Part shown: piece after piece, positions 1-64,000 of the stretch
How the letters are laid out: each line of letters opens with the position of its first letter
Position numbering within the stretch: position 1 is the first letter of the stretch
Origin: Nitrosopumilus sp.
GTDB taxonomy: Archaea > Thermoproteota > Nitrososphaeria > Nitrososphaerales > Nitrosopumilaceae
NCBI RefSeq assembly: GCF_025698945.1
Contig: NZ_JAILWM010000004.1
Coordinates: forward strand, 152,103 to 216,102
Reading direction: 5' to 3'
Length of the DNA: 64,000 nucleotides
The notes under the pieces: generated by a model
What the model was told of the DNA's origin: nothing
What the model saw: only the letters and a program-made list of their open reading frames with translations
Databases searched by the model: none
Position numbers and translations under genes: made by a program

Positions 1-405
1 CAAGGAAAACAACTGAGTGCAGATCCTGAAATTTCAATATATCCTGATATTGATAATAAGAGTTATGATAATACAGAACAACAATTAAAAATCAAAAATG
101 GGTTTGTGCAGTTTTTCCCCATTTGTACATCTAAAGAAATCACATCATATGATTATAGTGTCAAAATTGATAACAAAGATTTAGGTTTTGATGCATATTT
201 TGTTTCATCATCTAGAGAGTACCAAAACTTTGTCAGTGAAGAGTTTGATTTTTACACTGAATTAGGTTGCTTTGCACAAAACAAACAAAGCTACAGTGGA
301 ACATGCAAAAATATCAACAAAGATAGTGGGTTGTTAGTAATATTACCAGATGAAATAAAACCATGGACCACGAAAATTACTGTAAACCTTTATGAAATAA
401 ACTGA
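1..405 (+). CDS. Partial hypothetical protein, C-terminal end only
   Basis: The reading frame is open from the first base of the window to the TGA at 403-405, so the start of this gene lies to the left. About 134 residues are visible. They are polar and rich in Asp, Asn and aromatic residues, with two Cys (about residues 91 and 103 of the visible part), no membrane segment and no motif I recognise. The composition (alternating short beta-strand-like stretches) would fit an exported or surface protein, but the N-terminus that would show a signal peptide is missing. A GTG at 106 is an internal codon and need not be a start. It converges on the ATP synthase subunit I gene with only 3 bp between the stops. 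Confidence 0.6.
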   Translation, partial: QGKQLSADPEISIYPDIDNKSYDNTEQQLKIKNGFVQFFPICTSKEITSYDYSVKIDNKDLGFDAYFVSSSREYQNFVSEEFDFYTELGCFAQNKQSYSGTCKNINKDSGLLVILPDEIKPWTTKITVNLYEIN

Positions 406-408
406 ATT

Positions 409-2508
409 TTATTTTTTCTTCCAGATGAACTGATTGTAAATCAATTCTGGTCTAATCTGTCTGAATGGTTGGGAGCCTCCTACATACCATTTTGTAAAGA
501 ATTCATACAAGTGCAATCTGAGTGACTGGATATACACAATTAATCCTTCAATCATCATGATTCCCAAGTTGCCTCCAATAATCATAGCCATTGCTCCTCC
601 AGATGAAGCACCACCAAGTGATGAAAATGCATTATTTACTGTAAGTAACAAAGCAGCGTGGACAAGCAACATAATTCCAAGTCGAGCATAACTAATTGTG
701 TGGGCTAAACTCTCAACTGTTTTTCCTAAGAGTACTTCCATAATTACACTAGCAGGATCTGCCCCATCTTCTGGATGCTTCTTTGCATGCATTACACCTC
801 CTACCATCATAATTACCATGGATGCAATTACAATTACAACAGCAATTCGAGTAACAATCCAAACTTGTGCCCAATCCCCTAAGAACATTGTAACCCATGG
901 AACTGCTTCTGTGTGAACTTTAGAATACATGTTCATGACATCATACTGTGATCCAATTGCACACATCATTACAACAACAATTCCTCCATAGAGAGTAATG
1001 TTTGGAATTGCTTCAGTAAATACAACAAGTTTGTGACCTTCTTTTGCTAATCTAATAATTCTCAAAGTCATTGCCCAAACCAAATGAACAATTCCAATGA
1101 ATAACGAAACTTTTAGAATATTAATTACTTGATCAAATGTTAATTCAGCAACACTGAGTATTCCAACTATCCAACTAACCGAATGCAGTGCTCCACCTTC
1201 TTCTAATAATCCCTCAAATGGTCCCATATGATCAAGATGATAACCAAACGCTTCTCCTGCACCAACACCTGCAATAGCTGCCGATGCACCAGAGATTGCA
1301 ATGAGCATTCCCCATCTGGAAAGTTCTCCTTGCCCCTTAAACTTGAATAGTAAACCAAGTCCCATTAGTAACAATCCATGACCCATATCTGCAAACATTA
1401 GTCCATAGAAGATTGGCCACATTAGAGCAATCATTGGAGTTGGATCAGGTTCTCCAGATTTTGGAATTCCTTGACTTTTAGTGATTACCTCAAAGGTTCT
1501 TACAAATTTCTTATTATCAAATAATGTTGGAATTTCTTCTTTTAGCTTTGGGTCTGTAATGTCCTCAACAACTGACATCCATTGTTTAGTAGATTCTGTA
1601 AATTTTGATTCCATTTTTGCTGGAATAAATCCCTGAAGTACTGCAAAATTCTTAGTGCCTCCTGGTTTTCTCAAAGTCTCAAGTACATCTTTTGCAACTA
1701 GAGCCTTTTCATGTAGAGATAAAATATCACGTCTAATTTTCTTTGCAAGTCCTGCTAGTTCTTTTTTAATGGCTGCTTGTTTTGCAGTTAATTCTTTAAT
1801 TTTGGCTTCAGCTAGTTCGTATGCCTCACTTGGAATTTGTGGGAATCCCTCTGGAATTTTAAACGTATTAGAGTTGAAACTTCGTAAAACCTTTAGAACT
1901 TTTTCTGAATCTGTAGTATCTGAAATGACTAAAATTGCTGATTTTTCTTTATTCTCTAAATCGTATTTGTAGATTGTAACTCCTTCAAGTGAACGAGAAA
2001 TCTCATCATAATCTGCTGTATTGATTACAAACAGATTTGTGAAGAAATATTTCATTAAACCAAATCCAGAAAGATCCATCTTCATCTTTCTAATTACTTC
2101 AAGTGTATCCTTGAGTGATTTGTATTCTTCAATTGCAGCTCTTGTATTTGCTGCCTCTTCAAGCAATTGTGCTGGTTTCTCAATAATTGACGGAGTCTCT
2201 TTTTCTAACTCCTTTATCATCTCTTCAATCTCATTAATTTCAAAATCTTTTTTCTTGATTACAGTTCCTTTGAATAAAATCTCCATAATTCCAACTTGTA
2301 GTGGAATCCCCATTCCTTTGATGACATCATCTATTGATTGGTATGTCTGCTGTGCCTTTAGTAGAAGATCGTCGATTTCAGGAGTTACCAAATCACTTGC
2401 AGAATCTATTTTGTGATACCACTCAAACTCAGTTAATCTAGAGATTGCTTTAGGAGAATCGCTTCTTGGCAGAATTACTGTTCCAAGTTTTAGATCGGCT
2501 GTACCCAA
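409..2508 (-). CDS. atpI: A-type ATP synthase subunit I (membrane stator, subunit a)
   Basis: This 699-residue protein has the two-part build of the archaeal/V-type 116-kDa subunit. The N-terminal half (about 1-350) is soluble with long charged helices, including a coiled coil near 240-265. The C-terminal half has about eight hydrophobic segments that form the ion half-channels beside the c-ring. A conserved Arg in the segment reading SYARLG, near residue 610, is placed like the essential stator Arg that faces the c-ring carboxylate. The start used is TTG at 2508. It is transcribed divergently from atpE with 73 bp between the start codons, so one intergenic region could drive both halves of the complex. 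Confidence 0.93.
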   Translation of the reverse strand: MGTADLKLGTVILPRSDSPKAISRLTEFEWYHKIDSASDLVTPEIDDLLLKAQQTYQSIDDVIKGMGIPLQVGIMEILFKGTVIKKKDFEINEIEEMIKELEKETPSIIEKPAQLLEEAANTRAAIEEYKSLKDTLEVIRKMKMDLSGFGLMKYFFTNLFVINTADYDEISRSLEGVTIYKYDLENKEKSAILVISDTTDSEKVLKVLRSFNSNTFKIPEGFPQIPSEAYELAEAKIKELTAKQAAIKKELAGLAKKIRRDILSLHEKALVAKDVLETLRKPGGTKNFAVLQGFIPAKMESKFTESTKQWMSVVEDITDPKLKEEIPTLFDNKKFVRTFEVITKSQGIPKSGEPDPTPMIALMWPIFYGLMFADMGHGLLLMGLGLLFKFKGQGELSRWGMLIAISGASAAIAGVGAGEAFGYHLDHMGPFEGLLEEGGALHSVSWIVGILSVAELTFDQVINILKVSLFIGIVHLVWAMTLRIIRLAKEGHKLVVFTEAIPNITLYGGIVVVMMCAIGSQYDVMNMYSKVHTEAVPWVTMFLGDWAQVWIVTRIAVVIVIASMVIMMVGGVMHAKKHPEDGADPASVIMEVLLGKTVESLAHTISYARLGIMLLVHAALLLTVNNAFSSLGGASSGGAMAMIIGGNLGIMMIEGLIVYIQSLRLHLYEFFTKWYVGGSQPFRQIRPELIYNQFIWKKK

Positions 2509-2581
2509 GACAAATTTTGGGTATTTTCATTGAGTTTAATATCTTTCTGATATTGTCTATTCCCAAACATTAAAATCTATT

Positions 2582-3199
2582 ATGGGTCAACGGCACCCAT
2601 TGACATCTAATTCAGCGTTAGAAAGTACAATCGATAAAATTCTAAAAAACACTGAAAAAGACATTCTCTCAAGCATAAAGTCTGGATTAGACGATTCTCA
2701 GAAAAATCTTGATGACTCTCTTCCAAAATTAGAAGGAGAATATAACAAAATTATCTCAGATGGCAAAAAAGAGGCCGATAAGATTGAAAAACAAATCATC
2801 GGAAGTGCCGATTTAGAGGCTAGAAATAAACAATTAATGATTTTAGAAGAAGCAGTTGACAAGGTTTTCTCAACTGCAATAGATCAAATCTCAAATGGAG
2901 ATCGAAGTGGTGATTATGCAAATCTTATCAAAAAATTACTAGAAGAATCAACTCAAATTTTGGGTACAACTGAAGTTAAAGTATTTACAAATTCAAAAGA
3001 TAAAGATGTAGTTCAATCTGCATTATCTCAATTCTCAGGTGCAGAGTTAGCATCTGATACAATTGATTGTCTTGGTGGAATTATTGTAAAATCTAAAGAT
3101 GGAGCAATGACATTTGATAATACAATTGATGCAAGAATTAACCGCATGAAGCCTTTAATAAGGAAAGAAATTGCAACAAAATTCGGAGTAGGAAATTAG
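2582..3199 (+). CDS. atpE: A-type ATP synthase subunit E (peripheral stalk)
   Basis: The 205-residue protein starts with a long charged helix (about residues 12-75, many Lys, Glu and Asp) and ends in a compact alpha/beta domain, the usual plan of subunit E, which links the catalytic head to the stator. It is the first gene of the forward run E-A-B-D, with atpA starting 3 nt after its stop. No subunit C or F gene follows in the usual place. The first residues (MGQRHP) are atypical and a start slightly downstream cannot be excluded. Confidence 0.88.
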   Translation: MGQRHPLTSNSALESTIDKILKNTEKDILSSIKSGLDDSQKNLDDSLPKLEGEYNKIISDGKKEADKIEKQIIGSADLEARNKQLMILEEAVDKVFSTAIDQISNGDRSGDYANLIKKLLEESTQILGTTEVKVFTNSKDKDVVQSALSQFSGAELASDTIDCLGGIIVKSKDGAMTFDNTIDARINRMKPLIRKEIATKFGVGN

Positions 3200-3202
3200 G
3201 AT

Positions 3203-4981
3203 ATGGCAGCTCAAGGAAGAATTGTTTGGGTAAGTGGTCCTGCAGTTAGAGCAGACGGAATGTCTGATGCAAAAATGTACGAGACTGTTACCGTTGGAAA
3301 TTCAAAACTAGTTGGAGAAGTAATTAGATTAACTGGTGATGTGGCATTTATTCAAGTATACGAATCAACAAGTGGATTAAAACCTGGTGAACCAGTTATT
3401 GGAACCGGAAACCCACTTAGTGTATTATTGGGTCCTGGAATTATTGGACAACTCTATGATGGAATTCAAAGACCATTAAGAGAACTATCTAAAGCATCTG
3501 GTTCATTCATTGGAAGAGGCATCACAACTACTCCAGTTGACATGACAAAAAAATATCACTTTGTTCCAACTGTAAGCAATGGTGATGAAGTATTGCCAGG
3601 AAATATTATTGGAACTGTTCAAGAAACTGATCTTATTGAGCACTCTATAATGGTACCACCAGATCATCCAGGTGGAAAAATCTCAAACATTGTTTCAGAA
3701 GGAGATTATGATTTAGAGACTGAACTTGCTTCTGCTGAAAAGAATGGTCAAAATGTACCTATCAAAATGTATCATAGATGGCCAGTTAGAAAACCACGTC
3801 CATACAAGAAAAGATATGATCCTACAGTTCCATTACTTACAGGTCAACGAGTTATTGATACATTCTTCCCAATTGCTAAAGGAGGAACAGGTTCAATTCC
3901 TGGAGCATTTGGAACAGGAAAGACTGTAACATTACACCAGATTGCAAAATGGGCTGATTCTCAAGTTGTTGTTTACATTGGTTGTGGCGAAAGAGGAAAT
4001 GAGATGACTGAAGTATTAGTTGAATTCCCACACCTCAAAGATCCACGTAGTGGAAAACCACTTATGGATAGAACTGTTCTTGTTGCAAATACAAGTAACA
4101 TGCCAGTAGCAGCCAGAGAGGCTAGTATCTATACTGGTGTAACAATTGCAGAATATTATAGAGATATGGGAAAAGACGTTGTACTTGTTGCAGATTCTAC
4201 AAGTAGATGGGCCGAAGCACTTAGAGAAATGAGTGGTAGATTAGAAGAGATGCCTGCAGAAGAAGGATATCCATCATATCTTGCATCAAGATTAGCAGAA
4301 TTTTATGAAAGAGCAGGTCGTGTCAGAGCTCAAGGAAGTCCTGATAGAGACGGTTCAGTTACCTTAGTTGGTGCAGTATCTCCATCTGGTGGTGACTTTA
4401 CAGAACCTGTTACTACTCACACTATGAGATTTATCAAAACCTTCTGGGCTCTAGATGCAAAACTTGCTTACTCTAGACACTATCCATCAATTAATTGGAT
4501 GAATAGTTACTCTGGTTATCTTGCAGATATTGCAAAGTGGTGGGGTGAAAATATTAACGAAGATTGGCTTAGTCTTAGAAGTGAAGCTTATGGAATTTTA
4601 CAAAGAGAAGATACACTAAAAGAAATTGTTAGACTCTTAGGTCCTGAAGCATTACCTGATGAAGAAAAATTAATTCTTGAAGTAGCAAGGATGGTAAAGA
4701 TTGGTTTACTACAACAAAACTCATTTGATGATGTTGATACTTACTGTAGTCCAGAAAAACAATACAAATTATTGAAATTACTAGTTGACTTTTACAGAAA
4801 GGGTCAACAAGCACTGAAAGAAGGTGCAGCATTATCTGATATCCGTGCAATGGCAGTTGTTACTTTGATTCTCAAAGCAAGAATGGATGTCAAAGATGAT
4901 GAGATGCCAAAACTTGATCAATTAGATAAAGATATGCAAGAACAATTCAAAGCAATTACAGGAGTGAAAGTTTCAAATTGA
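3203..4981 (+). CDS. atpA: A-type ATP synthase catalytic subunit A
   Basis: At 592 residues this matches the usual length of the catalytic A subunit. The P-loop GAFGTGKT lies at residues 234-241, the Walker B region [17 protein letters not shown] lies near 326, and the A-type non-homologous insertion (about 120-200) is present. It hydrolyses or makes ATP in alternating A/B hexamers. It overlaps atpB by 4 nt through a TTGA stop/start, which suggests translational coupling. No mutation of key residues is visible. Confidence 0.98.
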
Positions 4982-6363
4982 CAACTGAAGGCGGAGTTCA
5001 ATACAGTAAGATTGCAGAAATCAAAGGACCTCTAGTAATTGTTGATGATGTAGAAAATGCAGCATTTGATGAACTTGTAGAAATTGAAACTAATGATGGT
5101 CAACGAAGACTAGGTAAAGTTCTTGAAGTTGGAAACGGTAAAGCTATTGTCCAAGTCTTTGAGGGAACATCTGGATTATCTATCTCTGGAACTAACGCAA
5201 AATTTGTTGGCAAAGTTATGGAAATGCCAGTTTCAAAAGAAGTACTTGGTAGAGTATTTGATGGATTAGGAAGACCAAAAGACGGACTACCAGATCCAAT
5301 TGCTGATAAATTTATTGACATTAATGGTGAACCAATGAATCCTGAACAACGAGAATATCCAAAGGACTTCATTCAAACTGGTGTGTCTGTAATTGATGGA
5401 ATGATTACTCTAGTTAGAGGACAAAAACTTCCAATCTTTTCTGGCTCTGGTATGTCTCACAATCTATTGGCTGCACAAATTGCAAGACAAGCAAGTGTTG
5501 TTGGAACCAGTGATGATTTTGCAGTAGTTTTTGCTGCAATTGGTGTGCAATACAGTGAAGCAGAATATTTCAGACGAAGTCTTGAAGAATCAGGTGCTCT
5601 AAAAAGAAGTGTACTATTTCTAAACACAGCAGACGATCCTGCTATTGAGAGAATCATTACTCCTCGTGTAGCATTAACTGTTGCAGAATACTTGGCATTT
5701 GAATTAGGAATGCATGTTTTGGTAATTCTTACTGATATGACAAACTATGCAGAGGCACTCAGAGAAATTAGTGCAGCAAGAGAAGAAGTCCCTGGAAGAA
5801 AGGGATATCCTGGTTATCTTTACACTGACCTCTCAACAATCTATGAGAGAGCAGGAAAACTAAATGGAAGAAAAGGAAGTGTAACACAAGTTCCAATTTT
5901 ATCAATGCCTTCTGATGATATTACTCACCCAATTCCAGATCTTACAGGTTACATTACAGAAGGTCAAGTCGTACTTGGTAGAGATTTATTCAGACAAGGA
6001 ATCTATCCTCCAATCAATATCTTGATGAGTCTTAGCAGATTAATGAAAGACGGAATTGGTGAAGGAAGTACAAGAGCAGATCATGGTGAAGTATCAAACC
6101 AAGTTTATGATGCATACTCTCGTGCACAAGAAGTAAGAGCACTTGCAGGAATTGTTGGTAAAGCAGGACTAACTGAAATTGATTTAAAGTACATGGATGT
6201 CGGTGATGTCTTTGAAAATGAATTCCTAGCACAAGCAACAGATGAGAACAGAACTATTGAAGAAACACTTGGAATCTTATGGAAGATTGTTTCTAAACTA
6301 CCAAAGAATGAGATTACCAAAATTAAAGACAAATACATAGACGAGTACTACAAGGAAGAGTAA
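4978..6363 (+). CDS. atpB: A-type ATP synthase regulatory subunit B
   Basis: This 461-residue protein is the non-catalytic partner of subunit A. The P-loop position carries FSGSGMSHN instead of a GKT/S motif, as is normal for B subunits. Other family features are [10 protein letters not shown] and the conserved [20 protein letters not shown] segment, which contributes to the catalytic interface. The start is the TTG overlapping the atpA stop. The gene is followed 4 nt later by atpD. Confidence 0.98.
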
Positions 6364-6367
6364 CAGA

Positions 6368-7000
6368 ATGTCATTTGGACAAAATGTTGCAGCCACAAAA
6401 ATTGAGCTTCTAAAATACAAAAAATCTACTCAAGTAGCCGTAATGGTTCAGAAAATTTTAGATGATAAACGTAAAGTGCTTTTAAAAAATATTGAAGAGA
6501 TGATTGAAGAAGCATCAAAAGCAAGAGGTGGAATTTGGGAACCACTACAAGACATTTATCAATCAGTAAACGAAGCATATCTGGCATTAGGAACCAATAC
6601 TGTTGATTCTGTTGCTGAATCTACTCCTCCAGTAATGGAAGTAGAGGTTCATGTAAGAAGAGTTGTTGATGTTAAGATTCCGGCATTATCTGTAACTGAG
6701 AAAGATACAAAATCAATGCCTTATGGTTTTGCTGATACAAATTCTTCAATTGATAGAGCAGCAAAACAAATCAAGGAATTACTTCCAAAAATCTGCAAAG
6801 CTGCTGAATATGAAAATTCAATTTTTAGTTTAGCAAAAGCACTTGAGAAAACACAAAAGCTTCTCAATGCACTTGAAAATGTCATTATTCCACAATATCA
6901 ACAAAAAATTCGATTTATTCTTGCAACTCTTGAGGAAAGAGAAAGAGAAGAATTCGCAAAGTTAAAAAAAGTGAAGGCAAAGATGGAAAGTAGAAAATAA
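6368..7000 (+). CDS. atpD: A-type ATP synthase subunit D (central rotor shaft)
   Basis: The 210-residue protein begins with the characteristic ATKIELLKYKK segment and has two long terminal helices (about 5-60 and 125-205) predicted to form the coiled coil that turns inside the A3B3 head. Its TAA stop at 6998-7000 overlaps by one base the ATG of the next small ORF. Subunit F, its usual rotor partner, is not encoded nearby. Confidence 0.93.
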   Translation: MSFGQNVAATKIELLKYKKSTQVAVMVQKILDDKRKVLLKNIEEMIEEASKARGGIWEPLQDIYQSVNEAYLALGTNTVDSVAESTPPVMEVEVHVRRVVDVKIPALSVTEKDTKSMPYGFADTNSSIDRAAKQIKELLPKICKAAEYENSIFSLAKALEKTQKLLNALENVIIPQYQQKIRFILATLEEREREEFAKLKKVKAKMESRK

Positions 7001-7131
7001 TGGCAAAAGAAGAAATTAAAAAATTACTTGAACATTCCAAGAAGGAATTGGATTCAAATTATGATAATTTTGTAAAATCTATTCAAGATGATCTGACTTC
7101 ATTCAAAAAGAAAGCATTAGATCGAATTTGA
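7000..7131 (+). CDS. 43-aa helical protein inside the ATP synthase gene run
   Basis: This short ORF starts with an ATG whose A is the last base of the atpD stop and ends with TGA at 7129-7131. The product (N-terminus MAKEEIKKLLEHSKKELDSN) is highly charged, has no Cys, Trp or Pro, and reads as a single amphipathic helix with Leu/Ile/Phe at heptad-like spacing. I do not recognise a family. Its place between atpD and atpK and its helical nature make a small stalk subunit (a reduced subunit H/G) a reasonable guess, but this is inference. Overlapping start/stop coupling argues that it is translated. Confidence 0.6.
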   Translation: MAKEEIKKLLEHSKKELDSNYDNFVKSIQDDLTSFKKKALDRI

Positions 7132-7150
7132 ATAGCTTACCTCATCATGA

Positions 7151-7159
7151 TTTAAATAT
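7151..7159 (+). promoter_or_regulatory. TATA box of the c-subunit gene
   Basis: The stretch TTTAAATAT is centred 29 nt upstream of the atpK ATG at 7184, the spacing expected for an archaeal promoter with almost no leader. A purine-rich GAGAGGAG lies at 7165-7172. A private promoter would let the c-ring subunit, needed in many copies, be expressed above the rest of the genes. Confidence 0.5.
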
Positions 7160-7183
7160 GGACCGAGAGGAGCCACATCGTAA

Positions 7184-7489
7184 ATGAAAACTATAGTATT
7201 GTTACTTTTGGCAGCATCAGCAATTTCAATTCTCGGATCAACCGGAGTTGCATTTGCAGCAGAAGATGGTGCATCTAGTGGCGACTCTATGAAACTCCTC
7301 GGTGCTGGATTGGCCTTTGGTATTGCAGCTGGTGGAGCAGGAATAGGTCTTGGTCAAGTAGGTGCAGCAGGTCTTGCAGTCATTAGTGAGAACCCAGCTT
7401 TACAGTCTAAGGTGTTCATCTTCGTAGGTATGGTAGAATCAATTGCTATCTACGGTATAGTTATGATGTTTATCATCTTAGGACAATAG
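7184..7489 (+). CDS. atpK: A-type ATP synthase subunit K (c-ring proteolipid)
   Basis: The 101-residue protein has a signal-like N-terminal segment (1-26, ending AFA) followed by a helical hairpin: TM1 about 37-65 with a Gly-rich GAGIGLGQ motif and TM2 about 76-100. The ion-binding carboxylate is Glu85 in MVESIAIYG. Gln58, Ser86 and Tyr90 sit where Na+-binding c subunits place coordinating residues, while the Thr ligand is Ile87. The ring of these subunits carries ions across the membrane. It is a single hairpin, not a fused multi-hairpin form. It follows the 43-aa ORF by 52 nt and has its own TATA box. Confidence 0.95.
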   Translation: MKTIVLLLLAASAISILGSTGVAFAAEDGASSGDSMKLLGAGLAFGIAAGGAGIGLGQVGAAGLAVISENPALQSKVFIFVGMVESIAIYGIVMMFIILGQ

Positions 7490-7531
7490 TTAGTCCTAAC
7501 AAAATCTTTTTCAAATTTTTATATTTTTAAT

Positions 7532-7993
7532 TTAATTATATTTTAGCTTATTCACATCCAAAACTCTTGCACAATATCTACACTTTAGGACTCTTCCTTC
7601 TTTATCAATAACATCCATTACAGATTCGATATGTTCGGCACTATTGGTAATACAATCTGGATTTGAGCATCGAAATATCCTATCAATCTCATTTGGAAGT
7701 GAAACTCTTCGCTTCTCAACCAGCTTAAAATCCTTAATTATGTTGATAGTTGATTTTGGAGCAATCACTGCTAGTTTGTTTGTATCATCATCTTTTAGAA
7801 ATTTATTTTCAACTTTTATGATGTCTTTTTTCTTGAATTTACCGCTGGGAACATTCAGAGCAATAGTGATTAGGCTTCCATCCCCACCATCAATTCTTAG
7901 TGCATTTAGGACTTGAAGACCCTTACCTTCATCAATATGGTCAATTACTGTACCTTCCTTGATTCTTCTAACCATAAGTTCAGATTGTTCCAT
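7532..7993 (-). CDS. pyrI: Aspartate carbamoyltransferase regulatory chain
   Basis: The protein has the N-terminal allosteric nucleotide-binding domain (GTVIDHIDEGKGLQVL) and a C-terminal zinc domain with Cys-x4-Cys (CSNPDC) and Cys-x2-Cys (CRYC). It tunes PyrB to nucleotide levels in pyrimidine synthesis. I start it at the ATG at 7993 and not at a GTG 21 nt upstream, because a TATA-like element lies 28 nt upstream of the ATG and the resulting 153 residues match the usual family length. It is divergent from pyrB, separated by about 40 bp, whereas many archaea have pyrB and pyrI in one operon. Confidence 0.95.
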   Translation of the reverse strand: MEQSELMVRRIKEGTVIDHIDEGKGLQVLNALRIDGGDGSLITIALNVPSGKFKKKDIIKVENKFLKDDDTNKLAVIAPKSTINIIKDFKLVEKRRVSLPNEIDRIFRCSNPDCITNSAEHIESVMDVIDKEGRVLKCRYCARVLDVNKLKYN

Positions 7994-8017
7994 CAGAATA
8001 CTTTGTATAGTCACCTG

Positions 8018-8025
8018 TATATAAT
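8018..8025 (-). promoter_or_regulatory. TATA box of pyrI in the pyrI/pyrB divergent promoter
   Basis: On the minus strand this reads ATTATATA, centred about 28 nt upstream of the pyrI ATG at 7993, which fits leaderless transcription. The spacer between pyrI and pyrB is only 41 bp, so the two back-to-back promoters overlap and RNA polymerases would compete for it. Confidence 0.5.
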
Positions 8026-8034
8026 ATTGAAAGA

Positions 8035-8964
8035 ATGAACGAGTTCTACCAAAAAGACATCATCTCAATTAAGGACTTTAACAAGGAACAACTCGAAAAA
8101 ATCTTTTCATCTACTGATAAGATTATCCAGCTAAATCCAACTGATAGGCGAGAGATCTGTAAAGGCAAGACATTGGGATATCTATTCTATGAACCAAGCA
8201 CTAGAACCCGTCTTAGTTTTGATGCTGCAATGGCATCAGTTGGTGGAAATTCCTTGGGAATATCAAATGTTACTTCGTCATCCACACAAAAAGGTGAGAG
8301 TCTAGCTGATACTGTAAAAATCATGTCAATTTACTCAGATGTTCTGGTTTTACGACATACCTTAGATGGTTCTAGTAGATTTGCAGCAGAAGTTTCAGAG
8401 AAACCAGTAATTAATGCCGGGAGTGGAACTGAGGAGCATCCCACACAGGCAATTCAAGATTTGTACACTATTAAAAAAGAGAAGAAAAAGATTGATGGAT
8501 TAAAGATTGGAATTGTTGGTGATCTAAAATACGGCCGTACTGTATATTCACTTTTGTATGGACTTGGAAATTATGATGTTGATGTGAGATTGATTTCGCC
8601 TGAATCACTTCGTATTCGCTCTGATTCAGTTTATGAAATCAAAAAGAGATTGGATTTCAAAGAATCAACAATTATTGAAGAGCATATTGATGAACTTGAT
8701 GTTCTTTATGTGACAAGAATTCAAAAAGAGAGATTCCCTGATGAAGAAGAATATCTTAAAGTTAAAGGAAGTTATGTAGTTGGTTTGGATTTACTAAAAC
8801 AAATGAAAGATGATGCAATAATTTTACATCCACTACCTAGAATTGATGAAATTTCTCCTGAAGTTGATAATACAAAAAATGCTAAATACTTTAAGCAAGC
8901 TGAATATGGGAAACATACACGTGCAGCCCTCTTAGGCTTGACTCTAAATGAGAATGCATTTTAA
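8035..8964 (+). CDS. pyrB: Aspartate carbamoyltransferase catalytic chain
   Basis: This 309-residue enzyme joins carbamoyl phosphate and aspartate in the second step of de novo pyrimidine synthesis. The carbamoyl-phosphate loop FYEPSTRTRLSF (about residues 50-61), the HPTQAIQDLYT helix (about 135-145) and the LHPLPRIDE segment near 265 are intact, so the enzyme should be active. It probably assembles with the divergently encoded PyrI. Confidence 0.98.
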   Translation: MNEFYQKDIISIKDFNKEQLEKIFSSTDKIIQLNPTDRREICKGKTLGYLFYEPSTRTRLSFDAAMASVGGNSLGISNVTSSSTQKGESLADTVKIMSIYSDVLVLRHTLDGSSRFAAEVSEKPVINAGSGTEEHPTQAIQDLYTIKKEKKKIDGLKIGIVGDLKYGRTVYSLLYGLGNYDVDVRLISPESLRIRSDSVYEIKKRLDFKESTIIEEHIDELDVLYVTRIQKERFPDEEEYLKVKGSYVVGLDLLKQMKDDAIILHPLPRIDEISPEVDNTKNAKYFKQAEYGKHTRAALLGLTLNENAF

Positions 8965-9016
8965 TTTCTTAGAACATCCGTATTCCATATATCTAGAGAC
9001 AAACAACTAAGATTGA

Positions 9017-9727
9017 TTGACACAAACTAAGATTATTCCAATATTTCCTTTAGATTTAGTTTTATTTCCTAGACAAGAACTCCCACTTAGAATTTTTGAA
9101 CCTAGATACAAGCAATTAGTTGATGACTGCATGATTGGTGATGGGCAATTTGGTGTGTGTCTTATTGATGAAAATAATTCTGTAAATGGTTGGAATTCTC
9201 CCAAACTCGTAGGAACAATTGCAAAAATAACAAAATGTGAAGATGTCAACATGGATGGATTACAACTTCACATTGAAACAATTGGACGAAATTCATTTAA
9301 GATAAAAAAAATTATTCCTCCATCAATTTCCCAGCCTGCTAACTATGATCCCCTTTCAGTTGAAGGACATCAGGAGATATCTGACATGCATGAGAAAATT
9401 GGCACTGGCGAGAAAATGTACATTAGAGCTGAAGTTGAAATGATTCCTGAAATTGATGAGAATATTTCACTTGGAGAATGGAATGATTTAGTTGAATTGT
9501 GGAAAAAGAAAATTATTACACAGGCATTACCGCAAATTGTAGAACCACACTCATTAGAACATGTTCTTGAGCAATACTATCTTACTACTGAAACACCAAC
9601 AATAGATTACATCTATTCATTAGCTGCACTAGGTGCAAAAGATCCTAATGAACTTCAACCAATTCTAGAAGCAAGAACAAAAGAAGAATTAATTCAAAGT
9701 ATGCATCAATTACTGACAGTAAAATAG
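9017..9727 (+). CDS. LON substrate-binding-domain protein (stand-alone)
   Basis: The 236-residue protein starts with the LON N-terminal fold signature (IPIFPLDLVLFPRQELPLRIF), followed by FGVCLI and a helical C-terminal part (about 135-235) ending with the LEARTKEELIQ region. There is no AAA+ or protease domain, so it is a stand-alone LON-domain protein, a class that is widespread but poorly understood and may deliver substrates or act in ubiquitin-like pathways in eukaryotes. The start is TTG at 9017; 20 nt separate it from the following gene. Confidence 0.85.
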   Translation: MTQTKIIPIFPLDLVLFPRQELPLRIFEPRYKQLVDDCMIGDGQFGVCLIDENNSVNGWNSPKLVGTIAKITKCEDVNMDGLQLHIETIGRNSFKIKKIIPPSISQPANYDPLSVEGHQEISDMHEKIGTGEKMYIRAEVEMIPEIDENISLGEWNDLVELWKKKIITQALPQIVEPHSLEHVLEQYYLTTETPTIDYIYSLAALGAKDPNELQPILEARTKEELIQSMHQLLTVK

Positions 9728-9747
9728 GCCTTTAGAATGGTAATAAA

Positions 9748-11121
9748 ATGATGTCAATCAAAAAACTTGGAATTTTTATGATAGTCGGATGCTTGTTTTT
9801 TCCTGCAAGTAGTGTTTATGGACACGGATTAGGTATTGATACCATATCCTCAGTAAATATCCAAGGAGAAAAAATTTCCATCTCAGTTGAGATGCCAATG
9901 TATTTTGAAAATGATCATGAACAAATTACAATCACTGCTACTAATGATGAAACTAAAGAAACTGCAAAAAATGTGACATTTCTAATTGGTTTGTTTCAAA
10001 ATAATGAAATGATCTTTAGAAATTACTTTTTTGCAGAGGATGGCATCTTGCCAATTAAAGTAATACCTACAGAAGATGAAAAAATTACCATTCATGGTGA
10101 GCAAGATTCTTTGCTTGGTGCATGGCATGGAACAGAAACTAATCCAATAGAAATTACTGGTTCTGTATTTAATTCCGGCGGCTTGTATAATTTTGAGATA
10201 GAAGTTAGAACCATTGATGAGCCTACTAACATTATTGAAGATTCCGGAGTATACTATGCAGATTTGAGCATTGTCTCAACCCAATCATTTCCACAAGAAG
10301 ATCTAGAAAACAATAATGTAGATTTTCGTGTAAAATCATATTTTGATAAAATGTCGAATTTTTCATATGATCCTGAGGCTAAACAGGTAACAATTGAAAT
10401 GCCATTTGATTGGAGTGAAAATAAAATGTCTCATATACCAGTTGTTCACGTAGAGGTTCATTTTCCAAAAGATTTTGCTGAATTTCTTAGTCCTAGTTAT
10501 TCTGGCTATGCTAATGGTGTAGAATTATTCAAAGCTTCAGTTACAGTTGATGATTATACAGAAGATGATGAAAGAATAGTTCACTTTGTTTTATTGCAAG
10601 ATCATCTACGATTCATAAAAAACCAAATGAAACAATCAGAAAAACCACTTTCTGAAAATATTATTTTCACTTTATCTAAAAGTGAAAAAACTGCATTTCC
10701 ACTTACAGCATATACAAAAAGTGAGGACTTTCAAGTAAATCTTTCTTGGGATCCCTTAGATATTGAACCTGGTATTGATACAAATTTTGTTTTTACAATT
10801 CGAGATGGTAAAACTGGTGAGCCACTAAGAAATTCTGATTATACTTTTGTAATAATTCAAAATGGACAAGAAATTCATCGTACATCAGGTACAGCTCAAG
10901 TTGGAGGTGAATTTGAAAAATATACATTTGCTGAAGAACAGACAGGCCCAACTATAATCAAATTTGAAAACATTAGAAATTCTGGGCAAGAAACTGAATT
11001 TGGACTAGTTGTTGCACCTGAGTTTGGAACAATTGTAATGTTTGTTTTAGTAATTTCAATTATTGGAATAATTTTAGTTTCTAAAAAAATACCTTTAGCA
11101 ACTAAATTGCAACAAGTTTAA
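9748..11121 (+). CDS. Exported surface protein with PEFG-CTERM anchor (paralogue 1)
   Basis: This 457-residue protein has a signal peptide (about 1-25) predicted to cut before HGLG, a large beta-rich ectodomain and a C-terminal tail with PEFG, a hydrophobic helix and a short basic end. That tail is the thaumarchaeal PEFG-CTERM sorting signal, processed by an archaeosortase. The ectodomain shares blocks with the proteins at 19391 and 21330: HG[LV]G after the signal, GGLYNF, MPFDW and a GYANGVE-like block. The function is unknown to me. The 3' end overlaps the convergent regulator gene at 11102 by 20 bp. Confidence 0.85.
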   Translation: MMSIKKLGIFMIVGCLFFPASSVYGHGLGIDTISSVNIQGEKISISVEMPMYFENDHEQITITATNDETKETAKNVTFLIGLFQNNEMIFRNYFFAEDGILPIKVIPTEDEKITIHGEQDSLLGAWHGTETNPIEITGSVFNSGGLYNFEIEVRTIDEPTNIIEDSGVYYADLSIVSTQSFPQEDLENNNVDFRVKSYFDKMSNFSYDPEAKQVTIEMPFDWSENKMSHIPVVHVEVHFPKDFAEFLSPSYSGYANGVELFKASVTVDDYTEDDERIVHFVLLQDHLRFIKNQMKQSEKPLSENIIFTLSKSEKTAFPLTAYTKSEDFQVNLSWDPLDIEPGIDTNFVFTIRDGKTGEPLRNSDYTFVIIQNGQEIHRTSGTAQVGGEFEKYTFAEEQTGPTIIKFENIRNSGQETEFGLVVAPEFGTIVMFVLVISIIGIILVSKKIPLATKLQQV

Positions 11122-11485
11122 CTGTGTCCATATTTTTATTTGTCTGAAAATCTTTTGTCATGATAGAAACTTTTTCAGCATCTCCATCAATTACAAACAA
11201 CTCCATGCATTTTTCTTTCTCAATTTTGCTGTGTAGATGTGTAGTAATCAAGTCTTCAAAATTATGGGTGATTCCTGATACTACATGATCAAACTCGTCA
11301 TTATGGACTACCAAAAGTATGGCATGAATATCCCCTGACAAATCTGACTTTTGTTTTTCTTCAGAAACAAATGCTCTAATTCCTGCTCTAATTGCCTCTG
11401 ATCTTCCTGAAAACCCCATAGAAGTTTGTAGTTTGTCTAATTCGGAGAGGATCTCATCATTTAATGAGATTGAGACTATTGGCAT
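11102..11485 (-). CDS. NikR-like ribbon-helix-helix metal regulator
   Basis: This 127-residue protein has an N-terminal ribbon-helix-helix (about 1-45, with SISLNDEILSELDKL and GFSGRSEAIRAGIRAF) and a C-terminal ACT-like ligand domain with His61, His67, His74, His83, His85 and Cys93. That is close to the NikR nickel site, but the gap between the last His and the Cys is longer than in E. coli NikR. It is divergent from a znuACB-type transporter, so I infer that it controls uptake of Zn, Ni or a related metal and probably its own expression. Confidence 0.85.
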   Translation of the reverse strand: MPIVSISLNDEILSELDKLQTSMGFSGRSEAIRAGIRAFVSEEKQKSDLSGDIHAILLVVHNDEFDHVVSGITHNFEDLITTHLHSKIEKEKCMELFVIDGDAEKVSIMTKDFQTNKNMDTVKLVAI

Positions 11486-11506
11486 ATGCCTAATGTTATT
11501 AATTAT

Positions 11507-11514
11507 CTTATAAG
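11507..11514 (-). promoter_or_regulatory. TATA box of the NikR-like gene
   Basis: The palindromic CTTATAAG is centred 26 nt upstream of the regulator's ATG at 11485, as expected for a leaderless archaeal transcript. Confidence 0.5.
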
Positions 11515-11522
11515 TTTAGCAA

Positions 11523-11535
11523 TTAATCTTATTAA
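11523..11535. promoter_or_regulatory. Candidate operator between NikR-like gene and znuA
   Basis: A 13-bp inverted repeat, TTAAT-CTT-ATTAA, lies in the 90-bp divergent spacer midway between the two TATA boxes. Its position between the promoters would allow one regulator to act on both genes. Inverted repeats are common in AT-rich spacers, so this is only a candidate site for the NikR-like protein. Confidence 0.35.
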
Positions 11536-11544
11536 CTTTTTATA

Positions 11545-11554
11545 GATATATTAA
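11545..11554 (+). promoter_or_regulatory. TATA box of znuA
   Basis: The A/T-only stretch GATATATTAA is centred about 26 nt upstream of the GTG start at 11576, giving a leaderless promoter for the transporter operon. Confidence 0.45.
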
Positions 11555-11575
11555 TAATATTCATCCAATTGATGC

Positions 11576-12496
11576 GTGAATATTCAGACAAAACTAGCAA
11601 TTACAGCAATTTTGATAGTAATCCCATTAAGCTCAATTGCAGTTTATGGAACAAACTTTGAGCAAGATTTCTCACCAAATTCAAATTCAAAATTACAAGC
11701 AATGACATCATTTTATGTTCTTCAGGAATTTGCTGAGAATATAGGACGAGATAAAGTGGATGTCACACTTCTTGTTCCAGAAGGAGTAGAACCTCATGAT
11801 TGGGAGCCAACCATTAAAGATGTTCAAAAAATGCAAGCAGCAGATCTAATAATTATCAATGGAATTGGTTTTGAAAATTGGGTTCATAAATTAGATAAGA
11901 TGAATAACCATATAACAATCGTTGATACAAGTAACGGAATTTTAATAAAATTATTTGATGAAGACCTGGAACATGGTGATGAACATCATGATTCAGACGA
12001 TCCACACATTTGGCTAAATCCTGTATATGCAAAAATACAAGTTCAAAATATTGCTATGGCTTTTTCAAATTTAGATAACCAAAATCAGAAATTCTATCAA
12101 TTAAATGCTAATCAATACATCTCTGAATTAGAAAGTCTAGATTCCAAGATAAGAAATGAATTGAAGAGTTGTAACAGTGATTTTATTGCATTTCATGATG
12201 CTTTTTCATATTTTGCAGATGAATATGGTTTGACTCAACATACTATCACCTCATCAAACATATCACATGGTGAAGTAACTGCAAAAACTTTACAAGAGGT
12301 AATCTCTACTGCAAAAAAATTTAACATTAAAGTAATTTTTAGTGAAAAAAATATTGATTCTAAAACAACTAATATTATTGCAAATGAAATTGGAGGAAAG
12401 GTCTTAGTATTATCTCCTCTCGAAGTTTTCTCTGGAGATTCATATATTTCTGCAATGACACAAAATCTTGAGAATCTAAAGGAGGCATTGTGTTGA
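11576..12496 (+). CDS. znuA: Zinc/manganese-type ABC transporter substrate-binding protein
   Basis: The 306-residue protein has a signal/anchor segment (about 1-24) and the cluster A-I fold: the VEPHDWEPT segment supplies the first His ligand, a His/Asp-rich loop (about residues 133-147, with the ELEHGDEHHDSDDPH pattern) resembles the ZnuA metal-collecting loop, and the DPHIWLNP, AFHDAFSYF and FSEKN segments carry the remaining ligand positions. It binds the metal outside the membrane and passes it to ZnuB. The start is GTG at 11576. Its end overlaps the start of the ATPase gene. The exact metal cannot be told from sequence. Confidence 0.9.
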   Translation: MNIQTKLAITAILIVIPLSSIAVYGTNFEQDFSPNSNSKLQAMTSFYVLQEFAENIGRDKVDVTLLVPEGVEPHDWEPTIKDVQKMQAADLIIINGIGFENWVHKLDKMNNHITIVDTSNGILIKLFDEDLEHGDEHHDSDDPHIWLNPVYAKIQVQNIAMAFSNLDNQNQKFYQLNANQYISELESLDSKIRNELKSCNSDFIAFHDAFSYFADEYGLTQHTITSSNISHGEVTAKTLQEVISTAKKFNIKVIFSEKNIDSKTTNIIANEIGGKVLVLSPLEVFSGDSYISAMTQNLENLKEALC

Positions 12497-13212
12497 AAGT
12501 AGTTGAAATTAATAATCTGACTGTTCAATATCCTGATGTTAAAGCACTTGATGATGTTAGTTTTGAAGTAAATCAAGGCGACTTTTTAGGCATAATTGGC
12601 CCTAATGGAGCAGGAAAATCTACTCTTTTTGATTCTATGTTGGGATTAAATACAAAGTATAAGGGAACTATCAAATTTTTTGGCGAAGACATTAGAAAAT
12701 CAAAAGATTATCTGAAAGAAATTGGATATGTACCACAAAAACCAATCTTTGAAAAAAATTTTCCAGTAACAGTAACTGATGTTGTACGAATGGGCTTACG
12801 AAAAGAATCTGATGAAAATAAAATTGATGAGATCTTACAACAATTATGGATTCATGAATTAAGTGATAGAAGAATTGGTGAATTATCTGGTGGACAACAA
12901 CAGCGTGTATTTATTGCAAAAGCCTTGATTACAAAACCACAAATTCTGATTTTAGATGAACCTGTAACGGGAATTGATCAACAGAGCATAGATTTGTTTT
13001 ATAGTATACTTAGAGAACTAAATTCTAAACAGAAAATCACGATCATTTGGTCATCTCATGATCTAGATGCGGTAAATCAACTTGCTAATCATGTTGCATG
13101 TCTTAATAGAACATTATTTTTCCATGGTGAATCTGAAAAATTCTTTTCTAATGATGACCTAGTCAAGCAATACTCTGAAGCATCAATGCAGGAACATATG
13201 CATCATCATTAA
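12493..13212 (+). CDS. znuC: Metal ABC transporter ATP-binding protein
   Basis: This 239-residue ATPase has Walker A GPNGAGKST, the signature LSGGQQQR, Walker B ILILDEP and the switch His in WSSHDLD, all intact. Its last residues are His-rich (QEHMHHH). A strong GGAGG at 12481-12485 lies inside the 3' end of znuA, 7 nt before this TTG, which is why I prefer it to the GTG at 12490. It powers the permease encoded next. Confidence 0.92.
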   Translation: MKVVEINNLTVQYPDVKALDDVSFEVNQGDFLGIIGPNGAGKSTLFDSMLGLNTKYKGTIKFFGEDIRKSKDYLKEIGYVPQKPIFEKNFPVTVTDVVRMGLRKESDENKIDEILQQLWIHELSDRRIGELSGGQQQRVFIAKALITKPQILILDEPVTGIDQQSIDLFYSILRELNSKQKITIIWSSHDLDAVNQLANHVACLNRTLFFHGESEKFFSNDDLVKQYSEASMQEHMHHH

Positions 13213-13214
13213 TC

Positions 13215-14033
13215 ATGTCAATAGAAATTCTAACTTTTAGTTTTATGCATAGAGCATTAATCTCAGGCATAGCAATTGCTATTCTTTGTTCAGTTGTTGG
13301 TTTGTTTTTGGTTTTAAGACGATACTCTCTATTTGGTGATGCAATTGCACATTCATCCTTTGGTGGAATTGCATTAGGATTACTAGCAGGTGTTTATCCT
13401 TTATGGACTGCTTATGGTGTTTCAATTGCAAGTGCATTGATAATTACAAAAATCAAAGACAGATACAACATATCAGGTGATGCCTCAATTGCAGTTCTTT
13501 TGTCATCAGGTATTGCAGTAGGATTAGTGATTATTGGATTATCAGGCGGCTTTACTATTGATATCTTTAGTTTTCTCTTTGGCAGTATTCTTCTTGTAAG
13601 CGTAGATGACACTGTACTAATTTTAGCACTAACTGGAGTAATTCTAATAGTAATTTTATTACTGTATCGTCAGCTCCTTTATTCCACATTTAATGAAGAG
13701 CAGGCCAAAGTTAGTGGAATTCCTGTTGAGAAAATAAATTATCTGATTGTGTTTATGGCAGGAATAACTGTAGTTACATCAATACAGCTTGTAGGTGTTT
13801 TACTAATTTCAGCTTTGTTTGTAATACCCAATGTAACTGCAATTATGTATGGCAAGGGATTCAAACAAACTGCAATAATTTCGATGAGCTTTTCTGTCTT
13901 TTCTGTAGTTGTAGGAATTCTACTATCTTACATATTTGATATAACTCCTGCAGGAACTATTGTTTTGCTGGCAATTGGTTTACTTGCAGGTACTATGGGA
14001 ATAAAATCTTCAGGATTATTATCTAAGAATTAA
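13215..14033 (+). CDS. znuB: Metal ABC transporter permease
   Basis: The 272-residue integral membrane protein has about eight hydrophobic segments and the ABC-3 family pattern, with RRYSLFGDAIAHSSFGG near residue 35-50 and a conserved GVLLISALFVIPNVTA helix near 193. It begins 2 nt after znuC. Its 3' end overlaps the convergent CopC-CopD fusion gene by 11 bp. Confidence 0.93.
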   Translation: MSIEILTFSFMHRALISGIAIAILCSVVGLFLVLRRYSLFGDAIAHSSFGGIALGLLAGVYPLWTAYGVSIASALIITKIKDRYNISGDASIAVLLSSGIAVGLVIIGLSGGFTIDIFSFLFGSILLVSVDDTVLILALTGVILIVILLLYRQLLYSTFNEEQAKVSGIPVEKINYLIVFMAGITVVTSIQLVGVLLISALFVIPNVTAIMYGKGFKQTAIISMSFSVFSVVVGILLSYIFDITPAGTIVLLAIGLLAGTMGIKSSGLLSKN

Positions 14034-16806
14034 TCAATAAATTTAATCTTCTTTTATCCTGAATGCTCTTTACAAAAAACAATGATGTTGCAATAATTCC
14101 TAATGCAATTAATGGAGATGCAATCTCTGTATACTTTAATTCAAAACTATTACTTGTAGAAATTTGTACAGTACTAACTGGGATTTCTGTAGTCTTTACT
14201 GTAGCAAGCTTGTTTGATTGTTGTTCAACAAACCACACATTGTTGTTTCCATCTGATGCCATAAACTGAACAAAAGATGTCTCACTTGGAACTGGAATCT
14301 CTACTAGATTTGTATTGTCTGGATCAAACACTCCAATTTTATCAACTGTATGTTGAGCAAACCAAATATTTCCATACTTGTCAAATGTCATTCCAAATGG
14401 TAATGCATCTTTATCTGGAACTGTGACTCTCTCAAATGTTTCTAAGACTGGATTGAATTTAGTAATGGCTAAACCTGTGTGCTCTGCAATCCATAAATCA
14501 CCATTTTTATCAAAAATTAAGAATTCTGGAGCCTGAAGTGGTTCATCATTTGTGAATTGGGTAATCTTGTTAGTATCAGGCTCAATAAATCCAATCTTTC
14601 CTGCACCCGTGGTGCTAAACCAAATTTTTCCTTCTTCATCAATTGCTAAGGCAAAAGGCAATGATTGTTTGTCAGGAAGAACTATCTCTTCGAATTTATC
14701 AAGATCTGGAATGTATTTTAGAATTCTATCTTTGTTGATTATGGTAATCCAAATATTTCCATCATAATCTGCAAGTAAGAATATTGGAGTATTATCTGAA
14801 ATTACTGGATCAAGTTTTGGTATGGTTTTTGTAGTTATCTGCTTAGTCTCTGGATCAATAAACCCAATTTGATTTCTTGGGGTATCCGTAAACCAAATTT
14901 TTCCACTATGATCTTGTGTTAGAAAAGTTGTAGTTAACCCGTCAAATGAATATGAGGAGAATTCATTTGAATCAAGTGAGAATTCCCATAATCTAGGCGC
15001 AGAAGGATCACTTATCCAGATTGAATTTTTTTCATCATATAATGGGAAAAGGGGTTTTGCGTCTTCAGGAAGTTGATATTCTATAATTTGAGTTTGAAGA
15101 TTTTCTAGTCTTGGTTTTACTACCAAATTGATAATTTTACCCTCATTTGCACTTTCCATTCTTTGAGCTTCAATTTCCATCTCCCAATCGCCAGAGAATC
15201 CAAAAGTTAATTCCCCTTGATACTCTACTGGCTTGTTTTCATCTTCTTTGATTACCTCCATTGGAACTTCGATAGGAGAGATATTTTTTGAAGGATTAGA
15301 AATTTTTACTTTAAGTTGATCATAATCATAAAGTGGTTTATTTTCAAAATCACTTACTTTGACAAGAATTGAATTTTGGCCACTTGCAAATGGTAAAATC
15401 TCAATATCAAATTTAGCATTCTCGCTGTATTCTATTGTTTTAAAACCAAAGAAACTCTCTTGTGCATCTACTTTTTGAATTTCTCCTGCAGGAAGAGTTC
15501 CATTAGTCAGTAAAGCTACAACACCTAGAAGAATTATTCCTAAAGCTGCATCAACTTTGAGTGATCTCTTTAGCTTTTTGTGAACTGATATCTTTCCTGA
15601 CTTGTAGTTTTTCTCTGCAGTTTTTTGTACTCTAAATTGAAAGAATCCTCCTAGTCCTACCATAATTGATGCAATTACAATCTTTAGAATTATCAATTGA
15701 CCATAAACTGATTCAGTAATTACTCCAACATCACTTTCCAAAAACCATAACAATGTAGGACCTGTGATAATTACCACTCCTACAGCAATGATAAATGCAA
15801 TTGAAAATCTTGGAATTAGTACTAAACTCATTTTGTCTCTGTTCTTTTCTTTTAATTGAGAAATTGTTGGCAATAATATGAAAACAAAATAGAATATTCC
15901 GCCAATCCATATTCCTGAAACTAAATTATGTAAATAATCTAAAACAAGTGCAGCATTTTCTCCACTTGCAGCACCATGTCCAATTAAGCTTGAAGTACCA
16001 ATTAGTGCTAATGTAGCTACTAGCATTGGAATTTGATTTCTTTTTGATAATATTTTTTTCCTATCTAAGGCAAACCATATTCCAAGTAAAATTATTGTAA
16101 GTATCATTCTGATTAACCAAGTATTTCCAAAAGTAGTTTGAATTGCATCTAGAGGTGATGATTCTATTCTAATGGTCTGAACTGCAATCATCAAAATATC
16201 TGAAATAAAAACAAGAATCAAGCCTATTCCTGTAATTGACATAAATTTTCCGTGATGAAATGACTCTATCTTGTCAATTTCTTCTTTAATCAACTGCTTG
16301 TTTTGTGTTCCCCAAATTAGTAACGAGGCAATCACTGCACCCAAAACAATGGTTTGTCCTACAAGACCTGGATATCTTGCACCAGCTTCTGGAAAAAATA
16401 TCAAGTCTGATGGTACTTCTTTTCCCAATAGTTCAGGATCAATTATTACATTTCCTACTGCAAACAAAAATGCATTTGGAACCAAATGACCATCAACTTT
16501 TGATAGTACTTTGCTTGATACAGTGTAAACTCCATCTTCTAATGGTGGAGTAGTTACGATCAGTGAATCTTCTCCCTGATAATATTTTGTATCCTTGTTA
16601 TCTATTTGATTTCCGTTACTGTCGATTACTTTGAGTGTGCTAAAATTTATTTCAACTGGCTCTGAAAAGTATACAATAACCTCTGTGTTTCCTGTTGGTG
16701 CATTTGATTCTAGACTAGGAATTGTTTCTAATGTAAAAGGATGTGCTGCTGCAAATGGAATTGAAACTGATAAAAATATTAGTAAAACAAAAAGAAATTT
16801 TATCAT
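14023..16806 (-). CDS. CopC-CopD-beta-propeller fusion membrane protein
   Basis: In order, this 927-residue protein has a signal peptide (1-21, ending AAA), a CopC-like domain (22-120), a CopD-like membrane domain with eight or so helices (about 145-450), a beta-sandwich region (about 460-580), a streptogramin-lyase/NHL-like propeller (about 590-880, repeats with the pattern GxIWF or GNIWF) and a C-terminal helix. In CopC, the mature N-terminal His22 and the Asp105-x-His107 pair match the Cu(II) site. CopCD proteins take copper across the membrane. The outside propeller is an unusual addition, perhaps a sensor or metal-loading partner. Confidence 0.85.
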   Translation of the reverse strand: MIKFLFVLLIFLSVSIPFAAAHPFTLETIPSLESNAPTGNTEVIVYFSEPVEINFSTLKVIDSNGNQIDNKDTKYYQGEDSLIVTTPPLEDGVYTVSSKVLSKVDGHLVPNAFLFAVGNVIIDPELLGKEVPSDLIFFPEAGARYPGLVGQTIVLGAVIASLLIWGTQNKQLIKEEIDKIESFHHGKFMSITGIGLILVFISDILMIAVQTIRIESSPLDAIQTTFGNTWLIRMILTIILLGIWFALDRKKILSKRNQIPMLVATLALIGTSSLIGHGAASGENAALVLDYLHNLVSGIWIGGIFYFVFILLPTISQLKEKNRDKMSLVLIPRFSIAFIIAVGVVIITGPTLLWFLESDVGVITESVYGQLIILKIVIASIMVGLGGFFQFRVQKTAEKNYKSGKISVHKKLKRSLKVDAALGIILLGVVALLTNGTLPAGEIQKVDAQESFFGFKTIEYSENAKFDIEILPFASGQNSILVKVSDFENKPLYDYDQLKVKISNPSKNISPIEVPMEVIKEDENKPVEYQGELTFGFSGDWEMEIEAQRMESANEGKIINLVVKPRLENLQTQIIEYQLPEDAKPLFPLYDEKNSIWISDPSAPRLWEFSLDSNEFSSYSFDGLTTTFLTQDHSGKIWFTDTPRNQIGFIDPETKQITTKTIPKLDPVISDNTPIFLLADYDGNIWITIINKDRILKYIPDLDKFEEIVLPDKQSLPFALAIDEEGKIWFSTTGAGKIGFIEPDTNKITQFTNDEPLQAPEFLIFDKNGDLWIAEHTGLAITKFNPVLETFERVTVPDKDALPFGMTFDKYGNIWFAQHTVDKIGVFDPDNTNLVEIPVPSETSFVQFMASDGNNNVWFVEQQSNKLATVKTTEIPVSTVQISTSNSFELKYTEIASPLIALGIIATSLFFVKSIQDKRRLNLLINS

Positions 16807-16884
16807 TTGATCTTTTGAACATCATTGATAATTTAAACAGTTTTCATATATTCGACATTTGTACCAATTCACGTAAAGATAATA

Positions 16885-17538
16885 ATGTGTAAATTTTATA
16901 TGATTATAGTGAAGATAGCACTTTTCGGATTCATCGCATTATTATTCTCAATTGGAATGATTCTACCCTCGTTTGCACATACTACTGTAGAGATTGACAA
17001 ATATCATATTGAAGTTGGATGGGGACTAGAGCCTCCAATTGTGGGAATTAGAAATGATGTTGTCTTTAAAATAACTGAAGCCGGAGATACTGAAGGAACA
17101 CGAAAAGGAGTAACTAGTGCTTTTAAGAATTTAGAAGCTACAGTTGTTTTTGGTGGTGTTACTAAATTAATTGATGTTAGTGGTGATCCAAGACCTGGAT
17201 ATTATTTTTCACCAATAATTCCAACTAAAACTGGAACATATTTTATGGATTTGCAAGGAGAAATTGATGGCATTCCAATTAATGTAGAAATTCCAATCGA
17301 AGACGTAGAAAGCACATCTGTTTTGAATTTTCCACCTCAAAGCAGTGAAGGCTCTGGCGATATTACTGCACTAAAAAATGCAATATCTGGAATCCAAAAA
17401 GATGTTACACAACTAAAGTCTGGTGAGATGATTGTAACATCAGATGGTGGTGCAGCATACGACTTTGCAATATTTGGTTTATCAATTGCAGCAGCAGCTA
17501 TTATCTTAGCAATAATTGCTCTAGTAAAAAGAAAATAG
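16885..17538 (+). CDS. Exported membrane-anchored protein with predicted N-terminal His
   Basis: The 217-residue protein has a signal peptide ending PSFA, after which the mature chain would start HTTVEIDKY, then a beta-rich domain (about 32-140) with the sequence VGWGLEPPIVG, a linker with a short coiled-coil stretch (about 165-185) and a C-terminal membrane helix with a KRK stop. An N-terminal His with a nearby His10 of the mature chain and Trp recalls periplasmic copper proteins of the CopC/YcnI type, but I cannot assign a family. It lies next to the CopC-CopD fusion, divergently. The ATG at 16900 is an equally good start. Confidence 0.75.
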   Translation: MCKFYMIIVKIALFGFIALLFSIGMILPSFAHTTVEIDKYHIEVGWGLEPPIVGIRNDVVFKITEAGDTEGTRKGVTSAFKNLEATVVFGGVTKLIDVSGDPRPGYYFSPIIPTKTGTYFMDLQGEIDGIPINVEIPIEDVESTSVLNFPPQSSEGSGDITALKNAISGIQKDVTQLKSGEMIVTSDGGAAYDFAIFGLSIAAAAIILAIIALVKRK

Positions 17539-17551
17539 AAAAGAGGAATTC

Positions 17552-18415
17552 CTAAAATCTTGGAACGACTCTAGATTTTGCAGTAACTGCGACTATGCTT
17601 ATAATTGCTACAGCTAGTATCATCATTGCAATTGTTCCAAATTCTGGAACTACATTTGAGAATACTACTACTTCACCAATTGGTCCTGTCTTAGGATCAT
17701 TAACACCATAACCTTGGAAGGTAATAGTGATGTTTACTGGATCAGAAGAAGCTAATGCTGCTGTTTTGTGCATGCCTTTTCCATCATGATGATGTGCACC
17801 TTTATCATTTAGAACTTCTTTACCGTTTTGTTTAACCATAATGTCGTGGTTAACATGTTCTGAACCTTCAAATTCGACATTGATTTCCATCATTTCGCCT
17901 TTCATTGGTGCAGAAGCCCATACTGAAACTTTAGTGCCATCTGATAGCATTCCTGTTGCTGATGCTGCACCTTCCATGTGCATCATATCATCGTCACCAT
18001 GATCGTCTTCTTCAGCTCCTACTTCTTGTACTATGATCAAACCTTTCATCCAAGGATGAACCATACAGAAATAAGGAATTTCACCTACTGTCTCTGGAGT
18101 ATATTCAAATGAATTTGCTGCCATTAACAATCCTGTATCAAACTCTCCACTTGGACCATCCTCTGCAGTACCTGCTGTGAATGTATGTGCTGCAGTGTCT
18201 GTATTTGACATAATCACTTTGCCACCAACATCGACTGTTGCAGTGCTTGGAATGTAACATCCATCTGCAGTATCTTCACATCCTGGAGCTCCAGAACCTG
18301 CTGCTGGTGTAATTGTGACTTCTGAATGATCTGCAAAAGCAGCTGGTGTCATTGTGACCATCCCTGCTGCAATAGCAAATAGTACGAAGATTGAGCTAAA
18401 TGCTTTTGTCTTCAT
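17552..18415 (-). CDS. Cupredoxin (plastocyanin-like) with PEFG-CTERM anchor
   Basis: This 287-residue protein has a signal peptide (1-28), a type-1 copper domain (about 30-132) with ligands His77, Cys117, His120 and Met123, a Met/His/Asp-rich linker (about 137-150), a second beta domain (about 150-255) and a C-terminal PEFG motif, membrane helix and basic tail. Ammonia-oxidising archaea use many such blue copper proteins as electron carriers in place of c-type cytochromes. It should be held on the outer face of the membrane after archaeosortase processing. Confidence 0.92.
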   Translation of the reverse strand: MKTKAFSSIFVLFAIAAGMVTMTPAAFADHSEVTITPAAGSGAPGCEDTADGCYIPSTATVDVGGKVIMSNTDTAAHTFTAGTAEDGPSGEFDTGLLMAANSFEYTPETVGEIPYFCMVHPWMKGLIIVQEVGAEEDDHGDDDMMHMEGAASATGMLSDGTKVSVWASAPMKGEMMEINVEFEGSEHVNHDIMVKQNGKEVLNDKGAHHHDGKGMHKTAALASSDPVNITITFQGYGVNDPKTGPIGEVVVFSNVVPEFGTIAMMILAVAIISIVAVTAKSRVVPRF

Positions 18416-18472
18416 TAAACAGACTACCCCTTCGGATACATAAAAACCTCACTGGAAATTCCAGAATTAGAA

Positions 18473-19279
18473 TTAGTTCTTTCTAAACTGGTACAACTTT
18501 AGAATTCCAAATAACGGAATTCCAATATACATTCCGATATTTAGTAAAACTATAGAGATTCCATATCCAAGCATTTCTTGCTCTGAATCAATCTCTGCAT
18601 AATTTAGTAGAGATAATGATGAAAGCATTGGAGTTAGTGTTATTTTCATAATTTCTTTGAAAAATGGATGTTCTCTCTCAAAGTCTGCTACACTTGGTGA
18701 AAATGAATAATACAGTTGATTGAATCCTGTCATAAATACTGTCCCTGAATTTGTTTTGAGAACTGTGTTGTCTCTGAGTTCTCTTAATTGTTGAACCTGT
18801 GGAGATAATTCAGATCCAAACGTAGCTGTTGCAATTAAACAACCACCGTTTTCTTCATTATTTGGTGGAGTTGGTTGAGCATGTGCTTCACCTACAGCAA
18901 TATCAAATGATACTGTTTCAGGTGGAATTGGTTGGAATAATATTCCTTCAATGTTAAAATTCATTGAATATACCCCTTCACCTAAATTAAATTCAATTGG
19001 AATTTTTACAGAACCTACTGAAGTATGTGTTAGTGGAATCGGACCAAATACATTTTCCCCATCTTTGTCAACTGAAATGGAATAATCAATATGCTCTTGA
19101 ATTTTTTGTGTTTGAGGATTGATAAAATCAATATTTATTTTTGTTTGAGTATTTAGCTCTATTGGTTCATATGTTAATTTAACATCAAGTGTTCCTTTCT
19201 CAGTTGGTAAAGTTTGAGTCTCTGCAAAAGCTGGAATAATTAATAGTGGAATTAACAATAATGCAAGAAGAATTTTCAT
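18473..19279 (-). CDS. Exported CFI-box-CTERM type protein
   Basis: The 268-residue protein has a clear signal peptide (1-19), a beta-rich domain (about 20-130), then a block with CLIATATFGSEL, LRELRDNTVL and YYSFSPSVADF, followed by two hydrophobic stretches near the C-terminus. That block is the CFI-box pattern found near the C-terminus of many exported bacterial and archaeal proteins and thought to be a sorting or processing tag. The single Cys (about residue 144) is the likely modified residue. The role of the ectodomain is unknown. Confidence 0.75.
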   Translation of the reverse strand: MKILLALLLIPLLIIPAFAETQTLPTEKGTLDVKLTYEPIELNTQTKINIDFINPQTQKIQEHIDYSISVDKDGENVFGPIPLTHTSVGSVKIPIEFNLGEGVYSMNFNIEGILFQPIPPETVSFDIAVGEAHAQPTPPNNEENGGCLIATATFGSELSPQVQQLRELRDNTVLKTNSGTVFMTGFNQLYYSFSPSVADFEREHPFFKEIMKITLTPMLSSLSLLNYAEIDSEQEMLGYGISIVLLNIGMYIGIPLFGILKLYQFRKN

Positions 19280-19390
19280 GAATTAATTCTCCTAATCAAC
19301 AATAAAAATTCTACTCTATATACTCACAAAAAAAATTATCATGCTTAGAAATGCTATGCCAGCTTTAAATATGGATTTTACACACTTTAT

Positions 19391-21091
19391 TTGTTGTACA
19401 ACAAGTTTTTCCTACTAATTGCTTTAGTTGGTATTTTTACAATTCCTGCGATTATTCCTGACGCATTTGCACATGGACTAGGGGGAGATCAAGCTCCACC
19501 ATTGAGTTTTGGAGATATGAAAGTCACAGTTCGTACTGATTTGACTCCAGCAGATATTACAATTGGAGATGTTGATGATGTTAATATGAAAATCAGATTC
19601 TTTGATACATTAACAGATACTACTTTAGAAAAAGTAACTTATAGAATTGAAGTTTGGAGAAGTGGAGAATTACTTGCACGTAATCTATTTTATGATATGG
19701 ATGGACGTTTAGATGTTGATATTCGTCCCAAATCTGATTGCACAAAAGATGAACTATGGAAATGTACCATTTATGGTGGATCTGAACATGTCAGTGCACC
19801 TGGTGCATTGTATGTGCAAGGAGAAGCATGCAATGATAATAATTTAGATACTTGTGCACGCCCAACAATTACAGGTCCAATTTTTGATAAAGGCGGACTA
19901 TATAATATTAGAATAGATATTGAGGCTGCAACCAGTCCAAAAGTAGTTCTTGCAAATTTACTTAGTTATGATACATTTGTTAGTATTGCCCAAGAACAAG
20001 ATTTTGTAATTAAAACTGCAAATGCCGAAGAAATTCCAGTTATTGTAAAAACATACTATGATGAAGTTAAAAACTTTGAATTTGATAAAACAGATAACTC
20101 TATAAATTTTGATATGCCTTTTGATTGGACACCAAGTTATGTTGATTTAGTTCAAGTAGTACATGAAGAAGTAAGAGTTCCAAAATCGTTTACACCATAT
20201 GCAGAAGGAAAACAATTCAAAGGATATGTAAATGGAATTGAAATTGATCAACGAGCTTTACTAAATGATCCATATTCTTATGATGATACAAATGTAGTTC
20301 ATTTCCTAGTGACAAAAAAGGAATTACAAAAAATTAATGATTCTCTAGGTCCTGAAAATCACAACAGTGGAATAATGGAATTAAAGTTAGTTCCATTAGA
20401 TGAAACTTCTAAAAGTTCTACTGAATTCTATCTAGTTGATTCAAAAACCTTTGAGAAAGTTCCAACTACAGTAAATATCTCATGGGATGGCAAATATGGT
20501 GCCAATCAAGAAATTCCATTTGAATTTACCTTCTTTAATGAAAACGGAGGACTAATCAAAGATGTAAGATATGGGTATGCTGTTTTAGATTCTAATGATA
20601 ATGAAATTACTAGAAATGTTGGTACTGATACAGTGAGTCCAGGAATTGTTTCAATTGAAGGACTAGATATTCAAAGAATTTTTGTTCCATCAGAGGGTCA
20701 AATTAGAATTGATGTTTGGGTTTATGGAACAGGTTTAGATTATAATCCAAAATATGCAGGCATTGGTTCAGCAATAATTGAAGTTGGACCTGGTAGTCCT
20801 ATGACATCCCAAAAAGAACAAATTCCATCATGGATTAAAAATAATGCAGGCTGGTGGGCAGACGGCTCTATTGATGATTCATCCTTTGTTCAAGGAATAC
20901 AATACTTGATCAAAGAAGGAATAATGAGGATTCCACCAACTACCCAAGGTACAGGTTTAGCTTCAAATGAAATCCCATCATGGATTAAAAATAATGCAGG
21001 CTGGTGGGCAGACGGCTCTATTGATGATTCATCCTTTGTTCAAGGAATACAATACTTGATCAAAGAAGGAATAATGAAGATACAGTCATAG
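19391..21091 (+). CDS. Exported surface protein with two C-terminal WW-type repeats (paralogue 2)
   Basis: This 566-residue protein starts with TTG, has a signal peptide ending AFA and a mature start HGLGG, and shares its ectodomain plan with the proteins at 9748 and 21330 ([26 protein letters not shown]). Unlike the first it has no PEFG tail; it ends in two copies of a roughly 35-residue module with [15 protein letters not shown] and [14 protein letters not shown]. It has a four-Cys insertion near residues 110-155. The modules may bind cell wall, S-layer or glycans; that is inference. Confidence 0.8.
20825..21077 (+). repeat. Exact 103-bp direct repeat encoding two WW-type modules
   Basis: Bases 20825-20927 and 20975-21077 are identical over 103 bp and are 150 bp apart from start to start. 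They encode the two C-terminal modules of the protein at 19391. Identity at every third codon position points to a recent duplication or ongoing gene conversion, since the similar modules at 22630-22880 differ at many bases. Confidence 0.95.
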
Positions 21092-21121
21092 ATTTTTAAA
21101 TAAATTCAGATAAGAAAAATC

Positions 21122-21328
21122 ATGAAAGACATCAATGATATCATGCCAAAAATTCCTAACATGCGATGGGGTGCATTAATGAACAAAGCACCTACAAATG
21201 ATAAAGTTGAGGAAATGAACAAAATCTTTCCAAGTAATGGCAAATGGCACACTGTATTTGAAGAAAAAGATAGAATAACTATTGATGGAAAAGAAGTTCG
21301 AAAAAAAGATCCAACAAAGTGGACATAG
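21122..21328 (+). CDS. Small conserved-looking soluble protein, 68 aa
   Basis: The 68-residue product has no signal peptide, no Cys and a mixed charged sequence ending KKDPTKWT. I do not recognise the family. It looks like a real gene: an A/T-rich TTTAAATAAA at about 21094-21103 lies about 24 nt upstream of the ATG, and the next gene starts one base after its stop, which suggests co-transcription with the surface protein that follows. Confidence 0.6.
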   Translation: MKDINDIMPKIPNMRWGALMNKAPTNDKVEEMNKIFPSNGKWHTVFEEKDRITIDGKEVRKKDPTKWT

Positions 21329-21329
21329 A

Positions 21330-22883
21330 TTGAACTTTTACCTACTAATCATAGTTCTGATTTTTTCATCAATGTTTATGCTTGATTATTCTTATGGGCA
21401 TGGTGTTGGAAGTGAAACATTTCCTCCAGTAGAACTTAATGGAAAACAAGTTACATTGGAAGTCTCTTCCTCAAAAAGTGATCCTAATACAAATGATGCT
21501 CAGCAAATCTCAATTTCATTAATTGATTTTGAATCTAAAATTACACTAAAAGATGTTACATTTTTAATAAAATCAGAGCGTGGAGAAAAATTTCTTTTTG
21601 AACGTGAATTTAAAGCTGATAATGGATTCATAGTTTTTAATTTCGTTTCAGAAGATACTGATTCTATTAAAATTGAAGAAGACAATGGTGTTAATTTTTT
21701 TGGATCATTGATAGGTCTTGAAAGCCGAATGGTTCATGTAAAGGGGCCAAAACTTAGTGAGGGTGGTTTATACAAATTTGATATTAAGATACTAACTGCT
21801 GAAGGATATTCAAAGAAATTAGGAAAACCACTTGAATTCAATGCGGGAATCTCTGTTGCACAAACAACTAGACATGTTTTTGTTGATCCTAACTTTGGAG
21901 AACAAAATATCAATGTAATTACATACTATGATGAGATTTCTGATTTTGACTATAATCCTAATAAAAAAGAGATCAAATATTCCATGCCATTTGATTGGAG
22001 CATATCAAACATTAATCAAACATCAGTTGTTCATCAAGAATTAGTAATTCCAAAAAAATTTGGTGACTTGTTAGTGTCTGGGTTTACAATGTATGTTAAT
22101 GGAATACAATTATCTCCAGACATTGTCAACATTGATGATTTTTTCTCTGATGGGAGGATCGTTCATTTTATAATTTATCAAAAAGAACTGATGCATGTTT
22201 TTGAAAATAATACCGTAGATGGGGTTATGAATTTTGTAATAACACCAGACCAACAAAAAACCCATTTAAGCTCAGTTACTGATAATGGTCAATTTAGAAT
22301 TCTTGTTTCTTGGGAGCCAGAAAATCTAAAATCAAATTCTAATGCTAAAATAATTTTTGATATTACAGATATTTTCTTAAAAAACAAGCCTATATCTACA
22401 AAATATGAATTATCAATTACTCACAATAACAAAGTAATCTTTGAACATAACGGTATTAGCACTGATTCTAAAGATGAACATAATGTTGTTGATATTATAA
22501 TCCCAAACGATATCTCAGGTATTGTCTATCTTAATTTTAAAAATTTAGATGGAAATGATCGTGCAAGAGCATCCATCCCAATAGTAATTGATAGAATCAC
22601 AAATACAAGTAATGAAATTACAATTCCTGATTGGATTAGAAATAATGCATTATGGTGGTCTGATGAACAAATTGATGATACTACCTTTATTCAAGGAATT
22701 GAATACTTGATTAAAAATAAAATTATTGTAATACCTGAAACTCAAAAAGAGAATGCTGAATCACAGACAATTCCATCATGGATTAGAAATAATGCAGGCT
22801 GGTGGGCTGATGGTCAAATTGATAACGAAACATTTGTTCAGGGACTACAATTTCTAATTCAAAATGGAATTATTCGTGTTTGA
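21330..22883 (+). CDS. Exported surface protein with two C-terminal WW-type repeats (paralogue 3)
   Basis: I start this gene at the TTG at 21330, giving 517 residues and a clean signal peptide (LLIIVLIFSSMFML) ending YSYG before HGVG; an open frame reaches further upstream but overlaps the preceding gene. The ectodomain shares GGLYKF, YYDEISDF, MPFDW and an NGIQ block with paralogues 1 and 2. Two diverged C-terminal modules (IPDWIRNNALWWSDE and [15 protein letters not shown]) match those of paralogue 2. The role is unknown; it is probably a surface protein attached non-covalently, because no membrane helix or PEFG tail is present. Confidence 0.78.
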   Translation: MNFYLLIIVLIFSSMFMLDYSYGHGVGSETFPPVELNGKQVTLEVSSSKSDPNTNDAQQISISLIDFESKITLKDVTFLIKSERGEKFLFEREFKADNGFIVFNFVSEDTDSIKIEEDNGVNFFGSLIGLESRMVHVKGPKLSEGGLYKFDIKILTAEGYSKKLGKPLEFNAGISVAQTTRHVFVDPNFGEQNINVITYYDEISDFDYNPNKKEIKYSMPFDWSISNINQTSVVHQELVIPKKFGDLLVSGFTMYVNGIQLSPDIVNIDDFFSDGRIVHFIIYQKELMHVFENNTVDGVMNFVITPDQQKTHLSSVTDNGQFRILVSWEPENLKSNSNAKIIFDITDIFLKNKPISTKYELSITHNNKVIFEHNGISTDSKDEHNVVDIIIPNDISGIVYLNFKNLDGNDRARASIPIVIDRITNTSNEITIPDWIRNNALWWSDEQIDDTTFIQGIEYLIKNKIIVIPETQKENAESQTIPSWIRNNAGWWADGQIDNETFVQGLQFLIQNGIIRV

Positions 22884-22947
22884 TCGTATACAGTTCGAGA
22901 ATTGAACCAGTCGGTTTAAATCAATAATTAGACCAATTTTCTATACA

Positions 22948-23340
22948 TTGTTTAGACCCGAAAGAATTGTTGAAAGAAAATCAACATTATTTTCAGTTGT
23001 AGTTACAGGAGTAGTAGCTATTCTTGCTTTGCCAATTATCATTCCACATCTTTTACATGGTTATCATTTGGCGCATATTTTCTTGCATGTTGGTGGAATC
23101 ACACTTGCAGTTTTTATTTCAGTGTTAGCTATAATCGCATATTTTAGATTAAAAACAAAACGTCTTTTGCTTAGTGCTATAGCATTTTCCAACTTTATTG
23201 TAGCTGAAGTTGTTTTGCTAGTTGATGCAACATGGCCAAATATTTACGATCTTGGTGGAATGTCATTTCCAGAGGTTGGACACTTGTTGACTTTTATTAC
23301 TTTGGGATTATTGGCTTTAGGAGTGTTTAGAAATGACTGA
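22948..23340 (+). CDS. Small membrane protein, four predicted helices
   Basis: The 130-residue protein starts with TTG and has about four hydrophobic segments (about 14-33, 38-64, 73-92 and 105-126) with His-rich loops (HLLHGYHLAHIFLH). Its end overlaps the next gene, a winged-helix regulator, by 8 bp, so the two are translated together. The pairing suggests a membrane partner of the regulator or a heme or metal-binding sensor, but I recognise no family. Confidence 0.7.
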   Translation: MFRPERIVERKSTLFSVVVTGVVAILALPIIIPHLLHGYHLAHIFLHVGGITLAVFISVLAIIAYFRLKTKRLLLSAIAFSNFIVAEVVLLVDATWPNIYDLGGMSFPEVGHLLTFITLGLLALGVFRND

Positions 23341-23833
23341 TAGAGATTCACAAATTCAACAAATCATAGATACCAATCCTGGAATCCAGTTCCGTGAAAT
23401 TATGCGTTCATCAGGATTAAAAAATGGTGTACTAAGTCATTACTTGGGGAAACTAGAAAAAAATGGTATCATAAAGGTTGTACGTGGTCCACGACAAACT
23501 AGATTCTATCCGCCTTATATTACCGAAGATGAATCTCTAGTTATCAAGGCATTAAGAAAACAAACTCCAAGAGATATTTTATTTGCTATAGTCAAAGAAG
23601 ATGGATTAAAATTTAGTCAAATAGTAAAAGAAGTCAAAAAATCTCCTTCTACCGTTTCACTATATCTTTCACAACTAGTTGATGATGAATTAGTTGAGAT
23701 AAAACCTGTAGACCTAAAAAAGAGATATCATATTAAAGCAATAGATGTAATAGATAAATTAGTTGAAGATTATAGACCGGGATTACTTGAAAAGCCAACA
23801 TCTGGATTTGAAGATATCATTAATTCCTTCTAA
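23333..23833 (+). CDS. Transcriptional regulator with two winged-helix domains
   Basis: This 166-residue protein has two tandem winged helix-turn-helix units: residues about 5-60 (NPGIQFREIMRSSGLKNGVLSHYLGKLEKNGI pattern) and about 78-150 (GLKFSQIVKEVKKSPSTVSLYLSQL). Two-domain regulators of this type are common in archaea and act as monomers or dimers at promoters. It is coupled to the membrane protein before it and overlaps the exported protein after it by 26 bp in another frame, so it may control this surface-protein block. Confidence 0.85.
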   Translation: MTDRDSQIQQIIDTNPGIQFREIMRSSGLKNGVLSHYLGKLEKNGIIKVVRGPRQTRFYPPYITEDESLVIKALRKQTPRDILFAIVKEDGLKFSQIVKEVKKSPSTVSLYLSQLVDDELVEIKPVDLKKRYHIKAIDVIDKLVEDYRPGLLEKPTSGFEDIINSF

Positions 23834-25055
23834 AAGTATCCATACAAAAATTATTTTACTTGGATTTTTCTTTTTAGTCTCTCTAATTCCTCAGGCATCT
23901 GCAGATGTCTATGTTCCATTACAAGAATATTTAGGATATTTTGATGCTCATGGCGTATATACCGTAGTTGGAAATGTTAAAAATCAAAATGACTTTGCGG
24001 TAATTCCAATCCTTACAATATCTGTTATTGATGATGGAAAAAAAGTTTCACAAACTCTACATCATGTACCAATTCCAGCAATGACTGATATTCCATTCAA
24101 ATTAAAATTTCCTGAAATTCAAGCTGAAGAACCTACTTTGTTAAACGCAGAATTAAAGTATGTGAAAACTGAAAAAAATTCAATTCCAATTCAAATTATT
24201 TATGATAAATCTCTAATAACACATGATGATGGTCATGTTACTGGTAGAATAGAAAACACAGGAACTCAAACAGTGTATAATCCTAAAATATTTGCAATCG
24301 TACATGGTTATGAAACTTTTATCTTAGATGTAGCTCAAAACATTGAACCTATTAAAAAAATTGAACCAGGCGAAATTCTAAACTTTACGATATATCCTGA
24401 TCCCTCCGTTTCTGAACCGGTTCGTTTCTATTCATGTTTTGCACCAGTTGATACTACGGTAATCCCAATATCTGTAAAGAAAAACGATGGAGACTTTGAT
24501 TTCAGATATGATTCAGGAGCTTGGTATTCAGCCGCCAAATTCAGTGATGATGGTACCATACTTACCATGCGTGGATACAATAGTTACCCTCTTGATACTT
24601 ATGCAAATTTTGAGTTTCCACCAATCTCAGGCCAAGAAAAATTTGATGTTACAATTAATGATGAACCAGTCGAGTTTATCCAAAGTGTAGATGAGATGGG
24701 TCAGTGGCATGTGGCCTTTAATGTTAAACCTCAATCTCAAGGAATTTTAAAAATTACCGGATTTGAGAAGGGATTACCTCCAAATTTATCTAAAATTCCA
24801 CAATTTATCAAAACTAATGCTCAATGGTGGACAACTGATCAAATCTCTGATTCAGAATTCTTAGAAGGAATTGATTTTTTGTTTGAAAAACAAATAATCT
24901 TTGTTCCTCAACAGGAGATTGTTTCAGAGTCTAAATGGACAATCCCACAATGGATGAAGATCCCTGTTAGTTGGTGGTATGAAGAAAAAATTTCAGATGA
25001 TGAATTTCTAAATATGATTGAAAATCTTGTTAAAAGAAATATTATTGTAATATGA
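23808..25055 (+). CDS. Exported protein with two diverged WW-type C-terminal modules
   Basis: From the TTG at 23808 the protein has 415 residues. The signal peptide (KIILLGFFFLVSLIPQ) ends ASA before DVYV. The beta-rich middle (about 35-310) resembles stacked Ig-like domains. Two degenerate modules at the C-terminus (IPQFIKTNAQWWTTDQ and IPQWMKIPVSWWYEE) match the surface modules at 20825 and 22630. In-frame TTG codons at 23763 and 23787 are alternative starts. The ectodomain is not related to the HG-type paralogues in any way I can see. Confidence 0.72.
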   Translation: MKISLIPSKSIHTKIILLGFFFLVSLIPQASADVYVPLQEYLGYFDAHGVYTVVGNVKNQNDFAVIPILTISVIDDGKKVSQTLHHVPIPAMTDIPFKLKFPEIQAEEPTLLNAELKYVKTEKNSIPIQIIYDKSLITHDDGHVTGRIENTGTQTVYNPKIFAIVHGYETFILDVAQNIEPIKKIEPGEILNFTIYPDPSVSEPVRFYSCFAPVDTTVIPISVKKNDGDFDFRYDSGAWYSAAKFSDDGTILTMRGYNSYPLDTYANFEFPPISGQEKFDVTINDEPVEFIQSVDEMGQWHVAFNVKPQSQGILKITGFEKGLPPNLSKIPQFIKTNAQWWTTDQISDSEFLEGIDFLFEKQIIFVPQQEIVSESKWTIPQWMKIPVSWWYEEKISDDEFLNMIENLVKRNIIVI

Positions 25056-25113
25056 TTGGTACATTCGACGAACAACCCAGATCTATTTAATAAAATATCT
25101 CTGAATTTCTTTT

Positions 25114-25716
25114 ATGAAACAAAACAACTCAGTTTTAGGACTGTCTATTGTAGCAATTTTTGCAATTACAGTAATTGCAATAACTGCAGTACCTGACGCT
25201 TTAGCAAAACCATCTGGTAACGGTCAACCAGATTTAATAGCTAATTTAACTGCAGAGGGAACTAATGATACAAAAGGAAAAGCAATGTTTTGGTTTAATG
25301 ATGACGCCACAGAACTACAATACAAAATTGTATTGAATAAAGTAGATGTTGGTTCTGTAGGGGAAGATGGTAATGGTAAAGACAAGAATTCAGGAAAAGG
25401 ATTGGAATATTATGTGACTAAACTCCATATCCATGCTGCTCCTGGAGGAATTCATACTGGAGAACATCTTCTAAACATTGTAGGCCCAATAGATGATAAT
25501 GATCTAAAAATTGTAGGTCATACGTTCTCTGGAATCTGGGATGATACTGATATGACTCATGATCATCATGGCCATGGACATAACACCAAAACCTTGACAA
25601 GTCAAATTGATGCACTTTGTAACAGAGATACAGATGTAAATGTACATCTAAGTGGTTCTGACGAATTTATTCGTGGAGTCATTGATACAAACTCTGATAA
25701 ATGCTCAGAACTATAG
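25114..25716 (+). CDS. Exported CHRD-domain protein
   Basis: The 200-residue protein has a signal peptide (about 1-31, ending ALA) and one CHRD domain with the expected pattern: a strand with FWFNDDATELQYKIVL, then LHIHAAPGG and a final RGVID strand. A His-rich stretch (DHHGHGHN, about residues 149-156) may bind metal. CHRD domains occur in chordin and in many exported bacterial and archaeal proteins of unknown role. A TATA-like TTTAATAAAATA at about 25086-25097 is about 23-28 nt upstream of the ATG. Confidence 0.85.
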   Translation: MKQNNSVLGLSIVAIFAITVIAITAVPDALAKPSGNGQPDLIANLTAEGTNDTKGKAMFWFNDDATELQYKIVLNKVDVGSVGEDGNGKDKNSGKGLEYYVTKLHIHAAPGGIHTGEHLLNIVGPIDDNDLKIVGHTFSGIWDDTDMTHDHHGHGHNTKTLTSQIDALCNRDTDVNVHLSGSDEFIRGVIDTNSDKCSEL

Positions 25717-25818
25717 GATTTTAAATCCATTTTTTCTTTTTATTTTTAATACATCCTACGAATGTACCTATTTTCTTATAATTTGTTTTTTAATTAATTC
25801 AGTATATCGCCATAGTTA

Positions 25819-25857
25819 GGTGAGAAATATAGAATATCATGTTTCTCATCTATTTTT
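25819..25857 (+). terminator. Hairpin followed by T-tract, possible terminator or 5' RNA element
   Basis: GGTGAGAAA at 25819-25827 pairs with TTTCTCATC at 25842-25850 (nine pairs, one G-T), followed directly by TATTTTTT. This looks like an intrinsic-type terminator on the plus strand, about 100 nt after the CHRD gene and just before the rhomboid gene. Archaeal termination usually needs only the T-tract, so the stem may have another use. The rest of the 185-bp spacer is A/T-rich without an ORF. Confidence 0.4.
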
Positions 25858-25901
25858 TAAAATAATCTTATTATAGAAATTTTAATCAGTCAAGATGAGC
25901 A

Positions 25902-26660
25902 ATGCTTCCATTAAGAGATGAAAATCCCCATCCACCAGGATTCAAACCAAAAGTAACTATTGGTTTAATCATAATTAATGTTGCAATATTTTTGTATGAA
26001 ATTGCTTTTACTGGGCAATTCTGGGAGTTTTCTAATTCACAAGCTGCGTTAATGTTTTTTGAATGGGGCGCAGTTCCCAGTTGTATTACTGGCTTTTCAT
26101 CTATGATTCAACCTGGAATCTCATGTCCTGACACTCCGTATTTTTCATTACTTAGTTCAATGTTCATGCATGGTGGTCTGATGCATTTGGGTGGTAACAT
26201 GTTGTTTTTGTGGATATTTGGTGATAACATTGAACTAAAGTTTGGTAAAGCAAAATTTCTGTTAATTTATCTTGCATGGGGAGCTGGTGCAGGGTTAGCT
26301 CATATTGTAATTGATCCAACAAGTTCTATACCTGCAGTAGGTGCATCAGGGGCAATATCTGGAGTACTTGGAGCATACTTGGCAATATTTCCTAGAGTCC
26401 GAATTACCACTTTTCTTATGTTGGGCTTTTTCTGGAGAATGATGCATATTCAGGCAAAATGGTTTTTGCCATTTTGGTTAGTCTTCCAAAACCTATTGCC
26501 ATTTTTCATTGGTGGCTTTGGTGTTGCAGGAGGAGGTGTAGCATATATGGCACACATTGGAGGATTTGCAATTGGATTTGCAACTGGATATCTATACAAA
26601 AAAACACACAGTTCTGAATATACATACGGTACAAGATACGGATACAGACCAGATTATTGA
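25902..26660 (+). CDS. Rhomboid-family intramembrane serine protease
   Basis: The 252-residue protein has about six membrane helices. The catalytic Ser149 is in GASGAISG and the catalytic His218 in AHIGGF; the HLGGNMLFLWIFG segment (95-107) supplies the conserved loop residues. A cytosolic N-terminus with HPPGF precedes helix 1. The active site is complete, so it should cleave membrane-spanning substrates. The substrate is unknown; nearby single-helix surface proteins are possible targets. Confidence 0.93.
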   Translation: MLPLRDENPHPPGFKPKVTIGLIIINVAIFLYEIAFTGQFWEFSNSQAALMFFEWGAVPSCITGFSSMIQPGISCPDTPYFSLLSSMFMHGGLMHLGGNMLFLWIFGDNIELKFGKAKFLLIYLAWGAGAGLAHIVIDPTSSIPAVGASGAISGVLGAYLAIFPRVRITTFLMLGFFWRMMHIQAKWFLPFWLVFQNLLPFFIGGFGVAGGGVAYMAHIGGFAIGFATGYLYKKTHSSEYTYGTRYGYRPDY

Positions 26661-26693
26661 AAGAATAAATCACTGAGCCTGTTTGATTTTCTT

Positions 26694-26870
26694 ATGCCAT
26701 TGATTACAGTATCGATGTATCCTGGAAGAACACAGGAACAAAAAGATGAGTACGCAAAAGCAATCACAGAATCAGCAGTTAAGATTCTAAATACAAAAGA
26801 GAGTCACGTTATTGTTGTTTTTGAAGACAATCCAAAAGAAAACTGGTTCTTAGCTGGAAAACAATTGTAG
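26694..26870 (+). CDS. 4-oxalocrotonate tautomerase-family protein
   Basis: This 58-residue ORF has the family's catalytic Pro2 directly after the initiator Met (MPLITVSMYPGRTQEQK), a conserved Arg12 and the C-terminal ENWFLAGKQL strand. Family members are about 60 residues and act as hexamers or dimers with Pro as general base. The real substrate is unknown. It begins 33 nt after the rhomboid gene. Confidence 0.85.
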   Translation: MPLITVSMYPGRTQEQKDEYAKAITESAVKILNTKESHVIVVFEDNPKENWFLAGKQL

Positions 26871-27302
26871 ATTAGAAAACCTACATCTAGTTTTTTATTA
26901 TTTTAATTAAGAAGATTGGGCTAAAGTGCCCAATCCCTGGACGATGGTAAACTAGCAGATGACTCACTAAAGTAATACCACTAATTGTTTTGTAATTTTT
27001 GTATAAAAGAGAATAGTAGGAATCATCAGTATGATCTAAATACTAAATTACAAAATCTTACTTAATTGGAACTCTCACCAATCAACTAATCGTTGCTGGT
27101 CTTAAGTTCCATGTCTACTTTATACTTTAGACAATTTTTTTTCAAAATGAAAATTAATTGACTGGAATTTCCCCCAGTCAGGGTTGACATACACACTGGT
27201 CAGTTTAAAATTATTTCAATGAATTTGCATAATAAGAAAATGGTACATTTAGTGGTTGTACCAATGGTTTATCCTTTTATTCTCAATTACTTAATATCTT
27301 TC
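26871..27302. other. 432-bp intergenic region with several RNA-like hairpins
   Basis: No convincing ORF is present. The region holds three strong inverted repeats: ATTGGGC/GCCCAAT at 26915-26934, a nested stem at 27067-27111 and TGACTGG/CCAGTCA at 27159-27180. A run of eight T lies at about 27133-27140. I list the first part as a possible RNA gene separately; the last part is probably the promoter region of the nitrilase gene. Confidence 0.6.
26915..27140 (+). ncRNA. Candidate structured non-coding RNA
   Basis: A 7-bp hairpin (ATTGGGC, loop TAAAGT, GCCCAAT) opens the region. A three-part nested stem follows at 27067-27111: TGGAACT pairs with AGTTCCA, ACCA (27077-27080) with TGGT (27097-27100), and CAAC (27083-27086) with GTTG (27092-27095) around a five-base loop. 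A T-run at about 27133-27140 could end transcription. I do not see the signatures of SRP RNA, RNase P RNA or a C/D box pair. The strand is inferred from the T-run only. Confidence 0.4.
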
Positions 27303-28100
27303 ATGAATGTAGCAGTTGTGCAATTCAAGGCATCAACTAACAAAGAAAACAATCTCAAAAAAATAATCTCGTATATTCAAAAAGCAGCCTCAAAGAATGC
27401 TACATTATGTGCATTTCCAGAATTTATGATGTTTTACACAAATTCCACTCAAACATCAAAACAGCTTGCAAGCCTAGCTGAAACAATTAGTGGTAATTTT
27501 GTCTCAACAATTGCAAAGGCGGCCAAAGAGAATAAAATTCAAGTTGTAGGATCATTTTATGAGAAGAGCAAGAAAAAAGATCGTGTGTATGACACTTCAT
27601 TTGTAATTGACAAGTCTGGCAAAGTAATCTCGACATATAGAAAAATTCATCTTTATGATGCACTCGGATTTAGAGAATCAGACAAAATGACATCAGGCTC
27701 AAAGATTGCAAAACCAGTACAGACTTCACTTGGAAAAGCTGGAATGATGATTTGTTATGATCTTAGATTTCCAGAGATGTCAAGATCACTTGCATTATCT
27801 GGCGCTGAAGTATTAATTGCACCTTCTGCATGGGTACAAGGCAATATGAAAGAAGAGCATTGGATAACAATTAACAAAACACGTGCAATAGAGAATGGTT
27901 GCTATGTAATTGCACCAGATCAAGTTGGAAATATTTACTGTGGAAGAAGTCTTGTAGTTGATCCATATGGCAAGATCTTACTTGATATGAAAAAGAAACA
28001 AGGAATTGGCTATGCCAAAATTGATCTTAACAACGTAAAGCAAACACGCAAAGTCTTGCCTTTACTGAAAAACAGAAGAGCAAGTGTCTATTCTATTTAG
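27303..28100 (+). CDS. Nitrilase-superfamily amidohydrolase
   Basis: From the ATG at 27303 the product has 265 residues and begins in the usual way (MNVAVVQFKAS); an upstream ATG at 27219 would add an unlikely hydrophobic extension. The Glu-Lys-Cys triad is visible: FPEFMMF, YRKIHLYD and MMICYDLRFPE. The enzyme cleaves carbon-nitrogen bonds; omega-amidase or deaminated-glutathione amidase activity is plausible from length and motifs, but the substrate is not certain. It overlaps the convergent zinc-finger gene by 8 bp. Confidence 0.9.
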   Translation: MNVAVVQFKASTNKENNLKKIISYIQKAASKNATLCAFPEFMMFYTNSTQTSKQLASLAETISGNFVSTIAKAAKENKIQVVGSFYEKSKKKDRVYDTSFVIDKSGKVISTYRKIHLYDALGFRESDKMTSGSKIAKPVQTSLGKAGMMICYDLRFPEMSRSLALSGAEVLIAPSAWVQGNMKEEHWITINKTRAIENGCYVIAPDQVGNIYCGRSLVVDPYGKILLDMKKKQGIGYAKIDLNNVKQTRKVLPLLKNRRASVYSI

Positions 28101-28557
28101 TTTTGGGCTTTCTGCTCTCACAACTAAAATTTGAGCATTGTTTTGTCCATTTCTGATTTCTTGAATATCTGAAAATCACCATTGGCCACATACATACTTC
28201 ACATGGTTTCTTTGTTGCCCTAAGTCTAGCCTTTTGTAATAATGGGGATGATGCTTTGCAACCACCATAAAAGTTAGAACAACCCATGAATCGCTTTCGT
28301 GTTGTTCTAGATCTAATTACCATCAATTCTCCTAATTTACATTGAGGACATGGAACCAGTCCATTTTTTGGGGAATTTGTTCCAAGTATCATGTATTTTT
28401 TATCTTTTGAGGACCATGAAAGATATCCATTAATGTCCAAATATTGAATGATCTCTTTTTTGAAGACACTTGTTTTTGACTTTGACTTTTTTACAGTATG
28501 CCTAACTGTACTCTTTTTGATCTGTATAGTTTGAAGACTGGATTTTTTTGGTGGCAT
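28093..28557 (-). CDS. Topoisomerase-type C4 zinc-finger protein
   Basis: The 154-residue protein has a Lys/Ser-rich basic N-terminus (about 1-50) and two Cys4 units in the C-terminal half: CPQCKLGELMVIRSR with GCSNFYGGC, then CEVCMWPMVIF with CSNFSC. These resemble the zinc domains at the end of bacterial topoisomerase I, here without any topoisomerase. A single-stranded nucleic-acid-binding role is likely. It is divergent from the thiolase gene. Confidence 0.8.
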   Translation of the reverse strand: MPPKKSSLQTIQIKKSTVRHTVKKSKSKTSVFKKEIIQYLDINGYLSWSSKDKKYMILGTNSPKNGLVPCPQCKLGELMVIRSRTTRKRFMGCSNFYGGCKASSPLLQKARLRATKKPCEVCMWPMVIFRYSRNQKWTKQCSNFSCESRKPKTK

Positions 28558-28613
28558 TTTCTCTGATGGTTTTACTAAAACAATTTTTATAGGGATTCAG
28601 GTCAGCGACATTT

Positions 28614-29768
28614 GTGGAAAAGGTTTGCGTTCTTGGTGCAGGTAGCACCAAATATGGAAAACTAAATGAAAGTATTGCTGATATCACTACTCAAGCATCA
28701 GTTTCAGCCATCGAAAGCGCAGGAATTTCTCCAAAAGATGTCAAAGCATCATACATCTCAAACGTATTTGGAGTTGCTGACAAACAGGTACATCTTGGAC
28801 CTGTCTTAATGAGTAGATTAGGAATTCCCGATAAACCATCATTAACAATAGAGTCTGCATGTGGAAGTGGTTCTGTATCATTTAGAGAAGCATATGCCAA
28901 CGTTGCAGCAGGATTCTATGATTGTCTTTTAGTTACTGGAGTTGAAAAAGTAACTCATACAGGAACCGAATGGACTACAACTTACTTTGCATACTGTTCA
29001 GATTTTTTCTATGAAGGTCAAGCTGGTGCATCGTTTCCAGGTTTGTTTGCATCTATGGCACGAGCTTACTTGACAGAATTTGATGCAACTGAAGAAGACT
29101 TTGCAGCAGTTGCAGTAAAGAACCATGATAATGGTTTTCTAAATCCTAAAGCTCACATGCAAAAGAAAATTACAATTGAAGATGTAATGAAGTCTGCAGT
29201 AGTTGCTAGTCCTCTCAAACTTTATGACTGCTGTCCATTCTCTGATGGTGCAAGCTCTGTTATTCTTTGTTCTGAAAAGTTTGCAAAAGAACATGGTGGT
29301 GATTACATTGAAGTAATTGGTTCTGGTCGTGGTGGTTCACCTGCAGCATTACAAGGACGTGAACACATGACAACAATTCCTAGTACAAAGATTGCAGCAG
29401 AAGCAGCATACAAAATGGCAGGAATCACTGCAAAAGATGTTGACTTTGCAGAAGTACATGATTGTTTTACAATTGCAGAAGTAGTTGACACTGAAGATCT
29501 AGGATTCTTTGATAAAGGACAAGGAATTCAAGCTGTTCGTGAAGGTAGAACAAAATTAAATTCTGATATTTCAATTAATCCATCAGGTGGTCTTAAATCA
29601 AAAGGACATCCAATTGGAGCAACAGGTGTTGGACAAGTAGTCGAAGTATTTGATCAACTAACTGGAAGAGCAGGTGAAAGAACTGTTAAAGATGCAAAGA
29701 TTGGCTTAACGCATAACTTTGGTGCAACTGGTGCAAGTTGTGCAGTTCATGTTTTCCAAAGTGTATAA
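28614..29768 (+). CDS. Thiolase (acetyl-CoA C-acetyltransferase type)
   Basis: This 384-residue protein has thiolase features: the nucleophilic Cys in ESACGSGSVSF (near residue 85), VHDCFT (His near 285) and GHPIGATG near 335. Like other archaeal thiolases it is paired with a DUF35 OB-fold gene, which starts one base after its stop. Archaeal thiolase/DUF35 pairs act in mevalonate synthesis and, in this group, in the acetoacetyl-CoA cleavage at the end of the 3-hydroxypropionate/4-hydroxybutyrate cycle. Which of these it serves is not decided by sequence. GTG start. Confidence 0.92.
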   Translation: MEKVCVLGAGSTKYGKLNESIADITTQASVSAIESAGISPKDVKASYISNVFGVADKQVHLGPVLMSRLGIPDKPSLTIESACGSGSVSFREAYANVAAGFYDCLLVTGVEKVTHTGTEWTTTYFAYCSDFFYEGQAGASFPGLFASMARAYLTEFDATEEDFAAVAVKNHDNGFLNPKAHMQKKITIEDVMKSAVVASPLKLYDCCPFSDGASSVILCSEKFAKEHGGDYIEVIGSGRGGSPAALQGREHMTTIPSTKIAAEAAYKMAGITAKDVDFAEVHDCFTIAEVVDTEDLGFFDKGQGIQAVREGRTKLNSDISINPSGGLKSKGHPIGATGVGQVVEVFDQLTGRAGERTVKDAKIGLTHNFGATGASCAVHVFQSV

Positions 29769-29769
29769 A

Positions 29770-30138
29770 ATGACTGTTGAAGAGCAACTTATCCAACATG
29801 CTAAAGAAGGTAAGCTTCTAGTTCACAAATGTACTGAATGTGGTTACCTTCACTTGTCAACTGCTTATTATTGCCTAAAGTGTGGTAGCAAGGGATTTGA
29901 AGATGTTTTATTAGATGGAACAGGCACAATTGCAACTTATACCATTATTACAGTGGCTCCTGCAGGCTTTGAAAAATTTACTCCATATGCCTTTGTTGTC
30001 CTAAAATTAGACCAATCTGATTTGAGAATCTCTGGATTTATGGCAGGTATTGCTACTCCTGCAGATCTTCCAGTTGGAACAAAAGCCAGAATTGCTGGTT
30101 TTGAAGATAACTGTGGAATTATAATTAAAAAGCAGTAA
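29770..30138 (+). CDS. DUF35 OB-fold, zinc-ribbon acyl-CoA-associated protein
   Basis: From the ATG at 29770 the protein has 122 residues: a rubredoxin-like zinc ribbon (CTECGYLHLSTAYYCLKCG, about residues 18-36) followed by an OB-fold with GTGTIATYTII and PYAFVVLKLD. In archaea it bridges HMG-CoA synthase and thiolase or supports a stand-alone thiolase by holding the CoA group. Adjacent genes and order match this use. Confidence 0.9.
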   Translation: MTVEEQLIQHAKEGKLLVHKCTECGYLHLSTAYYCLKCGSKGFEDVLLDGTGTIATYTIITVAPAGFEKFTPYAFVVLKLDQSDLRISGFMAGIATPADLPVGTKARIAGFEDNCGIIIKKQ

Positions 30139-30208
30139 AATTATTTGCTTGATTAATTAAAAAAATTCAAAATCGATTCTTAATTATTTTGTAAATCTGA
30201 TCATTTTC

Positions 30209-30370
30209 ATGTCAGTAGAAGTAACATGTGGAAAGTGTGGAGAGAAGATTACAAACATGAAGATGTTAAAATCTCTAAAAGATGTAATGAATCCTTATAG
30301 TGGAAAATGTCCATCTTGTGGACAGAAACTTTCAACGTCTGAGTTTTCCCTTGATGTACAAGAAAATTGA
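30209..30370 (+). CDS. 53-aa zinc-ribbon protein
   Basis: This small ORF has two Cys-x2-Cys pairs: CGKC at residues 7-10 and CPSC at about 34-37, with a basic helix between them. That is a treble-clef or zinc-ribbon fold. I do not know its partner. It stands alone, 70 nt after the DUF35 gene and 145 nt before the NrdD-like regulator. The Cys spacing and clean start support it as a real gene. Confidence 0.65.
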   Translation: MSVEVTCGKCGEKITNMKMLKSLKDVMNPYSGKCPSCGQKLSTSEFSLDVQEN

Positions 30371-30515
30371 TCTTAAACTTTGAAATTTAATTAAGAATTT
30401 GAAAATCAAGTTTCTGATCTAAAAATCTTTGTTTTGAAATAACAAAACTGATCTAAAAAGACTCTGAAATGTTCTAGTCATAAGTCTTATTTACTCCTTA
30501 TTTTGTAAATGATTC

Positions 30516-32609
30516 ATGGAATTAGCCGAAGAGATCTCTGAACCAAAGAGAAGTGGCATCCTGCAGTCTACATCGAAACGTGTTAGAATGATCTTTTCTG
30601 TCATGGCAAGTCCTAATAGAATCGATATCCTTCGAATCCTAAATTCCAAGGGACCATTGACCTATTCAGAGCTAAAATCATTGGCAGGATTCAAGTCCAA
30701 AAAAGAGAGTGGTAAATTTGCATACCACTTGAGAAAATTATTAAGACAATCCCTTGTTGCACTTAACAAATCTGAAAGACGATACACAATTACAAATTTG
30801 GGAAAATTAGTTTTGAGTTTAGCTAGACAAATTGAAGAAAGATCAATTATTGAAAGTGGAAAGATGTATGTTAGAACATCACATGAATCAATTGAAGAAT
30901 TTAATTCTCATAAAATTATTCAATCACTAGTTCGTGAAGGCAGTTTGCCACTAGAACTAGCACAAAAAATTACCGAAGAAGTTGAAAATAGAATTTACAA
31001 ATATCAAACTACCTATCTTACAGGCTCACTGATTAGAGAAATGGTTAATTCTGTTCTTCTTGAGCATGGTCATGAGGAATATAGGAACAAACTTGCACGC
31101 CTAGGTCTGCCTGTTTATGACGTTCAAGAAATGATCTCAAACTTGGATAATGTAGATAATGGTGCTGAAGGTCTCTTGTTTAACACTGGACAGAGAGTCT
31201 TCGCTGAGCACTTACTTACAAACATACTTCCAAAAGATGTGGCAGATTCCCATCTTTCTGGTGATTTGCATATTACTAATCCTGGTATTTGGTCTATGAT
31301 TCCTGATACAATATTTGTTAACATTAAAGAATTGATTGAAGATGGAATTGATCTTGGTGGAAAATATCTTGATGTCTCAAGAATTTCTTCATCAAAACAA
31401 CTTGATGAGATTACAACTGCATTATCCATTGCAATATCTCTTCTATCAAAGGAAGCATCACAAGAAATTGTGCTTGATGGATTGGTTGCATTGTTTACAA
31501 AACATTCAAAATCACTCCCAGACCTAGAACAAAAATTAACTGATGCATTTTCAACTGCATCTACAACTTCAAAATATAACAAAACAAGTACAGTTGTATC
31601 AATTAGACTACAATTAGGTACTGATACTAAAATAATTAATTCAATTATTAATGCATACAAAAATTACGTAAAGATCACTCCAATACCAAAAATTGGTTTG
31701 ATAATTGATCATGACAAAGGAAAGATAACTGATGTTTCTCAATCAGCTGCTGAAATTATTTCATTAGGTGGTAAGGTAATGTTTGCTAAAGGACAAACAT
31801 CTAGCTTAGGTGTTACAAATGGATCAACAAAGACCACTAGTCCGCTTTCAATAACATTGCAATCTGTTTCAATTAACCTTCCTAGACTTGCATTTGAATC
31901 AAACAAAGATGAAACTTACTTTAGAGCAAGACTTGCATTATTAATGAAGCCAGCACTATCTTCTATGGCATTAAGAAAGAAAGAGATCTCAGATCTTACA
32001 AGAAGAGGACTAAATCCAATTCTTGCAAAGAACACACAATACATGCAAAGAAGTTCTGTATCACTTGTTGTAAATTTGGTTGGACTCAAAGAAGCAGTCT
32101 TTAACATATTAGGATTCCAAGATAACAAAGAAGGACGAGATATTCTACACAAAGTCATTGAGACTGCTGTTGATGTTGGTGCCAAAAAAGGCAAAGAATT
32201 GGGCGATCCTGTGGCTATTTGTATGACTGAAACAGAAGGCTCTGCTCGTTTTGCTTTACTTGATGGGGAAAAATATGGTAAAAATTCCTCTCTGAATTCA
32301 ATGGATACGGACTATTATTCACAAGGTGTCGTGATTAATTCATCTGAGATTTCCGATTTTACTGCTAAGAGTGAACCTATTTCTGAATGTAACAAACTAT
32401 CAAAGTTACTCAATGGTGGCTTACTTGTAACATTAGATATTGACAAGAACGCAAAGCCTGAAGAAATCCAAAAATCCATTGAAAAGGCATCAGAACTTAC
32501 ATCTTCTTTCAAGCCTGTTAAGAAAATTTCAATATGTGGTGAATGTGGATTCAAGGAAGAGCTATTTGAAGACAAGTGTCCAAAGTGCAAGTCACCATAT
32601 GTTGTCTGA
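30516..32609 (+). CDS. Winged-helix/ATP-cone protein with degenerate class III RNR (NrdD-like) domain
   Basis: This 697-residue protein has an N-terminal ArsR-type winged helix (about 18-100), an ATP-cone (about 115-205, VRTSHESIEEFNSHKI) and an NrdD-like body with SHLSGDLHI, INLPRLAFE, NLVGLKEAV and ETEGSARFALLD. It ends with a zinc ribbon (CGECGF and CPKC) only five residues before the stop, so the glycyl-radical loop is absent. There is no Cys before about residue 570, so the catalytic cysteines are missing too. It cannot act as a class III reductase; I infer a nucleotide-sensing regulator, probably of the class II reductase gene downstream. Confidence 0.85.
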   Translation: MELAEEISEPKRSGILQSTSKRVRMIFSVMASPNRIDILRILNSKGPLTYSELKSLAGFKSKKESGKFAYHLRKLLRQSLVALNKSERRYTITNLGKLVLSLARQIEERSIIESGKMYVRTSHESIEEFNSHKIIQSLVREGSLPLELAQKITEEVENRIYKYQTTYLTGSLIREMVNSVLLEHGHEEYRNKLARLGLPVYDVQEMISNLDNVDNGAEGLLFNTGQRVFAEHLLTNILPKDVADSHLSGDLHITNPGIWSMIPDTIFVNIKELIEDGIDLGGKYLDVSRISSSKQLDEITTALSIAISLLSKEASQEIVLDGLVALFTKHSKSLPDLEQKLTDAFSTASTTSKYNKTSTVVSIRLQLGTDTKIINSIINAYKNYVKITPIPKIGLIIDHDKGKITDVSQSAAEIISLGGKVMFAKGQTSSLGVTNGSTKTTSPLSITLQSVSINLPRLAFESNKDETYFRARLALLMKPALSSMALRKKEISDLTRRGLNPILAKNTQYMQRSSVSLVVNLVGLKEAVFNILGFQDNKEGRDILHKVIETAVDVGAKKGKELGDPVAICMTETEGSARFALLDGEKYGKNSSLNSMDTDYYSQGVVINSSEISDFTAKSEPISECNKLSKLLNGGLLVTLDIDKNAKPEEIQKSIEKASELTSSFKPVKKISICGECGFKEELFEDKCPKCKSPYVV

Positions 32610-32634
32610 TATTCGTAAATGAAAAACTAGTAAC

Positions 32635-32680
32635 GATCATTTCTTAAAATATTTTGATCATTATACGTTCCGGCGATCAT
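32635..32680. promoter_or_regulatory. Three GATCAT palindromes upstream of nrdJ
   Basis: GATCAT occurs at 32635, 32656 and 32675, spaced 21 and 19 bp, about two helical turns. The sites lie in the 215-bp spacer before the class II reductase gene. The rest of the spacer has TATATCC about 40 nt before the start and GGGGAGA just upstream of the TTG. An operator for the NrdD-like regulator is possible; chance cannot be excluded for a 6-mer. Confidence 0.35.
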
Positions 32681-32824
32681 CGTCGTTTACCATGAATGTT
32701 ATGCCAGTATGAAGTTCATAGTAGTGGTGTTAAAAAAATTGACTCTTTAATGGGCCAAGATCAAAACTTTTCGAGCACACAAGTTATATCCACATCTTTC
32801 TTACCCATTGCGGGGAGATTATAA

Positions 32825-35476
32825 TTGGATAATTCACAAATAGAAAATACGATCAGTGAGATCCGTAAGCGCAGTGGCGCAGTAACGGCTTTCAATAAAA
32901 ATAAAATTTCAAATGCCATCTATAGGGCATTGGCTGCCACCTCTAAAGCCGACCGTGGTTTAGCCGATCAACTAGCAGGAAAAGTTGTTGATAAATTAGT
33001 AGAACAAGGATTTACTAGTTCTCGAACACCTACAGTTGAAGACATTCAAGATATTGTAGAGTCTACATTAATTGATAGTGGAAATAGCGATATTGCCAAA
33101 GCCTATATCGTTTACAGACATGAGAGAAGAAAATTAAGAGACGAAAAGAAGAAGGTCTTAAATCTAAAAAATCTAGATCCAGTTTCTAAGAAATTTGATT
33201 TGAATTGTCTTAGGGTTTTAGCATCAAGATATCTTTTCAGAAATGGCAAAAATGAAATCATTGAATCACCTACTCAGATGTTTGAAAGAGTTGCAATCCT
33301 AGTTGGAATTGGTGATATTCTTTATGACGCACAACTATTTGACAAATCTGGACATACCAAACAAGATGTAGAAGAAGCAAAATCTTATCTTGAGAAATTA
33401 GATGCCTTTGATTATAAATTCAAAGTAGGCTCTTATTTCTTTAACAAGTGGCATTTTAGAGCACTAATCAATCACTATGTTACACTTGCAAACAAAGGTC
33501 AGATGAAGGTAAGTTTCAAAGATCTATTGACATTACTTGCAGCCAAGAAACTAGATAGTTATGAAGATAAAATAACTGAGTACCTTGAATTGATGACTGC
33601 ACAAGACTTTCTACCAAATTCACCAACAATGATGAATGCTGGAGGAAGATTGGGACAACTATCAGCATGCTTTGTCTTAGGAATGGAAGATGGTATGGAG
33701 CAAATAATGAAATCCACATCTGATGCAGCATTGATCTTCAAATCTGGCGGTGGTGTAGGAATAAACTACTCTGATTTGCGTGAAGAAGGTGATATTGTTG
33801 CCTCAACTTCTGGTGTTGCCTCAGGTCCGGTATCTTTTATGAACATCATCAATACCGTAACTGAAGTTGTAAAACAAGGAGGAAAAAGACGTGGTGCTAA
33901 CATGGGAATCATTGAAGCATGGCATCCTGATGTTGAGAAATTCATTACCAATAAAACAGAACCAGGAATCTTAGAGAACTTTAATGTAAGTGTGGGAATC
34001 TGGGAAGACTTTTGGCATGCACTAGTAAACACTAGTGATGGAAACTATGTTTTGCGTAGTCCACGTGATAAAAAACCAGTAAAAGAAATCAATGCACACC
34101 AACTCATTGATCTAATTGCACTATCTGCATGGAAGAGTGCAGAACCTGGCTTGATCTTCTTTGATCAAATTAACAAATACAATGTGTTTGCCAAAGCTAG
34201 ACAAGCACCATTAAGAGCTACAAATCCATGTGGTGAGCAAAGTCTCTATCCATACGAATCTTGTAATCTTGGTTCTATCAATTTGGTCAATCTAGTAAAA
34301 CGCCAAGCAGATGGAAGTTATGAATTTGATTGGCAAAGATATGAAGAAACAATCAGAAAGACAACAAGATTCCTTGATAACATCATTGATGTAAACAACT
34401 ATCCAGTACCAGAGATTGATGTTGCATCAAAAGAATCTAGAAGAATTGGATTAGGTGTTATGGGAGTTGCAGATCTTCTATACAAATTAAGGATTCCATA
34501 TAACTCCAAAGAAGGTTATGAACTACAATCAAAACTCTCCGAAGCATTAACCTACTATTCAATGGAAGAAAGTGTAGCACTTGCAAAATCTAGAGGTGAG
34601 TTCCCACTTTGTTCAAAGACTGAATATCCTGAAGGAAAGATTCCAGTTGCAGGATACTATGAGAAACCAAAAGAAGCTCACTCCTATGAATGGGATGCAC
34701 TAATTGATAAAATCCAAAAGTATGGAATAAGAAATGTCTTGACAACTACAGTTGCTCCAACAGGAACACTATCCATGATAGCAGATTGTTCAAATGGAAT
34801 GGAACCTGCATTTGCTCTTGTATTTGAGAAGCGAGTAACAGTTGGAAGATTCTTCTATACCAACAAGATTGTCGAAGAAGTCCTAAAAGAAGAAGGTCTT
34901 TACAATGATGAAATTCTTGCAAAGATTGCAGACAACTACGGTTCATTGAAAGGAATTCCTGAAATTCCTCAATGGATGCAAGATGTCTTTGTAACTGCAA
35001 TGGATATTCATTGGGCTGATCATCTCATGGCTCAAGGTGTATGGCAAGACTGGATTGGAAATGCAATTGCAAAAACAATCAACATGCCATATGATGTAAC
35101 AGCAGAAGATGTAAAATCTGCATATCTGTTAGCACATGAAATAGGACTAAAAGGAATTACCGTTTATCGTGACGGTTCAAGACACAAACAAGTACTTCAC
35201 ATGACTAGTGAAAATGCAGAGAAGACCTTTGATGTAACTCCAAGTGAATATATCACTGAATACATCACTAAGAAAATTACAAACCCTTACGTCAAATCTC
35301 AAGTCAATGCAGCACTTGCAATTAAAGTTCATGACGAAGAAATCAAAATGGAACCTCAGAAGATAGAAGATATTCCCGAAGATCGTCTATGTCCAACATG
35401 CAAAAACAGCCTTGTCTTTGTAGAAGGATGCAGTATCTGTATTGAATGCGGATACAGTGGTTGTACTTCTGGATAA
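32825..35476 (+). CDS. nrdJ: Class II (adenosylcobalamin-dependent) ribonucleotide reductase
   Basis: The 883-residue enzyme makes deoxyribonucleotides. It has an N-terminal ATP-cone (about 10-105), a ten-stranded barrel with the first active-site Cys in LSACFVL (about 281), the NPCGEQSLYPYESCNLGS thiyl-radical segment (about 463-480) and a C-terminal redox tail with CPTC, CSICIEC and CTSG. B12 use agrees with the ability of this archaeal group to make cobalamin. TTG start with a GGGGAGA ribosome-binding site at 32814-32820. The conserved active site contrasts with the degenerate NrdD-like protein upstream. Confidence 0.95.
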   Translation: MDNSQIENTISEIRKRSGAVTAFNKNKISNAIYRALAATSKADRGLADQLAGKVVDKLVEQGFTSSRTPTVEDIQDIVESTLIDSGNSDIAKAYIVYRHERRKLRDEKKKVLNLKNLDPVSKKFDLNCLRVLASRYLFRNGKNEIIESPTQMFERVAILVGIGDILYDAQLFDKSGHTKQDVEEAKSYLEKLDAFDYKFKVGSYFFNKWHFRALINHYVTLANKGQMKVSFKDLLTLLAAKKLDSYEDKITEYLELMTAQDFLPNSPTMMNAGGRLGQLSACFVLGMEDGMEQIMKSTSDAALIFKSGGGVGINYSDLREEGDIVASTSGVASGPVSFMNIINTVTEVVKQGGKRRGANMGIIEAWHPDVEKFITNKTEPGILENFNVSVGIWEDFWHALVNTSDGNYVLRSPRDKKPVKEINAHQLIDLIALSAWKSAEPGLIFFDQINKYNVFAKARQAPLRATNPCGEQSLYPYESCNLGSINLVNLVKRQADGSYEFDWQRYEETIRKTTRFLDNIIDVNNYPVPEIDVASKESRRIGLGVMGVADLLYKLRIPYNSKEGYELQSKLSEALTYYSMEESVALAKSRGEFPLCSKTEYPEGKIPVAGYYEKPKEAHSYEWDALIDKIQKYGIRNVLTTTVAPTGTLSMIADCSNGMEPAFALVFEKRVTVGRFFYTNKIVEEVLKEEGLYNDEILAKIADNYGSLKGIPEIPQWMQDVFVTAMDIHWADHLMAQGVWQDWIGNAIAKTINMPYDVTAEDVKSAYLLAHEIGLKGITVYRDGSRHKQVLHMTSENAEKTFDVTPSEYITEYITKKITNPYVKSQVNAALAIKVHDEEIKMEPQKIEDIPEDRLCPTCKNSLVFVEGCSICIECGYSGCTSG

Positions 35477-35521
35477 TCTCAGAATCACAACTTTTTTACT
35501 TCCTTTTCATTTTGAATCCGT

Positions 35522-36637
35522 GTGGTAAAGAAAGTTCTAGGCATAGCCATAGGAATAACAGTAATTATTGCAATTGCAGCCGCAGTTTTGACCATTCCTA
35601 ATTCAGAAATTACTCAAAAAACTAATGAAAAAATCGGTTTGGTAATTAACACACCCAGTCAATCTACATCACTACAACAACTCGATCAAGTCTTTACAGA
35701 TGCATCAACTACTGGTATAGGAAGAAGTAATGTGTATCTATTCTGGAACATAATAGAGCCTCAGCGTGGAGAATTTGATTGGAGACAATCAGATATTATG
35801 ATGGGATTAAATGAAAAAAATAATCTAAAAGTCACTTTGTTTTTCTCAATTATTAATGGGGAAACACTTGGCCCTTTTCCTAATTGGATTGGAAAACCAT
35901 CCATTAATGCAATAGGTGAAGACAGACTAGTGGATGCACTTGATGCAATTTTATCTAGATACCACATTATTGATTCAGTAATTATTGCAGGTGAAACAGA
36001 ATCTCAATTTAGATATTATGAGCAAAATATTCCAGTTTACAAGGAATTCTTTACAGGAGTTTATGACAAAATAAAGGAGAAACATCCAGATGTGAAATTT
36101 GGAAATTCATTTGCATTGCATCATACAATAAACAAAGACCTGACAAATATTGTAAAAGAATTAGCAATAGGTGATTTTGTAGCATTTTCATATTTTCCTG
36201 TTGATAGTCTAAATGATATTGTAAAATCTCCCCAGGAAACAAAAGATGATCTTAATCAAATATTTGAGATTATTCCTGATAAAAAAATAGCATTATTTGA
36301 GATTAGCTGGAGTACATCTGATTTTGTTGGTGGAAGTGAAGAATCTCAGAGTGATTTTATGCAACAACTATTCGAGTTTTACTCTAAAAATGAATCAAAT
36401 ATTGAATTTATGACGTGGTATAGACAGTACGACAGACCAGAGAACACATGCGTCTTGGCGCAAGAAAATATTGGTGATGAAAAAATCAGTGTTGGTGGTG
36501 GTTCTGGTTTAGGAAGTAGCGAATATGTAATTGAGAGATTAAACCATTACATCTGTCATGCAGGATTAGTTGATGTTAACGGAAATCAAAAACCAGGATG
36601 GAATGAATTTAAAAATCAAGTAGAAATGATCAATTAA
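35522..36637 (+). CDS. Membrane-anchored TIM-barrel glycosidase-like protein
   Basis: The 371-residue protein has an N-terminal membrane anchor (about 4-24) and an outside domain with features of clan-A glycoside hydrolases: LFWNIIEPQRGEFDW near residue 75, a Glu in IAGETES near 160 in the acid/base position and ALFEISWS near 260 in the nucleophile position. The sugar target is unknown; trimming of surface glycans is plausible. The Nep1 gene starts one base after its stop. Confidence 0.7.
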   Translation: MVKKVLGIAIGITVIIAIAAAVLTIPNSEITQKTNEKIGLVINTPSQSTSLQQLDQVFTDASTTGIGRSNVYLFWNIIEPQRGEFDWRQSDIMMGLNEKNNLKVTLFFSIINGETLGPFPNWIGKPSINAIGEDRLVDALDAILSRYHIIDSVIIAGETESQFRYYEQNIPVYKEFFTGVYDKIKEKHPDVKFGNSFALHHTINKDLTNIVKELAIGDFVAFSYFPVDSLNDIVKSPQETKDDLNQIFEIIPDKKIALFEISWSTSDFVGGSEESQSDFMQQLFEFYSKNESNIEFMTWYRQYDRPENTCVLAQENIGDEKISVGGGSGLGSSEYVIERLNHYICHAGLVDVNGNQKPGWNEFKNQVEMIN

Positions 36638-36638
36638 G

Positions 36639-37307
36639 ATGCTTTCTTTAATTCTAGCCGAATCTTCTATTGAAACAATTCCTAATGAGATGAAAGATCA
36701 TCCCTCAGTAATATCTCATGAAAGAAAACTTGGTAAAGACTATTCAGAAATTCTATTAGATAATTCTTGGCACTTTGCTGCAATGAAAGGAATTAAAAAT
36801 GAAATTAAAAGAGGAAGACCAGATTTAGTTCACTTTTCAATTTTAGAGGCTACAACAATCCCACTATATTATGAAAATAAAATCAAAATCTTCATTCATA
36901 CCATTAATGATAAAGTAATCTCTATTGGAGAAAATGTCCATATTCCAAAATCATATCATAGATTTGAAGGACTTTTTGAAAAATTATTCTTGGAGAAAAA
37001 AATTACTGTTAATGACAATGAACTCCTGTCAATTAAAGATCAATCTTTTTCTGAGCTAGTTAACCAGATCAATCCATCAAAAGTTGTAGGATTATCAACT
37101 ACAGGAAAAACAAGTTCATTTGAAAAAATTAGTACTACATTAGATGATGATTCATGTGTTGTGATTGGAGGTTTTCAGAAGGGACATTTCTCTGATTCAA
37201 TCAAAAATAAATTCACTGATCTATTTTCTGTTGGAGAAACATCACTTGAAGCTCATGTTGTTATTGCTAGAATGCTTTACGAGTATGAAAAAACCATTTT
37301 TATGTAG
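36639..37307 (+). CDS. nep1: rRNA small-subunit pseudouridine N1-methyltransferase Nep1
   Basis: The 222-residue protein matches the Emg1/Nep1 SPOUT family: LILAESSIETIP at the start, KRGRPDLVHFSILEA near residue 64, FIHTINDKVI near 88, and the C-terminal knot with VIGGFQKGHFSD and SVGETSLEAHVVIARMLY. It methylates a hypermodified pseudouridine in 16S rRNA and aids small-subunit assembly. Length fits the family. Confidence 0.93.
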   Translation: MLSLILAESSIETIPNEMKDHPSVISHERKLGKDYSEILLDNSWHFAAMKGIKNEIKRGRPDLVHFSILEATTIPLYYENKIKIFIHTINDKVISIGENVHIPKSYHRFEGLFEKLFLEKKITVNDNELLSIKDQSFSELVNQINPSKVVGLSTTGKTSSFEKISTTLDDDSCVVIGGFQKGHFSDSIKNKFTDLFSVGETSLEAHVVIARMLYEYEKTIFM

Positions 37308-37329
37308 GTCCAGAAATTTGCAATCTGTT

Positions 37330-37403
37330 GCAGTCATAGTATAGCCTGGTTAGTATTCGGGGTTTCCAACCCTGTGACGCGGGTTCGAATCCCGCTGACT
37401 GCA
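37330..37403 (+). tRNA. tRNA-Gly (anticodon TCC)
   Basis: The 74-nt sequence folds as a full cloverleaf. The acceptor stem GCAGTCA/TGACTGC has seven perfect pairs with discriminator A at 37403. The D arm is short (GTAT/GTAT with G-T pairs), the anticodon stem is CGGGG/CCCTG around loop TTTCCAA with TCC at 37365-37367, and the T arm is GCGGG-TTCGAAT-CCCGC. No intron and no encoded CCA are present. It should read GGA and perhaps other glycine codons. Confidence 0.95.
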
Positions 37404-37456
37404 TCTTTATCCATAGTAATGAGAAGTAATTTTTAGGTCTACAAAGTATCATTATT

Positions 37457-37759
37457 GTGAAACCATCAATTAGAAAAATTGCAATGGAAAGAATGCAAAT
37501 TTTAATCGATAATGCAATTTCAAATGCAACAAAAGATCCTGAACTATCTCAACGTCAAGCATCACTTGCAAGAAGGATTAGCTCAAAACACAAAATTAGA
37601 ATGCCATATCATCTTAGGATGGTTTACTGCAAAAAATGCAAGTCCTTTATTGCACCTGGAATAAATTCAAGAATTCGACTAGGAAGGGCATCTGTCAAGT
37701 CGATCAGAATTACTTGTAATCTGTGCGGACATACTTATCGTAAAATAATATCTCAATAA
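37457..37759 (+). CDS. rnp4: RNase P protein component 4 (Rpp21 homologue)
   Basis: The 100-residue basic protein has an N-terminal helical half (RKIAMERMQILIDNA) and a C-terminal zinc ribbon with CKKC and CNLC, the plan of archaeal Rpp21. It joins the RNA subunit to mature tRNA 5' ends. GTG start. It follows tRNA-Gly by 53 nt. Confidence 0.92.
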   Translation: MKPSIRKIAMERMQILIDNAISNATKDPELSQRQASLARRISSKHKIRMPYHLRMVYCKKCKSFIAPGINSRIRLGRASVKSIRITCNLCGHTYRKIISQ

Positions 37760-37793
37760 CATTTTAAACAAATTTCAAACTATGATCTTTTGA

Positions 37794-38324
37794 TTATTCT
37801 GCTTCTTGTTCATTAATTATGGTTAGAGTCATACTTGATTTAATATGAGGAAGAGATCTTATGGCTTTGGTGATGATGTTTTCTAGGGTTTTATCATCTG
37901 GAGCTTCTATTTTACAAATTACATCATAGAACCCAAACACTACATCTGCTTCTTTGACTTCTGGTATATGACTTAGATTCTTCAGTGTTGGAAATTCTTC
38001 TCCTTTATCACAATGAATAACAACATATGCTTGAGATTCATTTTTTCCTAACATCATTCCAATTAGTTTCTCAGATGTCTGAAATAATTCTCCTGATTCT
38101 GAGCGAGTCAAAGTTACTGTGGAATGAATTTTTGGCATCTTTCGAATTACACCTGTAACAACTTTCTGAATTTTTTCCTCTGTCTCAGTTTCAATTTGAA
38201 CAATAATATCGTATAGTCCTAGTGTTCCGTGAACCTCTTTTACAGAATCAATTTTTTTTAGTGATGCAATTACTTCTTTTTCAGAACCCAAATCACAATT
38301 CATCATAACATAGGCTTTTGCCAT
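37794..38324 (-). CDS. Twin Lrp/AsnC ligand-binding domain protein without HTH
   Basis: From the ATG at 38324 the protein has 176 residues and consists of two RAM (Lrp-type effector) domains, about 1-80 (AYVMMNCDLGSEKEVI ... LYDIIVQIE) and about 95-172 (AYVVIHCDKGEEFPTL ... FYDVICKIE). There is no DNA-binding domain. Such proteins may bind amino acids or pair with full-length Lrp regulators. The two halves are clearly internal duplicates. An ATG 15 nt upstream is possible. Confidence 0.85.
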   Translation of the reverse strand: MAKAYVMMNCDLGSEKEVIASLKKIDSVKEVHGTLGLYDIIVQIETETEEKIQKVVTGVIRKMPKIHSTVTLTRSESGELFQTSEKLIGMMLGKNESQAYVVIHCDKGEEFPTLKNLSHIPEVKEADVVFGFYDVICKIEAPDDKTLENIITKAIRSLPHIKSSMTLTIINEQEAE

Positions 38325-38484
38325 TTTTACTTGACACATCCATAAACAGTCTCAAGATATGGTCTGAAAACCATGCTAGTATAACGTGAAATTAGAATAA
38401 AAGATTTCTTTAAAAATACTGATGAAAAAACATCAATTTCAAATTTATTCACAAAAAACCATATTTTTTGCATATTGCCTAATT

Positions 38485-38649
38485 TTATTTTTCGCGTTTT
38501 GGTTTAGAGTGTGCCTTTATCATGTGTTTTTTAGTTCTCTCAGGATCAGTAAACTCCATATTGCAAATTGAACACTTGTTCGAAAATGTAGTTTCTCTCT
38601 TTAAGATATTTTTTACCCTGATTTTATTAAAGGATATTTTTGGCTTCAT
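38485..38649 (-). CDS. 54-aa C2H2 zinc-finger protein
   Basis: This short minus-strand ORF encodes one classical zinc finger: Cys26-x2-Cys29-x12-His42-x4-His47, within a basic chain (start MKPKISFNKIRVKN). A TATA-like TTATAAT lies about 24 nt upstream of the ATG, and box 1 of the TTAACATTGTTAA repeats (38686-38698) ends 36 nt before the ATG. A DNA- or RNA-binding role is likely. It is too short for default gene calling and could be missed. Confidence 0.75.
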   Translation of the reverse strand: MKPKISFNKIRVKNILKRETTFSNKCSICNMEFTDPERTKKHMIKAHSKPKREK

Positions 38650-38685
38650 ATTTTGTTGAGAAATTTTTTGATTATAAGGAGTTGC

Positions 38686-38698
38686 TTAACATTGTTAA
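38686..38698. promoter_or_regulatory. Inverted-repeat box 1 (TTAACATTGTTAA)
   Basis: This perfect TTAACA-T-TGTTAA inverted repeat lies between the C2H2 finger gene (minus) and the winged-helix regulator (plus). It is 36 nt from the finger gene's ATG at 38649, with a minus-strand TATA-like element in between, and 52 nt from the regulator's TTG at 38751, so it may serve both. Confidence 0.75.
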
Positions 38699-38750
38699 TC
38701 AACCATTGATTTGTAAAAATAGTTAAAGACTCATAATATGAATAACATTA

Positions 38751-39086
38751 TTGACTACCTCTAAAAAATATAGAGATCGAATCTATATTGTTAAAGATAT
38801 TATTCTTACTTTATCTGAGTATGGACAACTCAATCAGACTTCATTGTTTAGCTTTTGTGGATTAAATATTTCAAAGCATAAGCAGATATTAGATAATTTA
38901 GAACAAAATGAAATAATAGAAAGAAAAGAAATTGCTGATGGAAAAAGAACAATCACGTTATTCAAAGTGACAAATAAGGGGATGAATTTTTGTCATGAGA
39001 TCTTAGAGCCATATGAAAAACTATTTCCAAGAAGTGGTAAATCCTCTGATTCTTCACTGAATTTAGGATGTATTTTATTCATCTAG
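38751..39086 (+). CDS. Small winged-helix transcriptional regulator
   Basis: The 111-residue protein (TTG start) has one winged helix-turn-helix (about 12-80: YIVKDIILTLSEYGQLNQ, then LNISKHKQILDNLEQNEII and the wing GKRTITLFKVT). It resembles the short archaeal wHTH regulators found next to thaumarchaeal promoters. Its gene lies beside box 1 of the five repeated boxes and is the most obvious candidate to bind them. It overlaps the convergent membrane-protein gene by 12 bp. Confidence 0.8.
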   Translation: MTTSKKYRDRIYIVKDIILTLSEYGQLNQTSLFSFCGLNISKHKQILDNLEQNEIIERKEIADGKRTITLFKVTNKGMNFCHEILEPYEKLFPRSGKSSDSSLNLGCILFI

Positions 39087-39431
39087 GTTATATTTTGATG
39101 AAATATCTTTATCCAAATCTTCTCGTTTTTTCAAATAATTTGCATATCTTTTGTTCCAATTAGAAAGGGATCTAAATTGTTGCACGCCAGTTATCAGCCA
39201 GATCCCCGAAGTAACTAAAACTACTGTCAAGAAAACCATTAAAAGTATTGCAAAATCATTCTCATTTTCAACTAAATGAAAAAATTTTGGATGCGTAAGT
39301 AGATACAGAGAGATTCCTATTGCTAGAGGAGCTAAAATAAGTGCCGAGAATGACACTCCAAGCATTAATCCTCTAAGCTGTTGAATTTTTTCAATAAATA
39401 GATCCATTGAGCTTAGAATGTTATTTCCCAT
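39075..39431 (-). CDS. Small two-helix membrane protein
   Basis: From the ATG at 39431 the protein has 118 residues, with hydrophobic segments at about 21-45 and 59-82 and a charged C-terminal tail (KKREDLDKDISSK). A minus-strand CTAAAAGA about 29 nt upstream supports this start over a TTG at 39440. I recognise no family. It has no TTAACATTGTTAA box in front of it. Confidence 0.65.
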   Translation of the reverse strand: MGNNILSSMDLFIEKIQQLRGLMLGVSFSALILAPLAIGISLYLLTHPKFFHLVENENDFAILLMVFLTVVLVTSGIWLITGVQQFRSLSNWNKRYANYLKKREDLDKDISSKYNLDE

Positions 39432-39561
39432 ATCAGTCAAAGGATCTTACCTCAAAATCTTTTAGATAATGTTCTGTCATATCTGATGATTTATTTTTAA
39501 AAATGGAGTTTTTATAATTTCTCAACATGTTCTCAATTAATAGATAGTATATAGCAAATAC

Positions 39562-39574
39562 TTAACATTGTTAA
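39562..39574. promoter_or_regulatory. Inverted-repeat box 2 (TTAACATTGTTAA)
   Basis: An exact copy of the 13-bp repeat ends 35 nt before the ATG at 39610. The TATA-like TTTTTATAAAAA at about 39579-39590 lies between box and start, centred about 26 nt upstream of the ATG. Confidence 0.75.
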
Positions 39575-39609
39575 TCCATTTTTATAAAAAATCATCTTTC
39601 ATATGATTT

Positions 39610-39714
39610 ATGAGAAAAAAAGAAGACTCTGATGAGGAAAATACTGTAAATAGAAAAAATGATGATTGGTGGAGATTAGAAAAATTTCAGATAGGAAGGA
39701 GTAGATTTCCATAG
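39610..39714 (+). CDS. 34-aa charged ORF upstream of the CKGIC protein
   Basis: The 34-residue ORF starts MRKKEDSDEENTVNRKNDDW and ends RSRFP. It is strongly charged and has no Cys. It would be leaderless behind box 2 and its TATA element, and the CKGIC gene begins 2 nt after its stop. It could be a leader peptide or a small partner protein. Translation is not proven by sequence. Confidence 0.45.
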   Translation: MRKKEDSDEENTVNRKNDDWWRLEKFQIGRSRFP

Positions 39715-39716
39715 CC

Positions 39717-39908
39717 ATGACATTTTGCTGTAAAGGGATTTGTGAAGGAATAAAAGCAGATTCAATTCCAAATATTTCTCGTTACCAATCTGGTCAAAAG
39801 AGATGTTCCTTATGTGCAATTTTTTTGGATACTTCTGATTTAGGATGTCCTTGCTGTGGTGCACGACTTAGAACAAAATCTAGGAATAGACGAATGTATG
39901 AGGAATAA
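39717..39908 (+). CDS. 63-aa Cys-rich CKGIC-family protein
   Basis: The small basic protein has seven Cys: CCKGIC near the start, then CSLC and CPCC, with the conserved frame RYQSGQKRCSLCAIF and CPCCGARLRTKSRN. The protein at 58644 has the same frame (RYASGQRRCQIC and CPCCGYRLRTKPRN), so they form one family, probably a zinc-binding nucleic-acid-binding domain. I know of no assigned function. It is behind box 2 with the 34-aa ORF. Confidence 0.8.
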   Translation: MTFCCKGICEGIKADSIPNISRYQSGQKRCSLCAIFLDTSDLGCPCCGARLRTKSRNRRMYEE

Positions 39909-39915
39909 AATATCC

Positions 39916-39928
39916 TTAACATTGTTAA
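39916..39928. promoter_or_regulatory. Inverted-repeat box 3 (TTAACATTGTTAA)
   Basis: A third exact copy, 8 nt after the CKGIC stop codon and 36 nt before an ATG at 39965. A TATA-like CTAAATATTAA lies at about 39935-39945 between box and ATG. Confidence 0.7.
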
Positions 39929-39964
39929 GTATGTTCTAAATATTAATAAAATAATTATCAAGCA

Positions 39965-40048
39965 ATGCAGAAGCAGACTACTCCAATAGGGAATGAACAA
40001 CTTACAAAATTGCAATTCAGTTTTCTAGTTTTCATTTACTGCCATTAG
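39965..40048 (+). CDS. Possible 27-aa ORF or small RNA behind box 3
   Basis: The ORF (start MQKQTTPIGN) is 27 codons long and I recognise nothing in it. The reason to list it is its promoter: box 3 and a TATA-like element are spaced from the ATG exactly as at the other four boxes. The transcript could equally be a small RNA. Confidence 0.3.
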   Translation: MQKQTTPIGNEQLTKLQFSFLVFIYCH

Positions 40049-40103
40049 ACACTGGTAATTCCCAAAATTGCTTCTGCAGAATTAATTTTACTTCATTTTT
40101 AAG

Positions 40104-40116
40104 TTAACAATGTTAA
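40104..40116. promoter_or_regulatory. Inverted-repeat box 4 (TTAACAATGTTAA)
   Basis: This is the same repeat on the other strand; only the central base differs in direction. It lies 36 nt before the GTG at 40153, with TATA-like GTATATTA at about 40121-40128. Confidence 0.75.
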
Positions 40117-40152
40117 CTGAAGTATATTAGAGATAAATTTTATGAAAAATGA

Positions 40153-40317
40153 GTGGCAAAATTAAGATGTAATGACTACGGATTTGAATGTGATTTTGTA
40201 GCTGAGGGGGAAATTGAGCAAGTTATTGAAAAATTTGGTCAACACTCCGAAGAAGAACATGGAATTGATTACTCAAAAGAAGCAATCATGCATGTAATTT
40301 TGAGAAAAACCACCTGA
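40153..40317 (+). CDS. DUF1059-type small protein, 54 aa
   Basis: The GTG-initiated 54-residue protein has the DUF1059 pattern: CNDYGFECDF at 6-15, an acidic middle and a helix with EEEHGIDYS near 33-41. Members are small Cys/His/Asp proteins thought to bind metal. TATA at about 40124 lies 28 nt upstream, giving a leaderless message controlled by box 4. Confidence 0.8.
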   Translation: MAKLRCNDYGFECDFVAEGEIEQVIEKFGQHSEEEHGIDYSKEAIMHVILRKTT

Positions 40318-40403
40318 TTGATTCAATATAAAAATAAAATATGATCAAGTATAGATTTTATTAAAACATATTTTATCTAATTCCAATTTGAATTTCTCAA
40401 AGC

Positions 40404-40416
40404 TTAACATTGTTAA
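40404..40416. promoter_or_regulatory. Inverted-repeat box 5 (TTAACATTGTTAA)
   Basis: The fifth copy ends 37 nt before the TTG at 40454. The TATA-like TGTATATATT at about 40420-40430 lies between, about 28 nt upstream of the start. Confidence 0.75.
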
Positions 40417-40453
40417 TTATTGTATATATTCATCAAAATAGCTTCTTTGAATA

Positions 40454-40939
40454 TTGAAAAGTAAACAGAAAAATAAATCAAAATTATCTAAAGGTAATTT
40501 AATTTCTATTTGTGTGGTTACAGTTATTGCGGTATTTTTAGTATTTTATATATTGAATTCATTTGTTCCAGTAAATTCTGAAACTATTGTTTTTTCTCCT
40601 CCTTCGAACATATTTTTAAAAGCCGTAAAGTCATCCCAAGGAGATTATTATTATCAGTCAACAAAAGGTGGTAAAACAGTTCCCTCTGTTCAAGGTATGT
40701 CGCCATCAATTAAAGTATCAAAAGGAAATCTTGTTCAGATTCATTTGATTAATGAGGAAAAAAATGAACTTGGTTTGTCTTCCAAACATAATTTGAATAT
40801 TGATGAATTTAATGTTCATACAAAAGATCTAGGATATTTTCAAAGTGAGTCTATCACATTTTTGGCAGATAAAACCGGTTCTTTTGAATACTATTCATCA
40901 ATTCATCCCAACATGAAGGGAATTATTGTTGTAGATTGA
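40454..40939 (+). CDS. Membrane-anchored cupredoxin-fold protein lacking the Cys ligand
   Basis: The 161-residue protein has a basic N-terminus, one membrane helix (about 15-37) and an outside cupredoxin-like domain (about 45-161). The C-terminal motif is YYSSIHPNMKG, where type-1 copper proteins have a Cys in place of a Ser, so His and Met are kept but the blue-copper Cys is gone. Upstream His residues (KHNLNIDEFNVH) could be ligands. It may bind Cu(I) or another metal or have lost metal binding. It is the last gene with a TTAACATTGTTAA box. TTG start. Confidence 0.8.
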   Translation: MKSKQKNKSKLSKGNLISICVVTVIAVFLVFYILNSFVPVNSETIVFSPPSNIFLKAVKSSQGDYYYQSTKGGKTVPSVQGMSPSIKVSKGNLVQIHLINEEKNELGLSSKHNLNIDEFNVHTKDLGYFQSESITFLADKTGSFEYYSSIHPNMKGIIVVD

Positions 40940-41122
40940 GTAATTAATTTTGATGATAATTCCAAAAAATAAATTATATTTTATAAATTGAAACAGATTC
41001 AAATTTATGCCCAAATCCTTTAAAGAAAAATCATAGATCGACTATTTTGCGTTGAGTTGTGTTTAGCAAACTAGACAGAATACCTCAATGATTTATAAGA
41101 CGATTCTCAATTTTTTGAGTTC

Positions 41123-41575
41123 ATGGCAAAGGTTTACGACGTACCAGCAGATGTATTGATTGGAAAATTAGCTGCAATTCTCAAGAATGAAGATATTCCA
41201 GCTCCTAGTTGGATTCCATTTGTTAAAAGCGGAGCTCATGCCGACAAACCACCACAAGACAGAGATTGGTGGTATACTAGATGTGCATCATTAATGAGAA
41301 AAATTTACCTTAACGGACCTATTGGAGTAAATGAATTGAGAAATGAATATGGTGGTGGTAAACCATCAGGATATGGAGCAGCACATCATAAAGATGCAGG
41401 CGGTGCAATTATCAGAAATGCAATTCATGGATTAGAAAAATTAGGTTACATTGAGCAAGTTGAGAAAAAAGGGCGTATTGTTTCAAAACAAGGAATGCAA
41501 AAACTTGATAGACTTGCAACAGAAATTCTTAAAGAACTAATTGTTGAAAATCCTCAATTGAAAGTATACACTTAG
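41123..41575 (+). CDS. rps19e: 30S ribosomal protein S19e
   Basis: This 150-residue protein matches eS19: KVYDVPADVLIGKLA at the start, DRDWWYTRCASLMRKIY near residue 52 and GGAIIRNAIHGLEKLGYIE near 93. It is needed for small-subunit maturation. The PDCD5 gene follows 7 nt later, a pairing common in archaea. Confidence 0.97.
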   Translation: MAKVYDVPADVLIGKLAAILKNEDIPAPSWIPFVKSGAHADKPPQDRDWWYTRCASLMRKIYLNGPIGVNELRNEYGGGKPSGYGAAHHKDAGGAIIRNAIHGLEKLGYIEQVEKKGRIVSKQGMQKLDRLATEILKELIVENPQLKVYT

Positions 41576-41582
41576 ATTCAAA

Positions 41583-41864
41583 ATGAGTTTTCCAGAACCT
41601 GACGAATTACCTCAACATAACCAAGATCACGAATCAGTAGCACAAAAAGAGCAAATTCTAAAACAAATTCTTTCACCAGAAGCTCGAATGAGATTAAACA
41701 ATATCAAAATGGTAAAAGCTGAACTATGTGAATTAGTTGAACAATATTTGATCGGAATGGCAACTCAAGGAAAAATTAGAGGTCAGCTAAATGATGATCA
41801 ATTAAAGCAAATATTACTTTCAATTCAACAACCAAAACGCGATTTTAAGATAAACCGAGTCTAA
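41583..41864 (+). CDS. PDCD5/TFAR19-family DNA-binding protein
   Basis: The 93-residue protein has the family core ILSPEARMRLNNIKMVK followed by VEQYLIGMATQGKI and a C-terminal basic tail. It forms a small three-helix bundle. The archaeal role is not well defined, though it is usually co-transcribed with S19e, as here. Confidence 0.93.
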   Translation: MSFPEPDELPQHNQDHESVAQKEQILKQILSPEARMRLNNIKMVKAELCELVEQYLIGMATQGKIRGQLNDDQLKQILLSIQQPKRDFKINRV

Positions 41865-41902
41865 ATCTAAAATTTATTTATGGGTAAGATCTGGGGTTAG
41901 TC

Positions 41903-42982
41903 ATGAAAGCAGTTGTTTATAATGAATATGCACCAGATGATAATTTTGCTAAAATCCTCAAAGTCCAGGATATAGATGATCCAAAACCAAAAGCAGATGA
42001 AGTAGTTTTCAAGGTTAAAGCTGCTGCTCTTAATTATAATGATATTTGGGGAATGAGAGGTCAACCAGTTCCAGTTCCATTACCACATGTGTCAGGCTCT
42101 GATGCAGCTGGAGATGTAATCGCAGTTGGTGATGATGTTAAAAATATCAAAGTAGGAGATAGAGTTGTATCACACTCTAACATGTCCTGTAGAGTTTGTA
42201 AAGCATGTACTGATGGACGAGAGTTTGATTGTATTAACAGAACAATTTGGGGATTCCAAACTGGTCCAACTTGGGGTGCATTCCAAGAAATTACCCATTT
42301 ACCAGAAGTTAATGTTTCAAAAATTCCAGAAGGTGTATCATATGATGATGCAGCTGCTGCATCTATGACACTATTGACATCATGGCATATGCTAGTTGGT
42401 AGAGCAAAAATTACACCTGGACAAACTGTCTTAATTATGGGTGGTGGTTCTGGAGTGGGAAGTTTTGGAATTCAAATTGCAAAGTTATACAACTGTGATG
42501 TTATTGCAACTGCAAGTCCAGATAAACTAGACAAATGTCTAGAACTTGGGGCTGATTTTGCAGTAGATCATAGAAAAGAAGACTGGCATAAAGAAGTAAG
42601 AGCCATTTCTAAAGATCTAGCAAAGAAAAAAGGTGAAGCACCAGGAATTGATCTCTCATTTGATCACATTGGTGAAACACATTGGAATAAACAATTAACA
42701 TTGTTAAAGTATGGTGCAACTCTAGTTTCTTGTGGTGCAACAACAGGATATAATGCACAAACTGATCTTAGACACATATTCTTTAAGGGAACTAACATCT
42801 TGGGTTCCACACAAGGAACAAAAGCTGAACTTGATCAAGGCCTTTACTGGATGGGTCAAGGAAAAATTAAAGCTGCAATTGACTCTACTTATACATTTGA
42901 GCAAGCAGCAGAAGCTCACACAAAGATGTTAACTGGAAAAGGTCTCTTTGGCAAAATCTTAATGAAGCCAGAGGGCGCTTAA
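41903..42982 (+). CDS. Zinc-type MDR dehydrogenase/reductase (crotonyl- or acryloyl-CoA reductase-like)
   Basis: The 359-residue protein is a medium-chain dehydrogenase/reductase. It has the GroES-like half with a structural zinc lobe (CRVCKACTDGREFDC) and the Rossmann half with GGGSGVGSFGIQIA near residue 175. Length and sequence resemble crotonyl-/acryloyl-CoA reductases, so it is a candidate for the acryloyl-CoA reductase step of the HP/HB carbon cycle; an alcohol dehydrogenase is the alternative. The following gene starts 7 nt later. Confidence 0.85.
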   Translation: MKAVVYNEYAPDDNFAKILKVQDIDDPKPKADEVVFKVKAAALNYNDIWGMRGQPVPVPLPHVSGSDAAGDVIAVGDDVKNIKVGDRVVSHSNMSCRVCKACTDGREFDCINRTIWGFQTGPTWGAFQEITHLPEVNVSKIPEGVSYDDAAAASMTLLTSWHMLVGRAKITPGQTVLIMGGGSGVGSFGIQIAKLYNCDVIATASPDKLDKCLELGADFAVDHRKEDWHKEVRAISKDLAKKKGEAPGIDLSFDHIGETHWNKQLTLLKYGATLVSCGATTGYNAQTDLRHIFFKGTNILGSTQGTKAELDQGLYWMGQGKIKAAIDSTYTFEQAAEAHTKMLTGKGLFGKILMKPEGA

Positions 42983-42989
42983 TTATTTA

Positions 42990-43847
42990 ATGACGCAGCT
43001 TTTTCGCAGTCTTATTTTTGTTCCAGGGAACAATCCTAGGTTTTTAGAAAAAGCAAAAAAGCTTCAAGCTGATATTGTTTGTTTTGATTTAGAAGATTCA
43101 GTTCCAGATAATGAAAAAGCAAATGCAAGAAAACTAATCAAATCTGCATTAAAATCTAGAAAATCTTATGAATCATCAATTTTCGTTAGAACAAATTCTC
43201 CCACATCAGGTAAAATTCCATCAGATCTCAACGAAATAGTACAAAAAGGAATAGATGGAATTGTTATTCCCAAGGTTAACAACACCAAGGAACTAAAAAC
43301 AATTGAACAAATCCTCTCAAAGCTTGAAAAAACACGAAAACTAAAATCTATTCAATTGATTCCTTCTATAGAATCTGCTGAAGGGGTAGTCAACACCTAT
43401 AGCATTTCATCATTTGGAAAAAGAATATCTGCAGTAGTTTTTGGTGTTTTTGATTTACTAAATGACATTGGTGTTGAATATACAAAAGATTCTGAAGGGG
43501 CAAAATATTCAAGGTCAAAAATTCCAGTTGATGCTCATGCTGCAGGAATTGTAGCAATTGATGCAATTTGGCAAGATCTTAAAGATATTAGAGGATTAGA
43601 AAATGATTGCAAGATGGGAAAGAGTCTTGGCTACTCTGGAAAAAGTGTAATTCATCCAGATCAAATCCCTGTAGTTCATAAATTATTTCATCCAAACAAA
43701 AGTGAGATAATTTGGGCTGAAAAAGTATGCAAAACATATCTTGAATCAACCAAGAAAGGAAAAGGAGCAACAACTGTTGATGGAAAAATGATCGATGAGG
43801 TTCATTTCAAACAAGCAAAAGCCCTTCTTGATTTGGTAAATAACTAA
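42990..43847 (+). CDS. HpcH/HpaI (CitE-like) acyl-CoA lyase
   Basis: The 285-residue protein has the CitE/malyl-CoA lyase pattern: RSLIFVPGNNPRFLEKA near the start, VCFDLEDSVPDNEK near residue 32, IPSIESAEGVVNT near 127 and GKSVIHPDQI near 218, with Glu and Asp residues placed for Mg2+. It splits or forms 3-hydroxyacyl-CoA esters; the actual substrate (citramalyl-CoA, malyl-CoA or similar) is not clear. It probably shares a transcript with the MDR gene. Confidence 0.88.
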   Translation: MTQLFRSLIFVPGNNPRFLEKAKKLQADIVCFDLEDSVPDNEKANARKLIKSALKSRKSYESSIFVRTNSPTSGKIPSDLNEIVQKGIDGIVIPKVNNTKELKTIEQILSKLEKTRKLKSIQLIPSIESAEGVVNTYSISSFGKRISAVVFGVFDLLNDIGVEYTKDSEGAKYSRSKIPVDAHAAGIVAIDAIWQDLKDIRGLENDCKMGKSLGYSGKSVIHPDQIPVVHKLFHPNKSEIIWAEKVCKTYLESTKKGKGATTVDGKMIDEVHFKQAKALLDLVNN

Positions 43848-43861
43848 TTTTTACGTTTAAT

Positions 43862-44473
43862 TTACTCAAAAGATTCTAGAATTGCTTTCATGCTGGAGCT
43901 TTTCATAAATATTTTTTTAGAAATTATTCCTGTAACTACTGTTTTGTCTTTTTTTATGTCTAATTTAATTTCATGAAAAACACATTGAAGTTTGAATATT
44001 TTTTTACTTTCACTTAGTATTCTTCCAGACTCAATAATTAATCCATTTTGAATCAAATTTTCAATTTTTCTATATCCCGAAGTTTTTGGAACTTTTGATT
44101 CCTTTAGAATTTTTGGTATAGTTAATTCATTTTCTAAAAGTTTTGAGATAATTTTCCTTGTTTCAATATCAGAAAATAAATCTAAAATTACATTTGATAA
44201 ATCTTGACTTATTATGGTGATAATAAATTCATCATCTTTTTTTTTCACTTTAATAATTTTATTAATACAATCCTTTTCAAATTTTGATACATTGATATGA
44301 GAATTTTTTTTTAATACATTTGAAAATTTTTCAAAATGCTCAATTGAGAGTTTGATTGACATGCCATGTTCTAAAAATAATTCACGTTCCAAATTTTTTA
44401 GAACATCTAATTTCAATCCTTTTTTAATTTCCTTACTTAGTGATGATGAAATTAGTCGATCTATACCACCCAT
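43862..44473 (-). CDS. Winged-helix protein, possible regulator
   Basis: The 203-residue basic protein has a helical N-terminal half (about 1-60), a beta-containing middle with DDEFIITIISQDL, a winged helix at about 110-150 (ISKLLENELTIPKILKES, TSGYRKIENLIQNGLI) and a final beta-rich domain. This layout is seen in archaeal regulators of unknown ligand. It is divergent from the CheY-like gene with 57 bp between starts, so a regulatory link is possible. Confidence 0.7.
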   Translation of the reverse strand: MGGIDRLISSSLSKEIKKGLKLDVLKNLERELFLEHGMSIKLSIEHFEKFSNVLKKNSHINVSKFEKDCINKIIKVKKKDDEFIITIISQDLSNVILDLFSDIETRKIISKLLENELTIPKILKESKVPKTSGYRKIENLIQNGLIIESGRILSESKKIFKLQCVFHEIKLDIKKDKTVVTGIISKKIFMKSSSMKAILESFE

Positions 44474-44530
44474 GTGTTGATTCTATTTATGGAAAATATT
44501 AAAGCACCGCTATATCTAAAGTGAGTAAAG

Positions 44531-44881
44531 ATGTCCAAATCCGTAATTGTAATTGATGATGATGAGGATACAGTTAGATTATTTAGTGAATTTCTAGAGG
44601 AGCATGGCATATCAGTAGTAGGAAATGGATTTGATGGTGTTACTGCTGTAAAATTATACAAGCAAACAAAGCCTGATGTTGTTCTAATTGATCTTAATAT
44701 GCCTAATGGAAGTGGATTTTATGCTATTAAAAAAATTCAAGATATCAATCCGGAAGCAAAGATTATTGCAGTTACAGCAGATAGTAGCTATTCTACTGAA
44801 GAAAAACTAGAAAAACTCAACATTCCACTTATTCAAAAACCATTCAAAATGGATAAAGTAATCCAAATAATTGAAAACTAA
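44531..44881 (+). CDS. Single-domain response regulator (CheY-like)
   Basis: The 116-residue receiver domain has the acidic pair in VIDDDEDTV (about 8-13), the phospho-acceptor Asp in VVLIDLNMPNGSG (near residue 56), the Thr/Ser switch in AVTAD near 82 and the Lys in IQKPF near 104. It has no output domain, so it must act by protein contact. No histidine kinase gene is nearby. Confidence 0.93.
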   Translation: MSKSVIVIDDDEDTVRLFSEFLEEHGISVVGNGFDGVTAVKLYKQTKPDVVLIDLNMPNGSGFYAIKKIQDINPEAKIIAVTADSSYSTEEKLEKLNIPLIQKPFKMDKVIQIIEN

Positions 44882-44946
44882 TTTCCCATTTTTGGGACTT
44901 TTCACATATTGTTATATTATAATGTTCATAAATTAATTTGATACAA

Positions 44947-45090
44947 ATGAGTAAACGAGTTACAATCATGATTGATGAAGATCTTGATAAAAAAATTAGA
45001 CTCAGACAAGCAAAACTGATTCAGCAAGAACAATCATCATATAGTTACTCCAAAGTTCTAAATGAAACTCTTCGTCGAGTTTTAAAATAG
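44947..45090 (+). CDS. 47-aa ribbon-helix-helix-like protein
   Basis: The short ORF starts MSKRVTIMIDEDLDKKIRLR, a ribbon strand followed by a helix, then a polar linker (QQEQSSYSYS) and a second helix (KVLNETLRRVLK). That pattern is typical of MetJ/Arc/CopG-type dimers that bind DNA. It is alone, between the response regulator and the TPR gene. Target unknown. Confidence 0.7.
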   Translation: MSKRVTIMIDEDLDKKIRLRQAKLIQQEQSSYSYSKVLNETLRRVLK

Positions 45091-45158
45091 ATTTTTTTTA
45101 AATTTTTTATATTTTAGAATAGGTTAAAGATAATGAATTTTAATTAAATACAGCAAAA

Positions 45159-45863
45159 ATGGTTAATCTTCTTGATCCCTCCAACGTAATTACTAGGATG
45201 TTTAATGCCGGAAAATATGAAGAAATGTATCAATACTGCCTTAAAATGATTGAAAAAATCCCAAATGACATGGTTGCCCTTCAAAATATCTCATTATCTC
45301 TAATTTATTTAAAAAAATATCAAGAGGCCATTACTTATTGTGATAAAGTATTGGAAATAAAAAAATCTGATACTTTTGCTCTTAAAAATAAAATCTACTC
45401 TCTTGAAAATTTAAAGCAATATGAAAAAGTAATTGAATTATGCCAAGAAATTCTATCATTTAATCCAAATGATGTTTGGGCTCTAAACAGTATGGGCTTA
45501 TCCCTAAATGAACTAGATCGTCATGAGGAAGCCCTTGCGTGTTATGAGAAATCATTGAAAATTGACCCAAATGATGTTACTGCATTAATGAACAAAGCCA
45601 TCTCTCTTAGCCATTTAAAAAATTATGAAGAATCAATAAAATATTATGATAGGGCCCAACATGTTGATCCGAGCATTAAGGAGATTCCTATTGCTAAATC
45701 TAGATTATTTGAAAAATTAAAAATGCCTGATGAGGCATTCTTAGCTGCACAAGGGGTTCTCAATAAGGATATGGAAAAAATCATAACAAGTGCTAAAGAA
45801 AACAAGTGTACTGTTTTTCATCAATTTTGTCAAAATGAATTTGAAGAATATGATTCTAAATAA
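45159..45863 (+). CDS. TPR-repeat protein
   Basis: The 234-residue protein has five or so 34-residue TPR units (for example EDRYQEAITYCDKVLEI-like, DRHEEALACYEKSLKIDPND and KNYEESIKYYDRAQHVDPS patterns) between about residues 15 and 190. The C-terminal tail has two Cys. It is a protein-binding scaffold with no visible enzymatic part. Confidence 0.88.
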   Translation: MVNLLDPSNVITRMFNAGKYEEMYQYCLKMIEKIPNDMVALQNISLSLIYLKKYQEAITYCDKVLEIKKSDTFALKNKIYSLENLKQYEKVIELCQEILSFNPNDVWALNSMGLSLNELDRHEEALACYEKSLKIDPNDVTALMNKAISLSHLKNYEESIKYYDRAQHVDPSIKEIPIAKSRLFEKLKMPDEAFLAAQGVLNKDMEKIITSAKENKCTVFHQFCQNEFEEYDSK

Positions 45864-45922
45864 TATACAAACAATATAGTATATCTAAATCATTTTATAC
45901 AAAGAATTCATATCAAATTTTG

Positions 45923-46507
45923 ATGTTTACAGGAATTGTTGAAGGCACTGGAAAAGTTAAAAAAATTTCAAATAATACAAAAAATAGAAGTGCTATTCAA
46001 ATGACTGTCAATCTAGGAAAACATTCTAAGGGATTAAAAATTGGACAAAGTGTCGCATTAAATGGTGTTTGTCTTACTGCAACCAAATTATCAAAATCAA
46101 ATTGTGTTTTTGAAATGATTGAAGAAACAACAAAAAAAACTGATCTAGGTAATCTCAAAGTAGGTGGAATTGTAAACATTGAACGTAGCTTAAAGGCAGG
46201 AGACAGACTAGAAGGACATTTTGTTTTAGGCCATGTTGATGGTGTAGGAATTATTAAAAAAATAATTAAAAAACCAAAAGAAGTTCAAGTTTGGTTTGAG
46301 GTTCCTAAAAATCTTGTAAAGTATGTGGTAAAAAAAGGTTCAATTGCTATTGATGGAATTAGTTTGACTGTTGTTAATGTTAAAAACACACTTGCATCAG
46401 TATCATTAATTCCACATACAATTGAAGTTACAAATTTTCACACCAAAAAAGTAGGCGACAAAGTTAATATTGAAACTGACATTCTTGGAAAATACATTCT
46501 AAAATAA
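45923..46507 (+). CDS. ribE: Riboflavin synthase (trimeric bacterial-type)
   Basis: The 194-residue protein begins MFTGIVEGTGKV and has two related beta-barrel halves (about 1-95 and 96-194), the second with VDGVGII and SIAIDGISLTVV. It makes riboflavin from two lumazine molecules. This is the bacterial/eukaryotic-type enzyme, not the archaeal RibC type related to lumazine synthase, which suggests ancient acquisition. First gene of the riboflavin run. The ATG at 45923 is preferred to the TTG 3 nt upstream. Confidence 0.95.
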   Translation: MFTGIVEGTGKVKKISNNTKNRSAIQMTVNLGKHSKGLKIGQSVALNGVCLTATKLSKSNCVFEMIEETTKKTDLGNLKVGGIVNIERSLKAGDRLEGHFVLGHVDGVGIIKKIIKKPKEVQVWFEVPKNLVKYVVKKGSIAIDGISLTVVNVKNTLASVSLIPHTIEVTNFHTKKVGDKVNIETDILGKYILK

Positions 46508-46585
46508 GGTTAATTATCTACAATTTTAGTGGTAATTACCATTTTTTTAGTAAACTTTATAATTAGATCAGAATGATTTTTGTTT

Positions 46586-47251
46586 ATGACACTTGAATCT
46601 GCATTAGAATCTCTAAAACGGGGAGAGTTTGTACTTTTGTTTGATTCTGCAGGACGAGAAAATGAAATTGACATGGTAGTTGCTGCAGAATTTGTTACAC
46701 CTGAACATGTTGCAAGAATGCGTCAAAATGCTGGAGGATTATTATGTATTGCAATCGATCATAATTTTGCATCTTCCCTTGAATTAAAATACATGCACGA
46801 AATTCTTTCTGATTCTAACATTACAAACAAGGAGATGATTATGGGGTTGGCACCTTATGGTGATCATCCAACATTTTCCTTATCTGTAAATCACTATCAA
46901 ACTTATACTGGAATTACTGATAAAGATAGATCCTTGACTATTAGGGAAATGGCAAACATATTCAATGTTGAAAATAAACAAAAAAAATTTGCATCATCAT
47001 TTAAAACTCCTGGCCATGTTCCATTACTAATTGCATCCAAGGGTTTGCTTGCTGCACGACAAGGTCATACAGAAATGTCTGTATATCTTGCTCAAATTGC
47101 TGGTTTGACCCCTGTTACTGCCATTTGTGAAATGATGGATGCTGAAACATATTCTGCGCTATCTGTAGACAAAGCAGAAAAATTTGCAAAACAAAATGGT
47201 ATTCCATTAATTGATGGAAAAGAACTTTTAGAATACGCCAAGGTGCATTAA
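46586..47251 (+). CDS. ribB: 3,4-dihydroxy-2-butanone 4-phosphate synthase
   Basis: The 221-residue enzyme (from the ATG at 46586) supplies the four-carbon unit for lumazine. It has LFDSAGRENEIDMV (acidic metal-binding loop), the FKTPGHVPLL segment near residue 143 and RQGHTEMSVYLAQIAGL near 160. The active site looks intact. The gene ends 2 nt before ribH. Confidence 0.96.
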   Translation: MTLESALESLKRGEFVLLFDSAGRENEIDMVVAAEFVTPEHVARMRQNAGGLLCIAIDHNFASSLELKYMHEILSDSNITNKEMIMGLAPYGDHPTFSLSVNHYQTYTGITDKDRSLTIREMANIFNVENKQKKFASSFKTPGHVPLLIASKGLLAARQGHTEMSVYLAQIAGLTPVTAICEMMDAETYSALSVDKAEKFAKQNGIPLIDGKELLEYAKVH

Positions 47252-47253
47252 TT

Positions 47254-47670
47254 TTGAATATTGCTGTAGTGGTTTCGGAATTCAATAAAGAAGTGACATC
47301 TAGGATGTTATCCGTAGCCGAAGAGAAAGCAAATTCTTTGAAATTAAAAATAGTATATACTTGTAATGTTCCTGGGGCTTATGATATGCCTATAATTGTT
47401 GATTCCCTCTTGAAAAAAAGCAATATTGATGCAGTAGTTACGCTAGGAGCCATAATTAAGGGTCAAACAAAGCATGATGAGGTAATATCTCATTCAACTG
47501 CTCAAGCCCTTACAAATTTGTCAATTAAATATCAAAAACCAGTTTCATTAGGAATTTCAGGACCTGGAATGCAAGAAAAACATGCTTTCGCAAGAATTCG
47601 CCCTGTTGCAGAACGTGCAGTTGAGGCAGTTGTAAAAATTTCTGATGAACTAAAAAGGATTCAAAAATGA
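47254..47670 (+). CDS. ribH: 6,7-dimethyl-8-ribityllumazine synthase
   Basis: The 138-residue protein joins the four-carbon unit to the pyrimidine. It has VVSEFNKEVTSRM at the start, VPGAYDMPIIV near 43, LGAIIKGQTKHDEVI near 70 with the conserved His, and the C-terminal RAVEAVVKI helix. TTG start. Its end overlaps the next gene by 4 nt. Confidence 0.96.
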   Translation: MNIAVVVSEFNKEVTSRMLSVAEEKANSLKLKIVYTCNVPGAYDMPIIVDSLLKKSNIDAVVTLGAIIKGQTKHDEVISHSTAQALTNLSIKYQKPVSLGISGPGMQEKHAFARIRPVAERAVEAVVKISDELKRIQK

Positions 47671-48419
47671 TCCAGCTAAGTATATTGAAAATTAGTGGAT
47701 ATGGTCCATGGACTCTAACTTTAGGCAGTGATAGAGAGCATGAATTACAAATGTTACAAGCATCACTTTACAAAGAAGTACAAAAACTATTTTCTGAAAA
47801 AAATTGTCTTGTTTTTCTTAATCGTGCAGATGAATTTTTTGTCGTTTCAAATGGTCTTGAATTGGAGGATCATGTAGAGATTCAAAATAAATTAAAAAAA
47901 TTATTTGATATAAAATTAACAATCTCTATTGGATATGCAGACTCCCCATTTGATGCAAATTTAAAGGCATATGAGGGAAAGAAAAATGAAAATATTCTAA
48001 ATAAAGAACATGATATTTTTGGTTTTGTTAATGGAAAATCAAATTCTAATGTTTCAATTATGCACTTAGATGTTGATGATCTTACCTCTAGAAGAAAAAC
48101 AAATTCACCGTATGAAATTTCCTCAACAATATTTGAATTATATTCCAAAATGTCAAAATACTTTCTTCAAAAAAATTCACTGACTTTCTTTATGGGCGGA
48201 GATAATTTTATGGTGATTGCATCTGACGATGCAAAAAATTCTGTTCATCAATTCATTGATATGATAAAAAATGAAGATAAAATTTTATTGAATTGTGGTA
48301 TAGGAAATGCAAAAACTGCTAGAGAAGCTGTAAAATTAGCCACAAAATCCCTCGATACAATAAGAGAAATTCGAGATTCAGGAAAAGAAAAGCCTGAAGT
48401 TTATGAATTATCATGTTAA
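47667..48419 (+). CDS. arfA: GTP cyclohydrolase III (archaeal)
   Basis: This 250-residue protein matches the archaeal GTP cyclohydrolase IIa/III family, built from two ferredoxin-like halves related to nucleotide cyclase palms: LKISGYGPWTLTLG at the start, LNRADEFFVV near 51, MHLDVDDLTSRRK near 132 and FFMGGDNFMVIAS near 172. It opens GTP to a formylamino-pyrimidine and starts archaeal riboflavin synthesis. Confidence 0.94.
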   Translation: MIQLSILKISGYGPWTLTLGSDREHELQMLQASLYKEVQKLFSEKNCLVFLNRADEFFVVSNGLELEDHVEIQNKLKKLFDIKLTISIGYADSPFDANLKAYEGKKNENILNKEHDIFGFVNGKSNSNVSIMHLDVDDLTSRRKTNSPYEISSTIFELYSKMSKYFLQKNSLTFFMGGDNFMVIASDDAKNSVHQFIDMIKNEDKILLNCGIGNAKTAREAVKLATKSLDTIREIRDSGKEKPEVYELSC

Positions 48420-49603
48420 TAAAAAATATTAGTTTACTATCAGGATCTGAATTAGATTATGTTCCAAATAGTCATGTAAGGATTAAAAACAATAAATTCC
48501 AAAAAATTCAATCTAAAATTGCTTTAGATGCTAAGGAAGAATCTATTGATTGTGAAGGATTGATGTTAATTCCAGGATTTATCAATGCACATACCCACAT
48601 TGGTGATTCTGTTGGTAAAGATATTTCCTTGAATAATTCAGCTGATCAAAAGATTCATCCAATATTTGGAGCAAAATCAAAAATTCTAAAAAATACGTCT
48701 AATGATATTTTAGCAAATTTTATGAAAAATACTTGTCATTCTATGATTAGAAAAGGAATTACAACATTTGTCGATTTTAGAGAAAGTGGTTTGGAAGGAG
48801 TAAATCTGCTTAAAAAAGTGGTTTCTGACATTCCTATAAGATCAATTATTTTGGGTAGAATAGAATTCTATCAAGGTTCATCAGAGATTAAAAAAAATCA
48901 ATCTTTTCCCAAGGAAAAAATTGAGGAATTATCTTCACTTATAAAAAATTGTGATGGAGTTGGAATCAGTGGAGCAAATGAGAATAGTACATCTGTACTG
49001 AAATTTTATTCCAAAACATCAAAAATTAGAGCAATTCATGCATCAGAAACAAAAGAGAGTGTTGCAAAATCAAAAAAGATCTCAGGAAAATCTGAAACTA
49101 CAAGGGCATTATTTCTAAAACCACATTTCTTGATACATATGACAAACGCAACAAAAAATGATCTAAAAACTGCTTCAAAAAAAACTAGAGGAATAGTAAT
49201 TTGCCCACGAGCAAATTCTTCATTAGCTGAGGGTATTCCAGACATAGAAATAATGCAAAAGATAGGTTGCACTCTTGCTTTAGGAACAGATAATGTGATG
49301 ATTAATTCTCCTGATATGTTTCGAGAAATGGATTTTTTATGGAAAGCAACTATGGGAATTAACAAAAAAAGAATTGCTCCTAAAGAAATTCTTAAAATGG
49401 CAACAGTCAATGGCGGAAAAATTTTACAAAAAAATATTGGTCAAATTAAAACTGGACAAATTGCTGATTGTATATTTTTAGATAAACATGCTTTAGATTT
49501 AGAACCAATGCATGATCCATATGCATCAATAGTTCATAGGGCATCTGAATCTGCAATTAAAGCAGTTATGATTGGAGGAAAAATAATTCATGGAAAAATC
49601 TAG
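48413..49603 (+). CDS. Amidohydrolase in the riboflavin operon
   Basis: The 396-residue metal-dependent hydrolase of the cytosine-deaminase/chlorohydrolase type has the NAHTHIGD motif near residue 59, an AIHASE segment near 205, IHMTNA near 242 and LGTDNVMI near 294. It is translationally coupled on both sides (overlaps of 7 and 14 nt). The archaeal pathway needs a deformylase after ArfA (usually the unrelated ArfB) and a deaminase after ArfC; this enzyme could provide one of those steps. That is inference from position and chemistry. Confidence 0.88.
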   Translation: MLIKNISLLSGSELDYVPNSHVRIKNNKFQKIQSKIALDAKEESIDCEGLMLIPGFINAHTHIGDSVGKDISLNNSADQKIHPIFGAKSKILKNTSNDILANFMKNTCHSMIRKGITTFVDFRESGLEGVNLLKKVVSDIPIRSIILGRIEFYQGSSEIKKNQSFPKEKIEELSSLIKNCDGVGISGANENSTSVLKFYSKTSKIRAIHASETKESVAKSKKISGKSETTRALFLKPHFLIHMTNATKNDLKTASKKTRGIVICPRANSSLAEGIPDIEIMQKIGCTLALGTDNVMINSPDMFREMDFLWKATMGINKKRIAPKEILKMATVNGGKILQKNIGQIKTGQIADCIFLDKHALDLEPMHDPYASIVHRASESAIKAVMIGGKIIHGKI

Positions 49604-50246
49604 ACCTCATGTTATTTTAAGCGCAGCAACTTCTATTGATGGAAAAATTGCATCTAGAACTGGTGATTCCAAATTATCATCAACATTAGATATTATCCGA
49701 CTTCATAAACTTCGTTCAACTGTAGATGCAATTCTAGTTGGAAAGAATACTGTTTTAGTTGATAATCCATCATTAACTGTAAGACAAGTTAAAGGTAAGA
49801 ATCCAATTAGAATTATTTTAGATTCTAAAGGAGAGATACCAAAAAACTCAAAAATATTACAAACTAGCAAAAAAATACCTACAATAATTGCAGTATCCAA
49901 AAAAATAAGTAAATCTAATTTTGAAAAATTAAACGAGTTTCCAATTGAAATTATTATTGCTGGAAATAATTTTGTAAATCTAAACCAATTATTAAAAAAA
50001 CTTTTGAAGAAAAAAATCAAAACAATTCTTGTTGAAGGTGGTGGAATTATTAATTGGGAATTCATTAAAAAAGATCTTTTCGATGAGTTGATTATCACCA
50101 TCTCACCTTTTCTAATTGGAGGAATTAATGCAATTTCTTTGGTTCAGGGAAGTGGATTTGAAAAAATTTCAAATTCCCCTAATCTACGTCTTAAATCAAT
50201 CAAGAGGCTTAAAAATCACCTTGTTTTGCATTATGTTAAGGTGTAA
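49590..50246 (+). CDS. arfC: Archaeal riboflavin-pathway reductase
   Basis: The 218-residue protein is a RibD C-terminal-type NADPH reductase: VILSAATSIDGKIASRTGDSK region at the start, VDAILVGKNTVLVDNPSL near 49, and ILVEGGGIINWEF near 145. It reduces the ribosyl side chain of 2,5-diamino-6-ribosylamino-pyrimidinone phosphate. It closes the six-gene run. No deaminase domain is fused. Confidence 0.93.
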   Translation: MEKSRPHVILSAATSIDGKIASRTGDSKLSSTLDIIRLHKLRSTVDAILVGKNTVLVDNPSLTVRQVKGKNPIRIILDSKGEIPKNSKILQTSKKIPTIIAVSKKISKSNFEKLNEFPIEIIIAGNNFVNLNQLLKKLLKKKIKTILVEGGGIINWEFIKKDLFDELIITISPFLIGGINAISLVQGSGFEKISNSPNLRLKSIKRLKNHLVLHYVKV

Positions 50247-50282
50247 GTTATTATACTTTATTTAAAATAAAATTACAAGAAA

Positions 50283-50522
50283 TTGGCAATAAAAAAGAAA
50301 TCTACAACAAAAAGAAAAGCAGCACCAAAAAAGAAAGCAGCACCAAAAAAGAAGGCTACTAAATCAAAATCAAAGAAACCGGCATTTGGTGGCTATGCAA
50401 TTAGTTTTGCAGGTCGTAAAGAAACTGTAGAACAGGTTTTTGGAAATAAACCAATTGCCCCAAGTGAAATGACTAAAAAGATTTGGGCATTTGTAAAATC
50501 AAAAAGCCTTTCTAATCGTTAA
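50283..50522 (+). CDS. Small basic SWIB-like chromatin protein
   Basis: The 79-residue protein has a Lys/Ala/Pro-rich tail (residues 3-32, with a repeated AAPKKK unit encoded by an 18-bp tandem repeat) and a compact domain with VEQVFGNKPIAPSEMTKKIWAF that resembles the end of a SWIB domain. The domain looks shorter than a full SWIB. A DNA-binding, histone-tail-like role is plausible. TTG start. Confidence 0.65.
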   Translation: MAIKKKSTTKRKAAPKKKAAPKKKATKSKSKKPAFGGYAISFAGRKETVEQVFGNKPIAPSEMTKKIWAFVKSKSLSNR

Positions 50523-50530
50523 ACCAACTT

Positions 50531-50550
50531 GTTAACGTTAACTCGTTAAC
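50531..50550. promoter_or_regulatory. Triple GTTAAC repeat upstream of the hemerythrin gene
   Basis: GTTAAC occurs at 50531, 50537 and 50545; the first two form the perfect 12-bp palindrome GTTAACGTTAAC. The cluster sits 70-90 nt before the hemerythrin ATG, and a TATA-like AGATATAGATAT lies about 26-34 nt before the ATG. It shares the half-site TTAAC with the boxes at 38.7-40.4 kb but is not the same motif. Confidence 0.4.
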
Positions 50551-50619
50551 TAATTTCTATCTTTTAATTATTTTTTAAAATAAATAAGATATAGATATTG
50601 GATTTTATTTTAGATTATT

Positions 50620-51177
50620 ATGTCTACAGCATCATTACGTCGTGATCATGAACTTATAGAAAAAGTAATCAAAGCAATGGAATCTACAATTCAACTCCTC
50701 CATGATGGAAAACAAATCCCTGAATCAATTTTACTTCCTGTAATTGATTTTTCAAAAAACTTTACAGATGTTTGTCATCATACTAAAGAAGAAAAATCAC
50801 TATTTCCGGCATTAGAACAAGCAGGTATGCCAACTAACATGGGTCCAATTGCAATGATGCTAATGGATCATCAACGTTCTAGAGAAATTGGAACTCAAAT
50901 GGAAGAATCTGCAAAACTATACCTCTCTTCAGGTAATTCTAGTAAATTAATTTCTGATATGCAACAATATGTTGAACATATTACTGAGCATCTATGGAAA
51001 GAAAATAATCGATTATTCATGATGGCAGAAGCTAGATTACAATATGTTGCAGAAAAAGTGGATAAAGAATTAACTCAAATTGAAGAATCAAAACTACAAG
51101 ATTTAGGAAAAACTCGTAAACACTATGAAGAATTGGCAGAAAATCTCACAAAAGATGTGACTGAAAAAGGAAATTAG
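50620..51177 (+). CDS. Hemerythrin-like di-iron protein
   Basis: The 185-residue four-helix protein has the hemerythrin ligand pattern: RRDHELIEK near residue 9, VCHHTKEEKSLFPALE near 56 (His and Glu ligands), LMDHQRSRE near 87 and ITEHLWKENNRLF near 119. It could bind O2, NO or iron. The C-terminal helix extends beyond the core. The next gene starts 2 nt after its stop. Confidence 0.9.
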   Translation: MSTASLRRDHELIEKVIKAMESTIQLLHDGKQIPESILLPVIDFSKNFTDVCHHTKEEKSLFPALEQAGMPTNMGPIAMMLMDHQRSREIGTQMEESAKLYLSSGNSSKLISDMQQYVEHITEHLWKENNRLFMMAEARLQYVAEKVDKELTQIEESKLQDLGKTRKHYEELAENLTKDVTEKGN

Positions 51178-51179
51178 TC

Positions 51180-51473
51180 TTGTCTTATAGTATATTTGGT
51201 CAAGTTGTGGGCGTAAGAAAATTTGTTAATGGTGATCTAGAATTAGATTTTTACCATGATGATGAAATAACTGAATATCGTTCCTCAAATGATGCTGGTA
51301 AATTAAGCAATTTTCCTATGAATTTAGCTGAAACTTTGGCTACAACTTTGGCTACAAATGTATGTGTGGAGATTTACTTTGGTGAAGATGGAAATCCTAC
51401 ACATATAGAATTAGAGGAATGCGATGATGATTTAGATGATGAAGAAATTGATGATGATTTAGATGATGAATAA
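51180..51473 (+). CDS. 97-aa protein with acidic tail
   Basis: The protein has a beta-rich N-terminal domain (about 1-75) and a tail made almost only of Asp, Glu, Leu and Ile. It contains a 12-bp tandem duplication (ACTTTGGCTACA twice) encoding LATTLAT. After the TAA stop the same frame continues with seven acidic codons to a second stop, so the tail seems recently shortened. The function is unknown; it is co-transcribed with the hemerythrin gene. TTG start. Confidence 0.7.
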   Translation: MSYSIFGQVVGVRKFVNGDLELDFYHDDEITEYRSSNDAGKLSNFPMNLAETLATTLATNVCVEIYFGEDGNPTHIELEECDDDLDDEEIDDDLDDE

Positions 51474-51545
51474 AGTGATGATGAACTTGAAGATTAATTT
51501 TTTAAATGAATGTTTTTTATTTACTGAAATTAAATTAATGTAAAT

Positions 51546-52949
51546 TTATTCTACATAGTGATGATGAGTTAGATTATCATAAAATCTGACAGATTTTATA
51601 TTTACAAATTCTAACATCCCATATCTTGATAATTCCCTACCAAAACCACTGTGCTTTATTCCACCAAATGGAATTCTAGGATCTGATATAACCACATTGT
51701 TTACACTGACTATTCCAGATTCAATTCGTCTTGACATTTTTTCAGCTTTTGCAAGATCTCTTGTCCAGATAGTGGCACCTAATCCAAATTCAATATCATT
51801 TGCCATTTTTATTGCCTCACTTTCATTTTCAACTATGGTAATTGGTGCTACTGGTCCAAAGGTTTCTTCTTTGGCAATTCTCATATTTGATTTTACATTT
51901 GTAAGAATAGTTGGCTCATAGAAGTATCCTTTATCGCCTTTTCTGGAACCTCCCAATAGTATTTCTGCACCTTTTTCTCTTGCATCATCTACTATTCCTG
52001 AAATTGTATCAAGGCCATCTTTACTTGAGAGTGGACCCATATCTGTCTCCATAGACATTGGATCTCCGATTTTTAACTGAGATGCTTTTTTGATAAATGA
52101 TTCAATAAAGTCCTTAGCTATATTTTTTCCTACAAAGAATCTTTTTGAGGCTACACAACTTTGTCCACAATTAATAAATCTGCCTTTAACAGCTCCCTCT
52201 GCAGCTTTTTCAATAATTGCATCATCTAATACAATGAAAGGATCACTTCCACCTAATTCTAAAACACATTTTTTCAAATTTAATGCAGCTCTTTCCCCCA
52301 CTTTTTTTCCTGCATTTGTACTTCCAGTAAATGTAACAGCGTTAACATCTGAGTCAATTAGGTGGTTTGCTGATTCAACACTTCCTACAACCGTTTGAAA
52401 AATTCCATCTGGCATTCCTGATTCAGTAAATGCTTTTTCAATTTCAATTCCTGATTGCATGGTAACTCTAGAAGGTTTCATTACAATTACATTGCCTGCC
52501 ATCAAACATGGAGCTGCAAATCTTAATGCTTGCCAATAAGGAAAATTCCATGGCATGATAGAACCAATTACTCCAAGAGGCTCAAATGTAAGAAAACTTT
52601 TTCTTGCATCAGTGTTTAATACTTCATCAGAAAGAAAACTATCTCCATTATCTGCATAAAATTCTAAAGCCCAAGCACATTTTTCTACCTCTCCAATTGA
52701 TTCTTTTAGTGCTTTTCCCATTTCTGATGTAGCAACTTTTGCAAGTTGTGTTTTATTTTTCTTCAAGTATTCAACTAAATTGTAAATGTAACTTCTACGT
52801 TTTTCATAATCTTTTTTCCATTCAGGAAATGCTCTTTTAGCTTTTCTTACTAAATCAAAAACTTGATCATTATTCATTGGTGTAAATGATGAAATTTCTT
52901 CCTCCGTTGCAGGATTAATTGTTTTGATTTGAGTCAAGGATTTTCCCAA
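51546..52949 (-). CDS. NAD(P)-dependent aldehyde dehydrogenase (succinate-semialdehyde type)
   Basis: The 467-residue enzyme has the aldehyde-dehydrogenase core: PWNFPYWQ near residue 129, FTGSTNAGKKV near 207, catalytic Glu in LELGGSDPF near 231 and catalytic Cys in GQSCVASKRF near 263. The MKPSR segment near 157 and overall length resemble succinate-semialdehyde dehydrogenases. It would oxidise a short aldehyde such as succinic semialdehyde; its relation to the HP/HB cycle is uncertain. Confidence 0.92.
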   Translation of the reverse strand: MGKSLTQIKTINPATEEEISSFTPMNNDQVFDLVRKAKRAFPEWKKDYEKRRSYIYNLVEYLKKNKTQLAKVATSEMGKALKESIGEVEKCAWALEFYADNGDSFLSDEVLNTDARKSFLTFEPLGVIGSIMPWNFPYWQALRFAAPCLMAGNVIVMKPSRVTMQSGIEIEKAFTESGMPDGIFQTVVGSVESANHLIDSDVNAVTFTGSTNAGKKVGERAALNLKKCVLELGGSDPFIVLDDAIIEKAAEGAVKGRFINCGQSCVASKRFFVGKNIAKDFIESFIKKASQLKIGDPMSMETDMGPLSSKDGLDTISGIVDDAREKGAEILLGGSRKGDKGYFYEPTILTNVKSNMRIAKEETFGPVAPITIVENESEAIKMANDIEFGLGATIWTRDLAKAEKMSRRIESGIVSVNNVVISDPRIPFGGIKHSGFGRELSRYGMLEFVNIKSVRFYDNLTHHHYVE

Positions 52950-53039
52950 GAATTTCTCCTATTTAATCTAATTATTTCAATTTAAGTTTGAATATTGAAA
53001 ATCATACCTATAATTTAGAAATTATTAATTTTCTTTTAA

Positions 53040-53555
53040 TTAGAAAATTTGTTGCATGTCTTTTTTGATTTCATCAATTTTCTTTGAATATGCCTTTTTT
53101 GATTTATCATTCTTTTTTAGATTTAGAACATTTCCACATGATGGACATTTGAACATGCCTTCAAGAGATTCTTCAAATGTTACTCTTGGACAATCTTCAT
53201 TTCCACAGTGGTAAAAATCTGAAGCATTTTCATAATCTAATCTCTGTTGCAATCTTTCTGTAATCTTCTTCTTTTGATTTTCAATAAAATGTTCAACTTC
53301 TTCTCTTCTAGTTCTCCATCTGTAAACAAACCATCCTTTTCTTTCATCCTTTACTCTAATACCTGTAATTAGTGATTTACCAAATAGATCATAGAGTACC
53401 TTTCTAACCATGTTAATTCTTAGTCCAGTTGAACTAGCAATTTCTTCATCTGTTGCATCCTCTGCTTTTAAAAGAGATCTTGCTACTTTGAGATATTCAT
53501 CTCCTCCAATCATTGAAGCAATTCTTACAAAAGGATCCTCGTATTTGTCTACCAT
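53040..53555 (-). CDS. tfe: Transcription factor E (TFE-alpha)
   Basis: The 171-residue protein has an N-terminal extended winged helix (about 14-95, with DEEIASSTGLRINMVRKVLYDL), a helical linker (about 96-112) and a zinc ribbon (HCGNEDCPRVTF and FKCPSCGN). It helps open promoters with RNA polymerase, like eukaryotic TFIIE-alpha. First gene of the minus-strand run that continues with trm56 upstream. Confidence 0.95.
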   Translation of the reverse strand: MVDKYEDPFVRIASMIGGDEYLKVARSLLKAEDATDEEIASSTGLRINMVRKVLYDLFGKSLITGIRVKDERKGWFVYRWRTRREEVEHFIENQKKKITERLQQRLDYENASDFYHCGNEDCPRVTFEESLEGMFKCPSCGNVLNLKKNDKSKKAYSKKIDEIKKDMQQIF

Positions 53556-53581
53556 CTCAAATCTTCCTCAGTTTTCTATTA

Positions 53582-54127
53582 TTAATCCCTTGTTTCTTTT
53601 ACTTGTACGTTTTTTCCTTTTTTTGTAGGGATTATCTTCCTTTTTGCTCCTGGAAATTCCTTTTCAAATTGTTCTCCTTTCTGAATTCGGTCTAGTAATA
53701 TGGCTAAAGCACTAATTTCTGAGTGTGGTTGACTTCCAACTCCAACATTATAATCTGCTAATTCATAAATTTCTCTAGGAACTTTTTCTGCACCTACAAC
53801 TACTAACAAATTTTCTTCTTGTCGAAGTTGTTCTTGAACATCATTGATATTTTCTCCATACATCGAAAGATGAATTATTGTAAAATTTTTTTCTTTCTTT
53901 TTTTTAATAATTGATTTCCATTTATCAATAAATTCAACAATAAAATCCCCTCCCCATGTATTTTTTATTTTTTCAAGTGTATCTTTGATTTCTGGATTAA
54001 CTTCAGTCATGAAAATTTTTTTTGCACCAAATGCTCTTGAAACCAATGCAACGTGTGTTGTTACTCTATCATCTCTAACTAGGCGTTGTCCAATTCTTAC
54101 TACTTCAATTACCAAACGTCTCTTCAA
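53582..54127 (-). CDS. trm56: tRNA (cytidine-56 2'-O)-methyltransferase
   Basis: The 181-residue SPOUT methyltransferase has the archaeal Trm56 features [24 protein letters not shown] near the start, [10 protein letters not shown] near 108 and [20 protein letters not shown] near 130-150, which forms the knot for S-adenosylmethionine. It methylates C56 in the T loop. It overlaps hflX by 23 bp. Confidence 0.94.
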
Positions 54128-55223
54128 CTCCTGAATAATTAGTAGTTAATTTTGACAAATTTTGACTTGCAATAACATCTTTGATTAATTTTTTTAATTC
54201 ATTGATATTTTTTCCTGTAAATGCAGATACAGAAACCCATTTTTTATTTTCAGATAAATTTAGAACGTTTACTTTTTCTTCTATCTCATTATTTTTTAGT
54301 AAATCTGATTTATTTAATGCATAAATCATTTTCTCTCTTTCTACTCCTAGTTCTCCTAGTGTTCTCATACAACTTGCAAATTTCTTTTTCAAGTCAAACT
54401 GTGGATCACTAATGTCAATTACTACAATAATGATATCAGTATGTCCTAATTCTTCTAAAGTGGATTTGAATGCATCAATCATGTAAGCTGGTAATTTACT
54501 GATAAATCCTACAGTATCTGAAATTAGAAATGATTCTCTATCTAAGGAAAATCTTCTTGTAGTTGTAGATAGAGTTGTAAATAGCTCTTTGCTTTGCTCT
54601 CTAGTTTCACCAGTCATTTTATTGAACAAAGTAGTTTTTCCTGCAGATGTATATCCTGCAAGAGAGATTGTTTTGAACCCCATTCGCTTTCTACCTTGTC
54701 TATGAAGCTCTCTTTGTTTTCCAGCTTTTTCTAGCTTGGATCTAATTGTTTGCATTCTGTGTTTAATATCATTATAGTACACATCAACCTCAAATTTTCC
54801 AATTCCCATAAAACCTGGTTGTTCACCCATATTAGAAAGGCGAACTTTTTCTTTAGCACGAACCATCTCATATCTTAGCTGCGCTAACTTTACTTGCAAT
54901 TTTGATTCTGCACTTGATGCTCTGCTTTCAAAAATTTCAAGAATTAGTGCTTCTCTATCTAATACTTCTCTGTGCAATGCAGAAGCAAGGTTGTAGTTTT
55001 GACTTGGTTTTAGGATTTCATCAAACACAATAACATCTGGTCTAATTCTCTCAGCAATTTCTTCGAGTTTTTCTAAAGCTCCTCCACTAATTCCATATTT
55101 TGGTTTTTTTAGAAAATTTTGAGTTATGGTATGGACAACTTGATATCCTGCGGCATCGCATAATCCTTTAGCCTCATTAATTGCATCTTCCTTATCATAT
55201 GTAATCAATATTGCAGAATTCAT
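54105..55223 (-). CDS. hflX: GTPase HflX
   Basis: The 372-residue protein has the HflX N-terminal domain (about 1-105), a coiled-coil helical hairpin (about 110-185) and a GTPase domain with G1 [11 protein letters not shown] near 192, G3 [10 protein letters not shown] near 239 and G4 NKSD near 306. It binds ribosomes and may rescue stalled ones. All GTP-binding motifs are intact. Confidence 0.95.
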
Positions 55224-55267
55224 TTTAGTTCAAAATCTCTCTCATTAACCGTTTTTTGATAATTATC

Positions 55268-56308
55268 CTATTTTTTAAGGGTCTTTTCTATATTCATATT
55301 CAAAACGATTTCTGCTATATCACTGGCATATTCTGAAATTCTTCTTATATTTTCCGTCATTCTCCTAATCCTGTAAATTTCCTCATCATCTTTTAGGGTT
55401 TTTGAGGCATCTCTAACTTTTTTCTCAAATTTTACAATTTCATCTGTTTTTTTAATTGTTTTTTCAGCCTGAGCATAATCTTCTTTGAATAATGCCAAAC
55501 ATGAATCATCTAAAACTGAAAGACAAAATTCATTCATATCTTGTAATTTTGATAGAATCTCTTTTTTTACTGGTTTTTTGAATTCAAGAAGATCTTTTGC
55601 TATAAATGCAGCATGATCTCCAGTTCTTTCAATATTTTTTACAACTAATCTATACCCTAGACAATTCCTTGCATTTCTAAACCCCATTTCTTTTAGCATA
55701 TGCTCATTTTGAATTGCAATCTTTAATTGTCGAATTATGTAGAATCCAAATCTATCTACTTCATCATCTGTATTGATTACTTCTTGTGCAAGATCCAAAT
55801 TATTCTCTTTAACCGCCAAAATTGCATCACTTGACATTGATTTTGCTAAATGAATCATTCTTTTGAAAGCCCCATCTACTGATAATTCAAGTAAATTAAC
55901 TAAAACTTGAACTGTAATTCCTGCACTTGAATCAGAAATTATTTCTGAACCCATCAGCATTCTTTTTACTGCTTCTTTTACCGTGTTTCTTTGGTTAGGA
56001 CTAAGCCTTCCGTTTTTAGGTTTTACATTTATTGTTTTGAATCCTAAAAAATACAAGGAAATTAATTTTCTAACAATTGATGATGCTTCTTCTTCTACAT
56101 CAATCTCAATTACGGCATCTTCTTTTTTTTGGATACGCGATTCAAATTTTGGAGGATAGAGTTCTAAGGTTGCAGAACCTTTTCTTATCATTCTGATCTG
56201 GTCGCCCTGTTTTAGACCAAGATCAAGAATCCATTGTTTAGGTAATGAAACTATATATGATGATTTTCCAGTAAATTGAATTTTCCTTGTTTCTTCTCTT
56301 TCTTCCAT
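55268..56308 (-). CDS. PhoU-domain regulator with AbrB-type N-terminus
   Basis: The 346-residue protein has an AbrB/SpoVT swapped-hairpin DNA-binding domain (about 6-50, RKIQFTGKSSYIVSLPKQW) followed by two PhoU-type three-helix units (about 110-340). This archaeal arrangement is thought to control phosphate uptake genes. No pst genes are nearby. Confidence 0.9.
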   Translation of the reverse strand: MEEREETRKIQFTGKSSYIVSLPKQWILDLGLKQGDQIRMIRKGSATLELYPPKFESRIQKKEDAVIEIDVEEEASSIVRKLISLYFLGFKTINVKPKNGRLSPNQRNTVKEAVKRMLMGSEIISDSSAGITVQVLVNLLELSVDGAFKRMIHLAKSMSSDAILAVKENNLDLAQEVINTDDEVDRFGFYIIRQLKIAIQNEHMLKEMGFRNARNCLGYRLVVKNIERTGDHAAFIAKDLLEFKKPVKKEILSKLQDMNEFCLSVLDDSCLALFKEDYAQAEKTIKKTDEIVKFEKKVRDASKTLKDDEEIYRIRRMTENIRRISEYASDIAEIVLNMNIEKTLKK

Positions 56309-56392
56309 GATCTAAATAAAAAATTCCATTCTATATAGTTTGTGACAAAAAATATAGTATTGCATTGAACTAATATTAAGTTCAAAATTCTT

Positions 56393-56872
56393 ATGTTTAT
56401 GGATAATGTTTTGAAATTAAAGCATACCTTAGATGCCTTATTTGGTAGTGGAGTGTCAAAACAATTGCCTAAAGAAATTGAAATGACTTTCTCAAGAAAG
56501 ACTGGAAGAATTAGAACTGTTTCTCATGATGGTAAATTACTCTGTACTTTGAGAATTGATGGTGGACTGGCAATAAGCCCTTATCTTGCACAAATCTTAT
56601 TAAAAAATAAAAAATTTCGTGAAAACTGTGTAGAAATAAATGATGAAGCAGCACCTTTTGTTAAGGATGGTAAATCTGTATTTTGTAAACATGTAGTGTG
56701 GTGTGGAAAAAATGTTCGAATTTCTGCTGATACCCCAGTAATTTTTGGAGATAAAGTCATAGCAGTTGGAAAGGCTGTTTTGTCAAATGAGATGATTTCT
56801 GATTTTAAAAGAGGCGTGGCCATTAAGGTCAGAGATAGTTTAAAAAGTCGAAATGAGGAAATAAAATCATGA
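56393..56872 (+). CDS. PUA-domain RNA-binding protein
   Basis: The 159-residue protein has an N-terminal alpha/beta part (1-70) and a C-terminal PUA domain (about 75-150: FVKDGKSVFCKHVV, then VIFGDKVIAVGKAVLS). The layout resembles the archaeal relatives of MCT-1/Tma20, which act on ribosomes. It overlaps the NAC gene by 4 nt, supporting a translation-related role. The ATG at 56399 is an alternative start. Confidence 0.88.
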   Translation: MFMDNVLKLKHTLDALFGSGVSKQLPKEIEMTFSRKTGRIRTVSHDGKLLCTLRIDGGLAISPYLAQILLKNKKFRENCVEINDEAAPFVKDGKSVFCKHVVWCGKNVRISADTPVIFGDKVIAVGKAVLSNEMISDFKRGVAIKVRDSLKSRNEEIKS

Positions 56873-57210
56873 TGCGTGGTGGAAATCGCGAAATGCGAAG
56901 AATGATGGATAAGATGGGGCTTGATATGAGTGAGATTCCTAATGTTCAAGAAGTAATCATAAAGACAGATAAAAAAGAAATCATTGTAACCAAACCATCT
57001 GTAACTGAAATGAAGGCAAAAGAAAATTCAATTTTCACAGTTACTGCAGATAGTTATGAAGAAAGAGAACTAGAAGTTCCAATTTTCTCTGATGAGGATA
57101 TTCAATTAGTTAGTCAGCAAGCTGGAGTTGATGAAGAAAAAGCTAGGGTTGCTTTAGAGGAAGCAAAAGGCGATCTAGCCCGAGCAATATTACTTCTGAC
57201 AACTGGATAA
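56869..57210 (+). CDS. nac: Nascent polypeptide-associated complex protein (archaeal NAC)
   Basis: The 113-residue protein has a Met/Arg-rich start (MMRGGNREMRRMMDKMG), the NAC barrel (about 22-60) and a C-terminal UBA domain (about 75-113, QLVSQQAGVDEEKARVALEE). It forms homodimers that cover emerging chains at the ribosome. Confidence 0.96.
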   Translation: MMRGGNREMRRMMDKMGLDMSEIPNVQEVIIKTDKKEIIVTKPSVTEMKAKENSIFTVTADSYEERELEVPIFSDEDIQLVSQQAGVDEEKARVALEEAKGDLARAILLLTTG

Positions 57211-57284
57211 TTTACCATTTTTGTGCCTAGAAATTTGATAAAAATGAATGATTTAAGTATTGGAATAATAGAATTTTGGATATA

Positions 57285-57620
57285 ATGAGCAGTATGGCTG
57301 AATCCAAAGTTACTGGAATAATCAAGTCTCTAAATGAACTTGAAAATGATCTTGATTCTCTTACAAGCAAAGTAGCAGATATGAAAAAACAACTTTCAAT
57401 CAAAGCAACCACCGAAATTGACTCACTATTAGAAAAAACAAGAGAAATGGCTACAAAAGAAGCAGAAACTATGATTAATGCTTCTAAAGAAAAGGCCACA
57501 GCAGAATCTGCAAAAATTGCTCAGGCTGGTGAGGCTAAACTATCAGAAACTCAATCAAATATTGATGCAAATTTTGATGAAGCAGTAAAACATGTCGTGT
57601 CAACTGTTTTGAAGGCATAA
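57285..57620 (+). CDS. Long coiled-coil protein, candidate ATP synthase subunit H
   Basis: The 111-residue protein (from the ATG at 57285) is almost all helix, with an Ala/Lys/Glu-rich middle (TREMATKEAETMINASKEK) and no Cys, Trp or Pro. Length and the right-handed-coiled-coil-like spacing resemble AhaH, the peripheral-stalk partner of subunit E, which is missing from the ATP synthase cluster at 0.4-7.5 kb. This is inference from composition only. Confidence 0.6.
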   Translation: MSSMAESKVTGIIKSLNELENDLDSLTSKVADMKKQLSIKATTEIDSLLEKTREMATKEAETMINASKEKATAESAKIAQAGEAKLSETQSNIDANFDEAVKHVVSTVLKA

Positions 57621-57641
57621 AAATAAATTCCATTTTTCATC

Positions 57642-58304
57642 TTGAATAATATCGATCCCATACTAAATGCTCGTATTGGAATTGCTACTGTTTATGGTAA
57701 ACCTTACTATAGATTTTCCACATATTTGAAAACTCTCAATTTACCATTTGATTCTATTCTGCCTGAAGAAATAATTAATTATGCTGGACATCTCATCCTC
57801 ACAACTAAAAAAGAATCTCCAAAAAAATGTGAAAAGGCTTTACTTTATGAAGATATCTTTGAAAATCATCCTACAGTAATAAAGGGATTGATGATGCAAA
57901 AACTAAATTTGGATTATTTAGAGAAAGATCTCATTTTAGGTATTGATCCTGGAAAGAGAATTGGCTTGTCTATTTTTTATTATGGTAAAGAAATTGAGAG
58001 CATTTTTCATTCCTCAGTTGAAAATTTAATTTCTCATGTAATTTGTGTTTTGGGAGGCCTTCGTGCAAAAAGAAAAATTGTTAAAATTGGAAATGGCAAT
58101 ATGCACATTGCTAAACAAATTTCTACAATGCTTAATTTGAAATTCTGCTCATCTTATGAATTAGAATTTGTAGATGAAAGAAAAACCAGCTTAAAAATCA
58201 AGAATTTTAATCAGCGTGGAAAACGTGATATGCTTTCTGCAAAGTATATATCTCAAAGAGATGGTTTTAGATATTCAATTTTACCTCTTTCAATAACTGG
58301 ATAA
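57642..58304 (+). CDS. RuvC/RNase H-like fold protein
   Basis: The 220-residue protein (TTG start) contains a strand-loop DLILGIDPGKRIGLSIF near 95-110, the first catalytic strand pattern of RuvC-like nucleases, and an acidic VDERKTS near residue 183 and RDMLSAKYISQRDG near 200. The first 90 residues are a separate domain. Possible nuclease for branched DNA, but the full set of metal-binding acids is not certain. I find no clear named family. Confidence 0.6.
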   Translation: MNNIDPILNARIGIATVYGKPYYRFSTYLKTLNLPFDSILPEEIINYAGHLILTTKKESPKKCEKALLYEDIFENHPTVIKGLMMQKLNLDYLEKDLILGIDPGKRIGLSIFYYGKEIESIFHSSVENLISHVICVLGGLRAKRKIVKIGNGNMHIAKQISTMLNLKFCSSYELEFVDERKTSLKIKNFNQRGKRDMLSAKYISQRDGFRYSILPLSITG

Positions 58305-58643
58305 AATTCGAATTTGAAAAATTTTTAAAAATCAAGATATTCTAGAATCTTTTCAAAAACGTATTCATCATTTATGATTAAAGTATGAACTTCTCATGAA
58401 TTTTTCAATTTTTCAAGATAAAATTGAAATTTTTACTCAAACAACTATATGGATAGGTGTTATTTTTTCAAAAATATCATTTCTGAATAAGCTATACATA
58501 TTTATTGAAGAATTATTGGTTTTTTTTGAAACTAATAACTTTGATCGATCTAAATGATAAAAGAATTACATTTTTTTAGATTTATTTTGAATATTTTATC
58601 GATCCATCCTTATATAGTTATGAATTCTATATAAAACACCAAG
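58305..58643. other. 339-bp A/T-rich spacer with one doubtful ORF
   Basis: The spacer is very A/T-rich. One 53-codon ORF at 58396-58557 (plus) would encode a hydrophobic, Phe/Ile-rich peptide, but its content tracks base composition and it lacks a promoter I can see, so I do not call it. CTTATATAG at about 58611-58619 with the ATG of the next gene at 58644 fits a TATA element about 28 nt upstream of that start. Confidence 0.6.
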
Positions 58644-59114
58644 ATGACTTGTAAAGGAATTTGTGTTAGATATAAGGCTCAAAAGCCTGTTGGAACCGGA
58701 AGATATGCTTCTGGACAACGTCGATGCCAAATTTGCGAAATTTTCATCAAATGGGAAGGGCTCTGGTGTCCATGTTGTGGATATAGATTAAGAACAAAAC
58801 CACGTAATCTGAAATATAAAGCAAAATTACGAGCAAGGGTAGAGGCTGATTCTATTGAGGCTCAAGCAGTAGCAGATACTCAATCAAATGAGATTGAAGT
58901 AGAAGCAATACCAGCAAAATCTAAATCAAAAGCTAAAACTGCAAAAGCAAAAACCACTAAGTCAAAGGGTTCAACAAAAACAAAAGAAAAAACTTCATGC
59001 ACTTTTTGTGAAAAAATGTTTGTCTATGTAGACAAACACGAAAAAAATTGCAAGAAGAATCCAAATAAAGTTGAAGCTTCCCACGAAAGTGAAACAATAG
59101 CAATAAAAGCATAA
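58644..59114 (+). CDS. CKGIC-family Cys-rich protein with C-terminal zinc finger
   Basis: The 156-residue protein has the Cys-rich CKGIC domain (1-55: RYASGQRRCQICEIF and CPCCGYRLRTKPRN), a Lys/Ala-rich linker (about 60-120, histone-tail-like) and a C-terminal CTFCEKMF ... HEKNC zinc finger of the Cys3His type. It is the larger paralogue of the protein at 39717. Probably nucleic-acid-binding. Confidence 0.8.
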   Translation: MTCKGICVRYKAQKPVGTGRYASGQRRCQICEIFIKWEGLWCPCCGYRLRTKPRNLKYKAKLRARVEADSIEAQAVADTQSNEIEVEAIPAKSKSKAKTAKAKTTKSKGSTKTKEKTSCTFCEKMFVYVDKHEKNCKKNPNKVEASHESETIAIKA

Positions 59115-59131
59115 GGCTTGTTCATAGCTTA

Positions 59132-59473
59132 TTGAACTCTCCAAATGGATTTTTCCATAGATTGGTAAATTTGGAGAGCCGAAACTTTTCTTTAAACATT
59201 CAAAAATTTGATAATGGTTATTTTGTATCTATTACCGAAGGTTCTAACAAATTAGGTTCTATGGTTGTATCCTTGGCTACAGGACCTTCACCAGTAACAA
59301 CTACCGTAATTCCATCCAAGACTGAATCTCTTTTTCTCAAATTAGTAGCTGAAAGAATAAGCACTAGGATGCGAGGTATTGCTATTGTGACTACATTTAT
59401 CCAAAAGGAACTAAACCCTGATGCTGCAAAAGGCTTAATGTCTGAAATAATGGAAATGATTGAGAATGAGTGA
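59132..59473 (+). CDS. Possible proteasome-assembly-chaperone-3-like protein
   Basis: The 113-residue protein (TTG start) has a beta-sheet half with KLGSMVVSLA and TTTVIPSKTESLFLKLVAERI and a final helical part. The arrangement resembles the small PAC3/PAC4 chaperones, which help build the proteasome alpha ring. Similarity is judged by eye only. It overlaps the UbiD gene by 8 nt. Confidence 0.45.
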   Translation: MNSPNGFFHRLVNLESRNFSLNIQKFDNGYFVSITEGSNKLGSMVVSLATGPSPVTTTVIPSKTESLFLKLVAERISTRMRGIAIVTTFIQKELNPDAAKGLMSEIMEMIENE

Positions 59474-60797
59474 TTTAAGAAATTATATCTCAAAACTAAA
59501 AAAGAGTAAAGATCTTAAAATAGTAAAAACCAAAGTATCCACTAAATTTGAAATTGCAGGAATTACAGCGAAAGTAGACGGTTTAGATGCTGTTTTATTT
59601 GAAAATATTAAAGAAAGTAAATTCCATTTGGTGTCTAATCTAGTAGGAACTCGAAAAAGATTTGCTTTAGCAGTTGGGACAACAGAAGCAAACATCCATC
59701 AAAAAATCATTTCAGCTATTAAAAAAGCAAAAAGGCCTAAAGTTATTCCTTATGGAAAATTCATGGAAAATAAATCAAAAAATGTGTATTCCATGCCTAT
59801 AGTTACTCATTTTGAAAAAGAATCAGGCCCATTTATCACATCCTCAATAGCATATGCAGTTAATCCCGATACTGGAAAACAAAATTCATCATTTCATCGA
59901 TTAATGCCTATTGATAAAACTCATTTTTCTATAAGAATGGTTGAGGGCCGTCATCTACATCGATGTTTTATTGATGCTAAAGAACATGGTGAAGATCTTA
60001 AAATTGCAATAACTGTTGGTGTACATCCAGCTATTTCAATTGCTGGTGCATATCAAGCTGAATGGGGAAAAGATGAAATTGATATTGCAAATTCTCTTTT
60101 AGATGGAAAACTAACTCTAGCAAAACTTCCATATTCTGGATTAAACGTTCCATCTAATTCTGAAATTGTTATGGAAGGAAAAATACTACGTGATAAAACT
60201 CATCCTGAATGGATGGTTGAAATGCTTCAAACATATGATCATAAGCGTTCACAACCCATTTTTGAACTTGAAAATCTTTACTTTAGAAATAATCCAATTT
60301 TTCATGATGTTTTATCAGGATATTCTGAGCATAGATTACTCATGGGAATGCCTATTGAATCCAAACTAAATGGAGAATTGAAAAAAACATTTCCACAAAC
60401 AGTTCAGGTATCGATGACAAATGGTGGATGTAATTGGTTACATGCAGTTGTTCAAATTAAAAAGAAAAATGAATCTGATCCTAAAAAAATTATTAAAAAG
60501 ACGTTTGAATCGCATCGTTCTCTTAAACAAGTAACAATAGTTGATGAAGATATTGATCCTAATAATGCTGAATCTGTAGAATATGCAATGGCAACTCGTT
60601 TTCAAGCTGATAAAGATTTAGTTATTTTAAAAAATGTTAGAGGGTCTAGTTTAGATCCTTCTAGCAATCAACAAAAATTAAAAACTGCAAAAATTGGATT
60701 TGATGCTACACGCTCATTTTCAAAGCGTCCAGAAGGATTTGAGATGGCAAAAATTCCAAAAATTGATAAAATTAAACTAAAAAAATATTTCAAATAA
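59466..60797 (+). CDS. UbiD-family decarboxylase
   Basis: From the ATG at 59466 the protein has 443 residues. It has UbiD features: THFEKESGPFITSSIAYA near 113, FSIRMVEGRHLHRC near 155, VGVHPAISIAGAY near 181 and the EIVMEGKI segment near 232, which carries one of the catalytic Glu residues. It needs prenylated FMN. In many archaea the family member is anhydromevalonate phosphate decarboxylase of the modified mevalonate route to isoprenoid lipids; that is the likely job here. Confidence 0.88.
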   Translation: MSDLRNYISKLKKSKDLKIVKTKVSTKFEIAGITAKVDGLDAVLFENIKESKFHLVSNLVGTRKRFALAVGTTEANIHQKIISAIKKAKRPKVIPYGKFMENKSKNVYSMPIVTHFEKESGPFITSSIAYAVNPDTGKQNSSFHRLMPIDKTHFSIRMVEGRHLHRCFIDAKEHGEDLKIAITVGVHPAISIAGAYQAEWGKDEIDIANSLLDGKLTLAKLPYSGLNVPSNSEIVMEGKILRDKTHPEWMVEMLQTYDHKRSQPIFELENLYFRNNPIFHDVLSGYSEHRLLMGMPIESKLNGELKKTFPQTVQVSMTNGGCNWLHAVVQIKKKNESDPKKIIKKTFESHRSLKQVTIVDEDIDPNNAESVEYAMATRFQADKDLVILKNVRGSSLDPSSNQQKLKTAKIGFDATRSFSKRPEGFEMAKIPKIDKIKLKKYFK

Positions 60798-60851
60798 TCA
60801 TCATTACTGATTAAATTAAATGGGATGAGAATTCCATCTTAGTGAAATAAA

Positions 60852-61337
60852 ATGGAAAAAAATCCTACAATTCGAGAAAAAAGTCCTTCTGAGTCACATG
60901 CCGAAGTTATAGTTAGGATGTTTCCATCTGATGCCAATCCAGCAGGAAATGTCTTTGGTGGTGAAATTTTAAAACACATTGATATGGTGGCAGGTATTGT
61001 TGCACAAAGACATTCCCAATCTAATGCTGTTACTGTCTCAATGGACAGTGTTAATTTCTTAAAACCTGTTTTTGTAGGAAATGTTCTCAAACTAAATGCC
61101 AGAATTAATTATGTTCACAACTCTTCTATGGAAATTGAAGTCAAAGCTGAAGCAGAAGACATAGTTACGGGTATTAGAACAATTACTGGCACTGCATTTG
61201 TAACATTTGTTGCACTTGATAAAAATGGAAAACCAATGCATGTTCCAAAATTATCTCTAAAAACAGATGAAGATAGAACCAAATTTGAAGAAGGTAAATT
61301 ACGAATGGAAAAGAGATTAAAAAATCGTAAAAAATAA
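60852..61337 (+). CDS. Acyl-CoA thioesterase (hotdog fold)
   Basis: The 161-residue protein has the cytosolic acyl-CoA thioesterase pattern: NPAGNVFGGEILKHIDMVAG near residue 34, VTVSMDSVNFLKPV near 59 and the long strand MEIEVKAEAED near 94. It hydrolyses CoA esters; the substrate is not defined. Last residues are basic. Confidence 0.9.
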   Translation: MEKNPTIREKSPSESHAEVIVRMFPSDANPAGNVFGGEILKHIDMVAGIVAQRHSQSNAVTVSMDSVNFLKPVFVGNVLKLNARINYVHNSSMEIEVKAEAEDIVTGIRTITGTAFVTFVALDKNGKPMHVPKLSLKTDEDRTKFEEGKLRMEKRLKNRKK

Positions 61338-61390
61338 CAAATCTGATTTTTATAGATCCATTTAAGAATAATGAAAATAATCTTTAGTTG

Positions 61391-61804
61391 ATGTCTGAAC
61401 AAGAAAAACCAAATGAATGGGATTCATTGTGGCAAGAATACACAAAATCTCTAGAAAATTGGAAGACTCTCTTTGAGCAAATTCAAAATGCTAGTAATGA
61501 AATGCAAGCAAAATTCAATGAAGTTTGGGAAAAAGCTACTGTTGAATCTAGTGCTGAAACCATGAAGCTATTTGGAGAAAACTGGCAAAAAGCATTGAAT
61601 GAAGCAGGAATGAAAAGTTTTAAAGACTTTAGTGAAAATTGGCAAAAATCACTTAATGATTCTAATGCTGCAACTTTCAAACAATTTGCTGAAAATTGGC
61701 AAAATTCTCTAAGTTCATCATCTCTTGAACAAATGAATGCATATGGCGAAATGATGAAAAAATTTGCTGAAACTTGGAGTTCAATGTGGCCAAAAACCAA
61801 CTAA
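61391..61804 (+). CDS. Helical repeat protein, phasin-like
   Basis: The 137-residue protein (ATG at 61391) is all helix and Trp-rich. A unit of 19-21 residues is repeated at least three times (FGENWQKALNEAG, FSENWQKSLNDSN, FAENWQNSLSSSS), ending in a final ETWSSMWPK. Amphipathic helices of this type occur in phasins and PhaE, which coat polyhydroxyalkanoate granules; thaumarchaea can have PHA synthase. No phaC is in this window, so this is a suggestion only. Confidence 0.55.
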   Translation: MSEQEKPNEWDSLWQEYTKSLENWKTLFEQIQNASNEMQAKFNEVWEKATVESSAETMKLFGENWQKALNEAGMKSFKDFSENWQKSLNDSNAATFKQFAENWQNSLSSSSLEQMNAYGEMMKKFAETWSSMWPKTN

Positions 61805-61813
61805 TTAATTGAA

Positions 61814-62020
61814 TTGAGAGAAAAACTTCTCTTTTTTTGTACTTGTACTTTAGAAATTCTTACAGCAATTGGTGTAATTTCGTATTTGTTTTATCAGAAT
61901 GAGCCAATTCTTGGGTTTATTTCAATGATAGTTTTTGGAAAATTAATTATCTTTCATTTTATAATTGAGTATTTTGATAAAAACCATTCAAAAGAATTAA
62001 AGAAAATTCTTAGGAGTTAA
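61814..62020 (+). CDS. Small two-helix membrane protein, 68 aa
   Basis: The 68-residue protein has two hydrophobic segments (about 5-25 and 31-52) and a short charged tail. Two Cys are in the first helix (FCTCTL). No family is recognised. TTG start, 9 nt after the phasin-like gene; it overlaps the next, convergent gene by 4 bp. Confidence 0.6.
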   Translation: MREKLLFFCTCTLEILTAIGVISYLFYQNEPILGFISMIVFGKLIIFHFIIEYFDKNHSKELKKILRS

Positions 62021-62316
62021 TTCTTTATTTCGTAATAATCTACTGAATGAGAAAATTGTCTATTATGATCCACTTCTTTCCAAAATTTTTCCTCGTCAAT
62101 TTTTTTACCTTCTGAAATCCAAACATTAAGAATTTTTTGCATAAACATTTGTGTGGTATCATCAATTTGTGGTCTTATTCCAGTATCTTTTTCAATTTTG
62201 TCTCTTTCTTCTTTGAGTTTTTTTAAAATTTCTTTTAGATTCCTTCCATTGATTTCTGCAGCTTTTTCTCTTTTTTTAATTTGTAGTTCTTTTTTAAAAT
62301 TAGAAAAAAATCCCAT
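62017..62316 (-). CDS. 99-aa hypothetical protein, highly charged
   Basis: The first 45 residues are Lys/Glu-rich and probably one long helix; the rest is mixed, with DTTQMFMQKILNVWISEG and a final Tyr-Tyr segment. There is no membrane helix or Cys. No family recognised. The gene is 86 bp downstream of the next minus-strand gene. Confidence 0.6.
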   Translation of the reverse strand: MGFFSNFKKELQIKKREKAAEINGRNLKEILKKLKEERDKIEKDTGIRPQIDDTTQMFMQKILNVWISEGKKIDEEKFWKEVDHNRQFSHSVDYYEIKN

Positions 62317-62402
62317 ATTATTTATCAGTTATAGTTTTTTAAAAAGAATTGTTGATTAAATCTTTGAGAAGCTAATTTTTTTAAATTATTCTCTCATTTT
62401 TA

Positions 62403-63086
62403 TTATTTCCAAGTAGTTAATTCTCTAATTTTCTCTCTAGAATCTTGTACAATTCTCTTAATTACTGGAATGTAAATTTTGACTGTATATGCTATTTCTA
62501 CATCATCAAAATCCTCAATATCAAGAAATGCAGATGCTAACACCTGATTTTCACTAACTTTAGGCTCATTATTTTGAACTCTTTTCTGATTAATAATTTC
62601 TAAAAATATTGGTAGTTGTCTTTTAACTTCATAATTTAATTCATCTTTAGAACGTAATTTTTTACTAGACAAATTGAATTTGATCTGTTGGTAGATATCA
62701 TCTTTGTATCTGTCTGATGCTCTTATCATTATTTTAATATCTGGTAATTTATTGAATTTCTTTCTGAATTCCAATATTTTCTGCATTGTTTTAGGGATTG
62801 GATTTTGATGCTCTTGAATTTCTTTATTAGAAAACCACTCTGAAAATTTTATTGCGTTTAGATCATTTTTTTGTCTTGCTTTTTCAAAAAATTCTTTTTG
62901 AGAAACTTTACCTGAAATAAATAATCCAAAATCTCTATTTGCTTCTTCAAAAATTCCATTAGTTATTTTATTTATTGAATTTACAAATTCATTTAAGAAA
63001 TAGTTTACATAGAATGGGTCAGGATCATATTGCTGTATTTGTTTTAAATAAATTTCACAATTTTTTATTGATTCATCAATATCCAT
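62403..63086 (-). CDS. 227-aa hypothetical soluble protein
   Basis: The protein is largely helical and acidic/basic mixed. I recognise no family or active-site pattern. One Cys (about residue 10). The gene starts 5 bp after the stop of the 124-aa gene upstream, so they form a two-gene operon. Confidence 0.65.
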   Translation of the reverse strand: MDIDESIKNCEIYLKQIQQYDPDPFYVNYFLNEFVNSINKITNGIFEEANRDFGLFISGKVSQKEFFEKARQKNDLNAIKFSEWFSNKEIQEHQNPIPKTMQKILEFRKKFNKLPDIKIMIRASDRYKDDIYQQIKFNLSSKKLRSKDELNYEVKRQLPIFLEIINQKRVQNNEPKVSENQVLASAFLDIEDFDDVEIAYTVKIYIPVIKRIVQDSREKIRELTTWK

Positions 63087-63091
63087 CTATT

Positions 63092-63466
63092 TCAATTAGA
63101 TTTTTGTGTGGCATATTTGGATTGTGCTTTTAAGTTTGTAGCAAGTTCTTTAAAAATTTCATTAACACTAACATCTACCAAATTAATTGTTGCATTTTCT
63201 TTTACGATTTGCTTTTCAAATTTTTCCTTAATTGCAAATGATACTGATGACCAATGTAAAATTCCTTTTAATTGTTCTTCCACCGTAATATTTGTTGTTG
63301 GAAAATTTGCAGGAGAAAAAACAATCCCGTTAGTCCATTGCATTGTTGGAATACCTCCACCTGATGATCTTGTACTAAATGCTATTTGTTTAACCCAATC
63401 ATCAAAATGATATTCAATCACTTCATGAATTATCAACTTTTTCCATGGTTCTATAGAAATTTCCAT
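63092..63466 (-). CDS. 124-aa hypothetical protein
   Basis: The protein starts MEISIEPWKKLIIHEVIEYH and contains GGGIPTMQWTNGIVFSP, a Gly-rich loop followed by beta structure, then a helix-rich C-terminal half. No known family. It is probably co-transcribed with the 227-aa gene. Confidence 0.65.
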   Translation of the reverse strand: MEISIEPWKKLIIHEVIEYHFDDWVKQIAFSTRSSGGGIPTMQWTNGIVFSPANFPTTNITVEEQLKGILHWSSVSFAIKEKFEKQIVKENATINLVDVSVNEIFKELATNLKAQSKYATQKSN

Positions 63467-63563
63467 TTGAATTAACTCATTTGTTGCTAATTATAATCTT
63501 ATTTTTGTGCCTATTTCTATGTAAGTTCGCTTATTTAGTAGGAATTAATCATTATTTTTTATA

Positions 63564-64000
63564 ATGGACAAATGGGCTGACTATCTAATTTCTCAAGTTA
63601 GTTATGACTCAAATCATTTGATCAGTATAGCCATTCGTCATCAGGATTCTGAAAAGGGAATAACAATTGGAAAACCAATTGATCGTTTAACAATAGCTTC
63701 TGATATCAAAAACGGCTTTACATATATCACAATTTACAGTGGAAATAATTCCTGGAAAAAAGGAAATAAAATCCAAACTTTTTCAATAAATGGAAATCCC
63801 TATTTGAGAATAGATGGAAATAAAGTGAATTTTGATAATCTTGGTGATTTACCTGAGGCACCAATTGAAATTCAAAAACAACTTCAAGAATTAGAATCAC
63901 TTTCTGTAGAGACACCAGAACCAGCAACTCCTTCAAAACCTACTCCCAGTCCTAGAGGTTCACTGCCAAAACAATCAGATGATGAGCTTCCACAAGAATT
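63564..64000 (+). CDS. Partial protein with DUF3892-like start and Pro-rich tail, cut by window edge
   Basis: The ORF begins with the ATG at 63564 and is still open at base 64000 (145 codons visible). The first 90 residues are beta-rich (ISIAIRHQDSEKGITIGKP, FTYITIYSGNNSWKKGNKI) and resemble DUF3892-type domains; the rest is a Thr/Pro/Ser-rich linker (TPEPATPSKPTPSP), probably before another domain to the right. Function unknown. Confidence 0.6.
   Translation, partial: MDKWADYLISQVSYDSNHLISIAIRHQDSEKGITIGKPIDRLTIASDIKNGFTYITIYSGNNSWKKGNKIQTFSINGNPYLRIDGNKVNFDNLGDLPEAPIEIQKQLQELESLSVETPEPATPSKPTPSPRGSLPKQSDDELPQE

Follow-up and report, generated by a model that had tools for sequence, protein, structure and literature searches.

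A palindromic box at a fixed distance from TATA-like elements marks a candidate regulon in Nitrosopumilus, with a probable winged-helix regulator and a likely non-coding RNA

The Nitrososphaerota (Thaumarchaeota) drive much of nitrification and, to our knowledge, the control of their transcription has hardly been mapped. Five identical copies of a 13-base palindrome, TTAACAWTGTTAA, stand before small genes in the 64-kb stretch of Nitrosopumilus DNA analyzed here (the window), and they raise the question of what reads them and what they control. We consider it likely that the boxes are bound by a dimer of the winged-helix protein encoded among them (38751–39086); so bound, the dimer would activate a small regulon with a likely non-coding RNA among its members. 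If true, one group of ammonia-oxidizing archaea controls a set of tiny genes and this RNA by a common switch. A literature search, with subscription journals mostly outside its scope and the box sequence itself not used as a query, found no description of the box, the regulon or the RNA.

All five boxes proposed in the first-pass annotation are exact and lie where it placed them (Table 1; the copy at 40104 reads TTAACAATGTTAA). Its judgment that chance would not repeat a 13-mer in this way is borne out, as the window holds six exact copies against a mean of 0.04 in shuffled sequence (largest value 1; 0 of 100 shuffles reach six), and five of the seven exact copies in the 1.75-Mb genome fall within 1.73 kb. 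Copies with up to two mismatches show no enrichment in the window (8 found and 8.46 expected), which argues that the signal is the exact palindrome. The tally of five is correct for the intergenic copies, but it overlooked the sixth exact one at 42695–42707, inside a 359-aa open reading frame (41903–42982); this copy we reject as a regulon member for its place within a coding sequence. The seventh copy of the genome was also rejected: it stands amid ORB-like repeats beside cdc6, at a site that is likely a replication origin, and has no TATA-like element nine bases away (+9). Seven more single copies occur within the same ORB-like element in other genomes, adjacency to cdc6 being shown for the present genome only.

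The five boxes share one promoter geometry, each lying nine bases before a predicted TATA element. From the end of the box to the start codon we measured 36 nt for the C2H2 gene (minus strand), 35 nt for the 34-aa ORF, 36 nt for the 27-aa ORF, 36 nt for the DUF1059 gene (GTG) and 37 nt for the cupredoxin gene (TTG), in agreement with the 35–37 nt reported at first; the TATA-like element said to lie between box and gene is seen in all five cases. The palindrome sits just upstream of BRE/TATA at a fixed distance, as in promoters of the TFB-RF1 type. At 39562 the rightward gene stands, but reading this box one way does not, since it is followed on its left by a TATA-like element, a 31-aa ORF and the 121-aa membrane protein. 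The gene for the winged-helix protein is organized differently: at most loci its start lies 50–54 nt from the box, and the +9 TATA element is missing; the conserved AATAGTTAAAG is possibly its promoter. Box 1 itself is a conserved block across 20 aligned orthologous intergenic regions, which were chosen for having the box.

Table 1 Features of the box-containing locus, with positions in the window
Feature	Position	Strand	Remark
54-aa C2H2-like zinc-finger protein	38485..38649	-	Pfam zf-C2H2 below cut-off
TATA-like element TTATAA of C2H2 gene	38672..38677	-	Nine bases from box 1
Box 1	38686..38698	no strand	Exact match; between divergent C2H2 and winged-helix genes
Conserved AATAGTTAAAG	38718..38728	+	Between box 1 and winged-helix gene; found by eye in alignment
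111-aa winged-helix protein, HTH_45/MarR-like	38751..39086	+	Candidate regulator; TTG start a guess
121-aa protein, two hydrophobic segments	39075..39440	-	Convergent with winged-helix gene; candidate membrane partner
31-aa ORF	39433..39528	-	Would be the first ORF transcribed leftward from box 2
Leftward TATA-like element of box 2	39548..39553	-	Promoter pattern scan
Box 2	39562..39574	no strand	Exact match; TATA-like elements on both sides
Rightward TATA-like element TATAAA of box 2	39583..39588	+	Promoter pattern scan
34-aa ORF, C-terminal end RLEKFQIGRSRFP	39610..39714	+	ORF comparison
63-aa cysteine-rich CKGIC protein	39717..39908	+	ORF; no Pfam match above cut-off
Box 3	39916..39928	no strand	Exact match; precedes RNA gene
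TATA-like element of RNA gene	39937..39942	+	Promoter pattern scan
Structured RNA (likely), 118 nt	39964..40081	+	Overlaps 27-aa ORF; helices, U-rich tail
Box 4	40104..40116	no strand	Exact match; precedes DUF1059 gene
TATA-like element of DUF1059 gene	40125..40130	+	Promoter pattern scan
54-aa DUF1059 protein, GTG start	40153..40317	+	Pfam PF06348, 30.6 bits (cut-off 21.1)
Box 5	40404..40416	no strand	Exact match; precedes cupredoxin gene
TATA-like element TATATAT of cupredoxin gene	40423..40429	+	Outside strict TATA pattern
161-aa membrane-anchored cupredoxin-like protein, TTG start	40454..40939	+	Pfam Cupredoxin_1, 26.7 bits (cut-off 27 narrowly missed)

The same arrangement recurs in 30 genomes, of which 26 carry a close ortholog of the winged-helix protein and four others carry the RNA. 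They contain 154 exact boxes, 124 of them within the stretches that we fetched; 20 more were read individually, with about ten left uncovered. The pattern T[AT]4[ACG], whose background is 2.9% per position, is found at +9 on at least one side in 116 of the 124 boxes and on both sides in 38. ATG-initiated ORFs of at least 28 aa start 33–38 nt away in 91 of 248 box flanks vs 153 of 4946 shifted control flanks, with a peak at 35 nt. With regard to the strength of the BRE, A stands at positions 3 and 4 beyond the box in 57% and 65%, respectively, of 110 flanks. Outside the clusters the strict geometry is seen in 7 of 20 exact boxes, and in genomes of the genus without the regulator in 2 of the 11 read (13 exist across 51 genomes). 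What the box offers is a rule for archaeal promoters that is exact to a single base.

Boxes and regulator occur together. At least three boxes are present in nine of 60 genomes of the genus, and these nine are exactly the ones with a close winged-helix ortholog, which is absent from the remaining 51 (Fisher p 7e-11, not corrected for kinship; the cut-off of E <1e-50 was set after seeing the gap between 9.7e-54 and 7.5e-45). The shared element is enriched above chance, clustered rather than scattered in the regulator genomes, and kept at orthologous promoters of sister genomes, so that the original proposal of a new regulon at a fixed distance from TATA passes the refuting conditions set for it. 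Where orthologs were seen in the fetched loci, a box with up to two mismatches accompanies the C2H2 gene in 29 of 29 genomes, the 34-aa peptide in 20 of 20, a second C2H2 gene in 13 of 13, a 145-aa protein in 11 of 12, the cupredoxin in 11 of 14 and DUF1059 in 18 of 25. Mere presence of DUF1059 was discarded as a test, the family being found in 58 of 60 genomes. The cupredoxin-like protein lacks the Cys found in its relatives, and the CKGIC gene likely shares one transcript with the 34-aa ORF. Exceptions appear in the family-wide set. For two genomes with three boxes (G169 and G187) no winged-helix match is listed; the RNA is missing from G094, which has the regulator, and the regulator from G086, which has the RNA; and G058 (87% complete) combines a box with an RNA-like unit but lacks a close regulator.

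The candidate regulator matches Pfam HTH_45 (PF14947) at 28.9 bits, above the cut-off of 25.5, and MarR (PF01047) at 22.6 bits, just below the cut-off of 24.6; at E 0.01, irrespective of the curated cut-offs, the two families are matched by 21 and 16 of 21 relatives, respectively. Its profile gave no match at E 0.01 among solved structures. The predicted model finds MarR-fold proteins by Foldseek, including HpaR, OhrR, ZitR and AbfR, and UniRef names the orthologs ArnR1-like. A paralog with 47–54% identity exists in 12 of the 60 genus genomes. The variant box GTAACAWTGTTAC is found in nine genomes, within 300 nt of the paralog in seven of these; the exact variant is absent from five of the 12 paralog genomes and present without the paralog in two. 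Among the Nitrososphaerales homologs, four of six loci examined have [GT]TAACAAGGTTAA about 0.5 kb upstream. Co-occurrence with the boxes and a paralog with its own variant box both indirectly favor the protein at 38751 as the regulator, as was first suggested. The variant boxes make the specificity of the regulator directly testable.

The third target was listed at first as a 27-aa ORF. Its reading frame is unstable, its helices pair and covary, and it has a U-rich tail, all of which indicates that it is likely a structured non-coding RNA. The ORF shows no conservation at the protein level: in 30 sequences with the CTCCAA block the ATG keeps its phase in 18 and is out of phase in 12, and the stop falls at any codon between 14 and 34 or the frame stays open. 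The RNA has a closing stem AAUGCAGAAGC/GCUUCUGCA and an inner stem GGGAAU/AUUCCC, followed by the U-rich tail. Our alignment of 40 rows includes five antisense matches and two RNAs of a second type. Covariation of the inner helix is carried by an arm-swap test made per sequence on 33 rows (the seven weakest of 40 left out); in 29 of these 33 a sequence's own arms pair better than arms exchanged with distant relatives. The helices are conserved with compensatory changes, and in the closing stem the changes affecting both strands come from the two second-type copies. RNAalifold on the MAFFT alignment returns the closing stem only, with nine pairs and none changed on both sides; the inner helix as first drawn is paired in 77.7% of cells and out of register in many rows. 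A search of window positions 36000–43000 against Rfam 15 gave no match at 39964–40081 even at E 5. The RNA is present in 25 of the 26 genomes with a close regulator, once in most genomes and three times at most. In one genome (G093) it lies on three contigs, each copy 36 nt from a box, and in another (G083) the RNA and its box are about 333 kb from the regulator. Matches to the RNA model in five further genus genomes (E 4e-4 to 8e-3) are weak and were taken as chance. A search of the own genome for targets of the conserved loop of the RNA (reverse complement with up to three mismatches and no G-U pairs, a weak test) found, at zero mismatches, only the RNA itself and, at three mismatches, four places, none at a clear translation start.

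How such a system might work can be outlined. A dimer of the neighboring winged-helix protein would bind the box, and from just upstream of BRE/TATA it would activate rather than repress, because both elements are left free there and TFB-RF1 and ArnR work from that position. The symmetry of the box would allow one palindrome to serve two divergent promoters. Most transcripts would be leaderless, since the start codon or the first base of the RNA lies about 27 nt after the start of the TATA element. A neighbor with two hydrophobic segments is found at all 29 loci in which a script located the winged-helix ORF (31 loci tried). By analogy with ArnR, the product of this neighboring gene, a membrane protein with two helices, may gate the regulon; itself under box 2, it might sense a signal or hold the regulator at the membrane, and the two proteins could resemble, as a guess, one ArnR protein split in two. 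We further entertain, as a speculative and rather doubtful extension, a split ArnR-like membrane switch in which the soluble winged-helix activator and the separate two-helix sensor drive the two-faced palindromic promoters, the product being a new ribonucleoprotein of an RNA family of about 100–130 nt (at least two types) and co-induced miniature zinc proteins.

Comparison with known systems places these proposals. According to PMC5937170, the TFB-RF1 regulon of Thermococcales has a 13-nt palindrome, TCTGAANTTCAGA, which lies immediately upstream of BRE and TATA and keeps its distance to them; it comprises two operons with a weak BRE, activation was tested, and TFB-RF1 acts as an activator in Pyrococcus. 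The position of a 13-nt palindrome, a regulator gene near its target and a small, phylogenetically conserved regulon are shared, whereas our palindrome is another one and in each genome would serve 2–8 or more promoters, which often face both ways and would include that of an RNA. In PMC6396743, ArnR of Sulfolobus acidocaldarius unites HTH, HAMP, sensor and two C-terminal helices in one protein and activates through paired 15-bp boxes, TCGAC-N5-GTCGA, upstream of the BRE. A winged HTH, inverted-repeat boxes upstream of BRE, predicted activation and two membrane helices in the system recall ArnR/ArnR1 as described there; our protein is in contrast a soluble, HTH-only protein of 111 aa, the two-helix protein is a separate neighboring gene, and no archaellum genes are among the targets seen here. 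The predicted fold and the small dimer-type palindrome are those of the MarR family, but the protein is shorter (111 aa) and HTH_45 is its better Pfam match. The copper-limitation motif of Nitrososphaera viennensis, TTCSGSMTTTGWACYANT at -35 to -70, is likewise a common promoter motif in an ammonia-oxidizing archaeon, but it has another sequence and is no palindrome like TTAACAWTGTTAA (PMC7785015). The metal, redox or stress response proposed in the first-pass annotation is not borne out here and stays a guess from the appearance of the gene products.

The same regulon and regulator could operate by repression, the dimer at the BRE-proximal box blocking TFB/TBP until release by a ligand or oxidant. 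Most MarR proteins are repressors, redox- and zinc-sensing ones are among the structure matches to the MarR-like fold, Cys36 and Cys81 are kept in most close orthologs, and the TATA elements look intact. Against this, the box stops eight bases short of TATA without overlap, Cys81 is absent in the paralogs, and it is at that position that the activators of PMC5937170 and PMC6396743 bind. We regard repression as unlikely, though not far-fetched. That another protein reads the box, be it the C2H2 finger, an alternative TFB or the Lrp-like protein (37794–38339), we find quite improbable: a box accompanies the C2H2 gene in all 29 genomes where the gene was seen, which makes it as constant as the winged-helix gene, but one finger fits a 13-bp palindrome poorly, the Lrp-like protein has ligand-binding Pfam matches only and no HTH match, and variant boxes travel with winged-helix paralogs.

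The remaining two readings bear on the RNA and on the boxes themselves. If the 27-aa ORF were a real small protein, there would be no RNA gene and the stems would be a property of the DNA, such as a mobile or recombination element. The unit does open with ATG, in the same phase in 18 of 30 sequences, and its closing arms are an inverted repeat in DNA; the 12 sequences out of phase, the shifting ORF end, the covarying inner helix and the lack of a scattered multicopy pattern make this improbable. A role of the boxes in DNA replication or chromosome structure finds its support in the copies within ORB-like elements, the seventh of this genome and the seven elsewhere. The +9 TATA geometry is missing from those copies, which are found in regulator-less genomes as well, and each of the five boxes of this locus stands before a gene at the set distance; we give this reading hardly any credence.

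Activation by the winged-helix dimer thus remains our preferred reading. Box, likely regulator, candidate membrane partner and an RNA of no known family form one unit, for which a single purified protein and a single RNA-seq experiment would suffice as a test. Its relatives occur in the named isolates Nitrosopumilus adriaticus, N. cobalaminigenes, N. koreensis AR1, N. salaria BD31 and Nitrosarchaeum koreense.

Exact matching confirmed the five copies of the 13-base palindrome (the box) reported at 38686, 39562, 39916, 40104 and 40404; the window holds six exact copies against 0.04 expected, and no excess of the box is seen there at up to two mismatches. The first-pass annotation had proposed the boxes as a candidate regulon signal. 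A search of the whole genome returned seven exact copies, five of them inside 1.73 kb. The copy at 42695 lies within a 359-aa ORF. Another, outside the window at C4:57198 of the same genome, G000 (L037:7199), is flanked by two ORB-like repeats ATTTCCAYTCCAGG and neighbours genes for a 402-aa Cdc6 protein and the large subunit of DNA polymerase D; this region is likely a replication origin. In the fetched stretches L014, L016, L024, L025, L179, L180 and L185, the box copy sits in this same element.

Counted in fetched loci only, at up to two mismatches and over the genomes in which each gene was seen, the box is kept at orthologous promoters in sister genomes, as the regulon proposal required, for the first C2H2 protein (29/29) and the 34-aa RLEK peptide (20/20). 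It is likewise linked to the second C2H2 protein (13/13), a 145-155-aa protein without a Pfam match (11/12), the cupredoxin (11/14), DUF1059 (18/25) and the probable structured RNA unit at 39964-40081 (28/30), and box and TATA stand upstream of the two-helix membrane gene in 24/28. The 145-155-aa family (L048:13764-14201 and relatives) has the common motif S[IV]C[DEG].

The claimed fixed distance to a start codon shows up among 124 exact boxes from the 30 genomes that hold the regulator, the RNA or both. Of their 248 flanks, 91 have an ATG ORF (28 aa or longer) beginning 33-38 nt past the box, compared with 153 of 4946 shifted flanks. The peak is at 35 nt, with 49 flanks, and a further 20 flanks have the ORF at 36 nt; 23 of 31 RNA units begin 36 nt past the box. 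In 116 of the 124, the element T[AT]4[ACG] begins nine bases past the box on one side or both, 38 of them having it on both; the background frequency of this pattern across those loci is 2.9% per position. Because the start codon lies about 27 nt from the TATA start, leaderless transcripts would be expected. Beyond the clusters of the 30 genomes, strict geometry is found at 7 of 20 exact boxes, among them those of another DUF1059 gene (L189) and of related 238- and 254-aa proteins (L188, L190). Regulator-less genomes show it at 2 of 11, one being ahead of an RNA-like unit in genome G058 (L010).

Within the genus, 20 of 60 genomes carry the box at least once, and nine (G000, G002, G003, G007, G013, G015, G042, G046 and G052) carry at least three, the remaining 51 having none to two each. 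With kinship ignored, exactly these nine hold a close ortholog of the candidate regulator, the 111-aa winged-helix protein at 38751-39086 (+), and exactly these match the RNA model strongly (E < 1e-13). Among 250 genomes of the family, again with kinship ignored, the close ortholog (E < 1e-50) occurs in 26, the RNA (E up to 1e-4) in 29 and both in 25. G094 has the regulator without the RNA; four genomes have the RNA without a close ortholog. In three of these four, G091, G092 and G095, a homolog stands at about 2e-37; the fourth, G086 (85% complete), has no regulator homolog among the matches listed. The rule is broken in G169 and G187, which have three boxes and no winged-helix match among the matches listed, and in genera g2 and g15, where several genomes have 3 or 4 boxes and a more distant homolog.

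The regulator matches HTH_45 above the cut-off and MarR slightly below it, its AlphaFold model (pLDDT 80) is similar to MarR proteins, and databases label its orthologs ArnR1-like. A paralog of 47-54% identity is present in 12 of the 60 genus genomes; GTAACAWTGTTAC lies within 300 nt of it in seven of these and occurs in only two other genomes. Homologs in Nitrososphaerales have [GT]TAACAAGGTTAA about 0.5 kb upstream in four of six loci. The co-occurrence, the variant box of the paralog and this upstream variant together tie the regulator to the box. The predicted recognition helix starts with GLNN[VA]KHK in paralogs versus GLNI[ST]KHK in close orthologs, a difference that may possibly cause the altered outer base. 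A scan of 31 loci located the regulator gene in 29, and in every one of these, three Nitrososphaeraceae/Nitrososphaerales loci included, a gene for a 107-139-aa protein with two hydrophobic segments lies beside it in convergent orientation.

We favor activation by the candidate regulator, which would act on the box from upstream of BRE/TATA, since TFB-RF1 and ArnR act from there. According to PMC5937170, the 13-nt palindrome used by TFB-RF1 of Pyrococcus for activation keeps a conserved distance and, like the box here, lies upstream of BRE/TATA, and archaeal activators usually sit upstream of these elements while repressors overlap the core promoter; PMC6396743 places ArnR boxes upstream of BRE. 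Repression by the same protein strikes us as unlikely, if still worth entertaining. Where TATA elements stand to either side of the box, its symmetry would let it drive two promoters simultaneously; the two-helix membrane partner may be the sensor, a guess, as is any signal.

The RNA unit had been read as a 27-aa ORF. Among 33 relatives, 18 have the CTCCAA block in the frame of the ATG (phase 0); it stands in phase 1 in 10 and in phase 2 in 2, and was not found in 3. The first stop falls between codons 14 and 34, and some frames stay open. As phase and stop codon shift in this way, the unit is not a conserved protein and is likely a non-coding RNA. Its first base is where a leaderless transcript would begin, and a long stem closes it. 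Pairing in this closing stem holds in 99.7% of cells; of the nine pairs, two are changed on both sides, in the two second-type copies. The inner stem is AGGAAA-N/N-UUUCCU in most. In 29 of 33, its own partner beats those swapped in from relatives <75% identical, the mean scores being 17.6 vs 14.2, and AGGGAAAAU/AUUUUCCCU versus AGAGAAAA/UUUUCUCU exemplifies the covariation. A T-rich stretch follows the stems (35 rows, including three antisense readings). Folded singly, eight units all exceed shuffles in stability (z from -3.2 to -6.4), and Rfam gave no match for 39964-40081. A second RNA type occurs in G007, G145 and G146, and the G058 unit has, by eye, yet another variant of the closing stem. 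In N. salaria, the far side of the second-type RNA's box leads to a 29-aa cysteine-rich ORF.

Coordinates of the tRNA gene and of further RNA units
Feature	Position	Detail	Remark
tRNA gene	37330-37403	Rfam RF00005, 64.3 bits	near left flank of the unit
Second-type RNA	L027:7447-7564 and L048:10844-10969	closing stem AAUGUAGA...UCUACAUU	likewise behind a box
Box, TATA-like element and RNA-like unit	L010:819-1000 (G058)	AATGTGGAAGT...ACTTCCACA	genome without close regulator ortholog

The promoter logic belongs to a known type. As far as our searches show, the novelty lies in the box, the assignment of its regulator, its use in two directions and, most of all, the RNA family; the literature searched yielded no description of these, which may be described elsewhere. 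In G042 (L031, L038), pieces of the unit are duplicated over three contigs, giving two copies of the winged-helix gene and three of the RNA. The cupredoxin of the window (40454-40939) reads YYSSIHPNMKG, against YYCSIHPDMKG or similar in relatives; of the sequences read, those of this lineage alone have serine in place of the predicted copper-ligand cysteine.
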